Assembly: GCF_003173735.1 (NCBI RefSeq)
Contig: NZ_CP029551.1
Span: 3,682,001-3,746,000 of the forward strand
Length of the DNA stretch: 64,000 nt
Source of the DNA: Methylobacterium radiodurans
GTDB lineage: Bacteria > Pseudomonadota > Alphaproteobacteria > Rhizobiales > Beijerinckiaceae
Reading direction: 5' to 3'
Shown here: positions 1-64,000 of the stretch, in pieces
How the letters are laid out: every line of letters begins with the position of its first letter
How positions within the stretch are numbered: position 1 is the stretch's first letter
The notes under the pieces: generated by a model
Told to the model about the DNA's origin: nothing
The model's input: only the letters and a program-made list of their open reading frames with translations
The model's database searches: none
Program-made: the position numbers and the translations under genes

Positions 1-1470
1 CCGCACGTCCTGCAGGACGTGGTGCGCTCGGCGCTCGCCGACCCGGCGGGCTTCGGCCGGGCCCGGATGCCGGGCGGGCTCGTCAACATCGAGTACGTCT
101 CGGCCAACCCCACGGGACCGATGCATGTCGGCCACGGCCGCGGCGCGGTCTTCGGCGACGCGCTCGCCAACCTCCTCGTCGCGGCGGGCCGCGAGGTCGT
201 GCGCGAGTACTACATCAACGACGCGGGCGCCCAGGTCGTGGTGCTGGCCCGCTCCGCCCACATCCGCTACCTCCAGGCGCTCGGCCGCAGCGACGCCGTG
301 GTGGGGGAGGGGCTCTACCCGGGCGACTACCTGATCCCGGTGGGCCAGAGGCTCGCGGCGGAGTACGGCGATGCGCTCGCCGACAAGCCCGAATCCGAGT
401 GGCTGCCGCTCGTGCGCGACGCGGCGCTCGCCGCCATGATGGACATGATCCGCGACGACCTCGCGGCGATCGGCATCCGCCACGACGTGTTCTTCTCCGA
501 GCGCAAGCTCCAGGACAGCGGCGCGGTGGGCGAATTGCTCGGGGCCCTGCGGGCGCGCGGCCTCGTCTACGAGGGGCGCCTGCCCCCGCCCAAGGGCCAG
601 CTGCCGGAGGATTGGGAGGACCGCGAGCAGACCCTGTTCCGCACGCGCGAGTTCGGCGACGACACCGACCGGCCGCTGCTGAAGTCGGACGGCACCTACA
701 CCTACTTCGCGGCCGACATCGCCTACCACCGCGACAAGTTCCTGCGCGGCGCCCGCGAGATGATCGACGTGCTGGGCGCCGACCACGGCGGCTACGTCAA
801 GCGCATGCAGGCGGCCGTGAAGGCGGTCTCGGACGGCGAGGCCACCCTCGACGTGAAGCTCTGCCAGCTGGTGCGCCTCCTGCGCGCGGGCGAGCCCGTG
901 AAGATGTCGAAGCGCGCGGGCGAGTTCGTGACCTTGCGCGAGGTCATCGACGAGGTCGGGCGCGACGCGATCCGGTTCATGATGCTCTACCGGAAGAACG
1001 ACGCCACCCTCGATTTCGACCTCGCCAAGGTGGTCGAGCAGTCGAAGGACAACCCGGTCTTCTACGTGCAGTACGCCCATGCCCGGGCCCGCTCGGTGCA
1101 GCGGCAGGCGCGCGAGGCCTATCCGGACACGGATTTTTCCGACGCCGCGACGCTCGCGCGAGCCCACCTCGGCCTGCTCGCCGATTCGGGCGAGGTCGAG
1201 ATGATGCGCCTCGTGGCGCAGTACCCCCGGGTGCTGGAAGCGGCCGCCGCCGCGCACGAGCCGCACCGCATCGCCTTCCACCTCTATGAAGTCGCCAGTT
1301 CGCTGCATAGTTTCTGGAACAAGGGCAAAGACTTGCCGCAATTACGGTTTGTTAATGCAACCGACCGAAAGTCGACCGAGGCGAGGCTAGCCCTCGTCGA
1401 GGCCGTGCGGAGCACGCTCGCTTCCGGTCTCGCAGTGCTGGGCGTCACCGCACCCGACGAGATGCGCTGA
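1..1470 (+). CDS. argS: Arginyl-tRNA synthetase, 5' end outside the window
   Basis: Class I aminoacyl-tRNA synthetase that charges tRNA-Arg with arginine in the cytoplasm. The frame is open from the first base, so the N-terminal domain is cut off by the window edge. The HIGH signature appears as HVGH (nt 124-135) in the context [13 protein letters not shown]. The KMSKS-type loop appears as KMSKRAG (nt 901-921). The C-terminal DALR-type anticodon-binding region runs to the stop, with the typical helix [17 protein letters not shown]. The SPOR-domain gene follows after 33 bp, and argS-SPOR-nagZ is a common alphaproteobacterial order. Identification is secure. Confidence 0.97.
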
Positions 1471-1503
1471 CGCCCGGATCGGCGTTAGAGGGAGATTGCT
1501 GCC

Positions 1504-2856
1504 ATGACGAATGCCGCGCGCGCCCAGCTCGACCTCGAAGCCTTCGCGCGTGAGCTTCAGCAGCAGACCGGGGGCAAGCCGGGCGCGCCCTCGGCCAAGG
1601 ACCCGCTCGCCGAGCTCGCCCGCATCGTCGGGCAGGACGACCCCTTCCGCGCCCTGCTGGCCGCCCGCGACGAGCGGCGCGGCGAGCAGGATCGCGCCGC
1701 GGCGCACCCCGCCCCGCAATCCGCCATGGACCCGTCCTGGCAGGGCCGGGTCGAGCCGAGCTTCGCTCCCGAATCGCATCGCCCCAACCCGGCCGACGCC
1801 TTCGACCAGTATCTCGCCTCCGTCGAGCAGGCGCCGCCGGAGAGCTACGGCGAGGAGCCCGCGGCCGACCAGCGCGCCCTGAAGCGCGTGCGGCCCCGCC
1901 GCCGGCTCGCCACGGTCGGGGCGGGCGTCGCCGTCGTCGCCGTCGCGGTGAGCGGCGCGCTCGCCTACAAGGGCCTGAGCGGCGGCCATTCCGGCGGCGT
2001 GCCGGTGATCCAGGCCGACACGGCCCCGCTCAAGGTCGCCCCGAAGGTCGCCGACGGCGTCGAGATCCCGGACCAGAACCGGCAGATCTACGAGCCGAAG
2101 GCGAAGGACAGCCAGATCCGCATCGTCAACCGCGAGGAGCAGCCGATCGACATCGGCCAGGCCGCCCGCGCGGCCCAGACGGGCGCCGTGACCCCGGGCA
2201 GCGCCCCGCTCGACGCTTTCGGCGAGCCCCGCCGCGTCCGCACCGTGGCGGTGAAGCCCGACACGCCGCCCGCCACCGCGCCCGCGCCCCAGCGCGAGGC
2301 CGCCGACGAGGCGCCGCCCGTCTCGCCCATCCCCACCATGACGATGCCGACCGACGAGCCGGCCCCGCGCGCCAGGCCCGCGCGCCTCGCCGCCGCGACG
2401 CCCCAAGTTCCGGTCCAGGCGCCGGTCCAGGCCGCCCAGCCCATCGCTCAGCCCGCCCCCGCCGCGCCGGAGCCCGCCGCCGCGCAGGCGCGCCCCGCCC
2501 CGTCGATCCGCAAGGCGCCGCAGCGCCTCGCCTCCGCCTCGCCCGATTCGGTCATCCCGGCCGAGCCCGCCACCACGGCCGCGGCCGACACGCCCGCCGT
2601 GAGCAGCGCCGCGGTCGGCGGCTTCTCGGTGCAGCTCGGCGTGCGCAACAGCGCGGGCGACGCCCAGACGGCCTTGCGCGAGATGCAGCGCAAGTACAGC
2701 CAGCTCGCCGGCAAGCCCGAGCTGATCCGCCAAGCCGAGGTCAACGGCAAGACCATCTTCCGCGTCCGCGTCGGGCCGCTCGCCAAGGCCGAGGCGACGA
2801 GCCTGTGCAGCGAGTTGCAGGGCGCGGGCGGCCAGTGCTTCGTGGCCAAGAACTGA
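1504..2856 (+). CDS. SPOR-domain membrane-anchored protein
   Basis: A 450-residue bitopic envelope protein. The N-terminal ~130 residues are cytoplasmic and polar. A single membrane segment at about 135-157 (LATVGAGVAVVAVAVSGALA) follows an Arg-rich stretch. A long Pro/Ala-rich periplasmic linker leads to a C-terminal SPOR domain at about 373-450, starting GGFSVQLGVRNSAGDAQTAL. SPOR domains bind denuded septal peptidoglycan, so a role in cell division or wall remodelling is likely, which fits the downstream nagZ. The start has a GGGAGA ribosome site six bases upstream. It is probably co-transcribed with argS. Confidence 0.88.
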   Translation: MTNAARAQLDLEAFARELQQQTGGKPGAPSAKDPLAELARIVGQDDPFRALLAARDERRGEQDRAAAHPAPQSAMDPSWQGRVEPSFAPESHRPNPADAFDQYLASVEQAPPESYGEEPAADQRALKRVRPRRRLATVGAGVAVVAVAVSGALAYKGLSGGHSGGVPVIQADTAPLKVAPKVADGVEIPDQNRQIYEPKAKDSQIRIVNREEQPIDIGQAARAAQTGAVTPGSAPLDAFGEPRRVRTVAVKPDTPPATAPAPQREAADEAPPVSPIPTMTMPTDEPAPRARPARLAAATPQVPVQAPVQAAQPIAQPAPAAPEPAAAQARPAPSIRKAPQRLASASPDSVIPAEPATTAAADTPAVSSAAVGGFSVQLGVRNSAGDAQTALREMQRKYSQLAGKPELIRQAEVNGKTIFRVRVGPLAKAEATSLCSELQGAGGQCFVAKN

Positions 2857-2868
2857 GCCGAGAACCGG

Positions 2869-2904
2869 GCCAGATCCTGGGCCAGATCCTGGGCCAGATC
2901 CTGG
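2869..2904 (+). repeat. Three tandem copies of a 12-bp unit
   Basis: The unit gccagatcctgg is repeated three times without interruption, starting 12 bp after the SPOR-gene stop, in the gap before nagZ. A related unit (caggtccttggg, about 9 of 12 matches after rotation) is duplicated at 15831-15854 inside the glutamate dehydrogenase 5' end. Confidence 0.9.
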
Positions 2905-3105
2905 GCCGTGTCGCCTAGCGCGTCGGCCGCCTCTCTTCCCCCAAGGTCTTTCCCCCGAGTCCGGAACGCAACACCCGCCGGGCGGCATCGCCCGCGGGCA
3001 AGGGGCTGCCCCGCTTTCGCCTTGCGGGCGGGGTTCCTCCGGCGGATCCTCCTCGGCCCCCCGGATCCCGATCCGGTCCCGTCCACCCCGCGCGAGCCCG
3101 TCCCG

Positions 3106-4110
3106 ATGTCCTCCCGTGCCCTGATCCTCGGCTGCGCCGGCCGGACCCTCGCGCCGGAGGAGGCCGCCTTCTTCCGGGACGTGCGGCCCTGGGGCTTCAT
3201 CCTGTTCAAGCGCAACATCGGCACGCCCGACGAGGTGCGGGCGCTGACGGCGGCGCTGCGCGACACGGTCGGCCGGGCCGACGCGCCGATCCTGATCGAC
3301 CAGGAGGGGGGCCGGGTGCAGCGCATGGGCCCGCCGCACTGGCCGGCCTATCCGGCGGGCCGCGCCTATGCACGCTTCGACGGGGCGGCGGCGGCGCTCG
3401 CCCGGCTCGGCGCCCGGCTGATGGCGCACGACCTCGCGGAGGTCGGCATCAACGTCGATTGCGCGCCGGTGCTCGACGTGCCGGTGATGGGCGCGCACGA
3501 CATCATCGGCGACCGCGCCTACGGCACTACGCCGGCCGCGGTGGCCGAGATCGGCCGGGCGGTGGCCGAGGGCCTGATGGCGGGCGGCGTGCTGCCGGTG
3601 ATGAAGCACATCCCCGGCCACGGCCGCGCGGCCTGCGACAGCCACCACGGCCTGCCGGTGGTCGAGACCGACCTCGCCACCCTGGAGGCCCAGGATTTCG
3701 CGCCCTTCCGGGCGCTCGCCGACCTGCCGATGGCGATGAGCGCCCATGTGGTCTTCCGGGCGCTGGACCCCGAGCGGCCGGCCACCCAATCGCCCACGGT
3801 GATCGGACGGGTGATTCGCGACGCGATCGGCTTCGACGGCCTGCTGATGACCGACGACCTCTCGATGCACGCCCTCCAGGGTCCGTTCCGGGCCCGCGCC
3901 GAGGCGGCCTTCGCGGCGGGGATCGACGTGGCGCTCCACTGCAACGGCGACCGCGCCGAGATGCAGGCGGTCGCCGAGGGCGCGCCGCTGCTCGCGGGCG
4001 AGGCCGCCCGCCGGGCCGAGGCGGCCCTCGCCCGGCTGGGTGCGGGCGAGGGCCTCGACCTGCCCGAGGCCCGCGCCCGCTTCGCGGCGGCCCTCGGTCT
4101 GGCGGCCTGA
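3106..4110 (+). CDS. nagZ: Beta-N-acetylhexosaminidase (glycoside hydrolase family 3)
   Basis: Cytoplasmic NagZ removes GlcNAc from 1,6-anhydro-MurNAc muropeptides during peptidoglycan recycling. It is 334 residues, the normal length. The family substrate-binding motif KHIPGHGRAACDSHHGLP begins near residue 167, with the DSH residues expected for the flexible catalytic loop. The nucleophile region MTDDLSMHAL lies near residue 248. DQEGGRVQRM near residue 65 matches the sugar-binding motif. The frame is open further upstream, but ATG 3106 fits the family N-terminus (SRALILGCAGRTL). scpA and scpB, which often follow nagZ in this group, are absent here. Confidence 0.95.
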   Translation: MSSRALILGCAGRTLAPEEAAFFRDVRPWGFILFKRNIGTPDEVRALTAALRDTVGRADAPILIDQEGGRVQRMGPPHWPAYPAGRAYARFDGAAAALARLGARLMAHDLAEVGINVDCAPVLDVPVMGAHDIIGDRAYGTTPAAVAEIGRAVAEGLMAGGVLPVMKHIPGHGRAACDSHHGLPVVETDLATLEAQDFAPFRALADLPMAMSAHVVFRALDPERPATQSPTVIGRVIRDAIGFDGLLMTDDLSMHALQGPFRARAEAAFAAGIDVALHCNGDRAEMQAVAEGAPLLAGEAARRAEAALARLGAGEGLDLPEARARFAAALGLAA

Positions 4111-4146
4111 TCGGGACGCGATCGCACTGCTCGGGCCCGCGCGGGC

Positions 4147-4179
4147 GGCCCCCCGTCCGCCCAACGCGGAGAGGGGGCC
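4147..4179. terminator. Possible hairpin between convergent genes
   Basis: Seven-bp arms GGCCCCC and GGGGGCC, separated by 19 bases, lie between the convergent stops of nagZ and the catalase-like gene. There is no clear T tract, so a terminator role is only a suggestion. Confidence 0.25.
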
Positions 4180-4185
4180 TTGGGC

Positions 4186-5166
4186 TCAGTTCGTCCGGCG
4201 CGAGACCGAGACCGCGTAGGCCGGCGAGCGGATCGCGAACATCGGGTCGTCGCTCGGGCCGGCAACGCCGTCCGGCAGCTCCGCCACCGGGTCGAAGGTC
4301 CGGGCGTCGCACGTCGCGTCCGGCGCGATCGCCGTGATGCTCAGCGTGCCCAGCGTCTCCGTCTTGCGGCTCTCCTCGGGCCAGGCGGCGGTCGGGTCCG
4401 CGGTCGGATCGCCGGGCTCGGCCAGGATCGCCACGAGGTCGAAGCGGGCCGGGCCCTTGGCGAGGCGCTCCTTCAGCTCGTCCACGTAGAAGCTGTCGGG
4501 CTTGGCCTTCAGCTCGTCGTCCGTGAGGCCGGCCTTGTCGGCGGAGACGAATTTGAGCTTCGCGACCTTCGCCTCGTTCTTCGCGTTCGTCAGCGTGTAG
4601 GCGTGCACCGCCCAGTAATCGACGCCCGCGTAGCTCGCCGGCACCGGCCGGGCGTTGAGCCAGGCCGCCTGGCGGGTGGTCTCGGGGTTCTGGGCCGAGA
4701 AGGCCTTGATCTTCTCCGCGTCCGGCTTGCCGTCCGGGCCGGGGGCGCGGACCTGCAGGAATTCGAGGAGCTGGGCCGGGGTCTTCGTCGAGAAGACCGG
4801 CGCCGAGATCACCACGAACACGAGGTCGCCGGCCGGGTCCTCCATCCGCATCGCGAAGCCGCGGGTGACGGGCTTGGCCTTGTCGGAGACCTTCGGGTTG
4901 CTGCCGCCCATCGAGAAGCGGGCGGTGACCGGCACGGTCTTGGTGAAGTGCGGCGCCTTCGAAAGAGCCGCGGCGCCGGGGGCGGGCGCGAATGCGCCCT
5001 TCAGGCAGACGCCCTTGGCACCGCTGGCGCGCACGCCCGTGTGGTTGCCGCCGGCCGCGAACTGGGCGGCGACGATGGCGCCGGCATCGGTCTCCTCGGC
5101 GCGGGCCGCGCTCACGAGGCAGGCGGCCGCGGCGGCGCAGCCGGCGATGGTGCGGAACCGGATCAT
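4186..5166 (-). CDS. Exported catalase-related peroxidase-like protein lacking the distal His
   Basis: A 326-residue protein of the small SrpA-like catalase family. Start ATG 5166 is chosen because it has a GGGAGA site and gives a signal peptide (MIRFRTIAGCAAAAACLVSA, cleavage near residue 23), which predicts a periplasmic location. Family landmarks are ARFSMGGSNP, the RGFAMRMEDPAGD strand and the C-terminal haem-ligand motif RSPAYAVSVSRR with Tyr about 317. In relatives, the catalytic distal His sits in an NHAKG motif. Here the aligned segment reads VRASGAKG, with Gly49 in that place. The fold is retained but normal catalase chemistry is doubtful. The gene is convergent with nagZ. Confidence 0.8.
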   Translation of the reverse strand: MIRFRTIAGCAAAAACLVSAARAEETDAGAIVAAQFAAGGNHTGVRASGAKGVCLKGAFAPAPGAAALSKAPHFTKTVPVTARFSMGGSNPKVSDKAKPVTRGFAMRMEDPAGDLVFVVISAPVFSTKTPAQLLEFLQVRAPGPDGKPDAEKIKAFSAQNPETTRQAAWLNARPVPASYAGVDYWAVHAYTLTNAKNEAKVAKLKFVSADKAGLTDDELKAKPDSFYVDELKERLAKGPARFDLVAILAEPGDPTADPTAAWPEESRKTETLGTLSITAIAPDATCDARTFDPVAELPDGVAGPSDDPMFAIRSPAYAVSVSRRTN

Positions 5167-5311
5167 GGGGCGTCTCCCGAAATCGTTGGGCCGAGAATCG
5201 GCGGCAGGCAACGACATCCTTGGAACCATTTTAATTGCGCACAATCAAGTCACAAACGCCGTCGCGGCCCGGATCTCGCCCCCGCGGCGTTTCCGCGCTA
5301 TCGGCCGGGCC

Positions 5312-6301
5312 ATGCTCAGCCCCCTCGTCGCCGTGGCGCTCGCCGCCGCGCTCTCCGCCGGCCTGATCGTGCGCCTGCGCCCGCTCCTGGTGCGCTACGC
5401 GCTCGCCCGGCCGAACGCCCGCTCCAGCCACGCCGAGCCGACACCGCAGGGCGGAGGCATCGCCGTGGTGACGGCGGCCCTGTTCGCGGCCGGGGTGCTG
5501 CGCACGTCCGATCTGGGCGATGTCGGCGAGTGGTTGGCGCTCGCCGGCGGCGCCACGATCCTGGCCGTGCTCGGCGCGGTCGACGACATCCGGCCGCTGC
5601 CGGCGAGTTTACGGCTCGCGGTGCAGGCCGCGGTAGTGACCGCGCTGGTGGCCAGCCTGCGGGGGCAGCTCCTGCCCTGGCTGCCGCTGCCGGTCGAGCG
5701 CGCGCTGGCGGTGCTGGCAGGGCTCTGGTTCGTCAACCTCGTCAACTTCATGGACGGGCTCGACTGGATGACGGTGGCCGAGATCGTGCCGGTGACGGGC
5801 GCGCTCCTCGCCTTCGGCGCGCTCGGCTACCTGCCGGCTCTGCCGACCCTCGTGGCGGCGGGGCTGCTCGGGGCGATGCTCGGCTTCGCGCCCTTCAACC
5901 GGCCGGTGGCGCGGCTCTTCCTGGGCGATGTCGGCGCGCTGCCGATCGGGCTCCTCGTGGCGTGGCTGCTCTACCGCCTCGCCCTCGAGGGTGGGCTCAC
6001 CGCCGCGATCCTGCTGCCGCTCTACTACCTGGCCGACGCCACCCTGACGCTGCTGCGCCGGCTCCAAGCCGGCGAGCGGGTCTGGGAGGCGCATCGCAGC
6101 CACTTCTACCAGCGGGCGACGGTGAACGGGCTCACCGTGCCGGGCGTGGTCGGGCGCGTCCTCGCGCTCAACCTCGCGCTGGCGGGGCTGGCGGCCGCGA
6201 CCTTGCTTTGGCCGGCATGGCCCGTCACCGTGGCCGCGCTCGCCCTCGGCACGATCCTCGTCGCGGGGCTGCTCGCCCGCTTCGCCCGCGCCAGGAGCTA
6301 G
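5312..6301 (+). CDS. Undecaprenyl-phosphate sugar-1-phosphate transferase (WecA/WbpL/MraY family)
   Basis: A 329-residue polytopic inner-membrane enzyme that transfers a HexNAc-1-phosphate from a UDP-sugar to undecaprenyl phosphate, initiating a surface glycan. Diagnostic motifs in order: RSSHAEPTPQGGG near residue 38, DDIRPLP near 91 (metal-binding Asp pair), NLVNFMDGLDWM near 142, FLGDVGALPIG, and the cytoplasmic His motif HRSHFYQRA near 262. About ten hydrophobic segments are visible. The sugar epimerase gene starts 6 bp later, the same pairing as wbpV-wbpL in Pseudomonas O-antigen loci. The exact sugar is unknown. ATG 5312 fits the family N-terminus; its ribosome site is weak. Confidence 0.88.
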   Translation: MLSPLVAVALAAALSAGLIVRLRPLLVRYALARPNARSSHAEPTPQGGGIAVVTAALFAAGVLRTSDLGDVGEWLALAGGATILAVLGAVDDIRPLPASLRLAVQAAVVTALVASLRGQLLPWLPLPVERALAVLAGLWFVNLVNFMDGLDWMTVAEIVPVTGALLAFGALGYLPALPTLVAAGLLGAMLGFAPFNRPVARLFLGDVGALPIGLLVAWLLYRLALEGGLTAAILLPLYYLADATLTLLRRLQAGERVWEAHRSHFYQRATVNGLTVPGVVGRVLALNLALAGLAAATLLWPAWPVTVAALALGTILVAGLLARFARARS

Positions 6302-6307
6302 CAACCG

Positions 6308-7261
6308 GTGACCCGCGATATCCGTCACGTGGCCCTCACCGGGGCGACGGGCTTCATCGGCCGGCATCTCCTGCGCAGCCTGACCGCCCGGGGCTACCGG
6401 GTGCGGGTGCTGCTGCGCCGGCCCGTAGAGGTGCCGGAGGGGGCGGCCAGCGCCGTCGTCGGCGACCTGACGCGGCCGATGAACATGGCGGCCGCCCTCT
6501 CGGACATCGACGCGGTGGTGCACTCGGCCGGGCTCGCCCACGCCATGTCGGGGGCGCCGGAGGACGATTACCGCACCCTCAACACCGAGGCGACGCGCCG
6601 CCTCGCCGAGGCCGCCGCCCGCGCCAGGGTGCGCCGCTTCGTCTTCCTCTCCTCGATCCGGGCGCAGTGCGGGGCGAGCGCGCCGGGCGTGCTCACCGAG
6701 GCCGACGCGCCCGCGCCCACGGACGCCTATGGCCGCTCGAAGCTCGACGCGGAGCGGGCGCTCGCCGAGACCGGTCTCGACTGGGTGGCCCTGCGCCCCG
6801 TCCTCGTCTATGGGGCGGGGGTGAAGGGCAACATGGCGGCCCTCCTGCGGCTCGCCCGCACGCCCTACTGGCTGCCGCTGGGGAGCCTCTCGGCACGGCG
6901 CTCGCTGATCTCCGCGGAGAGCCTCGCGGCGGCGGTCGACGCGGTGCTCGCCGCCCCCGGGCCCCTGAACCGGGCGCTCGTCGCGGCCGATCCCGACCCG
7001 CTGACCCTGCCCGAGATGGTGGCCGCCCTGCGCCGGGGCCTAGGCCGCGGACCCGGCCTCGTGCCGGTGCCGGCGGGACTCCTCGGCCTGGCCTGCCGGC
7101 TCGCGGGCCGCCAGGAGGCCTTCGCGCGGCTGGGCGGGGGCCTGGTTGCGCGCGCCGACGGGCTCGCGGCGCTCGGCTGGCGTCCCGCCGCGACGACGCC
7201 CGAGGGGCTCGCCAAACTCGCGCGGGAGCTCGCGCGGGACGGGGCAGGGGACGGGGCTTAA
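6308..7261 (+). CDS. NAD-dependent epimerase/dehydratase (nucleotide-sugar, SDR family)
   Basis: A 317-residue extended short-chain dehydrogenase with a GTG start. The NAD-binding motif GATGFIGRH is at residues 11-19, Asp of the GDLTRP strand follows, and the catalytic Ser is in FLSSIR with YGRSK (Tyr141, Lys145). It closely resembles UDP-GlcNAc C4-epimerase/reductase partners of WbpL-type initiators. It starts 6 bp after the glycosyltransferase, so the pair probably supplies and loads the first sugar of a polyprenyl-linked glycan. No further glycan genes follow, which makes this an orphan initiation module. Confidence 0.85.
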   Translation: MTRDIRHVALTGATGFIGRHLLRSLTARGYRVRVLLRRPVEVPEGAASAVVGDLTRPMNMAAALSDIDAVVHSAGLAHAMSGAPEDDYRTLNTEATRRLAEAAARARVRRFVFLSSIRAQCGASAPGVLTEADAPAPTDAYGRSKLDAERALAETGLDWVALRPVLVYGAGVKGNMAALLRLARTPYWLPLGSLSARRSLISAESLAAAVDAVLAAPGPLNRALVAADPDPLTLPEMVAALRRGLGRGPGLVPVPAGLLGLACRLAGRQEAFARLGGGLVARADGLAALGWRPAATTPEGLAKLARELARDGAGDGA

Positions 7262-7265
7262 GCCC

Positions 7266-7559
7266 TCAGCGGTGCCGGTAGGCCAGGCAGAAGTCCGGCG
7301 CCTCCTCGTCGAGGTCGTCGCAGCCGCGGGCAATCTCCTCCTCGATCAGCGCGCAGGGATTGCTCGCGTTGCAGGGCGGGCGCGTCGCCGGAGAGACCGC
7401 GACGCAGCGCGCGACCAGGGCCGCCGCCCGGCTCGGGCCGACGCTCGCCCGGCAGGATTCCTCGGCGGTCGCGCCCCCGGCCGCGACGAGCAGCAGGGTG
7501 AGCGGCAAGGCCGCCGCGACGGCCGGGCGCGGGCGGTCCCGCCGGATGATGGTCGTCAC
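7266..7559 (-). CDS. Small Cys-rich exported protein of unknown function
   Basis: A 97-residue protein beginning at GTG 7559 behind a GAGGTG ribosome site. The N-terminus is basic (TTIIRRDRPRP), followed by a hydrophobic signal segment ending near TAEE. The mature ~65 residues contain six Cys in segments such as ESCRAS, ARCVA, PPCNASNPCAL, RGCDD and DFCLA, enough for three disulfides. I recognise no family. It is convergent with the epimerase gene, and only 4 bp separate the two stops. Confidence 0.65.
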   Translation of the reverse strand: MTTIIRRDRPRPAVAAALPLTLLLVAAGGATAEESCRASVGPSRAAALVARCVAVSPATRPPCNASNPCALIEEEIARGCDDLDEEAPDFCLAYRHR

Positions 7560-7723
7560 GCGTCACCTCGCTCCCGCCGCACGCGCGCAGGGCCCGTACG
7601 GAGGGTGGCGCAACGGGCAGGCTCCCGGCAAGTGCAGGGCCCTCGCAATGGGAGACGCGGCCGTGACACGTCCCGTCCTGGGTCCGCATCTCCCCAACCG
7701 ATCGTCCGGGAGGGGCCGCGGCC

Positions 7724-8101
7724 CTACCGGTCGTACTTCACGTAGGCGAAGCGCGGGTCGGTCGGGGTGCCCTCCAGCGGACCGCCCTCGGCGCCGGGCT
7801 GCCAGCCCACCACCTCCTCGATCTTGGCGGCGAGCGCGAAGTCCTTGTCGGTGATGCCCTTGGCGGCGTGGTTCATCAGCCGCACCTCGACCCAGGCGTA
7901 TGAGGCGGTGAGATCCGGGTGGTGCCAGGCGGCCTCGGCGAGGTGGCCCACCGTGTTGATCACCATGAGCGTGCTCTTCCAGCCCGCCGTCTTGTAGGTG
8001 CGCCGGATCCAGCCGTCCTCGTAGCGCCAGGCCGGCAGCTCGGCCTTCAGCCGCGCCTCGATCGTGGCCTCGTCCAGGGCTCCCTCGCGCCGCTCGCTCA
8101 T
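7724..8101 (-). CDS. phhB: Pterin-4a-carbinolamine dehydratase
   Basis: A 125-residue PCD/DCoH-family enzyme that dehydrates 4a-hydroxytetrahydrobiopterin during pterin cofactor recycling. The active-site region reads AEAAWHHPDL (His60, His61, Asp63), followed by the YAWVEVRLMNHAAKGIT strand-helix unit with its His and the DKDFALAAKIEEV helix. An extra C-terminal tail of about 20 residues (WQPGAEGGPLEGTP) goes beyond the usual ~100-residue enzyme. No phenylalanine hydroxylase is present nearby, so the pterin substrate is not indicated by context. Confidence 0.93.
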   Translation of the reverse strand: MSERREGALDEATIEARLKAELPAWRYEDGWIRRTYKTAGWKSTLMVINTVGHLAEAAWHHPDLTASYAWVEVRLMNHAAKGITDKDFALAAKIEEVVGWQPGAEGGPLEGTPTDPRFAYVKYDR

Positions 8102-8218
8102 CGTCCGTCTCCTCCTCCGCTTCCCCGAGCGTGCCCCGGGCGGGAGGCGCGCGCAAGACGGGGCCCGGCACGGGCCTCGGGGTGCGGCGCAGGCGCCCGC
8201 ACGGGCCCCTCCGGCCCG

Positions 8219-8264
8219 TTGCCGATGGACGCGGTGGGGCTGGCACCCTATGACTTTTCGGCAA
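8219..8264. promoter_or_regulatory. Inverted repeat in the divergent phhB / ABC-importer promoter region
   Basis: TTGCCGA (8219-8225) and TCGGCAA (8258-8264) form a perfect 7-bp inverted repeat with 32 bases between the arms. The intervening and following DNA also carries TGGCACC twice. It lies in the 245-bp gap between divergent genes and could be an operator. This is a pattern only, with no known regulator assigned. Confidence 0.25.
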
Positions 8265-8346
8265 TGGCACCGGGGACCGCACGCGCGCGAAGTGCGCGAT
8301 CGGAATCCGGCCTCGAAGAACCGCGACTATCCAGGGAGACGACGCC

Positions 8347-9339
8347 ATGCTGTCACGGCGCGGATTGCTCGCCGCCGCGGCGCTCGCCGCCCTGACCGCG
8401 CCGCCCGTCCCGTCCGCCCGGGCGGCCGCTCCCGTGTTCCGCCTCGGCAGCCTGCCCTTCGGCACGGTCGCCTGGGAGGCGGCGGTGATCAAGGCCCGCG
8501 GGCTCGATACGGCCAACGGCTTCAGCCTCGAAGTGGTCAAGCTCGCCGGCAACGACGCCGCCCGCATCGCCTTCATGGGCGGCCAGGTCGACGCCATCGT
8601 GGGCGACCTGCTCTGGGCGGCCCGCCTCGGCAACGAGGGCCGGCGGCTGCGCTTCATCCCCTACTCGACCACCGAGGGCGCCGTGATGGTGCCGGAGGCG
8701 AGCCCGATCCGCGGCCTGAAGGATCTCGCCGGCAAGCGCCTCGGCGTGGCGGGCGGCCCCCTCGACAAGAACTGGCTGCTGCTCAGGGCCCAGGCCCGGG
8801 ACGCGGCCGGGCTCGACCTCGAATCCGGGGCGGAGCTCGCCTACGGCGCGCCGCCGCTGATCACCCTGAAGCTGGAGCAGGGCGCCCTCGACGCCGCGCT
8901 CACCTACTGGACCTACTGCGCCCGGCTCGAGGCCAAGGGCTTCCGCCGGGTGATCGGGGCCGACGACATCATGCGGGCCTTCGGGGCGACCGGCTCGGTC
9001 GCGCTGATCGGCTATCTCGTCGACGGTGCCACCGTCGAGGGCAGGCCGCAGCTGGTGGCGAGCTTCGCCCGCGCCTCGCGCGCCGCCAAGGACATGCTGG
9101 CCTCCGACCCCGCGACCTGGGAGATCGTGCGCCCGCTGATGACGGCCGAGGACGAGGCGACCTTCGAGGCGCTGAAGCGCGAGTTCCTCGCCGGCATCCC
9201 GCGCCGCCCCATCGCGGACGAGCGCGCGGACGGGGAGCGGCTCTACGCGGTGCTGCAGCGGCTCGGCGGCGAGCGCGTCGTCGGCAGCGGCCCGAGCCTG
9301 CCGGCCGGGCTCTACTTCGACGGGAACCGGGATGGCTGA
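8347..9339 (+). CDS. ABC transporter periplasmic substrate-binding protein (NitT/TauT family)
   Basis: A 330-residue periplasmic solute-binding protein. The N-terminus MLSRRGLLAAAALAALTAPP is a twin-arginine-like signal ending near residue 27. The mature protein has the SsuA/TauA-type fold, recognisable by FRLGSLPFGTVAWEAAVIKA, IRGLKDLAGKRLGVAGGPLD and the dipping domain LKLEQGALDAALTYWTY. A GGGAGA ribosome site precedes ATG 8347. The permease and ATPase genes follow, giving a complete importer for a small organic or sulfonate/nitrogen-type solute. The substrate cannot be told from sequence. Confidence 0.88.
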   Translation: MLSRRGLLAAAALAALTAPPVPSARAAAPVFRLGSLPFGTVAWEAAVIKARGLDTANGFSLEVVKLAGNDAARIAFMGGQVDAIVGDLLWAARLGNEGRRLRFIPYSTTEGAVMVPEASPIRGLKDLAGKRLGVAGGPLDKNWLLLRAQARDAAGLDLESGAELAYGAPPLITLKLEQGALDAALTYWTYCARLEAKGFRRVIGADDIMRAFGATGSVALIGYLVDGATVEGRPQLVASFARASRAAKDMLASDPATWEIVRPLMTAEDEATFEALKREFLAGIPRRPIADERADGERLYAVLQRLGGERVVGSGPSLPAGLYFDGNRDG

Positions 9340-9390
9340 GCGGGCAGGGCGGGTGGTCGGGCAGTTGACCGGGCGGGCGGAGCGCCCCAG

Positions 9391-9451
9391 CGCATGACGC
9401 TCCCGTGATTCCTCTCACGACGCCTGCCGCGACGCCTGCCGCATGACGCTC
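9391..9451 (+). repeat. Duplicated start-codon context upstream of the permease
   Basis: The string cgcatgacgctc occurs at 9391-9402 and again at 9440-9451, where it contains the permease start ATG 9443. gacgcctgcc is also doubled just upstream (9419-9428 and 9431-9440). The upstream copy opens a four-codon reading frame ending in TGA. Confidence 0.6.
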
Positions 9452-10180
9452 ATCGCCCGCCTCGTCTCGGTGCTGGTGCTGCTCGGTGCCTGGCAGGTGG
9501 CCGCGGCGCAGGCCGGCTCGCGCCTGCTGCCGGCGCCGCTGGCGGTCGCCGAGTTCATCGCCCAGGAGGCGGCGCGGGGCGACCTGTTCCACAATGTCGG
9601 CATCACGCTCCTGCGCGTCGCGATCTCGTTCGCGCTCGCCATGGGGCTCGGCGTGCTGCTCGGCGTCGCGCTCGGGCGGATCCGGGCGCTCGACGCCGTG
9701 CTCGACACGCCGCTCCTCGTGCTCCTCAACACGCCGGCCCTCGTCATCACGGTGCTGGCCTATATCTGGGTCGGGCTCACCGAGAGCGCGGCGATCCTGG
9801 CGGTGGTGCTCAACAAGCTGCCCAACGTCGCGGTCATCATGCGCGAGGGCGCGCGCGAGCTGGACCCGAACCTCCAGGAGATGGCCCGTACCTACCGCTT
9901 CGACCGCCGCACCTGGATCGCCCACGTGCTGGTGCCCCAGCTTCAGCCCTACGCGGTCGCCGCCGCCCGCTCGGGGCTCTCGCTCGCCTGGAAGATCGTG
10001 CTGGTGATCGAGCTGCTCGGCCGCCCGGACGGGGTCGGCTTCGCCATCAACTTCTACTTCGTGCAGAGCACGAACGTCGCAGCGATCCTCGGCTACAGCA
10101 TCGTCTTCATGAGCGTGATGATCGCGGTCGACATCCTCGTCCTGCAGCGGATCCAGGCCCATGTCCGCCGCAGGCGATAA
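9443..10180 (+). CDS. ABC transporter permease (NitT/TauT family)
   Basis: A 245-residue inner-membrane permease with about six hydrophobic helices. The cytoplasmic EAA-type loop that docks the ATPase reads REGARELDPNLQEMARTYRFD, followed by RTWIAHVLVPQLQPY. This matches SsuC/TauC-type permeases. The stop codon TAA (10178-10180) lies inside the first copy of a 21-nt repeat that also starts the ATPase gene, giving a 20-bp overlap and probable translational coupling. Confidence 0.9.
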   Translation: MTLIARLVSVLVLLGAWQVAAAQAGSRLLPAPLAVAEFIAQEAARGDLFHNVGITLLRVAISFALAMGLGVLLGVALGRIRALDAVLDTPLLVLLNTPALVITVLAYIWVGLTESAAILAVVLNKLPNVAVIMREGARELDPNLQEMARTYRFDRRTWIAHVLVPQLQPYAVAAARSGLSLAWKIVLVIELLGRPDGVGFAINFYFVQSTNVAAILGYSIVFMSVMIAVDILVLQRIQAHVRRRR

Positions 10181-10223
10181 GATGTCCGCCGCAAGCGATA
10201 ACGTGCCCGCCGCCGGCGATCAC
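10161..10223 (+). repeat. Three tandem 21-nt repeats, each carrying an in-frame start codon
   Basis: Copies at 10161-10181, 10182-10202 and 10203-10223 share the core tccgccgcaggcgata and encode MSAAGDK, MSAASDN and VPAAGDH. They begin ATG, ATG and GTG respectively, all in the ATPase frame. The first copy contains the permease stop codon. Confidence 0.92.
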
Positions 10224-10955
10224 GCGTCCGTCCTGCGGGTGGCGATCGACCGCAAGGTCTACGGCGCCGGCCTGCCCGAGCCCGTCGAGGCGGTGCGCGG
10301 GCTCGCCTTCACGGTGGGGCAGGGCGAGATCGTCTGCCTGATCGGCCCCTCGGGGGCGGGCAAGTCGACCACCTTGCGCATCCTGCTCGGGCTCGACGCC
10401 GCCTACGAGGGCCGGGTCGAGCCTGACCCGCGCGGGACGGAGACCGCGCCCGGCATGGTGTTCCAGGAGCCGCGGCTGCTGCCCTGGCGCACGGTCGAGC
10501 AGAACGTGCGCCTCGCCCTGCCGCGGGCGCGGCGCGGGCGCGACCTCGACGCGCTGTTCGGGCATCTCGGGCTCGAGCCCTGGCGCGGGCGCTATCCGGG
10601 GGCGCTCTCGCTCGGCATGCAGCGGCGGGTGGCGCTGGCCCGGGCGCTCGCCGACGAGCCGCGCCTGCTCGTGCTCGACGAGCCCTTCGTCTCCCTCGAC
10701 GACGCGGCGGCGGCGGCACTGCGCGGCCTCGTGGTCGACACGGTCGACCGGCTCGGGATGAGCGTGCTGATGGTGACCCACAACGTCGCGGAGGCGATCG
10801 CGATCGCCGACCGGCTGCTGCTGCTCTCGCCCCGGCCGGCGAGCCTCGTCGCCGAGATCCGCCTCGACCGGCCCCGGTCCGAGCGCGACCGGGCCTGGGC
10901 GGAGGCGACGCGGCGGGACCTCGCCGCCCGCCACCCGGGCGTGATCGCGGACTGA
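10161..10955 (+). CDS. ABC transporter ATP-binding protein (NitT/TauT family)
   Basis: A 264-residue cytoplasmic ATPase energising the importer. Walker A is GPSGAGKST (62-70). The Q-loop lies in MVFQEPRLLPW, Walker B is LLVLDEP, and the H-loop is in VLMVTHNVAEA. The signature motif is non-canonical, reading LSLGMQRRVALARAL instead of LSGGQ, a variation common in this family. The first 21 residues are a threefold repeat (MSAAGDK-type), so true initiation may be at 10161, 10182 or 10203. ABC ATPase homology starts only near residue 24 (VLRVAID), so all three are possible. Confidence 0.92.
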   Translation: MSAAGDKMSAASDNVPAAGDHASVLRVAIDRKVYGAGLPEPVEAVRGLAFTVGQGEIVCLIGPSGAGKSTTLRILLGLDAAYEGRVEPDPRGTETAPGMVFQEPRLLPWRTVEQNVRLALPRARRGRDLDALFGHLGLEPWRGRYPGALSLGMQRRVALARALADEPRLLVLDEPFVSLDDAAAAALRGLVVDTVDRLGMSVLMVTHNVAEAIAIADRLLLLSPRPASLVAEIRLDRPRSERDRAWAEATRRDLAARHPGVIAD

Positions 10956-10971
10956 GCGGGCCCGCGCACCG

Positions 10972-13900
10972 TCAGGCCCGCGCCAGATCGCCCAGCAGCC
11001 CGGCGGCGACGCTCGCCTTCGACACGGTGAGCCCCGAGGCGGCGATCCCCGACACCGCGTCGCGGATGCGCGCGAGGGCCGGCCCCCTGGCACGGATCCA
11101 GGCCTCGACCGCCTCCGGGCCGGCGCCGCCGTCGCCCACGACCTCAGCGGTCAGCGCCCGGTGGGCGCGGGCGATGCCGGCCACCGCCCGCTCCAGCGCG
11201 ACCCGGTCGAAGGTGTCGGAGACGGGCGCCGCCCGCGCCTCCACGGCGAGGTCGCCGAGCCGGAAGGCCCGCTCCAGGGCGAAATGCGTCGCGGCGATCT
11301 CCGCCACCGGCCGGCCGCTGGTCTCGGCAACCCGCACGATGTCGGGCGCGGCGGTGAGCCGGCCGAGCGCCGCGAGCCGGCCCGCGGCGGCCTCGCCGAG
11401 GCCGAGATCCGAGAGTTCCGCCCGGCGCGCCTCGAGCGCCGCGCGGGCCTCCGCGTCGAGCACCTCGGGGAGTGCGGCGACGAGCGCGCTCACCCCGTCG
11501 CGGTAGCGCGCCACCACGGGGGCGATCCCGCCCGAGAGGTCGATCTCGCGCAGGAACCACGTGATGCGCCCGGTGAGCAGGTCCTGCACCGCGGCGTAGA
11601 GGTCGAGCTGGGCCGCGCCCGGGATGCGGCCGGCGAGCCCGTCGATCGCCGCGTTCAGCTCCATCAGCCCGAAGGCGTCGCGGGTCACCGCGTAGGCGCG
11701 GGCGATGGCGGCGGGCTCCGCCCCCGCCTCGTCGGCGAGCCGGGTGACCAGCGAGATGCCGCCCCGGTTGACGATGATGTTCGACAGAGCAGTCGCGATG
11801 ATCTCGCGCCGCAGCCGGTGCCCCTTCACGGCGTCGGGGAATTTTTCGCGCAAGGCTCCGGGGAAGTAGCGCTGCAGCTCCCGGTCGAAATAGGGATCGT
11901 TGACCGCCGGCCCCGCCAGCAGCGCGTCGTAGAGCGCGAGCTTGGCGTAGGCGAGCAGCACCGCGTATTCGGGCCGGGTCAGCCCCTCGCCCCGGCGCAG
12001 GCGCTCGGCCAGCGTCGCATCGTCGGGCAGGAACTCGACCGCGCGGTCGAGGCGTCCCTCCGCCTCCAGCACCTGCATGGTGCGGGCGGCGAAGCCCGCC
12101 TCGCCGGCCCCGCGCCGCTCGGCGAGCGAGAGGGCGAGCGTCTGGAGTTCGTTGTTGCGCAGCACCAGCCGGGCGACCTCGTCGGTCATCGCGGCGAGCA
12201 GGCTGTTGCGCTCCTCAGGCCCCAGCCGCCCGTCGCGCTCCGGAATCATCAGGGCGATCTTGATGTTCACCTCGACGTCCGAGGTGTTCACGCCCGCCGA
12301 GTTGTCGATCGCGTCGGTGTTGAGCCGCACGCCCGCGCGGGCCGCCTCGATGCGCCCGCGCTGGGTGAGGCCGAGGTTGGCGCCCTCGCCCACGACCCTC
12401 GCGCGCAGCTCCGACCCGGTGATGCGCACCGCGTCGTTCGCCCGGTCGCCCGCATCCGCGTCGGTCTCCGCTCCCGCCCGCACATAGGTGCCGATGCCGC
12501 CGAACCAGAGGAGGTCGACGGGCGCGCGCAGGATCGCCTGCATCACCTCGGCGGGCGAGGCCTCCGCCCGGTCGAGGTCGAGCACCCGGCGGATCTCGGT
12601 GGAGAGCGGGATCGCCTTGGAGGAGCGCGGGAACACCCCGCCGCCCCGCGAGATCAGCGCCCGGTCGTAGTCGGCCCAGGAGGAGCGGGGCAGGCCGAAC
12701 AGGCGCTTCCGCTCGGCAAAGCTCGCGGCCGGATCGGGATCGGGGTCGAGGAAGATGTCGCGGTGGTCGAAGGCCGCCACGAGCCGGAGGCTTGCTGAGA
12801 GCAGCATGCCGTTGCCGAAGACGTCGCCCGACATGTCGCCGACGCCCACGACCGTCACGGGATCGGCCTGCACGTCCACGTCCATCTCGCGGAAGTGGCG
12901 TCGCACCGCCTCCCAGGCGCCCCGCGCCGTGATGCCCATGCCCTTGTGGTCGTAGCCCTGGCTGCCGCCCGACGCGAAGGCGTCGCCGAGCCAGTGGCCC
13001 CGCTCGATCGAGAGCGCGTTGGCGATGTCCGAGAAGGTGGCGGTGCCCTTGTCGGCCGCCACCACCAGGTAGGCGTCGTCAGGGTCCTGCCGCACGGTCT
13101 CGGCGGGGGGCACGATCTGCCCGTCCACGATGTTGTCGGTGAGTTCGAGGAGCGCCCGGATGAAGACCCGGTAGCTCTCGGTGCCCTCGGCGAGCCAGGC
13201 GGCGCGATCGGAGACCGGGGGCAGGCGCTTCGGGTAGAAGCCGCCCTTGGCGCCCACCGGCACGATCACCGCGTTCTTCACCTGCTGGGCCTTCACCAGC
13301 CCCAGGATCTCGGTGCGGAAATCCTCCGGCCGGTCGGACCAGCGCAGGCCGCCGCGGGCGACGTAGCCGTAGCGCAGGTGCACGCCCTCGACGCGGGGGG
13401 CGTAGACGAAGATCTCGAAGAAGGGCTTGGGCAGCGGCATGTTGGCCACCGCCGCGCAGGCGAACTTGAAGCTGATCGTCTCGCGGGATCCTCCGTCCGG
13501 CCCGGCCTGGTAGAGGTTGGTCCGGACGGCCGCCTCCACGAGGTTGACGAAGCGGCGCAGGATCCGGTCCTCGTCGAGGCTCGTCACGTCGGCGAGCCGC
13601 GCCTCCAGCTCCTCGCGCAGGGCGCGCTGCGCGGCCTCGCGGTCGCCCGCCAGGCTCGGATCGAAGCGGGCGTGGAACAGGGCGACGATGCCCCGGGCGA
13701 TCGCCGGATGGCGGCTGAGCGTCGCCGCGAGGTAGTCCTGGCCGTAGCGGATGCGCAGCTGGCGCAGATACCGCCCGAGGGCGCGCAGCAAAGCCGCCTC
13801 GCGCCAGGGCAGCGCCGCCTCCAGCACCAGCCGGTTGTAGGCGTCGGACTCGGCCCGGCCCTCGCCGATGGCGATCAGGGCCTCCTCCAAGGGGCGCTCC

Positions 13901-15882
13901 AGCGCGGCGAAATCGACTGCGGCGCCGGAGGCGCGCTCCAGCAGCATGTCGTGCAGCCAGACCCGGGCCCCGTCCGGCGCGGTGACCCGGTAGGTGCGCT
14001 CGTCGATCACCCGGAAGCCCATGTTCTCCAGGGCCGGAACCCGGTCGGAGAGGGCGAGCGCCGCCCCGCGGGAGAACACCTTGAGGCGGACCTGGGAATC
14101 CGGGTCGGCCTCGCGCCGGCCGAGGTCGGCGGCGCGGGGGTTGGACTCGGAGAGGCGCTCCAGGAGGGCGATGTCCGCCACCGCCACGTCGGGCGAAAAA
14201 TTCTCCCGGTAGGCCGCCCCGAAGGCCTCGGCGTAAGACCCGAACAGGCGCCTCGCCTCGGCGCCGTCGCGGGTCTCGCCCAGCGCGGCGCGCAGGCCGT
14301 CCGCCCAGGTGCGCACCAGCGCGCCGACGCCCGCCTCCAGCACGGCCGGGTCGCGCTCGGGCGCGCCCTCGGAGAGCCCTACGATGACGTGGAGCCGGGC
14401 GAGCGGCCCCTCCGGCATGTCAGCGTAGGAGGCCGAGAGCCGCCCGCCGTAGGATTCGGCGAGGTAGGCGCCGATCCGGGCGCGCACGCGGGTGTCGTAG
14501 CGGTCCTTCGGCACGTAGACGAGGAGCGAGACGAAGCGGCCGAAACGGTCGATGCGCGAGAGCAGCCGCACCCGCGGCCGGTCGGAGAGATCCGTGATGG
14601 CGAGCACGAAGCGGGTCAGCCGCTCCACGTCGATCTGGAACAGGTCGTCGCGCGGGTAGGTCTCCAGCACCGCGATCAGGCCGCGGCCGGCATGGCTCGT
14701 CGGGTCAAGCCCGGCCCGGGCCACCACCGCCGCCACCTTACGGCGCAGCACCGGCACCTCGCGCGCCGGGGCCGTGTAGGCGGAGGCGGTGAACAGGCCG
14801 ACCACCCGCAATTCACCCGCGAGCGCGCCGGATTCCGAGAACAGCTTGATGCCGACATAGTCGAGATGAGCCGCCCGGTGGACGCGCGACTTCACGCTCG
14901 CCTTCGAGATGATCAGCGCCTGCGGCTCGGCCAGGAAGGCGCGGATCTCCGGGCTGAGCCCGACCAGTTCCCGGCCCCGGCGCAGCACCGCGAGCGCGGG
15001 GTCGCGCAGCACGCCGAGGCTCTCCTCCGCGGACTCGCTCTCCCTCTCGGCCCCGTCCGGGGCGAGCCCGTGCTCGCGCAGGCCCAGGACCGTGAAGTGC
15101 CCGTCGAGCAGCCACCACAGGAAGGCGCGGGCCTCGTCGATCTCGTCCTCGGGCAGCGGCGTCGGGCCGTCGCCGTAGGCGGCGGCCAGCGCCTCCAGGC
15201 GGGCCAGCATCGCGGGCCGGTCGGCATCCGCCACCGCGACGTCGCCGAGCGTCGCCACGAGCCCGGCCTCCAGGCGTCGGCGCGGCTCGCCCTCCAGGCG
15301 GTCGAGATGGAGCTGGATCAGGCTCTCGCGGGCGAGCCCCCCGGCCGCCTCCGCGGTGGTCTCGCCGACGACGCGCAGGAGGGCGCCGCGATCGTCGCGC
15401 TCGACCCCGAGGATCGGGTGGGCGACGAGGAGCGGTACGAGCCCCTGACCGGTAAGTTCGGCGAGGCAGGAATCGAGCAGGAAGGGCCGGTTGTCGTTGA
15501 TGGCCTCGACCACCGTCAGGTCGCGCGGCCGTCCGTCCCGGGTGACCGTGACGTCGTGGAGCCGCAGGCTCGCCGGGTCGCCCGGCCGGCGCGGCCCGGC
15601 GAGATGCCCCCGGGCGAGGCGGGCGAGCTCGGCCAGAGCCTCGGCGGGGTAGGGCGCGAGATCCTCCGGCGGCACCCGCCCGAACAGGTCGCGCACGAAG
15701 CCGCCCGGCTCGCCGCGCCCGGCCGCCGTCTCGGCGGCGGCCTCGATCAGGTCGGAGCGGGCGGATTTCGCCGCGGCGCTGGCGAGCGCCGTGGCGGTCT
15801 CCAGCGCGGATCCCGGATCGGTTCCCGGAGCAGGTCCTTGGGCAGGTCCTTGGGCAGGGTCCGGATGGGTGTCCATGACCAT
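10972..15882 (-). CDS. NAD-specific glutamate dehydrogenase, large (~180 kDa) type
   Basis: A 1636-residue enzyme of the GDH-180 class, which oxidatively deaminates glutamate to 2-oxoglutarate for carbon or nitrogen catabolism in the cytoplasm. The N-terminal ~600 residues hold the regulatory ACT-like region. The catalytic core follows near residues 840-880, with GGLRWSDRPEDFRTEILG and the substrate Lys motif VPVGAKGGFYPKRLP. The Rossmann region follows with VGVGDMSGDVFGNGML, then FGGIGTYVRA and VVGEGANLGLTQ. The start at ATG 15882 has a GGGAGAG site; ATG 15876 is an alternative. The N-terminus encodes a Gln-Gly-Pro-Ala repeat from duplicated 12-bp units. Confidence 0.95.
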   Translation of the reverse strand: MVMDTHPDPAQGPAQGPAPGTDPGSALETATALASAAAKSARSDLIEAAAETAAGRGEPGGFVRDLFGRVPPEDLAPYPAEALAELARLARGHLAGPRRPGDPASLRLHDVTVTRDGRPRDLTVVEAINDNRPFLLDSCLAELTGQGLVPLLVAHPILGVERDDRGALLRVVGETTAEAAGGLARESLIQLHLDRLEGEPRRRLEAGLVATLGDVAVADADRPAMLARLEALAAAYGDGPTPLPEDEIDEARAFLWWLLDGHFTVLGLREHGLAPDGAERESESAEESLGVLRDPALAVLRRGRELVGLSPEIRAFLAEPQALIISKASVKSRVHRAAHLDYVGIKLFSESGALAGELRVVGLFTASAYTAPAREVPVLRRKVAAVVARAGLDPTSHAGRGLIAVLETYPRDDLFQIDVERLTRFVLAITDLSDRPRVRLLSRIDRFGRFVSLLVYVPKDRYDTRVRARIGAYLAESYGGRLSASYADMPEGPLARLHVIVGLSEGAPERDPAVLEAGVGALVRTWADGLRAALGETRDGAEARRLFGSYAEAFGAAYRENFSPDVAVADIALLERLSESNPRAADLGRREADPDSQVRLKVFSRGAALALSDRVPALENMGFRVIDERTYRVTAPDGARVWLHDMLLERASGAAVDFAALERPLEEALIAIGEGRAESDAYNRLVLEAALPWREAALLRALGRYLRQLRIRYGQDYLAATLSRHPAIARGIVALFHARFDPSLAGDREAAQRALREELEARLADVTSLDEDRILRRFVNLVEAAVRTNLYQAGPDGGSRETISFKFACAAVANMPLPKPFFEIFVYAPRVEGVHLRYGYVARGGLRWSDRPEDFRTEILGLVKAQQVKNAVIVPVGAKGGFYPKRLPPVSDRAAWLAEGTESYRVFIRALLELTDNIVDGQIVPPAETVRQDPDDAYLVVAADKGTATFSDIANALSIERGHWLGDAFASGGSQGYDHKGMGITARGAWEAVRRHFREMDVDVQADPVTVVGVGDMSGDVFGNGMLLSASLRLVAAFDHRDIFLDPDPDPAASFAERKRLFGLPRSSWADYDRALISRGGGVFPRSSKAIPLSTEIRRVLDLDRAEASPAEVMQAILRAPVDLLWFGGIGTYVRAGAETDADAGDRANDAVRITGSELRARVVGEGANLGLTQRGRIEAARAGVRLNTDAIDNSAGVNTSDVEVNIKIALMIPERDGRLGPEERNSLLAAMTDEVARLVLRNNELQTLALSLAERRGAGEAGFAARTMQVLEAEGRLDRAVEFLPDDATLAERLRRGEGLTRPEYAVLLAYAKLALYDALLAGPAVNDPYFDRELQRYFPGALREKFPDAVKGHRLRREIIATALSNIIVNRGGISLVTRLADEAGAEPAAIARAYAVTRDAFGLMELNAAIDGLAGRIPGAAQLDLYAAVQDLLTGRITWFLREIDLSGGIAPVVARYRDGVSALVAALPEVLDAEARAALEARRAELSDLGLGEAAAGRLAALGRLTAAPDIVRVAETSGRPVAEIAATHFALERAFRLGDLAVEARAAPVSDTFDRVALERAVAGIARAHRALTAEVVGDGGAGPEAVEAWIRARGPALARIRDAVSGIAASGLTVSKASVAAGLLGDLARA
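15831..15854 (-). repeat. Two perfect 12-bp tandem units within the GDH 5' end
   Basis: caggtccttggg is repeated at 15831-15842 and 15843-15854 (plus-strand sense), with a partial third copy after it. It encodes the repeated AQGP near the N-terminus of glutamate dehydrogenase and resembles the 12-bp unit at 2869-2904. Confidence 0.8.
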
Positions 15883-16068
15883 GGAATCTCTCCCGAATCG
15901 TCGGCGGCCTCTGGCCTAGCTAGGGCCAGGGGTGCGGCCGAGTCGACCGCGGCGCGGGCTCCGGCCTGACGGACGGTGCGGCCTGACACCTGCGGAGCCC
16001 GGCGTGCCGCCCTCAACTTCCCGCGGCGATTGGTCTATGGCCGAAGCGCGAAGGATTCGAGACGCGCA

Positions 16069-16980
16069 ATGCTGTTCAGGTTCCGCTCTGCGCCGCCCAG
16101 GCACCGCGCCCATCTCTGGGACCGGGTTCCGGAGACCGGGTGGGGCGACACCCTGCAGACCCTGGAGGCGGTCACCGCGGCCTGGCGGCGCTACGCGGCG
16201 AGCCCGCTCGACGCGCACGTCTCGGCGCACGAGGACATGATCGGGACGGAGCCCGGCGCCGCGGAGGGCTACCGGCTGGTCGGCCTCACGGCCCTGCGCG
16301 CCGTCACGGAGGCGATGCTGCTCACCGGCCGGACCCGCTTCGACGACATCCTCGACCTGCCCTGCGGTGCGGGCCGAGTCACCCGCCATCTCCGAGCCTT
16401 CTTCCCCGAGGCGCGCCTCCACGCCGCCGACATCGACCGGGCCAAGCTGGCGGACGTGGTCCGCCAGTTCGGGGCGGAGCCGTTCGACTGCCCGCCCGAC
16501 TTCCGCGGCGACCCGGCGCGCCGGTTCGACCTGATCTTCTCGGGCTCACTCCTCACGCATTTCGACGCGGACCTGTTCGAGCACGCGGTCGACTTCTTCG
16601 TGCGCGCTCTCGAACCCGGCGGCATCGCGATCCTGACCCTGCACGGCCGCAGCAGCGCGACGCTCAGCAGCGCGCCCGAGGCGCTCGCCCGCCAGGAGCG
16701 GGTCGCGGCAGATTTCCGGGCCCACATGAAGCAGGAGGGCAAGCGCTACCGGGTCAAGCTCGATGCCGGCAAGGCGCTCGCCGACTTCGCCGCGGAAGGG
16801 TTCGGCTACTACATGTCTCCCGCCTGGACCTCGATGTACGGCCAGAGCTACGGCGGCTCCTACTCCGCGCCCGCCTGGGTGATGCGCCTGTTCGAGCGGC
16901 GCGCCGACTGCCTCGTCGTCGGCTTCAAGGAGAAGAGCTACGGCGACATGCAGGACGTGGTGACCGTCCGGAAGCTGTGA
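16069..16980 (+). CDS. Class I SAM-dependent methyltransferase
   Basis: A 303-residue soluble methyltransferase. Motif I (SAM binding) is ILDLPCGAGRVTRHL near residue 94. The acidic residue of motif II is in LHAADIDRAKL, and motif IV is in RFDLIFSGSLLTHF, followed by FFVRALEPGGIAILTLHGR. ATG 16069 fits the conserved start; an open frame extends to 15976 without a better ribosome site. It is divergent from glutamate dehydrogenase across a 186-bp gap. The C-terminal region is rich in Tyr and Gly (YGQSYGGSYSAP). The methyl acceptor is unknown. Confidence 0.85.
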   Translation: MLFRFRSAPPRHRAHLWDRVPETGWGDTLQTLEAVTAAWRRYAASPLDAHVSAHEDMIGTEPGAAEGYRLVGLTALRAVTEAMLLTGRTRFDDILDLPCGAGRVTRHLRAFFPEARLHAADIDRAKLADVVRQFGAEPFDCPPDFRGDPARRFDLIFSGSLLTHFDADLFEHAVDFFVRALEPGGIAILTLHGRSSATLSSAPEALARQERVAADFRAHMKQEGKRYRVKLDAGKALADFAAEGFGYYMSPAWTSMYGQSYGGSYSAPAWVMRLFERRADCLVVGFKEKSYGDMQDVVTVRKL

Positions 16981-17170
16981 GCCGCCGCCCCGGCGCACCG
17001 CGGCATCCGGTCCCTGCCGTGCGGGCGGCCCCGGCGCGCGCGCACGGCCGCGTGACCGGCCATCCCCTTCGGCCTCCCACGCGCTAGCTCCGCGGCGGGA
17101 GGGACCCCGCCGCGGCGGCCGGCCGGGACCGCCCGTGATCCCGCATCGCCGCCCCAGGGGGACCCTCCGC

Positions 17171-17563
17171 GTGACGTATCCTGCCACCACGGCCTTCTTC
17201 GCCGGCCTGTTCGCGCTCGTCTATGTCGGCCTCGCCAGCTGGGTGGTGGCGGGCCGCGTCTCCGGCAACACGCTGCTCGGCAACGGCGACGAGGGCCTGA
17301 CCCGGCGCGTGCGCGCCCACGCCAATTTCGGCGAGTACGTGCCGCTCGCGCTGATCGTGATCGGCCTGCTGGAGGCGGGCGGGGGCGGGCACCGGCTCGT
17401 CACCGGCCTCCTGGTCGTGCTGCTGATCGCCCGCCTCGCCCACCCGGTCGGCATGCTGGCGCCCAAGAACTCGCCCCGGCAATTCGCCGGCCGCGGCGGC
17501 GGCATCCTGGCGACCTTCGGGGTGCTGGCGGTCGCAGCGATCGCGCTCCTGCTGCGGGGCTGA
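17171..17563 (+). CDS. MAPEG-family membrane protein
   Basis: A 130-residue integral membrane protein with about four helices, related to microsomal glutathione S-transferases. Conserved MAPEG features are NGDEGLTRRVRAHANFGEYVPLAL with the Glu and Arg/His/Asn cluster, and RLAHPVGM. GTG 17171 is preferred over ATG 17135: it follows an AGGGGGA site by nine bases and gives the family N-terminus (VTYPATTAFFAGLF), making the length typical for the family. Bacterial members may conjugate glutathione to hydrophobic electrophiles; the substrate here is unknown. Confidence 0.85.
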   Translation: MTYPATTAFFAGLFALVYVGLASWVVAGRVSGNTLLGNGDEGLTRRVRAHANFGEYVPLALIVIGLLEAGGGGHRLVTGLLVVLLIARLAHPVGMLAPKNSPRQFAGRGGGILATFGVLAVAAIALLLRG

Positions 17564-17617
17564 AGACCGGGACGCGCATCGAGGCGACGTCTTTACAACC
17601 GTGCGTTTTACAGTCTT

Positions 17618-17643
17618 CTCCGTGTGCGATACAGCACACGGAG
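17618..17643. promoter_or_regulatory. Perfect 10-bp inverted repeat upstream of the small exported protein
   Basis: CTCCGTGTGC and GCACACGGAG flank the 6-base loop GATACA. No T tract follows, so this is not a classical intrinsic terminator. It ends four bases before a GGAAC box. It could be an operator or the processed 3' end of the MAPEG transcript. Confidence 0.5.
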
Positions 17644-17646
17644 GTT

Positions 17647-17671
17647 GGAACGCCGTTTTCGCAGGGCTGTT
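17647..17671 (+). promoter_or_regulatory. Candidate EcfG-type (general stress response) promoter
   Basis: GGAAC (17647-17651), a 17-base spacer and GTT (17669-17671) resemble the alphaproteobacterial EcfG promoter GGAAC-N16/17-(C)GTT. The base before GTT is T rather than C. It lies about 60 bp upstream of the small exported-protein start at 17731. A NepR-like gene occurs elsewhere in the window. This is a pattern match only. Confidence 0.35.
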
Positions 17672-17730
17672 ATGCAGTCATGACAGACCCGGATAGTCGG
17701 GTCCACGAGAACGGAAGGCTCGGAACGACC

Positions 17731-17988
17731 ATGAAGACCCGCATCGCCGCCGCTGTCGCCGCCCTCGCCCTGGCGGCCGCCCCGGTCTCCGCCATGGCCT
17801 ACGATTACGGCGCACGCTACACCGGCTTCGTGCCCTACGAGACGGGCTATGTCGGCGCCCCGCTCGGCGTGCACGACACGCCGTTCTACGAGGCCTGCCC
17901 GTTGGATTCGGCGGCGGAGGGCAACGCCAACCAGCAGACCCGGCCGGTCAAGCAGTACGGCCAGACCTCGGGCGGCTATCGCTGCTGA
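17731..17988 (+). CDS. Small exported protein, function unknown
   Basis: An 85-residue protein with a clear signal peptide (MKTRIAAAVAALALAAAPVS, cleavage near AMA). The mature part is rich in Tyr and Gly (YDYGARYTGFVPYETGYVG) and ends with a Cys. A second Cys lies in YEACPLDS, so one disulfide is possible. ATG 17731 follows GGAAGG; the upstream in-frame ATG 17680 would spoil the signal peptide. A possible stress-type promoter lies upstream and an intrinsic terminator follows, so it appears to be a single-gene unit. Confidence 0.75.
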   Translation: MKTRIAAAVAALALAAAPVSAMAYDYGARYTGFVPYETGYVGAPLGVHDTPFYEACPLDSAAEGNANQQTRPVKQYGQTSGGYRC

Positions 17989-18029
17989 GGCCACGCTCCG
18001 GGTCCCGCGGGACCCGCCCACCGAACCGG

Positions 18030-18052
18030 AAGGTCGCCCCAGGGCGGCCTTT
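18030..18052 (+). terminator. Intrinsic terminator after the small exported-protein gene
   Basis: Arms aaggtcgccc and gggcggcctt pair over ten positions with one T-G wobble and a very tight loop, followed by TTTCTC. It lies 42 bp past the stop at 17988. Confidence 0.65.
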
Positions 18053-18087
18053 CTCACGTTTGGGACTCGGTCCTTGCGTCCGCGATT

Positions 18088-18107
18088 ATGCGGGTATATG
18101 CCCGCAT
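18088..18107. promoter_or_regulatory. Palindromic operator candidate at the marR start
   Basis: ATGCGGG and CCCGCAT form a perfect 7-bp inverted repeat around TATATG, immediately before the regulator start ATG 18109. MarR proteins commonly bind such palindromes over their own promoter, so autoregulation is likely. TATATG or TATGCG within it could be part of a -10 element. Confidence 0.55.
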
Positions 18108-18108
18108 C

Positions 18109-18552
18109 ATGTCCGCCGAACCGGGTGATTCGCCCGCCGCACCTCTTCTCGATCCATCTTGCACCTGCACGGCCCTGCGCCGGGCCGCCCGGGCCGCCAC
18201 CGCGTCCTACGACGCGGCTCTGGCGCCCGCCGGCCTGCGGGTAACGCAGTTCGCGATCCTGCGCATCCTCGCGCGGCTGGGGCCGCTGCCGGTGAGCCGG
18301 CTCGCCGAGGAGGCCGCGCTCGACCGGTCCACCATGGGGCGCAACCTCGACCCGCTGGAGCGGCGCGGCCTCGTGGAACTCAACCCCGACGCGCAGGACG
18401 GGCGCGCCCGTGTGGCAGCGCTGACCGGGGCGGGAGAGGGAGCGATCGCGGCCGCCCTGCCGCACTGGCGCGCCGTCGAGGCCCGTTTGGGCGCGCGCCT
18501 CGCGCCCGGCGCGCTCGCGGCGCTGGTTGCCGCCCTCGCGGCCCAGACCTGA
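18109..18552 (+). CDS. MarR-family transcriptional regulator
   Basis: A 147-residue dimeric winged-helix repressor-type protein. The recognition region reads LRVTQFAILRILARLGPLPVSRLAEEAALDRSTMGRNLDPLERRGLV, shown here only to locate it at about residues 45-92: helix 1 LRVTQFAILRIL, recognition helix DRSTMGRNLDPLERRGL, wing NPDAQDGRARV. The N-terminus carries two close Cys (SCTCTAL), which may sense oxidants or metals. ATG 18109 is chosen because the upstream ATG 18088 lies inside the operator palindrome. The MFS transporter gene 33 bp downstream is the probable regulated target. Confidence 0.88.
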   Translation: MSAEPGDSPAAPLLDPSCTCTALRRAARAATASYDAALAPAGLRVTQFAILRILARLGPLPVSRLAEEAALDRSTMGRNLDPLERRGLVELNPDAQDGRARVAALTGAGEGAIAAALPHWRAVEARLGARLAPGALAALVAALAAQT

Positions 18553-18585
18553 ACCCCACGAGCATACGAGACGAGAGCGCGACCC

Positions 18586-19890
18586 ATGGCGGCCCAGATT
18601 CCGACCCGCGGCCCGGCAGAGCTGCCTCACCCCCCGCCTCACCGCCTGCACTACGCCTGGGTGATGGCCGGGGTGACCTTCGTGGTGCTGCTGATCGGCG
18701 CCGGGATCCGGGCGACGCCCGGCATCCTGATCGTGCCGCTGGAGCGCGAGTTCGGCTGGTCGACGGCCACGATCGCGGCGGCGGTCGCGGTCAACATCTT
18801 CCTATACGGCATGATCGGCCCCTTCGCGGTGGCGATCATCGAGCGCTTCGGCCTGCGCCGCTCGGTCGCCTCAGCGCTCCTCCTGCTCGCCGCCGGCACC
18901 GCCGCAACGATCTTCATGCAGGCCTCCTGGCAGATGGTGGCGCTCTGGGGCGTTCTGGTGGGCTCAGGCAGCGGCATGGTGGCCAACGTGCTGGGCGCGA
19001 CCGTCGCGGGCCGCTGGTTCGGGCGCCACCGCGGCCTCGTGGTGGGGCTGCTCACCGCCAGCAGCGCCACCGGCCAGCTCGTCTTCCTGCCGCTGCTCGC
19101 CCACATCGTGGTCGACCACGGCTGGCGCGCGGTGGCGCTGACGGTTGCGGCGACCGCGCTCGGCCTCGTGCCGCTGGTCTTGCTGCTGATGCGCGACCGC
19201 CCGGCCGATCTCGGCCTGCCGCGCTACGGCGAGAGCGTGCTCCAGCCGGCGCCGAAGGGCGGCGTGAACCCGGCCCGTCGGGCGCTGCAGGGGCTGGCCG
19301 CGGGGACGCGCAACCGCGACTTCTGGCTCCTGGCCGGCACCTTCTTCGTCTGCGGCGCCTCGACCAACGGCCTCATCGGCACCCACCTGATCCCGGCCTG
19401 CCTGGACCGCGGCATCCCGGAGGTGACGGCGGCCGGGATGCTGGCCCTGATGGGGATCTGCGACCTGCTCGGCACCACGGCGTCCGGCTGGCTCACGGAC
19501 CGGGTCGATCCGCGCAAGCTGCTCGCGTGGTACTACGGCCTGCGCGGACTCTCGCTGATCTTCCTGCCCCAGGCCTTCGACGGCAGCCTCTACGGCCTGT
19601 CGCTCTTCGCGGTGTTCTACGGGCTCGACTGGATCGCCACCGTGCCGCCGACCGTGGCGCTGGCCGGCCGCTCCTTCGGCGAGGAGAACGCCGCGCTGAT
19701 GTTCGGCTGGATCGCGGCGGCCCACCAGATCGGCGCGGCCTGCGCCGCCTGGGCGGCGGGCGCGGTCCGCACCGGCACGGGCGACTACACCTCGGCCTTC
19801 GTGTCGGCGGGCTTCCTCTGCCTCGTCGCCGCCGCGATGGCGATGCTGATCGGCCGCGACGCCCCGCGCACCGAGCCGGTGCCGGCCTGA
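18586..19890 (+). CDS. MFS transporter
   Basis: A 434-residue inner-membrane major facilitator with about twelve helices. It has MFS features such as IEREFGWSTATIAAAVAVNI after helix 1, the loop 2-3 type segment EREFGLRRSVA, and the repeated counterpart DRVDPRKLLAWYYGLRG in the second half. It resembles the monocarboxylate/oxalate-formate type (HYAWVMAGVTFVVLL start). It is co-directional with the MarR gene 33 bp upstream, suggesting substrate-induced efflux or uptake. The substrate is not evident. Confidence 0.88.
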   Translation: MAAQIPTRGPAELPHPPPHRLHYAWVMAGVTFVVLLIGAGIRATPGILIVPLEREFGWSTATIAAAVAVNIFLYGMIGPFAVAIIERFGLRRSVASALLLLAAGTAATIFMQASWQMVALWGVLVGSGSGMVANVLGATVAGRWFGRHRGLVVGLLTASSATGQLVFLPLLAHIVVDHGWRAVALTVAATALGLVPLVLLLMRDRPADLGLPRYGESVLQPAPKGGVNPARRALQGLAAGTRNRDFWLLAGTFFVCGASTNGLIGTHLIPACLDRGIPEVTAAGMLALMGICDLLGTTASGWLTDRVDPRKLLAWYYGLRGLSLIFLPQAFDGSLYGLSLFAVFYGLDWIATVPPTVALAGRSFGEENAALMFGWIAAAHQIGAACAAWAAGAVRTGTGDYTSAFVSAGFLCLVAAAMAMLIGRDAPRTEPVPA

Positions 19891-20004
19891 GGTCCCGGGG
19901 ATCCCCAAGGGTGTCACACCCTTGGGTGGGGTCCGGGGCGCGCAGCCCCGGTGTCGGCTCCCTGCATCCGCCAAAGGTCTCGACCTTTGGAATCCGGGAC
20001 CTCC
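19891..20004. repeat. Composite-hairpin intergenic repeat, family 1 (copy C)
   Basis: Between convergent MFS and OPT genes. Contains CCCAAGGGTG/CACCCTTGGG (19904-19926), a GGGGC/GCCCC hairpin, and CCAAAGGTC/GACCTTTGG (19971-19990). Read on the minus strand it has the same order of hairpins as the copies at 43364 and 57988. The hairpins may also terminate both flanking transcripts. Confidence 0.75.
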
Positions 20005-20014
20005 CGGAAGCGCC

Positions 20015-22090
20015 TCAGCCCGGCGCCCGGGATGTCAGGCGGTAGAACGCCCCGAGGCCGGCCAGGAACACCGCGAGCCCGAGCCAGGTCGCGGCCGGCC
20101 CCTCGAAGCCCAGAGCCAGCACGCCGGAGCGGCCCGAGAGCCAGTCGGCCCCGGCGAGCAGCACGCCCACGCAGCTTTCCCCGACGAGGAAGCCCGAGGC
20201 CAGCAGCACGCCGCGGCGGCGCGCCGCCTCGACCGCCCCCTCCCGCGCCGCCTCCGGGGTGCGGCGGCGCAAGCGACGCTCGGCGAGCCAGCCCAGGATG
20301 CCGCCCAGCGCGATCGTCATCTCGACGCTCAGCGGCAGGTACATGCCGATGCCCACCGTCAGCGCCGGGAAGGTGAGGCCGCGCCGGCGCAGCCGCGCCT
20401 CCAGCGCGACCAGCACCACCCCGAGCCCGAGCCCGATCAGCACCATGGTCCAGGGCAGCGAGCCCCCGACGATCCCGGTGGCGATCTGCGTCACCAGCGC
20501 GGCCTGGGGCACCGCCATGGCGGATTCGCTCGCCATCCCCTCGCGCGGAAGGGCACCCACGAAGCCGTAGGCCTCGTAGAGCAGCGCCATCAGGGGCGCG
20601 ATCACGGCCGAGCCCACGACCACGCCGACGATCAGTACCGCCTGCTGCCGCCAGGGCGTCGCGTCGACGAGCTGGCCGGTCTTGAGGTCCTGCAGGTTGT
20701 CGTTGGCGATCGAGGCGGTGGTGACGATGACCGCGGCGACCAGCAGGGCGACCGCCACCACGAAGCGCTCGCCCTCGGGGCCGGCAGCCCGGCCGAGCAG
20801 CAGCGGCAGCAGGAGGGCGGCCGCCATGGTGGTGAGGATGCCGATCCCCGAGATCGGGCTCGACGAGGAGCCGAGGAGCCCCGCCAGATAGCCGCAGGCC
20901 GCCGCCATCAGGAAGCCGAAGACCAGCACGAACAGGGTGAGGACGCCGACCAGCACCGGCAGCATCCCGCCGAGCCCGGCCCCGCCCGCGAAGCTCCAGA
21001 CCAGCCAGGCCAGCGGCAGGCTCAAGAGCAGCGCCCCCCCGGCGATCCAGGGCAGCGGCAGATCCCGCTCCTGGCGGGGCAGCTGGCGCATGGAATGCTC
21101 CGCCCCGGCCGCCCGGGCGCTCTCCAGCGCCGAGCGGACGCTGCCGAGGATCGGCCGCGCCAGCGAGCCCACGGTCCAGAGGCCGCCCACCGCGATGATG
21201 CCGGCCCCGATCAGGCGGACCTGATCGGCCCAGACCGTCTGCGCCGCCTCGGCCGGGGCCCCGGCGTGCTCGCCGAGCGCGGTGAGCACCGGCACAGCGA
21301 TGCCCCAGGCGATGACGACTCCTGTGAGCACCGCGAGGCAGGCCCCGATGCCCACGAGGTAGCCGACGCCGACGAGCGCCAGCGAGAAGCCGGTGCCGAG
21401 CCCGAACACGGCGCCGCCCGCGACGAACGCGCCCCGCACGCCCTCGGCCAGCACCTTCAGCCCGTTCGTGGCGAATCCGACGAGCCCGGCCGCGGCGGCG
21501 GCGGTCAGCAGCGTGGCGAGGCCGCGCTCGCTCCGCCCGCCGGACCGCTCCTGCCCGTGGTGGCCCTGTTCTTCATGGCCCTGCTCCTGCCCGGTGCGCA
21601 GCACCTCGGCGGCCGCGACGCCCTCGGGGTAGGGCAGGCCCTGGCCCATCACGAGTGCGCGGCGCAGCGGGATCGAGAAGGCGACGCCGAGGAGGCCCCC
21701 GATCAGCGTGATGCCGGCCGTCTCCCAGAACGGGAAGCCGTGCCAGTGCCCGATCAGCACGAGGCCGGGCAGGACCAGGATGACGTTGCAGAGCGTGCCG
21801 GCGGCCGAGGCCTGCGTCTGCACGATGTTGTTCTCGAGGATGCCCGCGCCGCCCAGCAGCCGCAGGCAGCCCATCGAGATCATCGCGGCGGGGATCGAGG
21901 ACGAGAAGGTCATCCCCGTCTTCAGGCCCATGTAGACGTTGGCCGCCATGAACACGACGGTGATCGCCGCGCCCAGCGCGAGGCCCCGGGCGGTGATCTC
22001 GGCGGCGTCCCGGTGCGGCGGTACACGGGACCCGGCCGCAGTAGGCCGGTCCGCGGCGTCTCGGGTGGCTGTCGGGGTCGAGGGGTCCAT
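20015..22090 (-). CDS. OPT-family oligopeptide/metal-chelate transporter
   Basis: A 691-residue polytopic transporter of the OPT superfamily. Family motifs include an N-terminal NVYMGLKTGMTFSSSIPAAM and the central SIANDNLQDLKTGQLVDATPW; many hydrophobic helices (about 14-16) are visible. A long cytoplasmic loop after residue ~170 is rich in His, Gln and Glu (GQEQGHEEQGHHGQE), possibly metal-binding. ATG 22090 has a GGAG site eight bases upstream. Bacterial members carry peptides or metal-peptide chelates; the substrate is unknown. Confidence 0.9.
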   Translation of the reverse strand: MDPSTPTATRDAADRPTAAGSRVPPHRDAAEITARGLALGAAITVVFMAANVYMGLKTGMTFSSSIPAAMISMGCLRLLGGAGILENNIVQTQASAAGTLCNVILVLPGLVLIGHWHGFPFWETAGITLIGGLLGVAFSIPLRRALVMGQGLPYPEGVAAAEVLRTGQEQGHEEQGHHGQERSGGRSERGLATLLTAAAAAGLVGFATNGLKVLAEGVRGAFVAGGAVFGLGTGFSLALVGVGYLVGIGACLAVLTGVVIAWGIAVPVLTALGEHAGAPAEAAQTVWADQVRLIGAGIIAVGGLWTVGSLARPILGSVRSALESARAAGAEHSMRQLPRQERDLPLPWIAGGALLLSLPLAWLVWSFAGGAGLGGMLPVLVGVLTLFVLVFGFLMAAACGYLAGLLGSSSSPISGIGILTTMAAALLLPLLLGRAAGPEGERFVVAVALLVAAVIVTTASIANDNLQDLKTGQLVDATPWRQQAVLIVGVVVGSAVIAPLMALLYEAYGFVGALPREGMASESAMAVPQAALVTQIATGIVGGSLPWTMVLIGLGLGVVLVALEARLRRRGLTFPALTVGIGMYLPLSVEMTIALGGILGWLAERRLRRRTPEAAREGAVEAARRRGVLLASGFLVGESCVGVLLAGADWLSGRSGVLALGFEGPAATWLGLAVFLAGLGAFYRLTSRAPG

Positions 22091-22175
22091 CAGGCTCCGG
22101 ACGGGCAGCGCGCCCCACGGGCGATGGGGGACGGGCTCGTGGCAGCGCGGAACACCGGATGAACGTCCCTCGGGC

Positions 22176-23420
22176 TCAACCTGCCAGCGCCGGGCGCGTT
22201 CCGGGCCTGCCCACTTGGTCGCGCCCGGTGGATCGGTCGCGCCCCGCGGATCGGCGCGCAACGTCGCCGACCCCGCGCCAAGTGCCGCGCCCCTCGGACT
22301 TCGCCGCGTAGAGCGCGACGTCGGCCGCGATCTGCAGGTCCTGCAGGCTCTCCCCGTCGCCGGGGAAGCGGGCGAAGCCGACACTGCCCCCGACCCGCAC
22401 CGTCCGCCCGGCGAGGTCGAGCGGCGCGGCGAGGGCGCGCACGATCCGCTCCGCGATCCTCGCATCCTCCGCGCCCATCCGCTCCCGGAAGAGCAGGAGC
22501 GCGAACTCGTCCCCGCCCAGGCGGGCGGCGACGTCGTCCGGACCCAGGACGGACCGGAGCCTGTCCGCCACCGCGACCAGCACCGCGTCGCCCGCGGCGT
22601 GGCCGTGAGTGTCGTTGATCGCCTTGAAGCGGTCGAGGTCGATCAGCATCGTCGTCAGCTCGCCCTCGCCCCGGGCGGCCCGCGCCAGCCTGTCCTCGAA
22701 GGCCTGCCTGTAGGCCGCGCGGTTGGCGAGGTCCGTCAGGGGATCGTGGTTGGCGGCGTGGTCGAGCTGCCGCATGGCCTGCGCGGCGGCGACGTTGGCG
22801 CGCTGCAGGGACGCGGCGAGGTGGTCCGCCTCGTGCCTCAGGCGCGCGGTGGCCACGTAGCTCCGCTCCGCCAGGCCGGCCGCCCGCACCATCATGAGGG
22901 TCAGGAGCGTCATGTTGATGCCCATCACGACCGCCTGCAGCGACCCCGCGCCTAGGCAGATCAGGATCAGGACGCTGCAGCTGGGGAGCACGAAGGCGAG
23001 GGTCGATGCGCGATCCGTGCGGTTCTGTATGACCGCGCCCGCGTTGATGCCGCAGAAGGTCAGACCCGTCGCGATGGTGTAGGCTTGGCCGACCTGCGCG
23101 CAGGCCACGAGCGCCGCGGTCCAGCACAGGCCCGACAGCAATGCGCCGATCCAGGCGAAGTTCAGGATCGCACCGGGCGCGGTGTCGAGCAGGCCCCGCT
23201 GGCGCACCCATCGGGCGATCCAGAGGCGCGCGAGATTGATGGCGGCGTTGAGCACGGCCCAGGCCCCGATCAGGCCGGTCGGAAGGCTGCCCCACATCAT
23301 GGTGCAGAAGGACAGCGAGACGAAGATGTTCGAGAGCAGCGTCAGCGGCAGCGACGCCAGGAGTGTGTCGGCCCGGTCGCGCAGCACGAGATGGTCGACG
23401 GGGTCGGGTTGTGCAATCAT
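22176..23420 (-). CDS. Membrane-bound diguanylate cyclase (GGDEF)
   Basis: A 414-residue inner-membrane protein that makes c-di-GMP from two GTP. About six membrane segments occupy residues 20-190, a short coiled helix follows, and the GGDEF domain spans about 225-385, beginning DHAANHDPLTDLANRAAYRQ. The catalytic motif RLGGDEFALL is intact near residue 302. The upstream product-inhibition site RxxD is not preserved: GPDD occupies that position, so feedback by c-di-GMP through the I-site is unlikely. There is no EAL domain. The start ATG 23420 has no strong ribosome site. Confidence 0.92.
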   Translation of the reverse strand: MIAQPDPVDHLVLRDRADTLLASLPLTLLSNIFVSLSFCTMMWGSLPTGLIGAWAVLNAAINLARLWIARWVRQRGLLDTAPGAILNFAWIGALLSGLCWTAALVACAQVGQAYTIATGLTFCGINAGAVIQNRTDRASTLAFVLPSCSVLILICLGAGSLQAVVMGINMTLLTLMMVRAAGLAERSYVATARLRHEADHLAASLQRANVAAAQAMRQLDHAANHDPLTDLANRAAYRQAFEDRLARAARGEGELTTMLIDLDRFKAINDTHGHAAGDAVLVAVADRLRSVLGPDDVAARLGGDEFALLLFRERMGAEDARIAERIVRALAAPLDLAGRTVRVGGSVGFARFPGDGESLQDLQIAADVALYAAKSEGRGTWRGVGDVARRSAGRDRSTGRDQVGRPGTRPALAG

Positions 23421-23649
23421 ATGTCTACAACTGAAAGCAGTAGCCCAGCAACCGATGGGCCTCCCCTTTCAGAATGGCGCGTGAATGTCTTAAGATCGTA
23501 CTCAAAGAGATCGCGCTTGAGGCGCGGGTTGAACTGTTTTCATGAGCGCGTCCATGCGGCGGGTCCGGTTCCGGCCCGGACGATCGCATCTCGACGATCG
23601 CTGCCCGAGCCTGTAGGGCCGGCCGGAAGCAGGATCCGGAGGCCGCCCG

Positions 23650-23988
23650 ATGAAGCAGCTGGACGCCATCATCGCCTGGACGCCCGCCCGCTGGGCGGAG
23701 CTGCGGCCCGAGACCGCGGGGCAGGTGGCGGTGGTGCCCCTGCCCGACCAGGAGGGCGTGGCCCGGCGCTACATGATGCGCGCGGGCGCCAGTTCCTCGG
23801 CGCTCCAGGCGCTCTCCGAGGAGGCCCGCATCGCGCGGCTGTTCATCGATTTCCAGACGCTGGTGGTGCGCGACGGGCTCGACCCGCAGGCGGTGCACCG
23901 GGCTTTCCTGGCCATCGACGAGTACCGGTTCCGCATCGCCCCCGACACCGAGGGCGCGGAGTTCGAGGATCCGCCCGAGGAGGATTGA
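23650..23988 (+). CDS. Conserved-looking hypothetical protein
   Basis: A 112-residue soluble acidic protein behind a good CGGAGG ribosome site. It begins MKQLDAIIAWTPARWAELRP and ends in an acidic tail (EFEDPPEED). The centre (LFIDFQTLVVRDGLDPQAVHRAFLAIDEYRFRI) is probably helical, with regular hydrophobic spacing. There is no signal peptide or membrane segment. I do not recognise a family. Codon use is like its neighbours and the upstream site is strong, so it is probably real. Confidence 0.65.
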   Translation: MKQLDAIIAWTPARWAELRPETAGQVAVVPLPDQEGVARRYMMRAGASSSALQALSEEARIARLFIDFQTLVVRDGLDPQAVHRAFLAIDEYRFRIAPDTEGAEFEDPPEED

Positions 23989-24093
23989 GGGGATCGCGGC
24001 ACTTGAGGCCGCGGGCCCCTTCGCCGCGGCCCCGCACGCCCTAGTTGAGGCCTCCCGAAGCGTCGTTCCGTGTCGCCCTTCGCGGAGGCCCCG

Positions 24094-24999
24094 ATGTCCC
24101 TGTCCCGCCGTGCCCTGCTCGCCGCCGGCGCGCTCACCCCGCTCATGCCCCGCCCCGCCGCCGCCGAGGAGGGGCTGATCCGCCGGCCGATCCCGAAGAG
24201 CGGCGAGATGCTCCCCGCCATGGGCATCGGCACCTCGCGCCGCTACGAGGTCGAGCCCACCCCCGACAAGATCGCGCCGCTCGACGCGGCCGTGCGCCGC
24301 TTCGTCGAACTCGGCGGCTCGGTGATCGACACCGCGCCGAGCTACGGAACCGCAGAGGATGTGCTGGGGAAGATCTTCGCCAAGGGCGATCTCCGCTCGA
24401 AGGTCTTCCTGGCGAGCAAGGTCAGCGCCACGGGCGCCGAGGGTGGCCGGGCCGAGATCCAGCGCTCCTTCGAGCGGATGGGTGTCGACGTGATCGACCT
24501 GATCGCGGTCCACAATCTCATCGACACCAAGACCAATCTCGCCACGCTGCGCGACCTGAAGGAGAAGAAGAAGATCCGCTACGTCGGCGTCACGGTCTGG
24601 CGCGACGGGCAGTTCGACGCGCTCGAACCGGTGCTGAAGGGTGAGCCCCTCGACTTCCTCCAGGTGAACTACGCGGTCGACAACCGGACGGCGGCCGAGC
24701 GGGTGCTGCCGCTCGCGGCCGAGAAGGGCGTGGCCGTGATGGTCAACGTGCCGTTCGGGCGCGACCGCCTGTTCAAGGCGGTGCAGGGCAAGCCGGTCCC
24801 GGACTTCGCCAGGAGCTTCGGCTGCGAGACCTGGCCGCAGTTCTTCCTGAAATACGTCCTCGGCCATCCGGCCGTGACCTGCCCGATCCCCGGCATGGCG
24901 AAGGTCGCCTATGTCGAGGACAATTGCGCCGCCGCGAGCGGGCGCCTGCCGGACGCCGCCGAGCGGCGCCAGATGGAGGCCTTCATCGATGCGCTCTGA
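24094..24999 (+). CDS. Exported aldo/keto reductase
   Basis: A 301-residue TIM-barrel NADPH-dependent oxidoreductase. ATG 24094 follows a GGAGG site and gives a twin-arginine-like signal (MSLSRRALLAAGALTPLMP) ending near residue 25. Catalytic tetrad residues are visible: Asp and Tyr in VIDTAPSYGTAEDVLG, Lys in VFLASKVS, His in DLIAVHNLID. The last 11 bases overlap the next gene, which also has an RR signal. Export of NADPH-dependent enzymes is odd, because free NADPH is absent from the periplasm; Tat would carry a cofactor bound in the cytoplasm. Confidence 0.87.
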   Translation: MSLSRRALLAAGALTPLMPRPAAAEEGLIRRPIPKSGEMLPAMGIGTSRRYEVEPTPDKIAPLDAAVRRFVELGGSVIDTAPSYGTAEDVLGKIFAKGDLRSKVFLASKVSATGAEGGRAEIQRSFERMGVDVIDLIAVHNLIDTKTNLATLRDLKEKKKIRYVGVTVWRDGQFDALEPVLKGEPLDFLQVNYAVDNRTAAERVLPLAAEKGVAVMVNVPFGRDRLFKAVQGKPVPDFARSFGCETWPQFFLKYVLGHPAVTCPIPGMAKVAYVEDNCAAASGRLPDAAERRQMEAFIDAL

Positions 25000-25699
25000 C
25001 CTCACCCGCCGCGCCGCGCTGGCGACCGTCGCCGCGCTGGCGCTCGCCGGCCCCGCCGCGGCCGAGCCCATCAAGATCGCCGTGATCGGCGGCGGCAATA
25101 TCGGCGGCACGATCGGCCCGCTCTGGGCCAAGGCCGGACACACGGTGACGTTCGCCTCGCGCCACCCGGAGGCGCTGAAGCCGCTCGCGGAATCCGCCGG
25201 GGCGGGGGCACGCACCGGCACGCCCGAGGAGGCGGTGGCGGCCAGCGACGTCGTGTTCCTGGCGGTTCCCTACCGGGCCTATCCGGAACTCGCCAAGAGC
25301 ATCGGCCCGGCGCTCAAGGGCAAGGTGGTGCTGGATGCCGGCAACGCCACCAAGGCGCGCGACGGCGAGCTCTACGACGCGGTCCAGGCTGACGGCATCG
25401 GCGCGACCTCGGCGAAGTTCTTCCCCGGCGCGAAGCTCGTGCGCGCCTTCAACGCGGCCAACTACCGGATCTTCGCCAAGAACGCGGCGGGCCGCGACGG
25501 CGGCCGGATGGCGATCCCGATCGCGGGCGACGACGCGCAGGCGCTGACGGTCGCCGAGAGGCTGGTGCGCGACGCGGGCTTCGAGCCGGTGGTGGTGGGC
25601 GGCCTCGCGGACGCCTCCAAGTTCGCGATGGGCTCGCCCGGCTTCGGCCACGACCTCACCGCGCCGGAGCTGCGCGCGAAGCTCGGGCTGGCGCGGTGA
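24989..25699 (+). CDS. Tat-signal NADP/F420-type dinucleotide-binding reductase
   Basis: A 236-residue Rossmann protein of the NADPH-dependent reductase (F420-dependent NADP oxidoreductase-like) family. After an RR-type signal (MRSDLTRRAALATVAALALA, cleavage near AAA), the dinucleotide motif is IAVIGGGNIGGTIGPLWAKAGH. VVFLAVPYRAYPELA and VVLDAGNATKARDGELYD match the family. It starts inside the aldo/keto reductase gene (11-bp overlap), so the two are translationally coupled. Its own stop overlaps the GTG of the next gene. The substrate is unknown. Confidence 0.85.
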   Translation: MRSDLTRRAALATVAALALAGPAAAEPIKIAVIGGGNIGGTIGPLWAKAGHTVTFASRHPEALKPLAESAGAGARTGTPEEAVAASDVVFLAVPYRAYPELAKSIGPALKGKVVLDAGNATKARDGELYDAVQADGIGATSAKFFPGAKLVRAFNAANYRIFAKNAAGRDGGRMAIPIAGDDAQALTVAERLVRDAGFEPVVVGGLADASKFAMGSPGFGHDLTAPELRAKLGLAR

Positions 25700-27066
25700 G
25701 CGCCGCGCACTCTCCCTCCCCCGCGCAGGGGGGAGGGAGGGCGCCCGCCTCTGCCCCCCGCCCCCTCCTCGCCCGCCTGATCGACGTCCGGCCCGGCGAG
25801 GGCCGGGTGCTGGCCTGGGCCTGGGCCTACATCTTCGCGATCCTGGCGGCCTACTACGTGCTGCGGCCGATCCGCGACCAGATGGGAGTGGCCGGCGGGA
25901 TCGAGAACCTGCCCTGGCTGTTCACCGCGACGCTGGTGGGCATGCTGGCGCTCAACCTGCCCTTCGCGTGGCTGGTCAAGCGCCTGCCCCGCGCCCGCTT
26001 CGTGCCGCTGACCTACCGGTTCTTCGCCAGCCACATCCTGCTCTTCGCGCTCGCCCTCTACGGGGCGCCGCCCGAATGGGACGTCTGGATCGGGCGGGTG
26101 TTCTTCGTCTGGCTGTCGATCTTCAACCTGTTCGTGGTCTCGATCTTCTGGGCCACCATCGTCGACGTGTTCTCCACCGAACAGGGCAAGCGCCTGTTCG
26201 GCTTCATCGCGGCGGGCGCCACGCTCGGGGCCATCGCGGGTTCGAGCCTGACCGCGGGGCTCGCCCGCTCGGTGCCGACCTGGGGGCTAATGCTCGGGGC
26301 CGTGGTGCTGCTGGAGGCCGCCGTGTTCAGCATGCGCGGGCTCGCCCGCCACGCCGAGGGCCTGCACCGGGTGCCGGCCGAGGCGGAGGCGCGTGCCGCG
26401 CCGATCGGCGGCAGCGTGTTCGCGGGCATCACCCGCACGCTCGCCTCGCCCTACCTCTTTAACATCGGCCTGTTCCTGCTCCTGTTCGCGGTGACCTCGA
26501 CCTTCCTGTATTTCGAGCAGGCGGGCATCGCCAAGCGCAGCTTCCCCGACCGCGCGTCGCAGACGGCCTTCTTCGCGAGCGTCGACCTCGCGGTGAACGT
26601 GCTGACGCTCGGCGTGCAGCTCTTCCTCACGGGGCGCATCACCCGGGCGATCGGCGTCGGGCCGACGCTGGCGATCCTGCCGGCGCTGAGCGTGCTGGGC
26701 TTCGCGGCGCTCGCGGTCTCGCCCACCATCGCGGCGATCGTGGCGTTCCAGGTGCTGCGACGCGCCGGCAACTTCGCGATCAGCCGGCCGGTGCGCGAGG
26801 TGCTGTTCACGGTGGTGCCGCGCGAGGACCGCTACAAGGCCAAGAGCTTCATCGACACGGTGGTCTACCGCCTGGGCGACCAGGTGGGGGCATGGTCCTT
26901 CGCGGGCATCGGCGCGCTGGGCCTCGGGGCGACCGCGGCGGCGATCGTGGCCGTCCCGCTCTCGGCCGCGTGGCTCGCCAACAGCCTCTGGCTCGGGCGG
27001 GAGCAGGTCCGGCGGGCGCGGGAGGCTGAGGGCGCGACGCCGGACGGGCACGGGGCGGGGATCTGA
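25696..27066 (+). CDS. TLC/NTP-carrier-like or MFS-type membrane transporter
   Basis: A 456-residue membrane protein with about twelve helices that resembles the bacterial TLC (ATP/ADP carrier-like) group. The typical first motif is AAYYVLRPIRDQMGVAGGIE near residue 51, and VREVLFTVVPREDRYKAKSF comes late in the protein. GTG 25696 overlaps the upstream stop by four bases. The first ~35 residues are encoded by a GC-rich hairpin (CCCTCCCCCGCGCAGGGGGGAGGG region, 25716-25739) and look non-conserved. Free-living bacteria carrying this family do not obviously import ATP, so the substrate is open. Confidence 0.78.
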   Translation: MSAAHSPSPAQGGGRAPASAPRPLLARLIDVRPGEGRVLAWAWAYIFAILAAYYVLRPIRDQMGVAGGIENLPWLFTATLVGMLALNLPFAWLVKRLPRARFVPLTYRFFASHILLFALALYGAPPEWDVWIGRVFFVWLSIFNLFVVSIFWATIVDVFSTEQGKRLFGFIAAGATLGAIAGSSLTAGLARSVPTWGLMLGAVVLLEAAVFSMRGLARHAEGLHRVPAEAEARAAPIGGSVFAGITRTLASPYLFNIGLFLLLFAVTSTFLYFEQAGIAKRSFPDRASQTAFFASVDLAVNVLTLGVQLFLTGRITRAIGVGPTLAILPALSVLGFAALAVSPTIAAIVAFQVLRRAGNFAISRPVREVLFTVVPREDRYKAKSFIDTVVYRLGDQVGAWSFAGIGALGLGATAAAIVAVPLSAAWLANSLWLGREQVRRAREAEGATPDGHGAGI

Positions 27067-27335
27067 GGGAGCGACCCCGGCGGATGAACCACACCGCCCT
27101 TTTCCCGGACGCCCGGAGCGTCAGCGGAGGGGGATCCGGGATCCAGCTTATCAAGGCGCGTAGCGTCCGTGTGCTGCGCCGGGATGAAGATCGCGCCGCC
27201 TCGCGGCACTTGGCCCGCTGGATCCCGGATCACCTTCCACTTCGTTCCAGGCGTCCGGGAAAAGGGTTGGCGCTTCATCCACACGGGCGGACAGGTGCTG
27301 CGGCACCGGGACAATCGGTATCCGCAACCCGCGCC
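27067..27335. other. Non-coding gap of 269 bp between convergent genes
   Basis: No supported gene. It is a mosaic GC-rich stretch with GATCC-rich segments (ggatccgggatcc near 27129-27141 and again near 27219). A 62-codon frame at 27169 lacks a ribosome site and family resemblance. Confidence 0.5.
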
Positions 27336-28484
27336 TCAGGCGCCGCCCACCGGATAGCTGCGCCCCTTCCAGGTCGCGGCGCCGGCGCGCTCGCGGCGCA
27401 GCAGCACGTTCCACTGGATGGCGAGCGCGGTGAGCACGATCACCGGGTGCAGCGGGATCGTCGCCGCCGGCTCGCCGGTGCCCAGCGTCACCGCCGCCCG
27501 GGTGCCGAGCGAGAGGGCGAGCGCCGCGAGCGCGTACCCGAAGGCCGCGGGCGGCAGGGCGCCGAGGAGCCCGGCCGCGACGAGCCCCCAGGGCAGGACG
27601 TGGCCGAGGAGCAGCAGCACCGTCCAGACCGGCAGGGCGCGGGGCGTCGCCATGCCCTCGTGGGCGTTCTTCGAGAAGCCGGCCCAGGCCTCGCGGAACC
27701 CGCCGTACATCCGGCACAGCGCGAGGTCGCGGCCCGCCGCGAGGTCGGTGCGCAGGCCGTGGCGGCGGAACAGACGGGGCAGCCGCACCCCGTCGTGCAG
27801 GGAGGCCCGGATGGCGCCGTGGCCGCCGGTCTCCTCGTAGGCCGCGCGCGTCGTCAGGATCATCTGCCCGCAGGCCGCCCCGAGGCTCGGGTGGAGCGAG
27901 CGGCGCATGGCGAGGACCGGCAGGTAGCCGACCAGCAGCAGGTTGATCATCGGCACGGTCAGGCGCTCGCCGGTCGTGTCCATGCGCTGGCGCGGCACGG
28001 CGCTGACGAGGCCCGCCCCGCCCCGCCGAGCCTGGGCGGCGAGGCGCGCGGCGGCCTCGGGCGCGAGCTGCACGTCGGCGTCGATGAATAGCAGGTGCTC
28101 GCCCCGCGCCCGGGTGGCGAGGTAGGCGCAGGCGTTGTTCTTGCCGGTCCAGCCCTCGGGAAGCGGCGGCACGGATTCGAGGCGCAGGCGCGGGTCGCGC
28201 TCCGCCGTCGCCCGCACGAGCGCGGCGGTGCCGTCGGTCGAGTGGTCGTCGCCGACCACCACCTCGACGTGCGTGCCGGTGCTGGCGAGCGCGGCCGCGA
28301 GCGTCGGGCCGATCCGCTCGGCCTCGTTGCGGGCCGGGATCAGGATCGAGACGAGGCCCGAGCCGCCCGGTTCGGGCTCCGGCGTGCGCAGCAGCGCGAG
28401 GTTGAGGGCGGCGAAGAGCGCGGGCTGGAGCGCCACGATCAGGCAGGCGAGCGCCAGCCCGGTGAGAAGGGCGTCGGCGGTCAT
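27336..28484 (-). CDS. Family 2 glycosyltransferase, probable carotenoid (CrtQ-type) glycosyltransferase
   Basis: A 382-residue membrane-bound GT2. There is an N-terminal membrane segment (residues 3-30), then the catalytic domain with VSILIPARNEAERIGPTL, GDDHSTDGT and the DxD motif HLLFIDADVQL. The acceptor-site region reads ASLHDGVRLPRLFRRHGLRT (a DDG-like DG), then C-terminal membrane helices from about 285. Family resemblance is to the CrtQ glycosyltransferases of C30 carotenoid pathways. It follows the acyltransferase gene by 38 bp, matching the glycosylation-then-acylation steps known for such pigments. Position and family both support the call; the sugar is unknown. Confidence 0.8.
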   Translation of the reverse strand: MTADALLTGLALACLIVALQPALFAALNLALLRTPEPEPGGSGLVSILIPARNEAERIGPTLAAALASTGTHVEVVVGDDHSTDGTAALVRATAERDPRLRLESVPPLPEGWTGKNNACAYLATRARGEHLLFIDADVQLAPEAAARLAAQARRGGAGLVSAVPRQRMDTTGERLTVPMINLLLVGYLPVLAMRRSLHPSLGAACGQMILTTRAAYEETGGHGAIRASLHDGVRLPRLFRRHGLRTDLAAGRDLALCRMYGGFREAWAGFSKNAHEGMATPRALPVWTVLLLLGHVLPWGLVAAGLLGALPPAAFGYALAALALSLGTRAAVTLGTGEPAATIPLHPVIVLTALAIQWNVLLRRERAGAATWKGRSYPVGGA

Positions 28485-28492
28485 GAGGTCCT

Positions 28493-28530
28493 GATCATGG
28501 GTTCTGGATCACGGGTTCTGGATCATGGGG
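28493..28530 (-). repeat. 14-bp tandem repeat between glycosyltransferase and acyltransferase genes
   Basis: gatcatgggttctg (28493-28506) and gatcacgggttctg (28507-28520) are followed by gatcatgggg (28521-28530). The third copy contains the acyltransferase stop codon. Confidence 0.8.
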
Positions 28531-29443
28531 CGGGCTCCCGGGGACCGTCCTCGGCCGCGCGCCCGTGCGCGGGGTCGAAGCGGCGGCCGGCGACGAGCGC
28601 CCGGAGCCGCCGCCAGAGGTCGTAGATCCCGCCGATCCCCTTACGGCCGGCGACAAGCTCGCGGAAGCGCTCCGGCTCGCGGGCGATCACGTCGGCGCTG
28701 AGCCGGTCGAGGGTCTCGGTCAGGTTCCGCTCCAGCCGGGCGAGGCGCTCGGCGCGGGGCAGGGCGACGAGGTCGCGGGCTAAGATCGGCGCGCCGAAGG
28801 CCGCAAAGGCCTCCGCGCCGCGCTCCTCCCAGAAGGCGTATTCGAGAGCCAGCGGCAGCACGAGGGCGTCGGGGGCGATCTCGGGCAGGCGGGCGACGCC
28901 GGGGCGCAACGCCAGCGGCCGGGCGCGCACGTCGCTGAAGCGCCCCTGCGCGGTGATCCAGAGCATCCGGTGCGGTGCCGCGAGGATGGCGCGGGCGTGG
29001 GCCAGGAACGCGGCGGCCCCGCGCGGGCTGTCGAGATCGACCCCGAAGGCGCCCATCCGCTCGAAGATGCGGTACTTGCCGAGCACAGCGGCGTCGAAGG
29101 GGGCGCGGCCCTCGCGGCCGGGGAAGAGTTTGCCGGCCAGCACGATCAGCACGGCGGCGTCCCACCAGGCCGGGTGGTTGCAGTAGACGACGATGGGCCC
29201 CGCGTGGTCGAGCCCCTGCGGCAATCCCCAGCGGGCGAGGCGCAGGGCGTTGAGGTGGCGCCCCACGAAGCGCTCGAAATAGCCCAGCATGAACCGCCAG
29301 AGCCGGGGCGAGACGGGGTGCAGGTCGGCAACGAGGCGTCGTCCGGATCTCGCTTCCGCCACGCGCCGCGCCTCCGCCGGGGCGGCGCGCGCGCCGCCCT
29401 CGGGTTCAATCCGGGGCAGGGCAGGGGGTTCGGACAGCGTCAT
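28523..29443 (-). CDS. PlsC-like acyltransferase, probable carotenoid acyltransferase
   Basis: A 306-residue acyltransferase of the lysophospholipid acyltransferase superfamily. The HX4D catalytic motif is in VVYCNHPAWWDAAVL, and a glycerolipid-site-like segment follows in LWITAQGRFSDVR. There is no strong signal peptide; hydrophobic stretches suggest peripheral membrane association. It lies between the carotenoid desaturase-like gene and the CrtQ-like glycosyltransferase, on the same strand. The natural inference is acylation of a glycosylated carotenoid, as in staphyloxanthin-type pathways. A phospholipid role is the alternative. Confidence 0.75.
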   Translation of the reverse strand: MTLSEPPALPRIEPEGGARAAPAEARRVAEARSGRRLVADLHPVSPRLWRFMLGYFERFVGRHLNALRLARWGLPQGLDHAGPIVVYCNHPAWWDAAVLIVLAGKLFPGREGRAPFDAAVLGKYRIFERMGAFGVDLDSPRGAAAFLAHARAILAAPHRMLWITAQGRFSDVRARPLALRPGVARLPEIAPDALVLPLALEYAFWEERGAEAFAAFGAPILARDLVALPRAERLARLERNLTETLDRLSADVIAREPERFRELVAGRKGIGGIYDLWRRLRALVAGRRFDPAHGRAAEDGPREPAP

Positions 29444-29495
29444 GCGGCTCCTGCCCGCCCGACGTTCCAGGGGACCGGCCGCGGCGGGTGCGCAT

Positions 29496-29757
29496 CCCCT
29501 CTCCCCGCGCGCGGGGAGAGGGCCACGTCTCCCCCTGGTCGGGGAGCGTGGCGAGGCGGCAGCCGATGGTGAGGGGGCGGTGCCGGAAGAACTCCCTCCG
29601 TCGATGCCACCTCATCGCCGCTGCGGCTTCGCCTCCGCTTCCTGTCTGCACGACAAGGTGCAGACAGGCCTCTCCCCGATCGATCCCGGGCCTGCCCGGG
29701 ATCGACACCGGGGGGCCGAAGTCGGGTAGACCCGACTGCGGGCGGGGAGAGGGGGGC
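29496..29757. repeat. Composite-hairpin intergenic repeat, family 2; fills a 349-bp gap
   Basis: The stretch 29444-29792 holds no gene. It carries a CCCTCTCCCCGC/GCGGGGAGAGGG hairpin (from 29497), a segment with gccgctgcggcttcgcctcc, a TGTCTGCAC/GTGCAGACA hairpin, GATCCCGGGC/GCCCGGGATC, and a closing ggcggggagaggg. The order matches the copy at 46940-47138. It interrupts the carotenoid operon between the second desaturase and the acyltransferase. Confidence 0.8.
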
Positions 29758-29792
29758 GCCGCTCCATCCGGTCCGAATGCCCGGCAGCGGCC

Positions 29793-31355
29793 TCATGCCG
29801 ACTGGCGCAGGCCGCCCCGGGCGTCCTGATCGTGCGCGTCGGCGGCGATCCAGCCGGACATCATCACCATCGGCATCCCCGGCCCCGGATGGGCGGCGCC
29901 GCCCGCGAGGTAGAGGTTGCGCACCTGCCGCGAGCGGTTGCCCGGCTTGAAGGCGCCCATCACCTTGCCGTGCGAGGCCAGCCCGTAGATCGCGCCGTTC
30001 AGCACCTTGTAGCGGTCGTGGATGTCCTGCGGCGTCAGGTGCCGCTCGACCACGATGCGGTCCTCGATGTCGTGGAGGCCGGCGGTGCGCTTGAGCTTGT
30101 CGAGGATGACCTGCCGGTAGGCCGGGAACATCTTCGACCAGTCGTGGTGGGGCCGCAGATAGGGCGTGTGCACCAGGACGTAGAGCGCCTCGCCGCCGTC
30201 CGGCGCCACGGAGGGGTCGGTGGAGGAGGGGGCGGCGAGATAGGCGGTCGGGTCCGGCGCGGGCTCCCCCTTCCGGTAGATCCAGTCGAACTCTTCTTCC
30301 GGATCGCGCGAGAACACGAAGTCGTGGTGGTTCAGGTGCTCGTAGCGCTTGTTGAGCCCCAGATAGAGCACCACGCCCGAGCAGGCGGGCTCGGGGTTCT
30401 TCTTCTCGTAAGCCCGGCCCGCCTCGCCGCCGACCAGTTCTTTGTAGGTCCGCACCGAATCCATGTTGGAGATCACGGCGTCGAAGGCGGTGGTGCCTGC
30501 CTGCGTCCGCACGCCCCGCACCGCGCCGTTCTGGATGTCGAGGCCCGTCACCTCGGAGCCGGGCTTGAGGGTCGCGCCGAGCTCGCCCGCGAGCTTGGCC
30601 AGCGCCTCGGCCACCGCGCGGGTGCCGCCCATCGGGTACCAGACCCCGTCCGCCGTCTGCATGTGGGCGATGGCGCAGAGCACCGCGGGCGCGCCGTAGG
30701 GCGAGGAGCCGACATACTGCACGAAGTGGTCGAGCATCTGGGCGAGGCGGGCATCCTTCACCTTGCCGCGGATGGTGCTGGCGACCGAGGCGTGCATGCG
30801 CAACGACAGCACGTCGCGCAGGGTGCCGGGGTTCATGTTCGCCCGGATGTTGATCGTGTCGAACAGGTCCTCGACCGGCTTCCAGAAGAAGAACCGCTCC
30901 GAGACCCCGTGCAGGTGCTCGGAGATGGAGATGAACTTCTTGTAGCCGTCCCCGGCGCCGGCGCCCGGCACGAAGCGGTCCATCTCCGCCGCCATGGCGG
31001 CGACGTCCTGCATCAGGTCGATCTGCGTGCCGTCGTCGAAGAAGCAGCGCCATTGCGGGTCGAGGCGGCGCAGGTCCAGGTAGTCGTTGATGTCGCGGCC
31101 CGCCTCCGAGAAGATCCGCTCCAGCACCCGGGGCACCGTGAGGATGGTCGGCCCCATGTCGAAGCGGAAGCCGCCCTCGTGCAGCACCGCGGCCTTGCCG
31201 CCGAGCCAGTCGTTCTTGTCGTAGAGGGTGACCCGGTGCCCGCGCGCCGCCGAGACGCAGGCGGCGGCGAGCCCGCCCAGGCCGCTGCCGATGACGGCTA
31301 CGGAGGAACCGCCCGAGGAACCGTCGGAGGGACGGGCAGGGAAACCGGAACTCAT
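29793..31355 (-). CDS. Phytoene/diapophytoene desaturase-family oxidoreductase (second copy)
   Basis: A 520-residue FAD-dependent carotene desaturase or oxidase of the CrtI/CrtN/CrtP/CrtD family. The N-terminal FAD motif is VAVIGSGLGGLAAACVSAA near residues 19-37, followed by WLGGKAAVLHEGGFRFDMGP, the family substrate-site landmark. The C-terminal signature is LYLAGGAAHPGPGMPMV. The first ~17 residues are a Ser/Gly-rich extension. Whether it desaturates, or oxidises a terminal methyl (CrtP-like), cannot be told from motifs. It is downstream of the ABC exporter genes, on the same strand as the other CrtI-like gene. Confidence 0.87.
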   Translation of the reverse strand: MSSGFPARPSDGSSGGSSVAVIGSGLGGLAAACVSAARGHRVTLYDKNDWLGGKAAVLHEGGFRFDMGPTILTVPRVLERIFSEAGRDINDYLDLRRLDPQWRCFFDDGTQIDLMQDVAAMAAEMDRFVPGAGAGDGYKKFISISEHLHGVSERFFFWKPVEDLFDTINIRANMNPGTLRDVLSLRMHASVASTIRGKVKDARLAQMLDHFVQYVGSSPYGAPAVLCAIAHMQTADGVWYPMGGTRAVAEALAKLAGELGATLKPGSEVTGLDIQNGAVRGVRTQAGTTAFDAVISNMDSVRTYKELVGGEAGRAYEKKNPEPACSGVVLYLGLNKRYEHLNHHDFVFSRDPEEEFDWIYRKGEPAPDPTAYLAAPSSTDPSVAPDGGEALYVLVHTPYLRPHHDWSKMFPAYRQVILDKLKRTAGLHDIEDRIVVERHLTPQDIHDRYKVLNGAIYGLASHGKVMGAFKPGNRSRQVRNLYLAGGAAHPGPGMPMVMMSGWIAADAHDQDARGGLRQSA

Positions 31356-31468
31356 CTGCTACGCTCCTGGGGAACGCCCGGGCGGGACAGCGCCGGGGCT
31401 CAAGCTGACGGGGGGCGGGAGCGGCGTCAACGCGCCGCCGCGCCGCGCGGGTGAGAGGGGCTGGCGGC

Positions 31469-32665
31469 TCATGCGGCCCGCCGGGACACGAGGGCGAGCG
31501 CCGCGCCGAGGCCAGCGAGCGCCAGGGCGGCGAGCACGCCCCAGGCGAGAAGCGCGGCGCGCGCGCCCTCGCCGAGCGCGCCCTGGAAGGCTTCGATCGC
31601 CCAGGCGTTCGGGGTGAACCAGCCGGCCTGCTGCAGCCAGGGCGGCATCAGGAAGCGCGGCACCATGCTGCCGCCGACCGCCGAGAGCAGCAGCACGCCG
31701 AAGGTGGCGAAGAGATGCGCCTGCTGGCGCGTGGCGGCCGCCGCGCAGGCGGCGAGCGCCAGCCCCGCCGCCGTGGCGGCGACGAGCCCGCAGGTGGCGA
31801 GGAAAGCCGGCCAGTGCGGACCGATCGTGACGCCGTGGAGAAGGGCCGCCGCGCCGAAGATCAGCCCGGCCTGGACCACGCCCTGGAGCGTCAGGAACAG
31901 GAACTTGCCCAGCACGATCACCCGCAGCCCGCCGGGCCCGGCGCTGAGCCGGTCGGCGAGGCCCGACTCGCGCTCCTCGACCAGCGAGAGCGCCCCCTGC
32001 ATGGCGGCGAACAACAGGAACACCGCGGCGATCGCCCCCGCGTAGTAGCTCACCCGGGCGTTGCCGGCGGCCGCCGCGGTGCTCAGGCGCTCGACCAGCG
32101 CCGAGAAGCTGAAGGGCTCCTTCTTCGCGCGCTGCTCCGCGAAAGCCTCGTTCAGGAAGGCGCGCTCGTCCGGCCCGATCTTGCCGGTGCGCTCCACGTC
32201 CGCGACGATGCGGGAGAGCACCACGTCCGGCAGGGCCTCGTTCAGCACCCGCTGGAGCTGGCCCAGCGCGATCGGGGCGGCGAGCGCCTTGGCGGGGTTC
32301 TCGACGAGCACGACCGGGTGGGCGGCGGCGGCGCCCGAGGGCGCCGCCGCGAGATCGCCGCGCAGCACCAGCGCGACGTCGACCTCGCCCGCGCGCACCG
32401 CCTGCGTGGCGGCGGCGAGGTCTGCGGGCAGCCGGGTGACGCGCAAGCTGGTGTCGGCCTCAAGCGCCGCGGCGAGGCGGATCGTGGCCGGCGTCCCCGC
32501 GAGGTCGGAGAGGCCCAGATGGATGCGGATGCGGTCGCCGACCGCGCCGGAAAAGATCGCCGCGAAGATCGCGAAGATCACGGTCGGCAGCACGAAGGCC
32601 ATCACCAGGGCAGCGCGGTCGCGCAGCAGGGTCAGGGTCATCACCCGGAAGGCCGCGCCGATCAT
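31469..32665 (-). CDS. ABC-2 type exporter permease
   Basis: A 398-residue membrane component. An N-terminal helix ([20 protein letters not shown]) is followed by a large extracytoplasmic domain (about residues 45-220), then five C-terminal helices with [27 protein letters not shown], a characteristic ABC-2 segment. The start overlaps the ATPase stop by four bases, so the two subunits are coupled. It sits between the two carotenoid desaturase-like genes. Export or flipping of a lipid-like product is plausible, but the substrate is unknown. Confidence 0.88.
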
Positions 32666-33648
32666 CGGGCCGGCTCCAGGGCGGGCGCGCGGACCGGCGC
32701 GGCGGGGGCGGGGGTCTCCAGGGCGTCGCGGTAGAGGGCCTCGAGGCCGGGCGCGCGCACCCGCACCTCGCGCACCGGCACGCCCTCTTCGCGCAGGCGC
32801 CCGAGCAGAGCGGCCCCGTCGAGGCGCCGGCCCGTCCCCGCTCCGCCGTGAGCGCCGGTCTCGCGCCAGGCGAGATCGGCGTCGGGCGCGAAGCCGGCCC
32901 GGCGAAGGGCCCGCTCGGCGGCCTGGTCGGGGATGTCCGAGAGCAGGAGCTCGCGCTCGGGCGGGCCGGCGGCGAGACCCGCCAGCAGGGCGGCCAGCGG
33001 TCCCTCGCGCACGATGCGGCCGCCGCGCAGGAAGGCGACCCGGTCGGCCAAGCGCTCGGCCTCGGTGAAATCGTGGGTGGCGACGAGGATCGCGGTGCCC
33101 GCCCGGCGCAGGCGCCGCAGCATCGCGTGGATCGCCGCGCGGGCGGCCCGGTCGACCCCCTGCGTCGGCTCGTCGAGCAGGACGAGGGCGGGCCGAGCGA
33201 TCAGGCCGGCCGCGATGTTGACCCGGCGCTGATAGCCGCCGGAGAGCTGCCCGACGAGACTCCGGGCCACCGTCTCGATGTCGGCGAGCGCCAGCATGGC
33301 GGCGACGGCCGGCGCGCGCTCGCGGCGGGGCACGCCCGCAAGGCTCGCGAAGACGCCGAGATTCTCGGCCACGCTCAGGCGCGGCCAGAGCGCGATCTCC
33401 TGGGGCACCCAGCCGACGGCGCGGCGCGCACCCGCATCCGTGCGCGGGTCGCGGCCCGCCACCCGCACGGTGCCGGCACCGGGGGCGAGGCGGCCGGCGA
33501 CGAGCCGCATCAGCGTGGTCTTGCCGGCCCCGTTCGGCCCGAGCAGCGCCAAGATCTCGCCCTGGCCCAGCGCGAGGTCGAGCCCGGTGAGGACCGGCCG
33601 TCCGCGATAGGCGAGGGCCAGGCCGGTGCAGGCGAGGAGCGGCGCCAC
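32662..33648 (-). CDS. ABC exporter ATP-binding protein
   Basis: A 328-residue ATPase. Walker A is GPNGAGKTT (near 37-45), the Q-loop follows at [11 protein letters not shown], and the signature is [12 protein letters not shown]. Walker B is [12 protein letters not shown], with the H-loop in [15 protein letters not shown]-terminal extension of about 90 residues goes beyond the core. It pairs with the overlapping permease gene. It starts 4 bp after the DUF2141 gene stop, making a continuous transcript from the CrtI-like gene. Confidence 0.92.
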
Positions 33649-33652
33649 CGGC

Positions 33653-34072
33653 TCAGTGCCGGGGCAGGGCGCGGACGAGCCGCACCCGGATCGCCGCGCC
33701 GGGCTCGCGGAGCGCGAAGGCGGCCTCCTCGAAGCTCGGCCGTGCCCGCCGGCCCGTGCCGCCCGACAGCCCGTAGGGCTCGGTCGGCAGGCCGAGGCCG
33801 GTGCGGCCGAGCCGGCCGTCGCCGTCGCGGTCCTGGTAGGCGGCGACCGCGTAGGTGCCGGGGGGGACGCTCGCGAACACGAAGGTCCGGGCCTCCGCCG
33901 TGCCCGGCGCCTCCTGCCCGAGGGTGCAGGCGGCCTCCGACAGACCGCCCTGGCAGAGCGTGACGTAGACCGCGCCGCCGCCGGGTTCGATGCCCTCCAC
34001 GGTGACCTGCACGCCGGCCGCCTGGGCGGGGAGGGGGAGGAAGAGAGCGAGGGCGAGGAGGGCGCCGCGCAT
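33653..34072 (-). CDS. Exported DUF2141-family protein
   Basis: A 139-residue secreted protein: signal peptide MRGALLALALFLPLPAQA, then a beta-rich domain. Family landmarks are AVYVTLCQGG, FVFASVPPGTYAVAAYQDRDGDGRLGR, and PTEPYGLSGG near the C-terminus. The DxDxDG loop (DRDGDGRLG) resembles a calcium-binding loop. Two Cys (LCQ and ACTLG) may pair. The start lies five bases past the desaturase stop, with GAGGG just before ATG. The function of the family is not known; its placement inside the pigment operon suggests a linked envelope role. Confidence 0.8.
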   Translation of the reverse strand: MRGALLALALFLPLPAQAAGVQVTVEGIEPGGGAVYVTLCQGGLSEAACTLGQEAPGTAEARTFVFASVPPGTYAVAAYQDRDGDGRLGRTGLGLPTEPYGLSGGTGRRARPSFEEAAFALREPGAAIRVRLVRALPRH

Positions 34073-34077
34073 CTCCC

Positions 34078-35661
34078 TCACGAGGCCTCGCCGCCGGTGG
34101 CCAGCGGGGCCGTCTCGGGCAGCCCCGCGCTCGCGGGGACGCGGGCGCCGAGCAGATCCTCGATCAGCAGGCGGGCGGAGATGCGCGCGCCCTCGTAGAT
34201 CACCGGGAGGCCCGAGCCCGGATGGGTGCCGCCGCCCACGAGGTACAGCCCCGGCCCGAACTTGTTGTGCGGGCGGAACCACAGCATCTGCATCAGGTCG
34301 TGGGCAAGGTTGAAGGTGGCGCCCTCGTGCACCGCGAAATCGTCGCGCCACTGGGTCGGATCGACGATGCGCTCGTAGCGGATGCGCGATTCGAGGTTCT
34401 CGATGCCGAGCAGCTTCAGCCGCTCCAGCACCAGGGCCCGGTAGCCGTCGCGGGTCGCCGCCCAGTCGATGCCGGCCTTCAGGTTCGGCACCGGCACCAG
34501 CACGTAGAGGGCGGTGTGGCCGGGAGGCGCCATGCCGCCGTCGGTGAAGCCCGCGTGCTGCACGTAGACCGAGGGCTGCATCGGCAGCGTGCCCTCGGTG
34601 ATCTCCCGGATGTTCCGCTCGTACGCCTCGGCCAGCAGGATGGTGTGGTGGCCGAGGCCGGCCGGCATCGGGCCCTCGATGCCCAGATAGAGCATGAAGG
34701 TCGAGCAGGAGAGGCGGGCCTTGGCGACCTTGGCGTCGCGCCAGCGCGGGCGGCGCGCCTCCGGCACCAGCTCCGGCACCACCTTGGCGAAGTCGCCGTT
34801 GATCATCACGGCGTCGGCCCGCAGGGTCTCGCCGCCCACCACCACGCCGACCGCCTTCTTGCCCTCGAACAGGACGCGCTCGACGCTCGTGTTCAGGCGG
34901 ATGTCGACGCCCATTCGCCGGGCGAGCCCGGCCATCGCCTCCGAGACCGCACCGCAGCCGCCGACCGGGTGGTAGACCCCGTGCTCGTACTCGAGGAACG
35001 AGAGGATCGTGAACAGGCTGGGACAGCGGAAGGGCGACATGCCCAGGTACTTGGTCTGGAACGAGAAGGCGAGGCGCACCCGCGGGTCGGCGAAGTAGCG
35101 CCGCAGGTCCTTGTCCACGCTGCGGCCGGGATGGAGGTAGGGCAGGGCGGCCAGCATCGCCGGGCTCGCCATGCTGCGGAAGCGGTGGAAGGCCTGCTCC
35201 AGGACCGGCTTGAAGAAGGTGAGCTTGGTCCGGTTCTCGGCGAAGAACTTTTTTATGTTCCGGGCGTCGTCCGGGGCGATCCGGGCGACCTCCGCCTCCA
35301 GGCGCGCGACGTCGCCCGTGGCGCGGATCTCGCCGGAGACACCCTGGCGTCCCTGCGCGTCCTTGCCCTCGAAGACGAGGTGGTACTGAGGGTCGAGCCG
35401 CTCCAGCCGGACATGGTCTTCCAGCCGCTCGCCGCAGCTCTGGAAGATGTCGGCGAGGATCTGGGGATAGAGGAAGAAGGTCGGGCCGATGTCGAAGCGG
35501 TAGCCGCCGGGGGCCTCGACGGTCTTCGTGCGGCCGCCGACCTGGGCGTCCCGCTCGATCAGGGTGACGTGGAGCCCGGCGCGCGCCAGCAGCAGGGCCG
35601 AAGCCAAGCCGCCGGGCCCCGCGCCGACGATGACGACCCGGCGTCCGGAGAGCCTCCGCAT
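34078..35661 (-). CDS. CrtI/CrtN-type carotenoid desaturase, first gene of the pigment operon
   Basis: A 527-residue FAD-dependent desaturase that introduces conjugated double bonds into a C30 or C40 polyene at the membrane. The FAD motif is VVIVGAGPGGLASALLLARAG near the N-terminus, then RTKTVEAPGGYRFDIGPTFF. The C-terminal signature is LYLVGGGTHPGSGLPVIYEG. ATG 35661 is preferred over 35682 because of its GGGAGA site seven bases upstream. No squalene or phytoene synthase lies in the window, so C30 versus C40 is not decided here. Methylobacterium pigments are known to include C30 compounds, which makes that the better guess. Confidence 0.9.
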   Translation of the reverse strand: MRRLSGRRVVIVGAGPGGLASALLLARAGLHVTLIERDAQVGGRTKTVEAPGGYRFDIGPTFFLYPQILADIFQSCGERLEDHVRLERLDPQYHLVFEGKDAQGRQGVSGEIRATGDVARLEAEVARIAPDDARNIKKFFAENRTKLTFFKPVLEQAFHRFRSMASPAMLAALPYLHPGRSVDKDLRRYFADPRVRLAFSFQTKYLGMSPFRCPSLFTILSFLEYEHGVYHPVGGCGAVSEAMAGLARRMGVDIRLNTSVERVLFEGKKAVGVVVGGETLRADAVMINGDFAKVVPELVPEARRPRWRDAKVAKARLSCSTFMLYLGIEGPMPAGLGHHTILLAEAYERNIREITEGTLPMQPSVYVQHAGFTDGGMAPPGHTALYVLVPVPNLKAGIDWAATRDGYRALVLERLKLLGIENLESRIRYERIVDPTQWRDDFAVHEGATFNLAHDLMQMLWFRPHNKFGPGLYLVGGGTHPGSGLPVIYEGARISARLLIEDLLGARVPASAGLPETAPLATGGEAS

Positions 35662-35747
35662 GCCGTCTCCCGTGTGAAGCAACGCTCCCGTCTCCCCAAA
35701 CCCGCGCGGCCCGCGCCAGGGCCACGATACCCCCTTCGCTTACGGCC

Positions 35748-35775
35748 AAGCTAGAGATGATTCGGCGTTCGGCAA
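35748..35775 (-). promoter_or_regulatory. Candidate sigma-70-like promoter of the carotenoid operon
   Basis: On the minus strand TTGCCG (35775-35770) and TAGCTT (35753-35748) are separated by 16 bases, about 90 bases upstream of ATG 35661. The 186-bp gap is locally A/T-richer than its surroundings. Both boxes deviate from consensus. Confidence 0.25.
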
Positions 35776-35847
35776 TTGCATCTTTTTGCCGCGCGAGGCC
35801 GCGGACATCGATATGGATGAGACAGGACCCGGTTTGAAACGGGGGCC

Positions 35848-36702
35848 TCAGCAGTCTTCGCGCGCGTCCGGACCGGGTACAGGCGCCGGATGTAGGGCGA
35901 TCCGGCCGGTCGCGCCGGCCAGCCGGTGCAGGGCGAGCGCCCCCGCGGTCGCCACGTTGAGCGAGTCGAAGCCCGGCGCCATCGGGATGCGCAGGGTGCG
36001 GGCGCGCGCCATCAGGCGGGCGGGCAGGCCCGGCCCCTCGGTGCCCAGGAGCAGGAGCGCGCGGGCGGGGGCCTCCGCGGCGTCGAGCGTCTCGCGGCCG
36101 GAGGGGCTGAGCGCCAGCGGCTCGAGCGCGAGGGCTTCGGCGACCGCGAGCCAGTCCGCTCCCTCGGGCAGGCGCGCGAAGGGCGTGATCAGGGCGGCGC
36201 CCGCCGAGACGCGGATCGCCTTGCGGTAGAGCGGGTCGCAGCACGCGGCGTCGAGGAGCACGGCGTCGGCCCCGAAGGCGGCGGCGTTGCGGAAGCAGGC
36301 GCCGACATTGTCGTGGTTGGTCAGGCCGGCGAGGCCCAGCACCAGGGCCGGGGCGGGGGCCGGCGGCACCGGGGCGGCGGGCTCCGGCGCCGCGCCCGTC
36401 AGCCCCACCGCCAGCACGCCGCGGTGGATCGGGAAGCCCGCCACCGCGCTCATCACGGGCCTGCCCGCGAGGTAGACCGGCGCGCCAAGGCGGCCCACTA
36501 CCTCGGCCAGGCCCGGCCAGCGCTCGGGCGCCAGCAGCACGGATTCGGTGCGAAAGCGCGCGCCGGGCGAGGCCATCAGCCGGAGCGTGACCTCGCCCTC
36601 GACGATGAAGCGGCCCTGCCGCCCGACGAGGTCGCGCTCGCGCATGGAGGCGTAGGGGGCGAGCCGGGGATCGGCCGGATCGTCGATCGCGACGGGCATC
36701 AT
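35848..36702 (-). CDS. SpoU/TrmH-family RNA 2'-O-methyltransferase
   Basis: A 284-residue SPOUT methyltransferase that probably 2'-O-methylates a ribose in rRNA or tRNA. Motif 1 is TNHDNVGACFRNAAAFGADA with the catalytic Asn/Arg pair. Motif 2 is LLLGTEGPGLP, and motif 3 is IPMAPGFDSLNVATAGALAL. The N-terminal ~110 residues form the substrate-binding domain (MRERDLVGRQGRFIVEGE). Start ATG 36702 or 36699 are adjacent. The target nucleotide is not evident. It is upstream of, and separated from, the carotenoid operon. Confidence 0.93.
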   Translation of the reverse strand: MMPVAIDDPADPRLAPYASMRERDLVGRQGRFIVEGEVTLRLMASPGARFRTESVLLAPERWPGLAEVVGRLGAPVYLAGRPVMSAVAGFPIHRGVLAVGLTGAAPEPAAPVPPAPAPALVLGLAGLTNHDNVGACFRNAAAFGADAVLLDAACCDPLYRKAIRVSAGAALITPFARLPEGADWLAVAEALALEPLALSPSGRETLDAAEAPARALLLLGTEGPGLPARLMARARTLRIPMAPGFDSLNVATAGALALHRLAGATGRIALHPAPVPGPDAREDC

Positions 36703-36703
36703 G

Positions 36704-36772
36704 GGGGACCGTCCAGGTGTCCAGAGGCCGAGGCCTCTGGCGGGTGCAGGGCGGAGCCCTGCATGTCGGCCG
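36704..36772. repeat. Intergenic hairpin repeat, family 1 (copy E, partial)
   Basis: CCAGAGGCC/GGCCTCTGG around GA (36721-36740) and TGCAGGGC/GCCCTGCA around GGA (36745-36763). It lies between the MaoC stop and the SpoU start. The first hairpin shares the central GA with the other copies. Confidence 0.65.
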
Positions 36773-37240
36773 TCAGGCCTTGCCCTGGCGGGCGGCCAGC
36801 GGGTCGGCCTCGGCCTTCGTGGGCACCTTCACCAGAGCCTCGCCGTCGAGCACGATCTCGCCCGCGACCGCGCAGGTGCATTTGAGCCGGGCGCGGCGGC
36901 GCTCGGGCACCAGCTCGGCGACCTCGACCGTCACGTCCACCGTGTCGCCGATGCGCACGGGCGCGCGAAAGTTCAGGGTCTGGCTGATGTAGACGGCACC
37001 GGGGCCGGGCAGCCGCGTGCCGAGCACCGCCGAGATCAGCCCGGCGGTGTAGAGGCCGTGGGCGATGCGGGTGCCGAAGGGCGTGCGCGCCGCGAAGTGC
37101 TCGGAGAGGTGGATCGGGTTGCGGTCGCCGGTGATCTCGGCGAAGCCCACCACGTCGGAGGAGGCGATCACCTTCGAGAGAGTCTCGGAGAGGCCGACCT
37201 CCAGGTCCTCGAAGTACAGAACGCGCAGCTCGGGCAACAT
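36773..37240 (-). CDS. MaoC-family (R)-specific enoyl-CoA hydratase
   Basis: A 155-residue hot-dog-fold hydratase. The hydratase-2 motif is FAEITGDRNPIHLSEHFAAR, followed by TPFGTRIAHGLYTAGLISA, with Asp and His of the catalytic pair. ATG 37240 has a GAGGGAG site. Members of this size (PhaJ type) convert crotonyl-CoA to (R)-3-hydroxybutyryl-CoA, which feeds PHB turnover and, in methylotrophs, the ethylmalonyl-CoA cycle. The gene stands alone here, so the exact substrate is inference. Confidence 0.87.
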   Translation of the reverse strand: MLPELRVLYFEDLEVGLSETLSKVIASSDVVGFAEITGDRNPIHLSEHFAARTPFGTRIAHGLYTAGLISAVLGTRLPGPGAVYISQTLNFRAPVRIGDTVDVTVEVAELVPERRRARLKCTCAVAGEIVLDGEALVKVPTKAEADPLAARQGKA

Positions 37241-37396
37241 CGGGGGCTCCCTCGTTGGATCGCGCCCGTGTCGGCGCCTGCCGCTGGCCTCGCACAGCCG
37301 CGCCCGCGAATCCAGCCTCCGCCACGCTGCACCGCAGCGGACTTTGGTCCAATTCGAGGGATCGGCTTCACACAGTCGCCATCCGAGTATCGGACG

Positions 37397-37807
37397 ATGG
37401 TCGGCATGCAGGACTCGGATCCTTTCTCGCCCGGACATCTCGGTGCCGCCCTCGCGGTGACGGGTCTCGCCGCCCTGATGCTCGACCAGACCCCGAGCCC
37501 GGGGCGCGTCGCGACCGCTGCCGCCTGCCTCGTGTCGGCGCTGATCGCCTTCGCGGTCGCGAGCCTGCGCCGGGTCCGTCGCAAGCCGGCCGCCGGGGCG
37601 GCTCCGGTCCGCGCGGCGCCCCCAGCGCGCAGCCCCGTCGTGTCCGTCCGGGTGCCGGCGGACGTCTCCCTGCCCGGGCGCTGGTCGATGCCGCTCTCGC
37701 AGCGCGCCCCGGGCGTCCACCCCGCCCTGTCGATGGCTGCCCGGACGTTCCAGGGCGGCGAGCCGCCCGCGGAGGCGGACGCCCGGCGCGTACCGGGCCA
37801 GGACTGA
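37397..37807 (+). CDS. Small membrane protein of unknown function
   Basis: A 136-residue protein from ATG 37397 (or 133 from ATG 37406). Two hydrophobic helices at about 16-28 and 40-56 (VATAAACLVSALIAFAVASL) are followed by RRVRRKP, so the tail is probably cytoplasmic, with a Pro/Arg-rich disordered C-terminus. No strong ribosome site is visible before either ATG and I recognise no family. It lies divergent from the MaoC gene. Confidence 0.45.
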   Translation: MVGMQDSDPFSPGHLGAALAVTGLAALMLDQTPSPGRVATAAACLVSALIAFAVASLRRVRRKPAAGAAPVRAAPPARSPVVSVRVPADVSLPGRWSMPLSQRAPGVHPALSMAARTFQGGEPPAEADARRVPGQD

Positions 37808-37958
37808 AAGCCGCAGGCCGGGCGCCTGCCGCACCGCCGCGCAGTGCCGCCCACCGCCCCGCACCGCCGCTGTGCGCCGCAACGAACGCCCTGCCGCACC
37901 GACGCCCTCGACAGGAGGCGCCGCATCGGCGAAGAGGCCCCGAATCCAGGGACGTCCC

Positions 37959-38567
37959 GTGCCGAAGCCCGCCTCCTCTCCCGCGCTCCGCCCCGTCGTC
38001 GCCCGCGTGGCGGCGCTGAACCTCGGCTATTTCGGGATCGAGATCGCGGTGGCGCTCGCCATCGGCTCGGTCGCGCTCATCGCCGACAGCCTCGACTTCC
38101 TGGAGGACGCGGCGATCAACCTGCTGATCTTCGCGGGGCTGGGCTGGTCGGCGGCCAACCGCGCCCGCCTCGGCACGGTGATGGCCTTCATCCTCCTGGT
38201 GCCGGCGCTCGCCACCGCCTGGGCCGCCTGGGAGAAGGTCTCGGACTTCACCGCCCCGGCGCCGCTGCCGCTGACCCTCACCGGCCTCGGGGCGCTCGCC
38301 GTCAACCTCACCTGCGCGCTGATGCTGGCCCGCCACCGGCACGGCTCGGGCAGCCTGACCCGGGCGGCCTACCTCTCGGCGCGCAACGACGCTTACGCCA
38401 ACCTCGCCATCATCGCGGCCGGCCTCGTCACCGTGGTCTGGGTCTCGCCCTGGCCGGACCTCGTCGCGGCGGCCGTGATCGCGGTGATCAACGCGGATTC
38501 CGCCGCGGACGTCTTTCGGGCGGCGCGGGCCGAGCGGCGGGCGGCGCGCGCCGCCGAGGGGGCCTGA
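37959..38567 (+). CDS. Cation diffusion facilitator-like transporter (short form)
   Basis: A 202-residue inner-membrane protein of the CDF (cation efflux) superfamily, lacking the usual cytoplasmic C-terminal domain. Six helices are visible. The metal-site pattern of helix 2 appears as SVALIADSLDFLEDAAINLL (Asp pairs), and helix 5 carries YLSARNDAYANLAIIAAG. GTG 37959 is preferred because of AGGGA six bases upstream; GTG 37872 is possible but would add 29 non-conserved residues. The phosphoesterase gene follows 3 bp later. Zn or another divalent metal is the likely substrate. Confidence 0.8.
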   Translation: MPKPASSPALRPVVARVAALNLGYFGIEIAVALAIGSVALIADSLDFLEDAAINLLIFAGLGWSAANRARLGTVMAFILLVPALATAWAAWEKVSDFTAPAPLPLTLTGLGALAVNLTCALMLARHRHGSGSLTRAAYLSARNDAYANLAIIAAGLVTVVWVSPWPDLVAAAVIAVINADSAADVFRAARAERRAARAAEGA

Positions 38568-38570
38568 GCG

Positions 38571-39416
38571 GTGCGCCTGTTCCCGATCTCCGACCTGCAT
38601 CTCGAGCGGCGCCGGCCGGAGCTGATCCCGGCGCCCGCCGGCCCCTTCGACGTGCTCGCCTGCGCGGGCGACCTCTACGAGGGCCATCCCGAGCAGGGGC
38701 TCGCCGCGCTCCTGGACCTCGCGCGGGGCGCCCCGATCGTGCTGGTGCCGGGCAACCACGAGCGCTACGCCCCGACCGGGGATCCCCGCACCGCGCCCGA
38801 GCTCCTGGCGGCGCTGGAGGCCGAGGTCGCCCGGCTCAACGCGGGCGGCGCGCGCATCCACCTGCTACAGCGGGGCGCGGCCTGCGTGATCGACGGGGTG
38901 CGCTTCGTCGGCGCGACCCTGTGGAGCGACTGGTCGCTCGCCGGGCGCTGGCTCGGCCCCGAGGCGCCGGAGCGCCCCGCCGACCCGGTGGCCTTCGCCG
39001 CCGCCCGGATGACCGACCCGGTCACGGGCTCGCGCGAGTATCTGGGCTCCATCCGCAACACCGACGGCACGCCCTGGCAGCCGGCGGACGCGATGCGGGC
39101 CCACGCGGCGGAGCGGGCCGACCTGCTGGCCGGGCTGGCGCGGCCGCACGCGGGTCCCACGGTCGCGATCACCCACCACCCGGCGAGCCCGCGCGCGGCG
39201 GACGCCTACCGGGACGCGCCCGGCGTGCCCTGGTGGGTTCCGGCCTTCTACGCCACCACCGTGCTCGACGACCTGCCCGACGCGACGCGCCCGGACCTCT
39301 GGATCTCGGGCCATTTCCACGCCGGGCACGACATGCGGCTCGGCCGCTGCCGCTGGGTGGCGAACCCGGTCGAGGGCCGGACCTTCCGGCCCGACCTCGT
39401 GCTGGAGGTCGGGTGA
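38571..39416 (+). CDS. Calcineurin-like metallophosphoesterase
   Basis: A 281-residue dimetal phosphoesterase with a GTG start. The metal-binding motifs come in canonical order: SDLHLE near residue 7, CAGDLYEG near 30, VPGNHERY near 58, AITHHPASP near 200, and WISGHFHAGHD near 245. There is no signal peptide, so it is cytoplasmic. It is coupled to the CDF transporter, with three bases between. The substrate (nucleotide, phosphoprotein or lipid) is undetermined. Similar soluble enzymes are common in Rhizobiales. Confidence 0.9.
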   Translation: MRLFPISDLHLERRRPELIPAPAGPFDVLACAGDLYEGHPEQGLAALLDLARGAPIVLVPGNHERYAPTGDPRTAPELLAALEAEVARLNAGGARIHLLQRGAACVIDGVRFVGATLWSDWSLAGRWLGPEAPERPADPVAFAAARMTDPVTGSREYLGSIRNTDGTPWQPADAMRAHAAERADLLAGLARPHAGPTVAITHHPASPRAADAYRDAPGVPWWVPAFYATTVLDDLPDATRPDLWISGHFHAGHDMRLGRCRWVANPVEGRTFRPDLVLEVG

Positions 39417-39551
39417 GGGAAGAAGCGGGGCTGCGGGCGCGTGACGCGGGGCGCCCGCTCGCCCGGGCCGGCCGCAGCGCTAGCTCTCCGCGGGTAAGAG
39501 CCGCCCAAGAGCAGCCCAACCAAGAGCAGCCGCGGCCGGGAGGAAGGCCCC

Positions 39552-39773
39552 ATGAACAGCTTCATCGCCGTGGTCCTGGTCTGCGCCAACGGGCTGGCAC
39601 AGGCGGAGTGCACGGACGACCGGGCCATCGAGGTGCGCAAGGTGAAGGTCGCCAACGAACTCGGCTGCACCAACGGCTGGCAGGAGATCATCGCCCGCAC
39701 GGACCTGCGCGAGGAGATCGGCCGTACCGCCTACCTCAAGACCGAGTGCCGCCGGGTGAAGGCGGGCGGGTAG
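39552..39773 (+). CDS. Small exported or cytoplasmic hypothetical protein
   Basis: A 73-residue protein behind a clear GGGAGGAAGG site. The N-terminus MNSFIAVVLVCANGLAQAEC is hydrophobic and could be a signal segment cleaved at AQA, leaving a Cys-containing mature part (ECTDD, LGCTNGWQEI, TECRRV). No family is recognised. Its 3' end overlaps by 38 bases the 3' end of the NepR-like gene on the other strand. Confidence 0.65.
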   Translation: MNSFIAVVLVCANGLAQAECTDDRAIEVRKVKVANELGCTNGWQEIIARTDLREEIGRTAYLKTECRRVKAGG

Positions 39774-39975
39774 GGCCGGCCCGGGCGGGGCCGGGCAGGG
39801 CGCATCCGGCCCGATCCGGCGCGCGCCCCCGGCCGAGCAGGCTCAGCCAAGCCTCGGGCAGGCCCTCGGCCAGAACCGGCGCGTAGAGTTCCTCCAGGGC
39901 GTGGCCGATCCCGTCCAGGCGCGGATCGCTGGCGGCGCCCGGCCGCCTCACGCGCAGGGTGGCGCAGTGGCGCAT
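39736..39975 (-). CDS. NepR-like anti-sigma factor candidate
   Basis: A 79-residue protein whose ATG 39975 follows a GAGAGGAG site. Residues 23-50 read IGHALEELYAPVLAEGLPEA then WLSLLGRG. This fits the two-helix pattern of NepR (IG-x2-L-x2-hY-x2-V-x2-E-x-hP-[DE]-x2-hx2-LL), the EcfG-binding anti-sigma factor of the alphaproteobacterial general stress response. The usual Arg residues of the LR and PDRF parts are changed to Glu and Ala-Trp. The tail is Pro/Arg-rich. No ecfG or phyR lies nearby, so this would be an orphan paralogue. Confidence 0.5.
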   Translation of the reverse strand: MRHCATLRVRRPGAASDPRLDGIGHALEELYAPVLAEGLPEAWLSLLGRGRAPDRAGCALPGPARAGPTRPPSPGGTRS

Positions 39976-40255
39976 GCTCGCTCCTCTCCGGAGCGACGCC
40001 TTTCCCGCCGGCTCCAGCCTCGGACCGGAACCGCCGAGCGTGTCCTGCCGATGACCCGCACGAGGCTCCGTCTTGTGACAGATTGCCTCAAGAAATGGGC
40101 TCGGCGGCCGATGGTTTCAGCTTGGCCGCGGAGGAAATTCGGATGCAGCCCGATGCGCCGCGCCTCCGGAACGCCCTCCGGCGGTCCACCCGGCGGGTTT
40201 GCCAGCCCCTTGGCCTGACTCGCTCGCGCCGACCGTCGGGCCCTTCGGGCGCGTG

Positions 40256-40462
40256 TCACATCCTGCGGATCTTCTCCTCGATCCGCCGGGCCTCCTCCGG
40301 GTCGATCTGGACCGGCTCGCCGGTATCGTTCGGGAGCCCTGAGCCCGTCTGGGCGATCGTCTCGTCGCGCGGCCGGCCGCTCTGGCCGTTCGCGATCGGC
40401 GGCTCCTTCGAGAGCGCGTCGGAGCGCGTCCCGGTGCGCCCGTCCCGTCCGTCGTCGTTCAT
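40256..40462 (-). CDS. Small hydrophilic hypothetical protein
   Basis: A 68-residue acidic, low-hydrophobicity protein, probably disordered, ending in a charged helix (DPEEARRIEEKIRRM). ATG 40462 (MNDDGRDG) is chosen over ATG 40477 because GGAGG lies six bases before it. No family is recognised. Similar small soluble proteins are frequent in Methylobacterium, which is only a general impression. The 280-bp gap 39976-40255 on its other side holds no supported gene. Confidence 0.55.
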   Translation of the reverse strand: MNDDGRDGRTGTRSDALSKEPPIANGQSGRPRDETIAQTGSGLPNDTGEPVQIDPEEARRIEEKIRRM

Positions 40463-40583
40463 CGCATGCCTCCGCATCTCGGACAGGCGATCAACGCGGC
40501 AAGCGCCCCGCTTTCTCCCGCTTTCCGCCGACCGGGGAGGGGCGCATCATCCGGGCACCGGGGCAGCGGACGGGAAGGTGATC

Positions 40584-41045
40584 ATGGACACCGTGATGCA
40601 CGATGAGTCTGGGGTGCCGGAATGCCGCCTCGTCCGGGCCGGGGCGCCGTTCACGGGCAAGCAGGGGCTGGACTACGCCGTCGGCATCTCGGCCGAGAGC
40701 GTGGGCGCGCGGGGCATCCACCTCCAGCTCGTGACGATCCCGCCCGGCGCCCGCGCCCGGGCCCACCTGCACGCCGACCACGAGACCGCGATCTACGCGC
40801 TCGGCGGCACCTCGGGCTGCTGGTACGGCGCGCGGCTGGAGCACCACGCGACGGTGGCGCCGGGCGACTTCTTCTACATCCCGGCCGGCGTGCCGCACCT
40901 GCCCTACAACCCGAGCCCGACCGAGCCCTGCACCGCGCTCATCGCCCGCACCGACCCGAACGAGCAGGAGAGCGTGGTGCTCCGGCCCGACCTCGACGCC
41001 CTGCGGCCGGCGCAAGCACCGGGGCTCGGCCCGGACGGGGCATGA
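40584..41045 (+). CDS. Cupin-domain protein
   Basis: A 153-residue single-domain cupin. Motif 1 reads PPGARARAHLHADHETAIYALGG with the metal ligands His, His and Glu, and motif 2 is GDFFYIPAGVPHLPYN with the final His. ATG 40584 follows AAGGTG by six bases. A metal-dependent small-molecule enzyme or binding protein is expected, but nothing defines the substrate. It is 183 bp upstream of the sugar dehydrogenase on the same strand, probably as a separate unit. Confidence 0.88.
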   Translation: MDTVMHDESGVPECRLVRAGAPFTGKQGLDYAVGISAESVGARGIHLQLVTIPPGARARAHLHADHETAIYALGGTSGCWYGARLEHHATVAPGDFFYIPAGVPHLPYNPSPTEPCTALIARTDPNEQESVVLRPDLDALRPAQAPGLGPDGA

Positions 41046-41227
41046 GGTCGGGCCGCCTCGGCGCCCGGGAGACGGGACCGCCGCTTGCGCCGGGCCGGGC
41101 CTGTGCGCAGGTGACAGCCAGACACAATCCCGGGATGAATCTTCGATTCCTGGGTTGTATGTCCCGGCGCGGGATGGGAGGCCTCCGCCCCCTCGCACAC
41201 ACGATCCGCACACGGGAGACGCCATCG

Positions 41228-42508
41228 ATGCCGCGTTCCGCACGCCTGACCGGACTGCTTCTGGCCGGACTTCTCCTGCCCCTCGGGCCCGCCGGGGCGC
41301 AGCAGGCGCCGAGCGGCACGCCGACGCCGGGCAGCGCGGACGGCTCCGCGCCGAAGCCCGCCAACGCCCCCGCGCCCGCCCAGGACCGCGGCTCGGCCCT
41401 CTACGGCCGGCCCGAGGGCGGCGAGGCCGCTAAGCTCGCCCCGATCGCCGGGCCGCCGCTGCCGACGCCGGCCGCCCGCCTGCCCATCGACAAGCTGAAG
41501 GTGCCGGACGGCTTCAAGATCGAGGTCTATGCCAGCGGGCTCGCCAACGCCCGCTCGCTCGCCCAGGGCGACAAGGGCACGCTCTTCGTCGGCACCCGCT
41601 CGCTCGACCGGGTCTACGCCGTGCGGACCGTGGACGGGAAGCAGGAGGTGAAGGTGATCGCCACCGGCCTGCACCGGCCGAACGGCGTCGTCTTCCACAA
41701 GGGCGCGCTCTACGTCGCCGAGCTCTCGAAGATCTGGCGCTTCGACGACATCGAGAACAACCTCGACGCGCCGGGGAAACCTGTCCTCGTCTCCGACGAC
41801 TTCCCGAAGGACGAGGCGCACGGCTGGAAGTTCATCGCGATCGGGCCGGACGAGAAGCTCTACGTGCCGGTGGGCGCGCCGGGCAACATCCTGAATCCGC
41901 CCGACACCCACGCCCAGATCCGCCGGATGGACCTCGACGGCAAGAACGTCGAGGTGGTGGCCCGCGGCGTGCGCAACACGGTGGGCTTCGACTGGAACCC
42001 GCGGACGCAGCAGCTCACCTTCACGGACAACGGTCGCGACTGGGTCTCGGAGGACATCCCGAACGACGAGCTGAACGTGCTCTCGGAGCCCGGCAAGCAG
42101 CATTTCGGCTACCCGTTCTGCCACCAGGGCAACTTCACCGACCCGGAATACGGCTGGGGCCGCTCCTGCGCCGAGTTCACGGCGCCTGTCGGCCTGCTCG
42201 GGCCGCACACCGCGGCGCTCGGCATGCGCTTCTACACCGGCGCGCAGTTCCCGGCGGCCTACAAGGACGCGATCTTCATCGCCCGCCACGGCTCGTGGAA
42301 CAAGACGCAGAAGCTCGGCGGCGACGTGGTGGTGGCGCGTCTCGGGGCCGACGGGAAGATGACGAGCCTGGAGCCGTTCCTGACCGGCTTCCTGCAGGAC
42401 AACCGCTATGTCGGCCGGCCCGTGGACGTGCTGGTGGCGCGTGACGGCGCGCTCCTGGTCTCGGACGACTACAACGGCGCGATCTACCGCATCAGCGCGG
42501 CGCGCTGA
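41228..42508 (+). CDS. PQQ-dependent sugar dehydrogenase (sorbosone/glucose dehydrogenase family)
   Basis: A 426-residue periplasmic beta-propeller enzyme. The signal peptide is MPRSARLTGLLLAGLLLPLG with cleavage near AGA, then a Pro/Ala-rich linker to about 75. The catalytic propeller follows from LKVPDGFKIEVYASGLANAR, with landmarks DEAHGWKFIAIGPDEKLYV (catalytic His region), WNPRTQQLTFTDNGRDWV, HFGYPFCHQGNFTDPEYGWG and GSWNKTQKLGGDVVVA. PQQ sugar dehydrogenases pass electrons to a c-type cytochrome; a dihaem cytochrome c gene follows 278 bp later. ATG 41228 has a GGGAGA site. The substrate sugar is unknown. Confidence 0.88.
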   Translation: MPRSARLTGLLLAGLLLPLGPAGAQQAPSGTPTPGSADGSAPKPANAPAPAQDRGSALYGRPEGGEAAKLAPIAGPPLPTPAARLPIDKLKVPDGFKIEVYASGLANARSLAQGDKGTLFVGTRSLDRVYAVRTVDGKQEVKVIATGLHRPNGVVFHKGALYVAELSKIWRFDDIENNLDAPGKPVLVSDDFPKDEAHGWKFIAIGPDEKLYVPVGAPGNILNPPDTHAQIRRMDLDGKNVEVVARGVRNTVGFDWNPRTQQLTFTDNGRDWVSEDIPNDELNVLSEPGKQHFGYPFCHQGNFTDPEYGWGRSCAEFTAPVGLLGPHTAALGMRFYTGAQFPAAYKDAIFIARHGSWNKTQKLGGDVVVARLGADGKMTSLEPFLTGFLQDNRYVGRPVDVLVARDGALLVSDDYNGAIYRISAAR

Positions 42509-42586
42509 GGGGCGGGGGGCTCGCGCGTCGCGCGCCAACCCGGAGCTTCGAGAGCCCACACCTCCAGCGGCCGGTCACGCCGCGTG

Positions 42587-42723
42587 CCCTCTCCCGTGCG
42601 GGAGAGGGTTGGGGTGAGGGATGAGAATTGTCCGGACAAGGCGCGCGCCTGCCGCGGAACCGCAGCGCCTTCTCCGGATGGCTCCGGGCCCCTCACCCTG
42701 TCCCTCTCCCGCACGGGAGAGGG
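42587..42723. repeat. Intergenic hairpin repeat, family 2 (short copy)
   Basis: CCCTCTCCCG/CGGGAGAGGG hairpins at 42587-42608 and 42702-42723 bracket a 137-bp element with gggtgaggga and cccctcaccc between them. It occupies the gap between the PQQ dehydrogenase and its likely cytochrome partner. Confidence 0.75.
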
Positions 42724-42786
42724 GATCCGCGCAACCTTCGGGCGCCGACCACGCCTGTGCGCACCGTGCCATCAAGGAATAAGCCC

Positions 42787-43353
42787 ATGCGCCGCCTCGC
42801 GCCGCCCGCCCTCTGCCTTCTGGCCCTCCTCACCGCGCCGGCACTCGCCGAGAGCGCGGCCGAGCGGCTGCCGGCCTGCCTCGCCTGCCACGGCGAGAGC
42901 GGCACCTCGGCCAATCCCGGCGTGCCCTCGCTCGGCGCGATGCCGGCGGACTACGTCGTCACGCAGCTCTACCTGTTCCGGGAGAAGCAGCGGGTCGCCG
43001 ACCCGATGAACGCGATGGCCGAGGGGCTCTCGGACGACGACCTGCGCATGCTGGGCGATGCGGTCGCCAAGCTGCCGGCGCCGAAGCCGGAGGCGAATCC
43101 CGACCCGGCCCGGATGGAGGCGGCCAGGGCGCTCGCCGCCAAGCACCAGTGCGGCTCCTGCCACGGGGCGGATCTCGCCGGGCAGGACCAGATCCCGCGC
43201 GTCGGCGCCCAGCGCGAGGACTACCTGCTGGCCACCCTGCGGGCCTACAAGTCGGGCGCCCGCGCCGGCTACGACCCCGCGATGAACGAGGTGGCGCAGG
43301 GCCTCTCGGAGGACGACATCGCGGCCCTGTCCTACTACCTCGCCCATCGCTGA
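42787..43353 (+). CDS. Dihaem c-type cytochrome (c4/c553-like)
   Basis: A 188-residue periplasmic electron carrier with signal peptide [21 protein letters not shown]. Two haem-binding CXXCH sites are CLACH near residue 34 and CGSCH near residue 123, with distal Met candidates in [12 protein letters not shown] and [11 protein letters not shown] for the first domain, and [17 protein letters not shown] for the second. The two halves are homologous, as in cytochrome c4. It lies downstream of the PQQ sugar dehydrogenase and is a reasonable electron acceptor for it. Confidence 0.9.
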
Positions 43354-43363
43354 GCGGCCCGTC

Positions 43364-43500
43364 CCGGAGGCGAGAGGTCGAGACCTCTCGCGGGTCCGGG
43401 CAAGGAAGCTTGATCCTGGCCCTGGTGTTCGGCGAAGCCGAACTCGGGGCGCCGCCCCGACCCCCGCCGAAGGGTGGTCCCCCCTTCGGGATCCCGGGAT
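43364..43500. repeat. Composite-hairpin intergenic repeat, family 1 (copy A)
   Basis: Between convergent cytochrome and chrA genes. In order: CGAGAGGTC/GACCTCTCG around GA (43371-43390), the block tgatcctggccctggt, CGGCGAAGCCG, GGGGC/GCCCC, and CCGAAGGG/CCCTTCGG. The order and several blocks match 57988-58127. Confidence 0.85.
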
Positions 43501-44909
43501 CAGACCAGCCCGAGGACCCGCAGGGCGAGGCCGGCCGCGGCACAGCCCGCGAGCACCGCCGGCACGCCGAGGCGCAGGCGGAACAGGGCGAGCATCGCGG
43601 CGAGCGCCAGCGCCAGGGCGTAGGGGTCGAGGCTCGACCAGACCGGCAGGTCGAGCCGCAGCGGCCCGAGACGGACCGGGCGCAGCGCCCCGAACAGCGT
43701 GTGCAGGGCGAACCAGACCGCGAGGTTGAGGATCACGCCGACCACCGCCGCGGTGATCGCCGCGAGCGCCCCGGCCAGCGCCCGGTTGCCGCGCAGGCGC
43801 TCGACGTAAGGGGCGCCCGCGAAGATCCAGAGGAAGCAGGGCGCGAAGGTCACCCAGGTGGTGAGCAGCCCCCCGAGCGTGCCGGCGAGGAGCGGCGGCA
43901 GCGCGCCCGGCGCCCGGTAGGCGGCGAGGAATCCCACGAACTGCGTGACCATGATGAGCGGGCCGGGCGTCGTCTCGGCCATTCCGAGCCCGTCGAGCAT
44001 CTCGCCGGGCTTCAGCCAGCCGTAATGCTCCACCGCCTGCTGGGCGACGTAGGAGAGGACCGCATAGGCGCCCCCGAAGGTCACCATCGCCATCTTGGAG
44101 AAGAACAGCGCGATCTGGCCGAACACGTCGCCGGGCCCGAGCGCGGCGAGGATGGCGGCCACCGGCACCAGCCAGAGCGCCGCCCAGACCGCGACGACCC
44201 GCAGCGTCCGCCCCGGCGCGACGCGCTCGCGCGGGGTCGCCGCGTCGCCCAGGAGATAGGGTCCGTCGTCCCGGGGCGCGCTCCCGGACCCGTGGCCGCC
44301 GCCGCGGAACGCCGCCAACCCGGCGCGGGTCCCCAGATAGCCGATGGTGCCGGCCGCCAGAACGACGAGCGGGAAGGGCAGGTCGAGGAGGAAGAGCGCC
44401 GCGAAGGCGGCGGCGGCCAGCCCCGCCAGGGCGGGGCCGCGCAGCGCCCGGCGGCCGATGCGCAGCACCGCCTCCGCCACCACCGCCAGCACCGCGGCCT
44501 TCAGCCCGAAGAACAGCCCCGCGACGGGCCCGGCCTGCCCGTAGAGCACGTAGATCCAGCTCAAGGCCATGATGGCGAGAAGGCCCGGCAGCACGAACAG
44601 CCCGCCCGCGACGAGCCCGCCGCGCACGCCGTGCATCAGCCAGCCCACATAGGTGGCGAGCTGCTGCGCCTCCGGCCCCGGCAGCAGCGTGCAGAAGTTC
44701 AGCGCGTGCAGGAAGCGCGCCTCCGAGATCCAGCGCCGCTCCTCGACGAGCACCCGGTGCATCACGGCGATCTGGCCGGCCGGACCCCCGAAGGAGAGGG
44801 CGGCGATGCGGGCCCAGACCGGCACGGCCTGCGCCAGGGTGACGGGCAGGATCTCGGGCGGGGGAGCCGGGCGAGGCGCGTCCGTCGACGCCGAACCGAG
44901 CGTGGCCAT
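43500..44909 (-). CDS. chrA: ChrA-type chromate transporter (two-domain, long form)
   Basis: A 469-residue inner-membrane CHR-family transporter made of two homologous halves, each about six helices. First-half signature: [20 protein letters not shown], then [22 protein letters not shown]. Second-half counterpart: [20 protein letters not shown] and [23 protein letters not shown] 44909 has a GGGGGA site; the frame extends to 44993 without a better start. The usual function is efflux of chromate (and perhaps sulfate). It diverges from tatA. Confidence 0.93.
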
Positions 44910-45119
44910 GCGTGTCGTCCCCCGGGCAAGCGTTACCGGCGGCCTCTTCGCACAGGCGGGCCCCGGCGGCGACAGGCGATGCGCCGCCGCCACGCGCGTG
45001 ACACGGGGCCGCCCGTGCCTTGTGTTCGGGTCGGCCCGTCCCTAGGTTCGGCGCGATCTTACGATTACGGGTTGGGTCGCCGCGCGGGAGCGCTTTTCCC
45101 CGCGGTGCAGGAGGTTGCC

Positions 45120-45410
45120 ATGGGCAGCATGAGTATCTGGCACTGGGTCGTCGTCGCCGTCATCGTGATGCTGCTGTTCGGACGCGGCAAGGTCTCGGAC
45201 CTGATGGGCGACGTCGCCAAGGGCATCAAGGCGTTCAAGAAGGGCATGGCCGACGACGAGGCGCCCGCGCAGCCGCCGGCCACCCCGGTGGCGCCGGCCG
45301 AGCCCGTGCGCACCATCCCGCACGCTGCCGAGACCAGCCCCGGCACCGCCGTGCCGGCGAGCCACCTCCCGTCAGGCTCTTTGCCGGCCGGCGAGCGCAA
45401 GCCCGTCTGA
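45120..45410 (+). CDS. tatA: Sec-independent translocase subunit TatA
   Basis: A 96-residue membrane protein forming the pore-like component of the twin-arginine export system. A short periplasmic N-terminus and membrane helix ([19 protein letters not shown]) contain the FGRGK hinge of TatA, followed by the amphipathic helix ISDL-like [18 protein letters not shown] and an acidic, Pro-rich tail. AGGAGG precedes ATG 45120. tatB and tatC follow. Several proteins in the window carry RR signal peptides and would use this system. Confidence 0.95.
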
Positions 45411-45551
45411 TCCCTCCGATCCGGGATCGGGCTTCCGCCGGCCGCGAAGTGGTGTAAGCCCCTCCCGGCAGAACCTCGCGCGAGGCCCATCCGGGGCGTT
45501 CCGGATCCCGGCACGCGCGAGCAGCGGGACCGTCGGCAAGGTCGGCACAGC

Positions 45552-46106
45552 ATGTTTGACATGAGTTGGGGCGAGGTGATGCTGATCGGCGGCGTCGCCC
45601 TCATCGTCATCGGGCCGAAGGATCTGCCGAAGGCGCTGCGCACCGTCGGGCAGATCACGACCAAGCTGCGCCGCATGGCCGGCGAGTTCCAGATGCAGTT
45701 CAACGAGGCGATCCGCGAGGCCGAACTCGACGAGGTCCGCCGCGAGGTCGACGGCATCCGCAACACGGTCAAGGGCGCCGGTACCGGCTTCAACCCGGTC
45801 CAGACCATCCGCGACGAGATCAAGGGCGCGGTCGAGGCGCGCGGGCCGAAGCCCGACGAGACGCCGGCACCCGGCGCGCTGGCCGCTGCCACCGCCCAGC
45901 TCAAGGCAGCCGAGGCCGAGGCGCCGCTGCCGGAGCGCGGCCGCTACGACGTCCCGCGCCCCGAGGACATGAAGCCCGAGATGCTGGCGCAGACGCCGCC
46001 CGAGCCCCCGCTTCCCGTGCCGGGCTCCGTCGACGACCCCTACGGCACGCCCGAGCCGCTTCCCGCGCAGCCGAAAGCCGGGGTTCGGCCGGAGGCCGAC
46101 AGATGA
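45552..46106 (+). CDS. tatB: Sec-independent translocase subunit TatB
   Basis: A 184-residue receptor component of the Tat translocon. The N-terminus [21 protein letters not shown] is a TatB-type helix with the conserved Glu8, followed by the [14 protein letters not shown] hinge. A long amphipathic/coiled region follows ([20 protein letters not shown]), with a Pro-rich disordered tail. Its stop overlaps the tatC start by four bases, giving coupled translation. Confidence 0.95.
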
Positions 46107-46903
46107 TCAACGAGGCGGACGAAGCCGAGATCGAGGCCTCGCGGGCCCCGCTGCTCGAGCACCTGATCGAGTTGCGCGCGCGGCTGATCAAGTCGCTGAT
46201 CGCCTTCGTGGCGATGTTCTTCGGGTGCTTCTTCTTCTCGCGCCAGATCTACAACATCCTGGTGCACCCATACGTCTCGATCGTGGGCGCGCAGAACGCC
46301 GAGCTGATCGCGACGCACTTCCTCGAGCAGGTCTTCACCAACATCAAGCTCAGCGTGTTCGGCGGCGGCTTCCTGGCCTTCCCGATCATCGCCACGCAGA
46401 TCTACGCCTTCGTGGCGCCGGGCCTCTACCGCAACGAGCGCCGGGCCTTCCTGCCCTACCTCGTGGCCACGCCCGTGTTCTTCGTGCTGGGCGCGCTGGT
46501 GGTCTACTTCCTGGCGATGCCGCTCCTGATCCAGTTCTCGGTCTCGCTGCAGCAGATCGGGCAGCCGGGCGAGGCGACGATCAAGCTCCTGCCGAAGGTC
46601 GACGAGTACCTCTCGCTGATCATGACCCTGATCTTCGCCTTCGGCCTCGCCTTCCAGCTGCCGGTGATCCTGACGCTGCTCGGGCAGATCGGCGTGATCG
46701 ACGCGGCCTTCCTGCGCGAGAAGCGGCGCTACGCCATCGTGCTGGTCTTCGTGGCGGCCGCGATCCTGACCCCGCCGGACGTGATCTCGCAGCTCTCGCT
46801 CGCGCTGCCGATGCTGCTCCTCTACGAGGCCTCGGTGCTCTCGGTGTCGCGTATCGAGAAGTTGCGGGCGGCCCGGCGCAAGGCCGAGGGGCTCGATCCG
46901 TAA
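46103..46903 (+). CDS. tatC: Sec-independent translocase subunit TatC
   Basis: A 266-residue six-helix membrane protein that binds twin-arginine signals. The N-terminal cytoplasmic segment [17 protein letters not shown] matches the signal-recognition site (LxxHLxELRxRL). Periplasmic and helix landmarks are [29 protein letters not shown] and [25 protein letters not shown] precedes ATG 46103. The operon ends here; a hairpin repeat follows. Confidence 0.96.
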
Positions 46904-46939
46904 GAGGAACGGGCTCCCGCCCCCGGTTACCGCGGGGTC

Positions 46940-47138
46940 CCCTCTCCCCGCCGTGCGGGGAGAGGGCTTCATGCCCCCTTGCCGGGGCATGAAGCGAGCC
47001 GGCAGGCGACGGTGAGGGGGCGGCACCGGAGAAGCCTCTTCCGGGGATCCCCCTCACCGCCGCTGCGGTTCCGCCTCCGCTTCCCGCAGGCACGACAGGG
47101 TGCCTGCGGGCCTCTCCCTGCCCGGCGGGGAGAGGGGG
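46940..47138. repeat. Composite-hairpin intergenic repeat, family 2
   Basis: Fills the gap between convergent tatC and scoB. Hairpins: CCCTCTCCCCGC/GCGGGGAGAGGG (46940-46966), TTCATGCCCC/GGGGCATGAA, CGCAGGCAC/GTGCCTGCG. The block gccgctgcggttccgcctcc is shared with the copy at 29496-29757. Confidence 0.85.
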
Positions 47139-47142
47139 CGAT

Positions 47143-47802
47143 TCAGCTCAGCGCCACCGTGTAGCCGGCCTCGGTCTTGGCCCGGATCTCCTCCTCGGTG
47201 ACGCCGTCGGCGAGTTCGATGAGCCGCATGCCGCCGTCCCCCCGCTTGTCGATGGTGAAGACGCCGAGATCGGTGATCACCATGTCGACCACGTGCGTGC
47301 CGGTGAGCGGCAGGTCGCAGGCCTTCAGAAGCTTCGGGCTCTCCGAGCCGTCCTTGTTCTTGGCGACGTGCTCCATCACCACCACGACGCGCTTGACGCC
47401 CGCCACGAGGTCCATGGCGCCGCCCATGCCCTTCACCATCTTGCCGGGGATCATCCAGTTGGCGAGGTCCCCGTTCTCGGCCACCTGCATGGCGCCGAGG
47501 ATCGACAGGTTGATGTGCCCGCCGCGGATCATCCCGAAGGAATCGGCCGACGAGAAGTAGCTCGTGGTCGGCAGCGCCGTGATGGTCTGCTTGCCGGCGT
47601 TGATCAGGTCCGGGTCCTCCTCGCCCTCGTACGGGAAGGGGCCCATGCCGAGCATGCCGTTCTCGGATTGCAGCTGCACCGACATGCCGTCGGGGATGTA
47701 GTTCGACACCAGCGTCGGGATGCCGATGCCGAGGTTCACGTAGAAGCCGTCCTCCAGCTCCTTGGCGGCGCGCGCCGCCATCTGCTCGCGGGTCCAGGCC
47801 AT
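47143..47802 (-). CDS. scoB: 3-oxoacid CoA-transferase subunit B
   Basis: A 219-residue beta subunit of a family I CoA-transferase (succinyl-CoA:3-ketoacid or acetoacetyl-CoA type). The catalytic Glu motif is [12 protein letters not shown] near residue 49. [15 protein letters not shown] near 23 and [14 protein letters not shown] near 97 are family landmarks. ATG 47802 follows AGGAG by 11 bases. It is preceded on the same strand by subunit A with a 106-bp gap. It would link acetoacetate and CoA pools during PHB turnover; the exact acid is inference. Confidence 0.94.
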
Positions 47803-47908
47803 CGCTGTCTCTACTCCTGTGTGGCGCGTTCTCTTCGCGACCGCGCCGTCCGCCGCAGGGGCGGCGGCGCGCTGTCGCGCTCGCGGCCTCGCGGCCGGGC
47901 TGTTCGGT

Positions 47909-48646
47909 TCAGATCTGACCACCGCCGGCCGCCGCCGGGGCGGCCTCGGCGCGCTTGCGGGTGGTGCGCTGCTCGATACGCTTCTCGCGCACCGGCACGT
48001 GCACGATCCGCTTCACGAAGATGCCGGGCGTGTGGATGTTCTCAGGCTCGATCTGGCCGGGCTCGACGAGGTGCTCGACCTGCGCGACCGTGACCTTGGC
48101 GGCGGTGGCCATCATCGGGTTGAAGTTGCGCGCGGTCAGCCGGTAGGCGAGGTTGCCCTCGGTGTCGCCCTTGAAGGCGTGCACCAGCGCCAGATCCGCG
48201 AACAGGCCGCGCTCCATCACGTAGTGCTCGCCGTCGAACTCGCGCACCTCCTTGCCCTCGGCGACCTTGGTGCCGACGCCCGTCTTGGTGAAGAAGGCCG
48301 GGATGCCCGCGCCCCCGGCACGGATGCGCTCGGCGAGCGTCCCCTGCGGGTTGAACTCGATCTCCAGCTCGCCGGCGAGGTACTGGCGGGCGAATTCCTT
48401 GTTCTCGCCGACATAGGACGAGATCATCCGGGCGACCTGCCGGGTCTCCAGGAGCTTGCCCAAGCCCACGCCGTCGATGCCGGCATTGTTGGAGACGATC
48501 GTCAGGCCCTTCACGCCGGAGGCCCGCACGGCCTCGATCAGCTCGTCGGGGATGCCGCACAGGCCGAAGCCGCCGCACATGATCATCATGTCGTCGCGCA
48601 GGAGTCCGGCAAGCGCGGCCACCGGATCCGGATAAACCTTCTTCAT
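47909..48646 (-). CDS. scoA: 3-oxoacid CoA-transferase subunit A
   Basis: A 245-residue alpha subunit. It begins [16 protein letters not shown] with [16 protein letters not shown], the oxyanion-region GGFG motif, near residue 25. [20 protein letters not shown] and the [15 protein letters not shown] segment follow in family order. ATG 48646 is preceded by GAGAGGG. A C-terminal basic and Ala-rich tail of about 20 residues ([15 protein letters not shown]) is not usual for the family. It forms the transferase with subunit B directly downstream. Confidence 0.94.
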
Positions 48647-48959
48647 TCGAACACCCTCTCCGAGGCGCGGCCTTCGGCCCGGGCGCCTGAGATCCCATGC
48701 TGTCCCCGATTCCGGGCGGCGGGTCCAGCCCGCGGCGGCGGACACCGGTCGACTCTGCCGGACTCACAAGGACCATGCCGCCGCCACGGATCGGCCAAGG
48801 CTCGGCCAAGGCTTTGCCGCGACTCCCCCGCAGACAAAGGGCATCGAAGCGGCTATGGCCATCTTCACGCGTGGGCGAACCGTGACGGCCTGGGGGCGGC
48901 TGAAACGGCAGGCACCCGTATCCCGGCCGATCCGGCCGATCCTGCAAGCCCGGAGCGCG

Positions 48960-50786
48960 ATGTCGCCGCACCGCCTGATCCCCGCCCTCGCGGCAACCGC
49001 GCTCGTCCTCGGCTGCGGCGCGGGCGCGATGCCGTGGAGCATCGGGACGGGAACGGCGCTCCGCCTGCTCTCCGACGAACTCGGCGCGTACGGGATCGGT
49101 CTCACGGCGGACGGGCCGGCGACCCTGCGCCTGCTGCCCCTGCCGCGGCTCGACCTGCACGGCGCCCGCCTCGCGGACGCGGCCGGCGGCCTGCCGCTCG
49201 CCGAGGGCGGGCGGCTCTCGGTCGTGCTCGACCCGGTCGGCCTGCTGAGCGGGCGGCTCGGCATCGGCAGCCTCAGCCTCGACGGCGCACGCCTGCACCG
49301 TCCGGACGGACCCGGCGACACCCGCTGGGAGGGCCCCCTGCGCCGGGTCGCCGAGCGGGCGCGGGGCGGCTGGAGCGGGCACCCGCACCGGCTCGTCCTC
49401 AGCCGCGCCGCCGTGGCGGGGGCGCTCGCGCTCGGCGACCTCGCTCTCGACATCGCTTGGCCGGCCTGGCGCGGGGTCGCCGAGGCGCAGGCCGGCTTCA
49501 CTTGGCGGGGCGAGGCCGCCCGGCTCACCCTGTCGGAGCTGCGCCCGGCCGAACTCGCCGGGGGCGGGGCCTCCCCGGTCGCGGCGCGGCTGGTCTGGGC
49601 TGGCGGCAGCCTCTCTGCCGACGGGCAGGCGCAACTCCGCCCGGGCGAGCCGGGCGGCCTGCGGCTTGCCGGGGAGGGACGGCTCGAGACGCGCTCGCTG
49701 CCCCGCCTGCTCGCCGCCCTCGACCGGGACGCGGCGCTGCTGCCGCTCGCCGAGGCCTTCGCGCTGGAGGGCCGCTTCGAGACCGCGGGTGCGGCCGTGA
49801 TGCTGCCGCGGCTACGGGTGAGCCTCGGCCGCAACGTCCTCGACGGTGCGGGCTCGCTCAACCTCGCCCAGCCGCGGCTCACCGTGCAGGCGACGCTCGC
49901 CGCCGAGAGCCTCGATCTCGCGCCCCTGCTCGCCCCGCTCGCGGCGGCGCTCGGGGCGGACGCTCCCGCAACTCTGGTCTCCCTGACGCCCTACACGGGC
50001 GGCGACCTCGACCTCAGGCTATCGTCGGCCTCGGCCCGCCTCGGGCCCGCCGCCCTTGAGGATCTCGCCGCGAGCGTGCTGGTGCGCGACGGCGCGCTGG
50101 AGATCGCCCTGAACCGGGCCGGCCTGCGGGGCGGCACGCTGAAGGGCCGGGTCGCGCTCGCGCCCGCCGCCGCGGACCCGGCCGGGACGGAGATCAGGGC
50201 GCAGGGGAGCCTCGACCGGGTCGATCTCGGCGCGCTGCTCACCGATCTCGGCGAGGCCTCCTGGGTGCAGGGCCCAGTCCAGGGGCATCTCGCCCTGGAG
50301 AGCCGGGGGCGGGATCTCTCCGAGCTGGTCGCCCGGGCCGCCGGCCGGGCCACCCTCGCGGTCGAGCGGGGCAGCCTCGTCGGGCTCGACCTCACCGACG
50401 TGATCCAGCGCAATGGCGGCCTCGCCGCCGGGGCGCTCGCCCGCCGCAACGGTCGCACCCCCTTCGAGCGGGCGGCACTCTCCGTGCGCTTCGCGGACGG
50501 GGTCGGCGAGATCGGCGAGGGCGCGCTCCAAGCCCCGTCGCTCACCGCCTCGCTGCGCGGGGGGTTCTCGCTGACCGACCGCACCCTGCGGGCGCGCGCC
50601 GAGCTGAGCCCGCGCCTGGCCGGGTCGCGGCCCGGCCCGTTCTTCGATCTCGCCGGCCCCTGGGAGGACGTCGCGGTGCGCGTCCTGCGCTCCGACGAGC
50701 CGGACCTGCCGGCGAGCGCCCTGACGGCCGAGCCGCTGCCGGGCCCCGCCCTGCTGCCGGCCCGGGCCCGCGCCTACGCGCCCTGA
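48960..50786 (+). CDS. AsmA-family envelope protein
   Basis: A 608-residue protein with an N-terminal membrane anchor or signal (MSPHRLIPALAATALVLGCG) and a long beta-rich periplasmic region, as in the AsmA family. The C-terminal AsmA signature is visible in the stretch around VQGPVQGHLALESRGRDLSE, AAGRATLAVERGSLVGLDLT, and GVGEIGEGALQAPSLTASLR. Members of this superfamily assist outer-membrane lipid or protein homeostasis. GGAG lies six bases before ATG 48960; the ATG at 48855 is an alternative. It diverges from scoA. Confidence 0.83.
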   Translation: MSPHRLIPALAATALVLGCGAGAMPWSIGTGTALRLLSDELGAYGIGLTADGPATLRLLPLPRLDLHGARLADAAGGLPLAEGGRLSVVLDPVGLLSGRLGIGSLSLDGARLHRPDGPGDTRWEGPLRRVAERARGGWSGHPHRLVLSRAAVAGALALGDLALDIAWPAWRGVAEAQAGFTWRGEAARLTLSELRPAELAGGGASPVAARLVWAGGSLSADGQAQLRPGEPGGLRLAGEGRLETRSLPRLLAALDRDAALLPLAEAFALEGRFETAGAAVMLPRLRVSLGRNVLDGAGSLNLAQPRLTVQATLAAESLDLAPLLAPLAAALGADAPATLVSLTPYTGGDLDLRLSSASARLGPAALEDLAASVLVRDGALEIALNRAGLRGGTLKGRVALAPAAADPAGTEIRAQGSLDRVDLGALLTDLGEASWVQGPVQGHLALESRGRDLSELVARAAGRATLAVERGSLVGLDLTDVIQRNGGLAAGALARRNGRTPFERAALSVRFADGVGEIGEGALQAPSLTASLRGGFSLTDRTLRARAELSPRLAGSRPGPFFDLAGPWEDVAVRVLRSDEPDLPASALTAEPLPGPALLPARARAYAP

Positions 50787-50825
50787 TCATCTTACGGGAT
50801 CCCCGAATCTTGCGGGATCTTCAAG

Positions 50826-50932
50826 AGGTTAGAGCCGTTCCCGATCGCGTTGCACTCGGAAATGGCTCCAAGCTCTTGTTTTGACGCGCTCACTTGCGCC
50901 GAACCGGCGTCCACTTCGGCGGAGAGCGCTCT
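50826..50932. repeat. Dispersed-type intergenic palindromic element
   Basis: An A/T-richer stretch bounded by agagc and gctct, with a CGCCGAA/TTCGGCG hairpin (50897-50921) and the block aagctcttgttttgacgcgc. I recall this style as a common Methylobacterium/Rhizobiales intergenic repeat, from memory only. It fills most of the 205-bp gap before opgH. A further hairpin (CTCAGGGC/GCCCTGAG) lies next to the opgH stop. Confidence 0.55.
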
Positions 50933-50991
50933 AGCGGCCCTTGGGCGGGTCCTCAGGGCGGCGCCCTGAGACGGCGCAGCCGTGCCGCTTC

Positions 50992-53220
50992 TCAGGATGC
51001 GGCCGTCTCCCGCGGCAGGCGCGCGAGCCGGGCCACGAGGGCGGGGTCGTGCAGCAGCGCCATGCGCTCCTTCTGCCCGAGCCAGGCGGCCACCTCGGCG
51101 AGACTCTCGGCCTCGGCGAGCTTGGCCTCGGCCAGGACGCGGTCGGGTTCGATCCGCCCGCGCGGCCGGGGCGCCGGGGGTGGCAGCATCCGGGCATGGG
51201 CCTCGGCGAGAGCCGGTTCGGCGTGGAGCGCCTGGAGCGCGTCGGCCTCGTCGAGGCCGGCTTGCGCGTTGCGGGCAGCGAGTTCGGCTGCCCGCAGGGC
51301 GACGGCGGGCGGGTCGCGCTCCTCCGGCGTCACCAGGAGGCCGCGCCGCTTCAGGGCGAGGCCCCAGGCGAGCTGCCCGCTCGCCCAGGAGATCGGGATC
51401 GCCAGCACGAGGCCGAGGATCGTCGGCGACATCCAGAGGAAGAGCGAGGTGGCGATGGCGAAGGCCGCGACCCCCGCCACCAGCCCGAGCAGCGTGTGCC
51501 AGCGGTGGCGCCGGACGATGTCGCGCATCGGGATCGAGCCGTCGTCGCGCCGCTGCGGGTTCCAGCCGGTGTCGCGCCCGAGCAGGATCCCGGCGACCGA
51601 GCCCGACTGGATCACCATCGCCACCGGGGCGATCAGCGCCGAGAGCAGGATCTCAAGGGCGCTGGATGCGACGAGCCGGCCGGCGCCGCCGCAGGCCCGG
51701 CGCAGCGCGGGATCCCGCAGGGCGAGGACCAGCCCCAGGAGCTTGGGCGCCAGCAGCACGCCCATGGTCAGCCCGAAGAGCTGCAGCGCGCGCACCGGGT
51801 CGAAGCGCGGGAAGACGGGGTAGAGCGCCAGACCTTGCGGGAAGTATTCGGGCTTCGCGTAGGCGGTCTGCAGCACCAGCGCGATGCCGACGAGGAGCTG
51901 GCAGAGCCAGAGCGGCGAGGCGAGGTAGCCGGCGATGCCCGTGGCGAAGTGCTGGCGCGAGGCGGCGTGCAGCCCGGCCGCGCCGATGATGCGGCTGTGC
52001 TGCAGGTTGCCCTGCGCCCAGCGCCGGTCGCGCACGGCCACGTCGATGAGCGAGGGCGGACTCTCCTCGTAGGAGCCGGGCAGCGTCGGCAGCATGGTCA
52101 CCGCCCAGCCGGCGCGCCGGATCAGCGCCGCCTCGACGAAATCGTGGCTCAGCACGTGGCCGCCGAAGGGCGGGCGCCCGGGCAGGTCCGGCAGGCCGCA
52201 GGCCTCCGCGAAGGCCCGCGTGCGGATGATGGCGTTGTGGCCCCAGTAATTGCCGTCGCGGCCCGACCAGGCGGAGAGCCCGACCGCGATCACCGGCCCG
52301 TAGATGCGGGCGGCGAATTGCTGGAGCCGGGCGAATAGGGTGTTGCGGTTGATGATCAGCGGCAGCGACTGGACGATGCCGGTATCCGGATCCGCCTCCA
52401 TGGCGGCGGCGAGGCGCACCACGCAGTCGCCCGTGAGCAGGCTGTCGGCGTCGAGCACCAGCATGTGGTCGTAGGCCGCGCCCCAGCGGGTGACGAAGTC
52501 GGCGATGTTGCCAGCCTTGCGGTGATGGTTCTTCGGCCGGTGCCGGTAGTAGAGGCGGGCCCCGTCCCCGAGCCGATCGCGCAGGCGCAGGAAGGCGCGC
52601 TCCTCGGCGATCCAGGCATCCGCTTGCGTCGAGTCCGAGAGGACGAACCAGTCGAACGCGGCCCCGAGCCCCGTGGCCGCGACGGATTCGTGCATCGCCT
52701 CCAGCCCCGCGAAGGTGCGGGCCGTGGCCTCGTTGTAGACCGGCATCAGGATCGCGGTGCGACCGCCGAGCGCCGCCGGTGCCGGGGGCGGGGCGGGGGC
52801 GCGCAGCAGCACCGCAAAGCCCAGCACCGCGCCCGTGAAGGCGAGCGCGATCCACGAGAAGGTGAGCAGGAAGAGCGCCACGAGCGCGAGCTGCAGGACG
52901 GTCGGCGAGCCCGACACCGCCACCGTCTCGTACATCTGCCAGCCGCCATAGGCGGTGAGCGCCAGCCCCCCGCCGAAGACCAGGGTCCGGGCGGCCCAGG
53001 GGGCGGGGTGCCGCCGCGCGGGGCGCCGGACCGTGCCGGCATCGAAGCGTGCCAGGTCCTGCACCGGCATGGCGAGCGGAGCCTCGGGCGGCATGGCGGA
53101 GGCCAGTGGCAGCTCGGAAGCCCGCGGCCGTTCAGCGGCCTGCGGCAGCTCGGCGGGAGGCTCGCCCGGCGCGGGCCCCGTCGGGGCCGGGCGGGGGAGG
53201 GCGGTGTCGTCGATGCGCAC
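50992..53220 (-). CDS. opgH: Osmoregulated periplasmic glucan glucosyltransferase (OpgH/MdoH)
   Basis: A 742-residue inner-membrane family 2 glucosyltransferase that polymerises glucose and exports the chain to the periplasm. About eight helices occur. The cytoplasmic catalytic domain holds TAILMPVYNEATARTFAGLE, VLSDSTQADAW, KNHHRKAGNIADFV, the DxD HMLVLDADSLLTG, HDFVEAALIRRAGW and the product-site motif VRDRRWAQGNLQHSR. GTG 53220 is chosen: it precedes a disordered Pro-rich N-terminus with GAGGAA upstream, but the exact start is uncertain. opgG is not in the window. Osmoregulated glucans aid hypo-osmotic growth. Confidence 0.92.
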   Translation of the reverse strand: MRIDDTALPRPAPTGPAPGEPPAELPQAAERPRASELPLASAMPPEAPLAMPVQDLARFDAGTVRRPARRHPAPWAARTLVFGGGLALTAYGGWQMYETVAVSGSPTVLQLALVALFLLTFSWIALAFTGAVLGFAVLLRAPAPPPAPAALGGRTAILMPVYNEATARTFAGLEAMHESVAATGLGAAFDWFVLSDSTQADAWIAEERAFLRLRDRLGDGARLYYRHRPKNHHRKAGNIADFVTRWGAAYDHMLVLDADSLLTGDCVVRLAAAMEADPDTGIVQSLPLIINRNTLFARLQQFAARIYGPVIAVGLSAWSGRDGNYWGHNAIIRTRAFAEACGLPDLPGRPPFGGHVLSHDFVEAALIRRAGWAVTMLPTLPGSYEESPPSLIDVAVRDRRWAQGNLQHSRIIGAAGLHAASRQHFATGIAGYLASPLWLCQLLVGIALVLQTAYAKPEYFPQGLALYPVFPRFDPVRALQLFGLTMGVLLAPKLLGLVLALRDPALRRACGGAGRLVASSALEILLSALIAPVAMVIQSGSVAGILLGRDTGWNPQRRDDGSIPMRDIVRRHRWHTLLGLVAGVAAFAIATSLFLWMSPTILGLVLAIPISWASGQLAWGLALKRRGLLVTPEERDPPAVALRAAELAARNAQAGLDEADALQALHAEPALAEAHARMLPPPAPRPRGRIEPDRVLAEAKLAEAESLAEVAAWLGQKERMALLHDPALVARLARLPRETAAS

Positions 53221-53436
53221 TTTGGGCAGGATTCCTCGGGCTCGTCGGCGGCAGGAACGCGCGAGCGCCCTGTTTAGGCGATGGTGTCCGGCAAATGCAC
53301 GCGCGGGTCCGTCGGGGCGCGGCCCGCGCGCCACACCGGGCCGGCGCCCGGATCCCCGTTAACGACTCGGTTACCATGCGGGCCTAGCGGCTCGGATCCA
53401 GCGCACAGTGCAGATCCGGCGCCGCAAGAGCCCACC

Positions 53437-54009
53437 ATGTCGTCCCAAGATATCGTCCGCGACACTGTTCTCACCCTGGCCGGCACAGTCCTCGGCCATC
53501 TCGACATCTTCGGGGCGCTCGGCCTTCTCCTCGGCTTCGCGGCCGGCATGATGCCGCGCCGGGAGGCGATCCTCCTCACCTCCGCCGCCTGCGCGGGGAG
53601 CTTCGCGCTGCACTTCCTGCGGCTCGGCGCGCAGACGGGCACCGCGATGTGCGTGATCTCGGTGCTGCAGAGCCTCGCCGCGGCCCGGTTCGGCGGCCGG
53701 GCGCGGCGGCCGGCCTGGTTCGTGCCATTCTTCGGGCTCGGCTTCGTGGCGGTGCTCGGTCTCACGGCCGCGACCTGGAACGGCTGGCCCTCGGCCTGCG
53801 CGGGCATCGGCGCGCTGCTCGCCACCCGCGCCCGGCTGCAGGCGGAGGCCGCCGCCATGCGCCGCCTGTTCCTGGGCGCCTCGCTGGCCTGGGCCGGCCA
53901 CAACCTCATGGTCGGTTCGGCCTTCGGCCTGACCTGCGACCTCCTGACGATCTCGGGCCTGCTGGTGGCGATGGGCCGCGCGGCCGGTGCGCGGCCAGCG
54001 GCGGCCTGA
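53437..54009 (+). CDS. YgjV-like inner-membrane protein
   Basis: A 190-residue hydrophobic protein with about six helices, resembling the uncharacterised YgjV (Imp) membrane family: an early LGLLLGFAAGMMPRREAILL, then SFALHFLRLGAQTGTAMCVI, and a late LAWAGHNLMVGSAFGLTCDL. ATG 53437 is the best start because the upstream open frame is low-complexity. It diverges from opgH by 216 bp and is convergent with the receiver-like gene. Function is unknown. Confidence 0.7.
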   Translation: MSSQDIVRDTVLTLAGTVLGHLDIFGALGLLLGFAAGMMPRREAILLTSAACAGSFALHFLRLGAQTGTAMCVISVLQSLAAARFGGRARRPAWFVPFFGLGFVAVLGLTAATWNGWPSACAGIGALLATRARLQAEAAAMRRLFLGASLAWAGHNLMVGSAFGLTCDLLTISGLLVAMGRAAGARPAAA

Positions 54010-54093
54010 GCGCCCATCCCGCCGGGCGGCGGAGGTGCGCGGCGTCACGGCCGGGCCCCGCGGCGGCGGATATGACGATGAGGATGCGGTGTC

Positions 54094-54115
54094 GCGCGGA
54101 TGCCATCATCCGCGC
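54094..54115. terminator. Hairpin between convergent genes
   Basis: Perfect 9-bp stem GCGCGGATG/CATCCGCGC with a CCAT loop, placed between the stops of the YgjV-like and receiver-like genes. No T tract follows on either strand, so Rho-independent termination is uncertain. Confidence 0.4.
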
Positions 54116-54147
54116 CTAGAAGGGAATCGAAGCGCGAATCGGGCGCC

Positions 54148-54492
54148 CTAGCGCTCGGGCTCCTGCAGCACGTAGGCGCCGATGCGGCTCTGGAGATCGA
54201 CCGGGCCGCCGGAGCGGCGGGTGCGGCTCGCCTCGATGTCGATGATCGGGATGCCCCGGTCGCGAAGCTGGTGGCGCAGGCGCTCGGCCCGGCTGCGGTA
54301 CTCCGCGTCGCGGCGGGAGGAGGCCTGAAGCAGGACGGCTGCCGGCCGCGCGATCACCGCGAGGACGTCGTCGGCCGCCTCGAGCGAGGCCGTGACGCTG
54401 GCGTAACCGAGCTCGGCCAGTTCGCCCGCGAGTGAGTGGTCCGCGGCGCGAACGCCATCATCGACCACCAGCACTTGTTGCAGCGCACCCAT
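54148..54492 (-). CDS. Degenerate response-regulator receiver-like protein
   Basis: A 114-residue protein with a receiver-like start: LQQVLVVDDGVRAADHSLAG (acidic pair in beta 1), then AELGYASVTASLEAADDVLA. The strand that normally ends in the phosphoacceptor Asp reads PAAVLLQASSRRD, with Gln in that position. C-terminal beta and Tyr-Ile segments (GIPIIDIEASRTRRSGG) replace the usual Lys region. If it is a receiver, it cannot be phosphorylated in the standard way. ATG 54492 starts in an A/T-rich patch. A non-receiver alpha/beta protein is possible. Confidence 0.6.
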   Translation of the reverse strand: MGALQQVLVVDDGVRAADHSLAGELAELGYASVTASLEAADDVLAVIARPAAVLLQASSRRDAEYRSRAERLRHQLRDRGIPIIDIEASRTRRSGGPVDLQSRIGAYVLQEPER

Positions 54493-54811
54493 AAGCTTAA
54501 GCGGTATCCTATCGTGTGCCCCGTGGGAAGAGGCCCGCGGCGATAACTTGCGGCGGTGCGATTTGGTTCGCCGGCAAGTTTGCAGTGCGAAGATAGGGCG
54601 GTCCGCCTGAGCCGCACATGAACCGGCGGCAGAAAATCTGCCCGCCGGCCTCGCCCGGAGCGCGAGCATCCCCGGACAACACACGAATATCTCAGGCTAT
54701 TCCGATCTTCAGACGCTCAGTGAGCCCGGATGGCCGGGCATGGCTCGGCCCGGACGCGCCGGCCCGGCGAGCCCGATCGGGCTCGTCCGAAAAAGCCGGG
54801 CCTGCGCGGGT
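54493..54811. other. Non-coding gap of 319 bp upstream of the receiver-like gene
   Basis: No gene supported. It contains a perfect 18-bp palindrome CGAGCCCGATCGGGCTCG (54768-54785), other GC hairpins next to the AMP-binding gene stop, and an A/T-rich patch (ataagcttaagcggtatcc) just before the receiver-like start that may hold its promoter. Confidence 0.55.
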
Positions 54812-56173
54812 TCAGGCCGCGACCGGCCGGGCGACCGGCACGGGGTGAGCGGCAGGCAGCGGCTGCGTAGCCGGCACCGGCTGGACAGCCGGCACGAGGC
54901 CGGTCGCCGTCCCGGCCAGCAGGGTGGCGCGGTAGGGGAGCGGGCGCCAGTCGCCCGCCTCGGGCAGCGCGGGCGCGCCGTCGCGCAGGGGCCCGGCCCG
55001 GCAGGCGGCGCCGCGCAGGGTCAGGTCGCCGTCCGCACCGCAGCGCAGCTCCATCAGGCCGGCGGGGAGCGCCGTGCCGGCGGGGTCGGCGAGCGCGAGG
55101 GCGATGTCGTCGGTCCCGCGCGCCCGGCTGAGCAGGGCCTCCTCGTCGAGGGCGAGCGCGTCGACGATGCGGGGCCCGTTGAGGCGCACGGGCCGGAGCT
55201 GGCGCGCGGTGAGCCGGGCCGGGGCCCGATGGGCGAGCGTCAGGCCGCGCAGGCCGTCGAGCGGCAATTCGCGCAGGGCCGCCTCCAGGAAGGCGGGTGC
55301 CGTCAGGTGCAGCCCCCGGGGATCGGCCGCGGCGAGCGCCGCCCGGAGGGCGGCGGCGTCGAGCACCGGCATGCAGGCGAGCGTCGCGCCCGAGACCAGG
55401 GCGGCGCCGAGCCCGGTGGCGAGGCCGCGCAGGTCGTCGGGCGGCAGCAGGGTGAGCAGGCGCTCGCCCGGGGCGATCCGGACGGCGGCAAGGTGCGCGG
55501 CCACCGCCGCGAGCAGCGCCTCGCCGGGGCGGTAGACCGGGCGGAGGGGGTCGCGCCCGGCGAAGCTCACGAGGCCGCGGGCGGGCGGGGCTTCCTCGGC
55601 GGGACCGGAGCCGCGCTCCAGCGCCAGGGCGTCGAGGTTGATCACCCCGTCGGGCACGTCGGGGCCGAAGGCGGCGAGATAGCGCAGGGCGAAATGCTGC
55701 AGCGCGACCCGGCACAGGATCTCGGCCGGGCGGCGGGCGCCGAGCCGCGCCTGGGTCAGCACCGCCGGGATCCCGGCGGCCTCGACCGCGGCCAGAACCT
55801 GCGCCTCCTCCCAGGCGGCGGGCATCGGACAGGGCACGTGGCCGGCGGCCTCGACGGCGAGATGGGCGACAAGCGCCTCGCTGCTGCCCGCGAACCAGAG
55901 GCCGATCCGGCTGCCCGGCGCGAGGCGCCAGGCGCGGATGCCGTGGGCGAGGCGGCCGACGATCTCGGCGGCCGCGCCGTAGGTCCAGGTCATGCCGGGC
56001 CGGCCGCTCCAGCCGGGCTTGTCGCCGAGATCCGCGAAGGCGGGCCGGGCCGGGTGGGCGGCGGCGGTCGCGCGGAGCAGCCCGGCGAGGCCGGAACCGG
56101 GCGGGGTGACGGGCGCCATCCCGGGCGCCGGATCGGCCGGGGGCGTCTCGCGCCGGAACGCCGTGGCCTGCAC
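54812..56173 (-). CDS. Degenerate AMP-binding (acyl-CoA synthetase-like) protein
   Basis: A 453-residue protein with the N-domain fold of ANL adenylating enzymes: LAGLLRATAAAHPARPAFAD, TWTYGAAAEIVGRLAHGIRA, GSRIGLWFAGSSEALVAHLA and GHVPCPMPAAWEEAQV all match family landmarks. The P-loop (TSGTTGxPKG type) is missing; the equivalent segment reads GLVSFAGRDPLRPVYRPGE. The YGxTE and GDxG motifs and the C-terminal catalytic-Lys domain are also absent. The tail is a Pro-rich repeat (QPVPATQPLPAAHPVPVA). It is probably non-catalytic or an unusual family offshoot. Confidence 0.65.
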   Translation of the reverse strand: MQATAFRRETPPADPAPGMAPVTPPGSGLAGLLRATAAAHPARPAFADLGDKPGWSGRPGMTWTYGAAAEIVGRLAHGIRAWRLAPGSRIGLWFAGSSEALVAHLAVEAAGHVPCPMPAAWEEAQVLAAVEAAGIPAVLTQARLGARRPAEILCRVALQHFALRYLAAFGPDVPDGVINLDALALERGSGPAEEAPPARGLVSFAGRDPLRPVYRPGEALLAAVAAHLAAVRIAPGERLLTLLPPDDLRGLATGLGAALVSGATLACMPVLDAAALRAALAAADPRGLHLTAPAFLEAALRELPLDGLRGLTLAHRAPARLTARQLRPVRLNGPRIVDALALDEEALLSRARGTDDIALALADPAGTALPAGLMELRCGADGDLTLRGAACRAGPLRDGAPALPEAGDWRPLPYRATLLAGTATGLVPAVQPVPATQPLPAAHPVPVARPVAA

Positions 56174-56591
56174 CTGCCGTCTCCTCTGGGCGACGCGACG
56201 GGACCGTCGCGAGTTGCCATCGATGCCTCGGCATGGTTAACGGCGCGCTAACGCGCCGGCGCGGCCCCGGACCCAAGCGGATCTCATCGGATCTGACCGG
56301 ATCTGCGGTGCCGCGTCGCCGGTGTCATGCCTTCGCCTCAATCGGCGGGAAAGCAGGCCGCCCGGTCGCCCCGGGGAGCTCGCGAGCCTGCCGGGTCGGG
56401 CGCGACGCGCATCGCGCCGGCCGAGGTCCGGACGGGCCCTGCGCGCGGAGATCCCGCGCGCGGAAGCCGGGGCCGGTCCGGCGCCGCCCTCGATCGAGGC
56501 CGCGAGGTTCCACGGTCCCGCGTCAAGACACGGTCTCGTCATCCGGCGGGGCGCGCACACGACAAGCGAAACCCAGAGGGGTCTGAAGACG
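56174..56591. other. Divergent promoter region of 418 bp
   Basis: Lies between the AMP-binding gene and the IalB-like gene, both pointing away. It contains ggcgcgctaacgcgcc and three tandem cggatct-type 10-bp units at 56278-56307 (cggatctcat, cggatctgac, cggatctgcg). Long open frames here have no ribosome site and look like GC-driven shadows. Confidence 0.5.
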
Positions 56592-57347
56592 ATGCCGTTC
56601 GCCACCCGCCCTGCGCATCTGATGCGCGCCGCCGCCATCGTCGCGATCGCGGGCCTCGCCGGGCCGGCGCTCGCCCAGCCGAAGAAGCCGGCGGCCCCCG
56701 CCCCCGCCGCCCCGGCACCGGCCGCGCCCACCAACCAGACGGCGCAGACGCAAGGGAACGGCCCGCAGATCATCAACGTGAAGTCGGAGCCGGGCCAGGC
56801 CGACTGGACCAAGGTCTGCGGCAAGGACCAGGGCTCGGGCACCGACATCTGCTACACCACCCGCGACTTCGTCTCCGACCAGGGCCAGCCGGTCCTCGCG
56901 GCGGCCGTCTACGAGATGAAGAACCCGCAGACGAAGCAGGAGGTGCGCGTGGTGCGCTTCCTGCTGCCGCTCGGCCTGCTGCTGCAGCCGGGCATCCGCT
57001 TCAACGTGGACGGCCAGCAGGCGACGCCCGGCAAGTTCGCGGTCTGCTTCCCGAACGGCTGCTTCGCCGAGGCCGGCGCCGTCGAGGCCGGCCTGCTCGC
57101 CGCCATGAAGAAGGGCACGACCCTCAACGTCTCGGTGCAGAACCAGACCCAGCGCGAGGTCACCTTCGCGGTGCCGCTGGCGGGCTTCGGCAAGGCCTTC
57201 GACGGCCCGGCCATGGACCCGAAGGTGCTGGAGGAGCAGCAGAAGAAGCTCCAGGCCGAGCTGGAGAAGCGCTCCGAGGACATGCGCAAGAAGCTCGAGG
57301 CCGAGAAGGGCGCCGCCGCCGCGCCCGCCGCCGCTCCGAAGCCCTGA
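56592..57347 (+). CDS. Invasion-associated locus B (IalB)-family exported protein
   Basis: A 251-residue periplasmic protein. The signal peptide (about residues 8-28: LMRAAAIVAIAGLAGPALAQ) precedes a Pro/Ala-rich linker. The IalB-like domain carries WTKVCGKDQGSGTDICYTTRD, VRFLLPLGLLLQPGIRFNVD and FAVCFPNGCFAEAG, so two Cys pairs are likely. The end is an unusual charged coiled-coil (VLEEQQKKLQAELEKRSEDM), then an Ala/Pro tail. In free-living Methylobacterium the name does not imply invasion; the function is unknown. A strong terminator follows. Confidence 0.85.
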   Translation: MPFATRPAHLMRAAAIVAIAGLAGPALAQPKKPAAPAPAAPAPAAPTNQTAQTQGNGPQIINVKSEPGQADWTKVCGKDQGSGTDICYTTRDFVSDQGQPVLAAAVYEMKNPQTKQEVRVVRFLLPLGLLLQPGIRFNVDGQQATPGKFAVCFPNGCFAEAGAVEAGLLAAMKKGTTLNVSVQNQTQREVTFAVPLAGFGKAFDGPAMDPKVLEEQQKKLQAELEKRSEDMRKKLEAEKGAAAAPAAAPKP

Positions 57348-57404
57348 GGGTTTCCGGCAGGGACGCCCCCGCCCGCGCGGGGGCAAAGACCGATGCCGAC
57401 AGGG

Positions 57405-57432
57405 AAAAGGCCGGGCGGGTGCCCGGCCTTTT
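57405..57432. terminator. Intrinsic terminator of the IalB-like gene
   Basis: Stem AAAAGGCCGGGC/GCCCGGCCTTTT with a GGGT loop, ending TTTTCT on the plus strand and TTTTCC on the minus strand, so it may act in both directions. It lies 57 bp after the stop. Confidence 0.85.
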
Positions 57433-57479
57433 CTCGTCTCGCGCCGGCGTCCGGGGACTCGCTTCGGGTGGAGCGGAAT

Positions 57480-57539
57480 CCCCTCTCCCCGACACGGGAT
57501 GCCCTCTCCCCGCACGGCGGGGAGAGGGCATCCCGTGTC
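57480..57539. repeat. Perfect 23-bp-stem hairpin, repeat family 2
   Basis: Arms at 57491-57513 and 57517-57539 are exact complements with a three-base loop (ACG). They contain the CCCTCTCCCCGC/GCGGGGAGAGGG core shared with 29496 and 46940. The block ccctctcccc also occurs just before the left arm (57481-57490). It lies between the IalB terminator and the hspQ stop. Confidence 0.9.
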
Positions 57540-57556
57540 GACCCTGTCCGAAAAAC

Positions 57557-57928
57557 TCAGTTCGGCGCCCGGTCCCGCACTCGGTACGTGCCGGCATCGT
57601 CGCGCACGAACATCTCGCCGATCCCGGTGTGGCGGAGCGCCTCGCCGGAGGTGTCGGGCAGAAGGTTCTGCTCCGAGACGTAGGCGACGTACTCGGTCTC
57701 CGCGTTCTCGGCGAGGAGGTGGTAGAAGGGCTGGTCCTTGCGCGGCCGGACCTCTTCGGGAATGGCGAGCCACCACTCCTCGGTGTTGTCGAAGACCGGA
57801 TCGACATCGAACACGATGCCGCGGAACGGGTAGATCCGGTGGCGCACCACCGCGCCGATACCGAACTTCGCCGTGCGGAAGCTGGGGGCTGCCGGGGCCT
57901 GATCCGTCTTCGTGTGCTGCTGCGTCAT
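57557..57928 (-). CDS. hspQ: Heat-shock protein HspQ (YccV-like)
   Basis: A 123-residue protein of the HspQ/hemimethylated-DNA-binding YccV family. The core reads FGIGAVVRHRIYPFRGIVFD near residue 22, then EEWWLAIPEEVRPRKDQPFY and HLLAENAETEYVAYVSEQNL. A Gln/Thr-rich leader of about 18 residues precedes it. In enterobacteria HspQ delivers substrates to Lon protease under heat stress. The gene stands alone, facing the IalB-like gene. Confidence 0.95.
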   Translation of the reverse strand: MTQQHTKTDQAPAAPSFRTAKFGIGAVVRHRIYPFRGIVFDVDPVFDNTEEWWLAIPEEVRPRKDQPFYHLLAENAETEYVAYVSEQNLLPDTSGEALRHTGIGEMFVRDDAGTYRVRDRAPN

Positions 57929-57987
57929 GGAGCGTCAGATAGGCGCAACCCGCCGCCCTGTCATCGGGTGCCGTGGCCGCAGCGAAA

Positions 57988-58127
57988 ATCCCGGATCCCG
58001 GGGGTCCGAGACCTTCGGTGGTCCCAGGGCAAGGTTCGTGATCCTGGCCCTGGTCGCTCGGCGAAGCCGTCTCGGGGAGTTGCCCCGAACCCCGCCGAAG
58101 GGCCTGAAGGCCCTTCGGGATCCCCGA
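57988..58127. repeat. Composite-hairpin intergenic repeat, family 1 (copy B)
   Basis: Between hspQ and the lyase gene. Order: GGTC/GACC, gtgatcctggccctggt, CGGCGAAGCCG, GGGGAGTTGCCCC, CCGAAGGGCCT/AGGCCCTTCGG. It shares blocks and order with the copy at 43364-43500. Confidence 0.85.
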
Positions 58128-58130
58128 ACC

Positions 58131-59180
58131 TCAGTCCAGCTTGTAGATCGCCGCCAGATCCGGGTCCTTGGCGGCGACGAGCCGGGCGAGGTCCACGATC
58201 ACCTTGGCCTGCTTCCAGGTGGCGTCGTCCTGCATCTTGCCGTCGAGCATCACCGCGCCGGTGCCGTCGGGCATGGCCGCCACGATGCGGGCCGCGAAGG
58301 CGACCTCGTCCGGGTCCGGCGCGAAGACCCGCTTGGCGATGGCGACCTGGCTGGGGTGCAGCGTCCAGGCGCCCGCGCAGCCCATCAGGAAGGCGTTGCG
58401 GAACTGCACCTCGCAGGCTTGCGCGTCCGAGAAGTCACCGAAGGGGCCGTAGAAGGCCTTGATGCCGTTCGCCATGCAGGCATCGACCATCCGGGCGATG
58501 GTGTAGTGCCAGAGATCCTGCTGGGCGGAGACGCGGGGCGCCTCGCCCGCCGGGTCGGCGATGACCCGGTACTCGGGATGGCCGCCGCCGACCCGGGTGG
58601 TCTTCATGCCGCGGGACGCCGCCAGATCCGCCGGCCCCAGGCTCATGCCGTGCATGCGCGGCGAGGCCGCCGCGATGGCGTCCACGTTGGCCACGCCCTC
58701 GGCCGTCTCCAGGATCGCGTGGACCAGGATGGGCTTCGTCACCCCGTGCCGTGCCTCGAGCTGGGCCAGCAGCTGGTCGATGTAGTGGATGTCCCAGGGG
58801 CCCTCGACCTTCGGCACCATCACCACGTCGAGCCGGTCCCCGACCTCGGCGACGATCTCGAACAGATCGTCGAGAATCCAGGGGGAGTTGAGGGCGTTGA
58901 TGCGGGTCCAGAGGCCGGTGCCGGTGGCGGCGAAGTCGGTCGCCCGGGCCATCGCCACGAAGCCTTTGCGCGCGGCCTCCTTCTGGTCCATCGGCACCGC
59001 GTCCTCGAGGTTGCCGAGCACCACGTCGACGGTGCCGGCAAGCTCCGGCACCCGGGCGCGGACCTTCTCGACGTGCGGCGGCACGAAGTGGATCATCCGC
59101 TCGAGCCGGACCGGCAGGTCCCGGAACGGGGCCGGCGCGCCGGTGGCGAGCGGCTGGAAGAAGCGGCGCGGCAGTTTCAT
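58131..59180 (-). CDS. HpcH/citrate lyase-family malyl-CoA or citramalyl-CoA lyase
   Basis: A 349-residue TIM-barrel CoA lyase that cleaves or forms malyl-CoA or methylmalyl-CoA with Mg2+. Landmarks: [63 protein letters not shown] (metal Glu), [17 protein letters not shown] and [19 protein letters not shown] 59180 gives the usual start. In Methylobacterium, malyl-CoA lyase is in the serine and ethylmalonyl-CoA cycles. No serine-cycle genes are here, so this is likely a paralogue. Confidence 0.88.
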
Positions 59181-59413
59181 GGGTCGTTCCTCCCGGTTCG
59201 TTGCAGTCACCGTTATGGCGGGGCTTGGCCCCAGTAAAGCCGTCCGTTGGTGCGGCTCCCGGCGCGGGCGAGGGCGGGGGACGGACCTGAAGACGGACCC
59301 CGGAGGTGCCCCTCCGCACCGCGTCGCAGCCATGCAACAGTCAACCCGGAACTTGACAATAGTCCTGGCGTTCTTCGTTCGAGGCGGGCACCTCTGACAA
59401 CGGGACACGAGCC

Positions 59414-60655
59414 ATGTCCGGACTGACACGGCGGCCCATCGCGGCGCTCGCGGCGGCATGCATGCTGTCGGCGGCTTCTCCGAATCCGGCACTGGCGGGC
59501 CCGAACACCGCCAAGGCAGCCGACCGATCGGCCGAGAAATCCGGCGAGCGCGCGGCCTTCTCGGCCCAGGACCTCGACGCCGCCCGGCCGGCCGGGCTCG
59601 CGCGCCCGGTGCGGATCCCGGGCGACGAGCCAGCGGCCTTCCAGGCGCTGATCGACGAGGCCCCGGCGGCATCCGAGCCCTGGCTGGTGCTCTCGGGCGG
59701 CGGCGAGGACGGCGCCTTCGCGGCCGGCCTGCTGGCGGGCTGGAGCGCGGCCGGCACCCGGCCGGATTTCGGGGTGATCACCGGCGTGAGCACCGGCGCG
59801 CTGATCGCGCCCTTCGCCTTCATCGGGAAGCCCGGCGACGCGCCCCTGCGCGAGGCCTACACCACCATCACGGCGGCCGACGTGTTCGAGTTCGGCGGCT
59901 CGGACGTGGCGCTGACCGACACGTGGCCGCTCAAGCGCCGCATCGACAAGGCGGTGACGCCGCAGCTTCTGCAGGCGGTCGCGGCCGAGCACGCGCGGGG
60001 ACGGCGGCTTCTCGTCGCCACCACCGAGATCGACAGCGGCCGCCCGGTCCTCTGGGACCTCGGCGCGATCGCGGCCTCCGCCGGGCCGAAGGGGGCGGAT
60101 GCCAAGGCGCTCGGCCTGTTCCGGGCGATCGTGCTGGCCTCCTCGGCGGTGCCGGGCGTGTTCCCGCCGGTCGAGATCACCGCCACCCTGGCGGACGGGC
60201 GCACGATCCGGGAGCTTCACGCGGATGGCGGCACCACGGCGCCGTTCTACCTCGCCCCGAAGCGCGCGCTCGCCGCGGCGCTCACCGGCGCGCAACTCGT
60301 CCGCATCCCGGCCCGCACGGTCTACGTGGTGGTCAACAACAGCACGCGCCCGCATTTCGAGATGGCGCGCCCGACCACGCTCTCGGTGCTCGGCCGGGCG
60401 ATGTCGGCGGCGATCAAGGCGCAGCTGCAGGACGCGCTGGCGCTCTCCGGCGCCTTCGGCCGCCGCGAGGGCCTGGACCTGCAGGTCGCCGAGATCGACG
60501 GCCGCTTCGCCGTCACCGCGCCGGGTCCGTTCGACCAGCGCTACATGCAGGCGCTCTACGCCCACGGGGAGAAGCTCGGCCGCGCGGGCGATGCCTTCGC
60601 GGGGCAGGGGGGCTCCGGCGGCCAGGGCGAGCCGCAGACCCTGGCCCGGCGGTGA
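59414..60655 (+). CDS. Patatin-like phospholipase
   Basis: A 413-residue protein, probably exported ([20 protein letters not shown], an RR-type or lipoprotein-like signal with Cys16). Patatin catalytic elements are intact: oxyanion loop [14 protein letters not shown] near residue 95, nucleophile elbow GVSTGAL near 119, and the catalytic Asp in [10 protein letters not shown] near 272. Patatins hydrolyse acyl groups from phospholipids or neutral lipids. It diverges from the lyase gene. The physiological substrate is unknown. Confidence 0.9.
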
Positions 60656-60700
60656 GGCGGACGGCGCCCCTCGGGCGGAGGGCGCTGATCCAGCGCTGAT

Positions 60701-61657
60701 CTATCCCAGCACCCGCACCGGCGCGCCGCCGAGCCAAGCCTCGATATCCTCGACCGCTTCCGAGAAGTAGGTCCGGTAGTTGGCCGCGCTCACGTAGCCG
60801 AGATGGGGCAACGCCAGCACATTCGGCAGGGTGCGGAACGGGCTGTCGGCGGGCAGCGGCTCGGTCTCGAACACGTCGAGCCCCGCCCCCGCGATGCGGT
60901 TCTCGGCCAGCGCCGCGACGAGGGCCGTCTGGTCGACGAGGCCGGCGCGCGCGGTGTTGACCAGGAAGGCCGTGGGCTTCATCCGGGCGAGATCGGCCGC
61001 CCCGATGATGCCGCGCGTGGCCTCCGACAGGACGAGGTGGAGCGTGACGACGTCGCTCTCCGCCAGGAGCGCCGCCTTGGATTCGGCCCGCCGCACGCCC
61101 GCCGCCTCCGCCCGCGCCTCCGTGAGGTTCGGGCTCCAGGCCGCGACCTCCATGTCGAAGGCCTGCGCCACCCGGGCGATCCGGGTGCCGATCTTGCCGA
61201 GCCCCACGATGCCGAGCCGGGCGCCGGCCAGGTCCGTGCCGACGCTGGATTGCCAGGGCCCGCCGGCCCGGAGCGCGGCGTTCTCCGGCGCGACCCGGCG
61301 ACTGAGCCCGAGGATCAGCGCCCAGGTCAGCTCGGCCGGGGGCGCCGGATGGCTCGCCGTGCCGCAGACCGTGACGCCCTGCCGCTTCGCCGCCGCGAGG
61401 TCGATCGCGGCATTGCGCATGCCGCTGGTGACGAGCAGCCGCAGGTTCGGCAGCCGCGCCAGCAGCGCGGCCGGAAAAGGCGTGCGCTCGCGCATGATCA
61501 CCAGGATCTCGGCGCCTCCGATCCGCTCCACGAGCGCGTCGGGGTCGGTGACGGTCTCGTGCAGCGCCGAGACGGCGACGCGGTCGGCGAGCCGGTCCCA
61601 CGCGGCGAAGTGCCGGGCCGCGTCCTGGTAGTCGTCGAGGATCAGGCAGGTCTTCAT
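60701..61657 (-). CDS. D-isomer-specific 2-hydroxyacid dehydrogenase
   Basis: A 318-residue NAD(P)H-dependent reductase of the 2-hydroxyacid family. The dinucleotide motif is LGIVGLGKIGTRIARVA near residue 147. The catalytic Arg is in LVNTARAGLVDQ, the Glu in VFETEPLPAD, and the His in ALPHLGYVSA. Length and order are typical. Hydroxypyruvate and glyoxylate reductases of this family matter in serine-cycle methylotrophs, but this member's substrate cannot be told. It is 19 bp from the next gene on the same strand. Confidence 0.92.
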   Translation of the reverse strand: MKTCLILDDYQDAARHFAAWDRLADRVAVSALHETVTDPDALVERIGGAEILVIMRERTPFPAALLARLPNLRLLVTSGMRNAAIDLAAAKRQGVTVCGTASHPAPPAELTWALILGLSRRVAPENAALRAGGPWQSSVGTDLAGARLGIVGLGKIGTRIARVAQAFDMEVAAWSPNLTEARAEAAGVRRAESKAALLAESDVVTLHLVLSEATRGIIGAADLARMKPTAFLVNTARAGLVDQTALVAALAENRIAGAGLDVFETEPLPADSPFRTLPNVLALPHLGYVSAANYRTYFSEAVEDIEAWLGGAPVRVLG

Positions 61658-61676
61658 GCGGGCCGCTCCCGGGCGA

Positions 61677-62090
61677 TCACTCGGCCGCCGGCTCGGCGGG
61701 CTCGGCCGGGATGGCGCCCTCCGCCACCAGAACCGCGTGGGCGGCCTTGAACGCCTCGAGCCCTGCGGGAATCCCGCAATAGGCGGTGGCGTGCAGGAGC
61801 GCCGCCTTGATCTCCTCGACCGTGACCCCGTTGGTCAGCGCGCCCTTGACGTGAAGCTTCAGCTCGGCCGGCTTGCCGAGCGCGGTCAGCATCGCGAGGT
61901 TGAGGAGCGAGCGTGTCCGGCGGTCCAGCGTCGGGTCGCCCCAGGCCCAGCCCCAGGCCCAGCTCGTGGTGGCGCGCTGGAAGGCCATCATGAACGGATC
62001 AGCCTTTTCGAGCGACGCGTCGACGTAGTCCGCGCCCAGCACCGCGCGGCGGATCGGCAAACCCTTCTCGAACAGCGCCTCGTCGGACAT
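61677..62090 (-). CDS. Carboxymuconolactone decarboxylase-family protein
   Basis: A 137-residue helical protein of the CMD/AhpD superfamily. Motifs: WAWGDPTLDRRTRSLLNLAM, LHVKGALTNGVTVEEIKAAL, and LHATAYCGIPAGLEAFKAA. The single Cys suggests a PcaC-type 4-carboxymuconolactone decarboxylase rather than a CxxC peroxidase. ATG 62090 is preferred. The gene is upstream of the 2-hydroxyacid dehydrogenase and diverges from qor; no other protocatechuate genes are nearby, so the substrate is open. Confidence 0.85.
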   Translation of the reverse strand: MSDEALFEKGLPIRRAVLGADYVDASLEKADPFMMAFQRATTSWAWGWAWGDPTLDRRTRSLLNLAMLTALGKPAELKLHVKGALTNGVTVEEIKAALLHATAYCGIPAGLEAFKAAHAVLVAEGAIPAEPAEPAAE

Positions 62091-62104
62091 CGTCGTCTCC
62101 CCGT

Positions 62105-62134
62105 CCCGTATCGGTCTTGCCCGTATCGGTCTTG
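62105..62134 (+). repeat. Perfect 15-bp tandem duplication in a divergent promoter
   Basis: cccgtatcggtcttg occurs at 62105-62119 and 62120-62134, just upstream of the CMD start (62090) and about 80 bp from the qor start. Confidence 0.85.
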
Positions 62135-62213
62135 CCCCCTTCCCTAACACCATTGCGCCGGGCGCGGCGTCCGTTATCTCGGGCGCGGGGGAAACAGATC
62201 CGAGGACGAGACG

Positions 62214-63188
62214 ATGCCCAAGGCGATCCGGGTTCACGAATACGGCGGCCCCGAGGTGATGGCCTACGAGGATGTCGAGCGGCGCGAGCCCGGTCCCGGC
62301 CAGATCCGGGTGAAACTCACGGCGATCGGCGTGAACTTCATCGACATCTACTTCCGCTCGGGCGCCTACAAGGCGGCCCAGCTCCCCTTCACCCCCGGCA
62401 AGGAGGGCGCCGGCACCGTCGACGCTGTGGGCGAGGGCGTCACCGGGTTCAAGGTCGGCGACCGGGTCGCGACCGCCTCGGCCGAGGGTAGCTACGCCGA
62501 GGAGATGATCGTCCCGGCCGCGGGCTGCGTGGCTGTCCCGGAGGGCGTGGACGACGCCACCGCCGCCGCGATGATGCTCAAGGGCCTCACCGCCGAGTAC
62601 CTGCTCCACCGCACCTACAAGGTGAAGGCCGGCAACACGATCCTGTTCCACGCGGCCGCCGGCGGCGTCGGCCTCATCGCCTGCCAGTGGGCCAAGCACC
62701 TCGGCGCCACCGTGATCGGCACCGCGGGCTCGGCCGAAAAGGCGGAGTTGGCGCGCCAGCACGGCTGCGACCACGTTATCCTCTACCGCGAGGAGGACGT
62801 GGCCAAGCGCGTGCGCGAACTGACCGACGGCAAGGGCGTGCCGGTGGTCTACGACGGCGTCGGCCAAGCGACCCTGATGGGCTCGCTGGACAGCCTCGCG
62901 CCGCTGGGCCTGCTCGCGAGCTTCGGCTCCGCCTCGGGGGCGATCCAGGGCCTCGACCTGGGGCTCCTGGCCCCGCGCGGCTCGCTCTACGTCACGCGGC
63001 CGACGCTCTTCACCTTCGCCAGCCAGCGCCCGGTGCTGGAGGAGATGGCGAAGAATCTGTTCGGCGTCGTCGCGAGCGGGGCGGTGAAGATCCCGGTCCA
63101 CGCCAAGCGCCCCCTCGCCGAGGCCCAGGCCGTGCACCGGGACCTGGCCGGGCGCGAGACCACCGGCTCGACCGTGATGCTGCCCTGA
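62214..63188 (+). CDS. qor: NADPH:quinone oxidoreductase (zeta-crystallin type)
   Basis: A 324-residue medium-chain dehydrogenase/reductase without zinc ligands. It begins MPKAIRVHEYGGPEVM, typical of QOR. The signature GVNFIDIYFRSGAYK is near residue 40, and the NADPH-binding motif AAAGGVGLIACQWAKHLGA is near 145. It reduces quinones by one or two electrons, protecting against electrophiles. ATG 62214 follows a GAGGACGAGACG stretch. It diverges from the CMD gene. Confidence 0.92.
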   Translation: MPKAIRVHEYGGPEVMAYEDVERREPGPGQIRVKLTAIGVNFIDIYFRSGAYKAAQLPFTPGKEGAGTVDAVGEGVTGFKVGDRVATASAEGSYAEEMIVPAAGCVAVPEGVDDATAAAMMLKGLTAEYLLHRTYKVKAGNTILFHAAAGGVGLIACQWAKHLGATVIGTAGSAEKAELARQHGCDHVILYREEDVAKRVRELTDGKGVPVVYDGVGQATLMGSLDSLAPLGLLASFGSASGAIQGLDLGLLAPRGSLYVTRPTLFTFASQRPVLEEMAKNLFGVVASGAVKIPVHAKRPLAEAQAVHRDLAGRETTGSTVMLP

Positions 63189-63190
63189 TC

Positions 63191-63279
63191 CGGGGAGCCC
63201 GGGATCCTTGGATCCCGGGCTAAGATATCCGGGCTCTGCCCGGACCCGCCCAAGGGCTCGGCCCTTGGGTATCCGGGAC
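63191..63279. repeat. Intergenic hairpin repeat, family 1 (copy D)
   Basis: AGCCCGGGATC/GATCCCGGGCT (63196-63221), CCGGGC/GCCCGG, and CCCAAGGGC/GCCCTTGGG (63249-63269) lie between qor and pncA. The first hairpin may terminate qor. Confidence 0.7.
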
Positions 63280-63287
63280 TTTGGGGG

Positions 63288-63923
63288 ATGCCCGTGCTGA
63301 GCGTGCGCGAGACCGACGTCCTGCTCGTCGTGGACGTGCAGGTGGATTTTCTGCCCGGCGGCGCCCTGGCCGTCCCCGATGGCGACGCCGTCGTCGGGCC
63401 CTGCAACGCGCTGCTGGCGCGCTTCCCCCACGCGGTGCTGACCCAGGACTGGCACCCGGCCGGCCACGCCTCCTTCCACACCAGCCATCCGGACGCGGAG
63501 CCCTTCGGCACTGTCGCGATGCCCTACGGCCCGCAGGTGCTCTGGCCGGAGCACTGCGTGCAGGGCACGCCCGGCGTCGCCTTCGCGCCAGACCTCGACG
63601 TCGCCCGGGCCGAGCTCGTGATCCGCAAGGGCTACACCCACGCGGTCGACAGCTACTCGGCCTTCCTGGAGGCCGACCGAACCACCCGCACGGGCCTCGC
63701 CGGTGCCTTGCGCGAGCGCGGCTTCACCCGGGTCGTGCTCTGTGGGCTCGCCACCGATTTCTGCGTCGCCTGGAGCGCCCTCGATGCCCGCGCGGCCGGC
63801 TTCGAGGCCGTGGTGGTCGAGGACGCCGTGCGCGGCATCGACCGGGACGGCTCGGTCGCCGCCGCCTGGGCCCGGATGGAGCAGGCCGGCATCGGGCGCG
63901 CGCGGCTCGCCGACATACGTTGA
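63288..63923 (+). CDS. pncA: Nicotinamidase
   Basis: A 211-residue isochorismatase-fold amidase converting nicotinamide to nicotinate in NAD salvage. Catalytic triad residues are visible: Asp in LLVVDVQVDF, Lys in VIRKGYTHAVDSYSAF, Cys in GLATDFCVAWSA. The metal site is in TQDWHPAGHASF (Asp, His, His). The start ATG 63288 follows a GGGGG stretch. The window ends 77 bp later with a perfect ribosome site. Confidence 0.95.
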   Translation: MPVLSVRETDVLLVVDVQVDFLPGGALAVPDGDAVVGPCNALLARFPHAVLTQDWHPAGHASFHTSHPDAEPFGTVAMPYGPQVLWPEHCVQGTPGVAFAPDLDVARAELVIRKGYTHAVDSYSAFLEADRTTRTGLAGALRERGFTRVVLCGLATDFCVAWSALDARAAGFEAVVVEDAVRGIDRDGSVAAAWARMEQAGIGRARLADIR

Positions 63924-63993
63924 GCCGATCGGGGCGAACGGCCGCAGCGCCGTGACCGCCCCGCGCGGCCCGCGTTGACCTTCGGCAACCGGC

Positions 63994-64000
63994 AAGGAGG
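63994..64000 (+). promoter_or_regulatory. Shine-Dalgarno sequence of a gene beyond the window
   Basis: aaggagg is the last seven bases. A plus-strand gene probably begins just past the edge, possibly co-transcribed with pncA. Confidence 0.6.

Follow-up and report, generated by a model that had tools for sequence, protein, structure and literature searches.

A type V ABC transporter pair linked to carotenoid genes in Methylobacterium and other Alphaproteobacteria is a candidate carotenoid exporter

Coordinates and profile matches place seven genes on the minus strand of the window (the whole 64,000-nucleotide stretch of Methylobacterium radiodurans DNA that was analysed), in the order given in the first-pass annotation: CrtN, DUF2141, ABC ATPase, ABC-2 permease, CrtP, acyltransferase, and glycosyltransferase. 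The spacings of 5, 4, and -4 bp claimed for the first four genes were likewise recovered from the coordinates, and because of them the run from CrtN to the permease looks like a single transcript. The later gaps are 113 bp (permease to CrtP), 349 bp (CrtP to acyltransferase), and 38 bp (acyltransferase to glycosyltransferase). No sigma-70-like promoter emerged from consensus scans of the locus, which gave three terminator-like sites versus 1.8 expected by chance; both of those on the coding strand lie inside genes, one in the permease and one in CrtN.

The first gene of the run (34078..35661, minus strand) encodes a CrtN-type desaturase of the CrtI family (TIGR02734, 471 bits, cut-off 238; profile scan run from the TTG at 35682) and corresponds in placement to META1p3670 of M. 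extorquens AM1. A CrtP-type oxidase of the same family (29793..31355, minus strand; TIGR02734, 413 bits) is placed as META1p3665. An overlapping frame at 29440-31053 was considered for this second CrtI gene and matched no family; 29793-31355 is the correct frame. The next gene (28523..29443, minus strand) matches no Pfam or NCBIfam family at E<=1e-3 and is named a probable acyltransferase because it adjoins crtP and the glycosyltransferase, as META1p3664 does, an arrangement kept across loci, and because it carries an H-x4-D motif (HPAWWD, identified by eye), which we take to be typical of acyltransferases. The last gene (27336..28484, minus strand) encodes a family 2 glycosyltransferase (PF00535, 80 bits) in the position of META1p3663, supported by synteny. 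Its scores against the CruG (133 bits, cut-off 600) and HpnB (122 bits, cut-off 379) profiles fall below the cut-offs, so the earlier label "CrtQ-like" stands as the name of a class and not of an activity.

The gene order agrees with that of META1p3663-3670 in M. extorquens AM1, a C30 carotenoid locus in which glycosyltransferase, acyltransferase, CrtP, and CrtN genes follow in the same sequence (PMC10448405). Deletion work in AM1 demonstrated the roles of the META1p3663 glycosyltransferase and the META1p3664 acyltransferase, and mutants in crtP or crtN lack colour; squalene supply genes (hpnCDE) have also been reported for M. extorquens (PMC10448405). With a glycosyltransferase-acyltransferase-crtP cassette and crtN nearby, the locus is a Methylobacterium C30 carotenoid cluster. 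It had been proposed that the enzymes seen suffice for desaturation, glycosylation, and acylation of a polyene; they leave the pathway incomplete, since it passes through aldehydes and no AM1 gene is assigned to the aldehyde-to-acid step (PMC10448405). That paper gives no role to the AM1 genes between 3665 and 3670, and the terms "ABC", "transporter", and "DUF2141" are absent from its main text. Judging from related loci, the AM1 exporter and DUF2141 genes would lie among META1p3666-3669.

The ABC ATPase (32662..33648, minus strand; PF00005, 110 bits) shows Walker A, signature, and Walker B motifs by eye and has ABCA4 as its closest solved structure (E 1.4e-61). It scores 188 bits against the DrrA subfamily TIGR01188, short of the curated cut-off of 312. 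In the permease (31469..32665, minus strand; PF12698, 106 bits), helix 1 is separated from the remaining helices by a large extracytoplasmic domain, and the sequence matches no solved chain at E<=1e-3. Its structural model (pLDDT 83.7) has the fold of type V (ABCA/ABCG/ABCH) lipid exporters, matching ABCH-9C with ceramide, NosY, and ABCA4. Predicted fold and ATPase partner together identify a type V ABC exporter, a class that leaves substrate and direction unfixed; none of the seven genes of the locus encodes a substrate-binding protein. Type V lipid transporters of this fold class include ABCH-9C (ceramide), ABCA4 (retinoid-lipid), ABCA1/ABCA7, and NosFY, from which the window pair differs in its separate ATPase and permease genes and in its surroundings.

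Between CrtN and the ATPase lies a gene for a DUF2141 protein (33653..34072, minus strand), which exceeds the curated cut-off of PF09912 by a wide margin (73.2 versus 24.4 bits). Its N-terminus is hydrophobic and ends in AQA by eye, indicating a probable signal peptide. An AlphaFold2 model predicts a beta-rich domain (pLDDT 87.8), and two cysteines invariant in an alignment of 24 rows may form a disulphide.

Within Methylobacterium, the permease and DUF2141 genes share one distribution, both being present in the same 105 of the 111 genomes. A crtN or crtP gene is found within 12 kb of 103/105 permeases and of 104/105 DUF2141 genes. The permeases of G149 and G153 are near neither gene; in G153, no CrtN match was present at E<=1e-200. 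Two genomes without CrtN and CrtP at the cut-off are also without the permease and DUF2141. Where the cluster is broken up, the exporter tends to stay with a carotenoid gene: in six genomes crtP is separated by 44-173 kb on the same contig, the exporter and DUF2141 remaining with crtN, and in two genomes with DUF2141 and permease more than 1 Mb apart, the exporter is beside crtP and DUF2141 beside crtN. In total, crtP is apart from the crtN-DUF2141-permease run in 19 genomes, several of which could be explained by contig breaks. One locus set consisted of the best 80 of 562, picked by CrtP. All four links are kept in 80 of the 111 genus loci; since most of these loci share one arrangement and ancestry, the genus counts are not independent.

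Outside the genus, 17 of the 17 genomes with a close permease homologue (13 genera, 10 families) have it beside carotenoid genes, four in C30 and 13 in C40 clusters. In part of this search, scoring covered 4 or 5 initial candidates in each genome, and the exporter numbers there are lower bounds. The synteny that had been proposed as a check therefore extends far beyond this strain, and we propose that the 17 copies together with the 103 of the genus form a carotenoid-linked permease group. The non-genus copies occur in at least seven arrangements besides that of the window. In 11 of the 13 C40 loci, the ATPase and permease genes share a strand and are flanked by crtE on one side and by crtW or crtZ on the other (names that reflect Pfam class and context), with 4-bp overlaps at one of them (L102). 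As a negative control, none of four paralogous permeases (E 5e-9 to 4e-15) from two of the 17 genomes is linked to crt genes, one of the stretches being 9.2 kb long. In the eight genomes in which all candidates were scored, crt-linked copies reach at least 243 bits and others at most 57; the G749 permease is in two pieces (243 and 120 bits). That the exporter and DUF2141 are mere passengers, kept by crt genes through chance and shared ancestry, would fit the single arrangement of most genus loci, and is highly improbable given the contrast between the distant copies, linked to crt genes in several arrangements, and the paralogues.

The association of the exporter with carotenoid genes, across the genus and beyond, is well supported and is what is new here. 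The earlier proposal that it may move or position the finished polar carotenoid is partly supported, through the tie to carotenoids; the exporter is not specific to glycosylated and acylated C30 pigment, since 13 of the 17 non-genus copies are in C40 clusters. The permease tree has a single C30/C40 split (87/94; moderate support, with long-branch warnings) and does not follow family: G143 and G100 belong to the family of the window and yet group with C40, and G440, of another family, groups with C30. This tree bears on the possibility that the exporter moves another envelope lipid (a hopanoid, phospholipid, or glycolipid) and is clustered through a shared response to light or oxidative stress. 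Type V exporters handle many lipids, and the hopanoids of Methylobacterium have been reported chiefly from the outer membrane (PMC5358736). However, the pump is inside the crt runs of two pathways with no other lipid genes identified beside it, and its tree follows pathway type, making this explanation quite unlikely.

Several carotenoid clusters are without the exporter, which is therefore accessory. The permease is missing in 14 of 14 Microvirga/Salinarimonas-type loci, and 9 of 15 crtW-bearing genomes of the order show no exporter near crtW. Such clusters would also be consistent with a carotenoid-linked detoxification or overflow pump that removes a reactive aldehyde, part-finished intermediates, or membrane-stiffening excess pigment instead of placing the final product. 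The ATPase is nearest to DrrA-type resistance pumps in NCBIfam, a close relative of the permease is named linearmycin resistance permease LnrM, and the C30 route has aldehyde intermediates. Those resistance names were assigned automatically, however, and the pump occurs in both C30 and C40 pathways, which share no obvious toxic intermediate; we regard this reading as unlikely.

DUF2141 is separable from the exporter. Nine of the 14 Microvirga/Salinarimonas-type loci have DUF2141 without the exporter, and in the C40 loci the exporter occurs with no DUF2141 match. DUF2141 is not a general carotenoid family: among 110 stretches around other alphaproteobacterial DUF2141 genes, which take in 115 of the 117 listed places (the other two being genus genomes), 105 have no crt match. 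The remaining five are a lower bound because many stretches end at contig ends and crtG was absent from the queries; whole C30 clusters are present in L189 and L226, crtB together with crtP-type genes in L186 and L203, and C40 genes in L114. In Sphingomonadales, DUF2141 genes of the same Pfam family adjoin crtG (PMC5989583, PMC9241875). Unlike the window, those loci carry a C40 hydroxylase gene, with no C30 cluster and no exporter noted. We read DUF2141 as a separable accessory of C30 clusters, probably located in the periplasm.

What is observed is the order of the genes, their conservation, their recurrent linkage to two carotenoid pathways, and the fold class, and the presence of this permease family beside carotenoid genes in all the distant relatives examined makes it a strong candidate for a dedicated carotenoid exporter. 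From these features we infer carotenoid as the substrate, outward direction, and a homodimeric assembly. We consider it reasonably probable that the product of the locus is the glucosylated and acylated C30 carotenoid described from M. extorquens, a known pink Methylobacterium pigment, and that the ATPase and permease together form an accessory exporter dedicated to the finished polar carotenoid. Pigment finished by enzymes at the cytoplasmic leaflet would be taken up from that leaflet by a homodimeric type V (ABCA/ABCG/ABCH-like) transporter and flipped or extruded to the periplasmic side, where it could span the inner membrane correctly or continue to the outer membrane. In C30 producers, the DUF2141 beta-domain, presumably exported and disulphide-bonded, may help on the periplasmic side. 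A broader proposal has in our judgment an even chance of being correct: in Hyphomicrobiales, and in one other lineage of Alphaproteobacteria, this type V family would be dedicated to exporting polar carotenoids (C30 glycosyl-acyl pigments and C40 ketocarotenoids) and would set the leaflet or membrane of the pigment.

The membrane protein cg0722 of Corynebacterium glutamicum presumably belongs to a transporter class other than that of the window exporter. Annotated as a putative membrane protein, it resembles the exporter in that its gene, which follows crtE in the operon crtE-cg0722-crtBIYeYfEb, is transcribed together with carotenoid genes, and differs in its Gram-positive host (PMC3598387). 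In Fulvimarina pelagi, ABC and MFS transporter genes are next to crtZ and crtY (PMC4962014, 2016). The ABC gene is beside C40 astaxanthin genes, as in the C40 exporter loci, and is given one sentence with no family, function, or C30 link. A putative carotenoid transporter of Sphingomonas astaxanthinifaciens is noted in the same passage (PMC4962014). Among open-licence PMC papers, this passage was the only one found on such an ABC gene, and transport, localisation, or mutant data for the exporter and DUF2141 genes were not found.

To our knowledge, and going by the literature searched, there is no settled account of how Gram-negative bacteria carry strongly hydrophobic pigments over a membrane or from one membrane to another. 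If the broader proposal is true, no bacterial carotenoid exporter would have been assigned to a defined gene family before this one. Because the transporter family is small, well bounded, and tied to two pathways of carotenoid synthesis, the question becomes open to gene deletion, with possible use in pigment production, where storage and export matter. In four of the 111 genus genomes (G049, G130, G184, and G218), crtN and crtP are kept without the exporter and DUF2141; these are natural strains that have lost both.

The carotenoid cluster at 27336-35661 on the minus strand of the window comprises, in order, genes for CrtN, a DUF2141 protein, an ABC ATPase, an ABC-2 permease, CrtP, a probable acyltransferase, and a family 2 glycosyltransferase, as determined by family and profile scans and synteny. 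This seven-gene order, as well as the gaps of 5, 4, and -4 bp among the first four genes (CrtN to permease), agrees with the first-pass annotation. The genome is a single 5.54-Mb contig, and among the best 80 of 562 CrtP loci the nearest named ones are those of Methylobacterium hispanicum, M. gregans, and M. dankookense (93% to 96% CrtP identity). A SpoU-family RNA methylase gene (PF00588; 35848-36702, minus strand) lies upstream of crtN, as do similar frames in the M. brachythecii (L050) and M. haplocladii (L061) loci. Genes for an OPT-family oligopeptide transporter (20015-22465, minus strand; PF03169, 350 bits) and a GGDEF diguanylate cyclase (22176-23420, minus strand; PF00990) are also present in the window.

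The carotenoid cluster itself is already known. In M. extorquens AM1, META1p3663 (glycosyltransferase), META1p3664 (acyltransferase), META1p3665 (CrtP), and META1p3670 (CrtN) yield 4-[2-O-11Z-octadecenoyl-beta-glucopyranosyl]-4,4'-diapolycopenedioic acid; deletion of META1p3663 and META1p3664 altered the pigment, and deletion of META1p3665 or META1p3670 gave colorless strains (PMC10448405). The main text of that paper leaves the enzyme for the aldehyde oxidation step unnamed and contains none of the terms "ABC", "transporter", and "DUF2141". The AM1 numbering leaves room for four genes between CrtP and CrtN, an interval that in related loci holds DUF2141, ATPase, permease, and, in some, one extra reading frame; we infer that these correspond to META1p3666-3669. 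The extra frame of L025 (9046-9891, between permease and crtP) encodes a class I glutamine amidotransferase (PF00117). Similar frames occupy this interval in the Methylobacterium/Methylorubrum loci L014, L015, and L021, and the gene is absent from that of the window.

Synteny extends well beyond this strain. In 111 genomes of the genus, each searched for permease, DUF2141, CrtN, and CrtP, all four are present in 104. A crtN or crtP gene is found no more than 12 kb from 103 of the 105 permeases and from 104 of the 105 DUF2141 genes. Since these genomes share ancestry, the counts represent few independent events. Every link of CrtN-DUF2141-permease-CrtP is intact in 80 of the 111; in 19, CrtN, DUF2141, and permease stay together apart from CrtP, which in six genomes shares their contig at a distance of 44 to 173 kb and in the others lies on a different contig, where an assembly gap is possible. 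In G193 and G194, the permease adjoins CrtP and DUF2141 adjoins CrtN, at permease-DUF2141 distances of 1.07 and 2.18 Mb. G153 has permease, DUF2141, and CrtP, with no CrtN at E<=1e-200, and G170 and G175 gave no match to any of the four queries at the thresholds applied. Four genomes (G049, G130, G184, and G218) carry closely spaced CrtN and CrtP without DUF2141 or permease. In a second, independent sample (the best 80 of 562 CrtP loci, from GTDB species contigs), 45 of 66 Methylobacterium-type loci have all seven genes, 14 have only CrtP-acyltransferase-glycosyltransferase in reach, five are partial, and two (L050 and L061) have CrtN and CrtP without DUF2141 or exporter. L050 and L061, like the four genomes, thus represent natural deletion strains.

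To look beyond the genus, we searched for permease homologues in 149 family genomes (E<=1e-20) and, with profiles at E<=1e-50, in 397 order genomes (A1) and 337 class genomes (A2); the numbers of non-genus genomes with a homologue were 5, at least 10, and at least 2, respectively. All 17, from 13 genera and 10 families, adjoin carotenoid genes and have the ATPase next to the permease. Identity to the window's permease is 35% to 47% for those in alignment A2 and about 39%, in tblastn pieces, for the last two. Four copies lie in C30 clusters of four distinct layouts, none matching that of the window: the exporter is divergent from CrtN (L093), upstream with DUF2141 on the opposite strand (L094), facing the glycosyltransferase with no DUF2141 match (L096), or downstream of the glycosyltransferase (L104). 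The other 13 are in C40 clusters with varying subsets of lycopene cyclase, CrtI-type desaturase, phytoene synthase, and ketolase- or hydroxylase-type genes. Eleven of these have crtE-ATPase-permease followed by crtW or crtZ on one strand, with 4-bp overlaps at both crtE-ATPase and ATPase-permease in L102; the run in L095 and L097 is ATPase-permease-crtY-crtW, and the L109 stretch ends at a contig end. The first-pass annotation proposed that the exporter and DUF2141 protein move or position the finished polar carotenoid in the envelope; this idea holds as an inference, widened to both C30 and C40 pathways to which the exporter is linked, and such transport is the exporter's likely role. In the open-licence papers searched, this consistent link to two pathways appears to be new, save for one remark on an ABC gene beside carotenoid genes in Fulvimarina pelagi (in PMC4962014).

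In a tree of 22 permeases, the C30 copies (9) and the C40 copies (13) fall on opposite sides of one branch (ultrafast bootstrap 87, SH-aLRT 94), which was recovered in 88% of 200 bootstrap trees, with long-branch warnings. G143 and G100 belong to the same family as the window, yet their permeases group with those of C40 clusters in other families; the G440 permease, from a different family, groups with the C30 copies. On these placements the exporter seems to track pathway rather than host, with moderate support.

Where every permease candidate was scored (eight genomes), the carotenoid-linked copy scored 452 to 563 bits in seven and occurred as two pieces (243 and 120 bits) in G749, and other permeases scored at most 57 bits; four of the latter (G143 and G086) had no crt match within the fetched stretches. 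Thus a carotenoid neighborhood is predicted by close homology and not by ABC-2 permease class alone, even within one genome. CrtW was detected in 15 of 317 genomes of the order, six of them among the exporter carriers of the A1 search; in the other nine (eight from one genus) no permease was found around CrtW. The permease was also found in none of the 14 Microvirga, Salinarimonas, and other Hyphomicrobiales C30 loci among the best 80 of 562 CrtP loci. Together with the four genus genomes, these show that the exporter is not needed for carotenoid synthesis.

DUF2141 is present in 9 of those 14 loci, and occurs at varying positions in C30 clusters of the genus, L093, L094, L104, L189, and L226. 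L189 and L226, from two other alphaproteobacterial families, have no exporter match. Elsewhere in the class, however, 110 stretches containing a DUF2141 gene were scanned, and 105 of them had no crt match. The protein has a hydrophobic N-terminal start, two cysteines invariant across 24 alignment rows, and a confident, beta-rich predicted model (pLDDT 87.8), for which structure comparison found no firm relative. Only three papers in the open-licence literature searched name the family. A role as periplasmic helper for the polar carotenoid is at best a reasonable guess. DUF2141 has been reported beside crtG in Sphingomonadales (PMC5989583, PMC9241875), and adjoins a C40 run, crtY-crtI-crtB-crtZ, in another alphaproteobacterium (L114, 1730-7575). 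In Microvirga C30 clusters, a gene with a PF13649 methyltransferase domain directly precedes crtP (L067, 8836-9918; L070, 8822-9916; similar frames in L071 and L074), in the position held by the exporter in Methylobacterium, and could form methyl esters of the C30 diacid.
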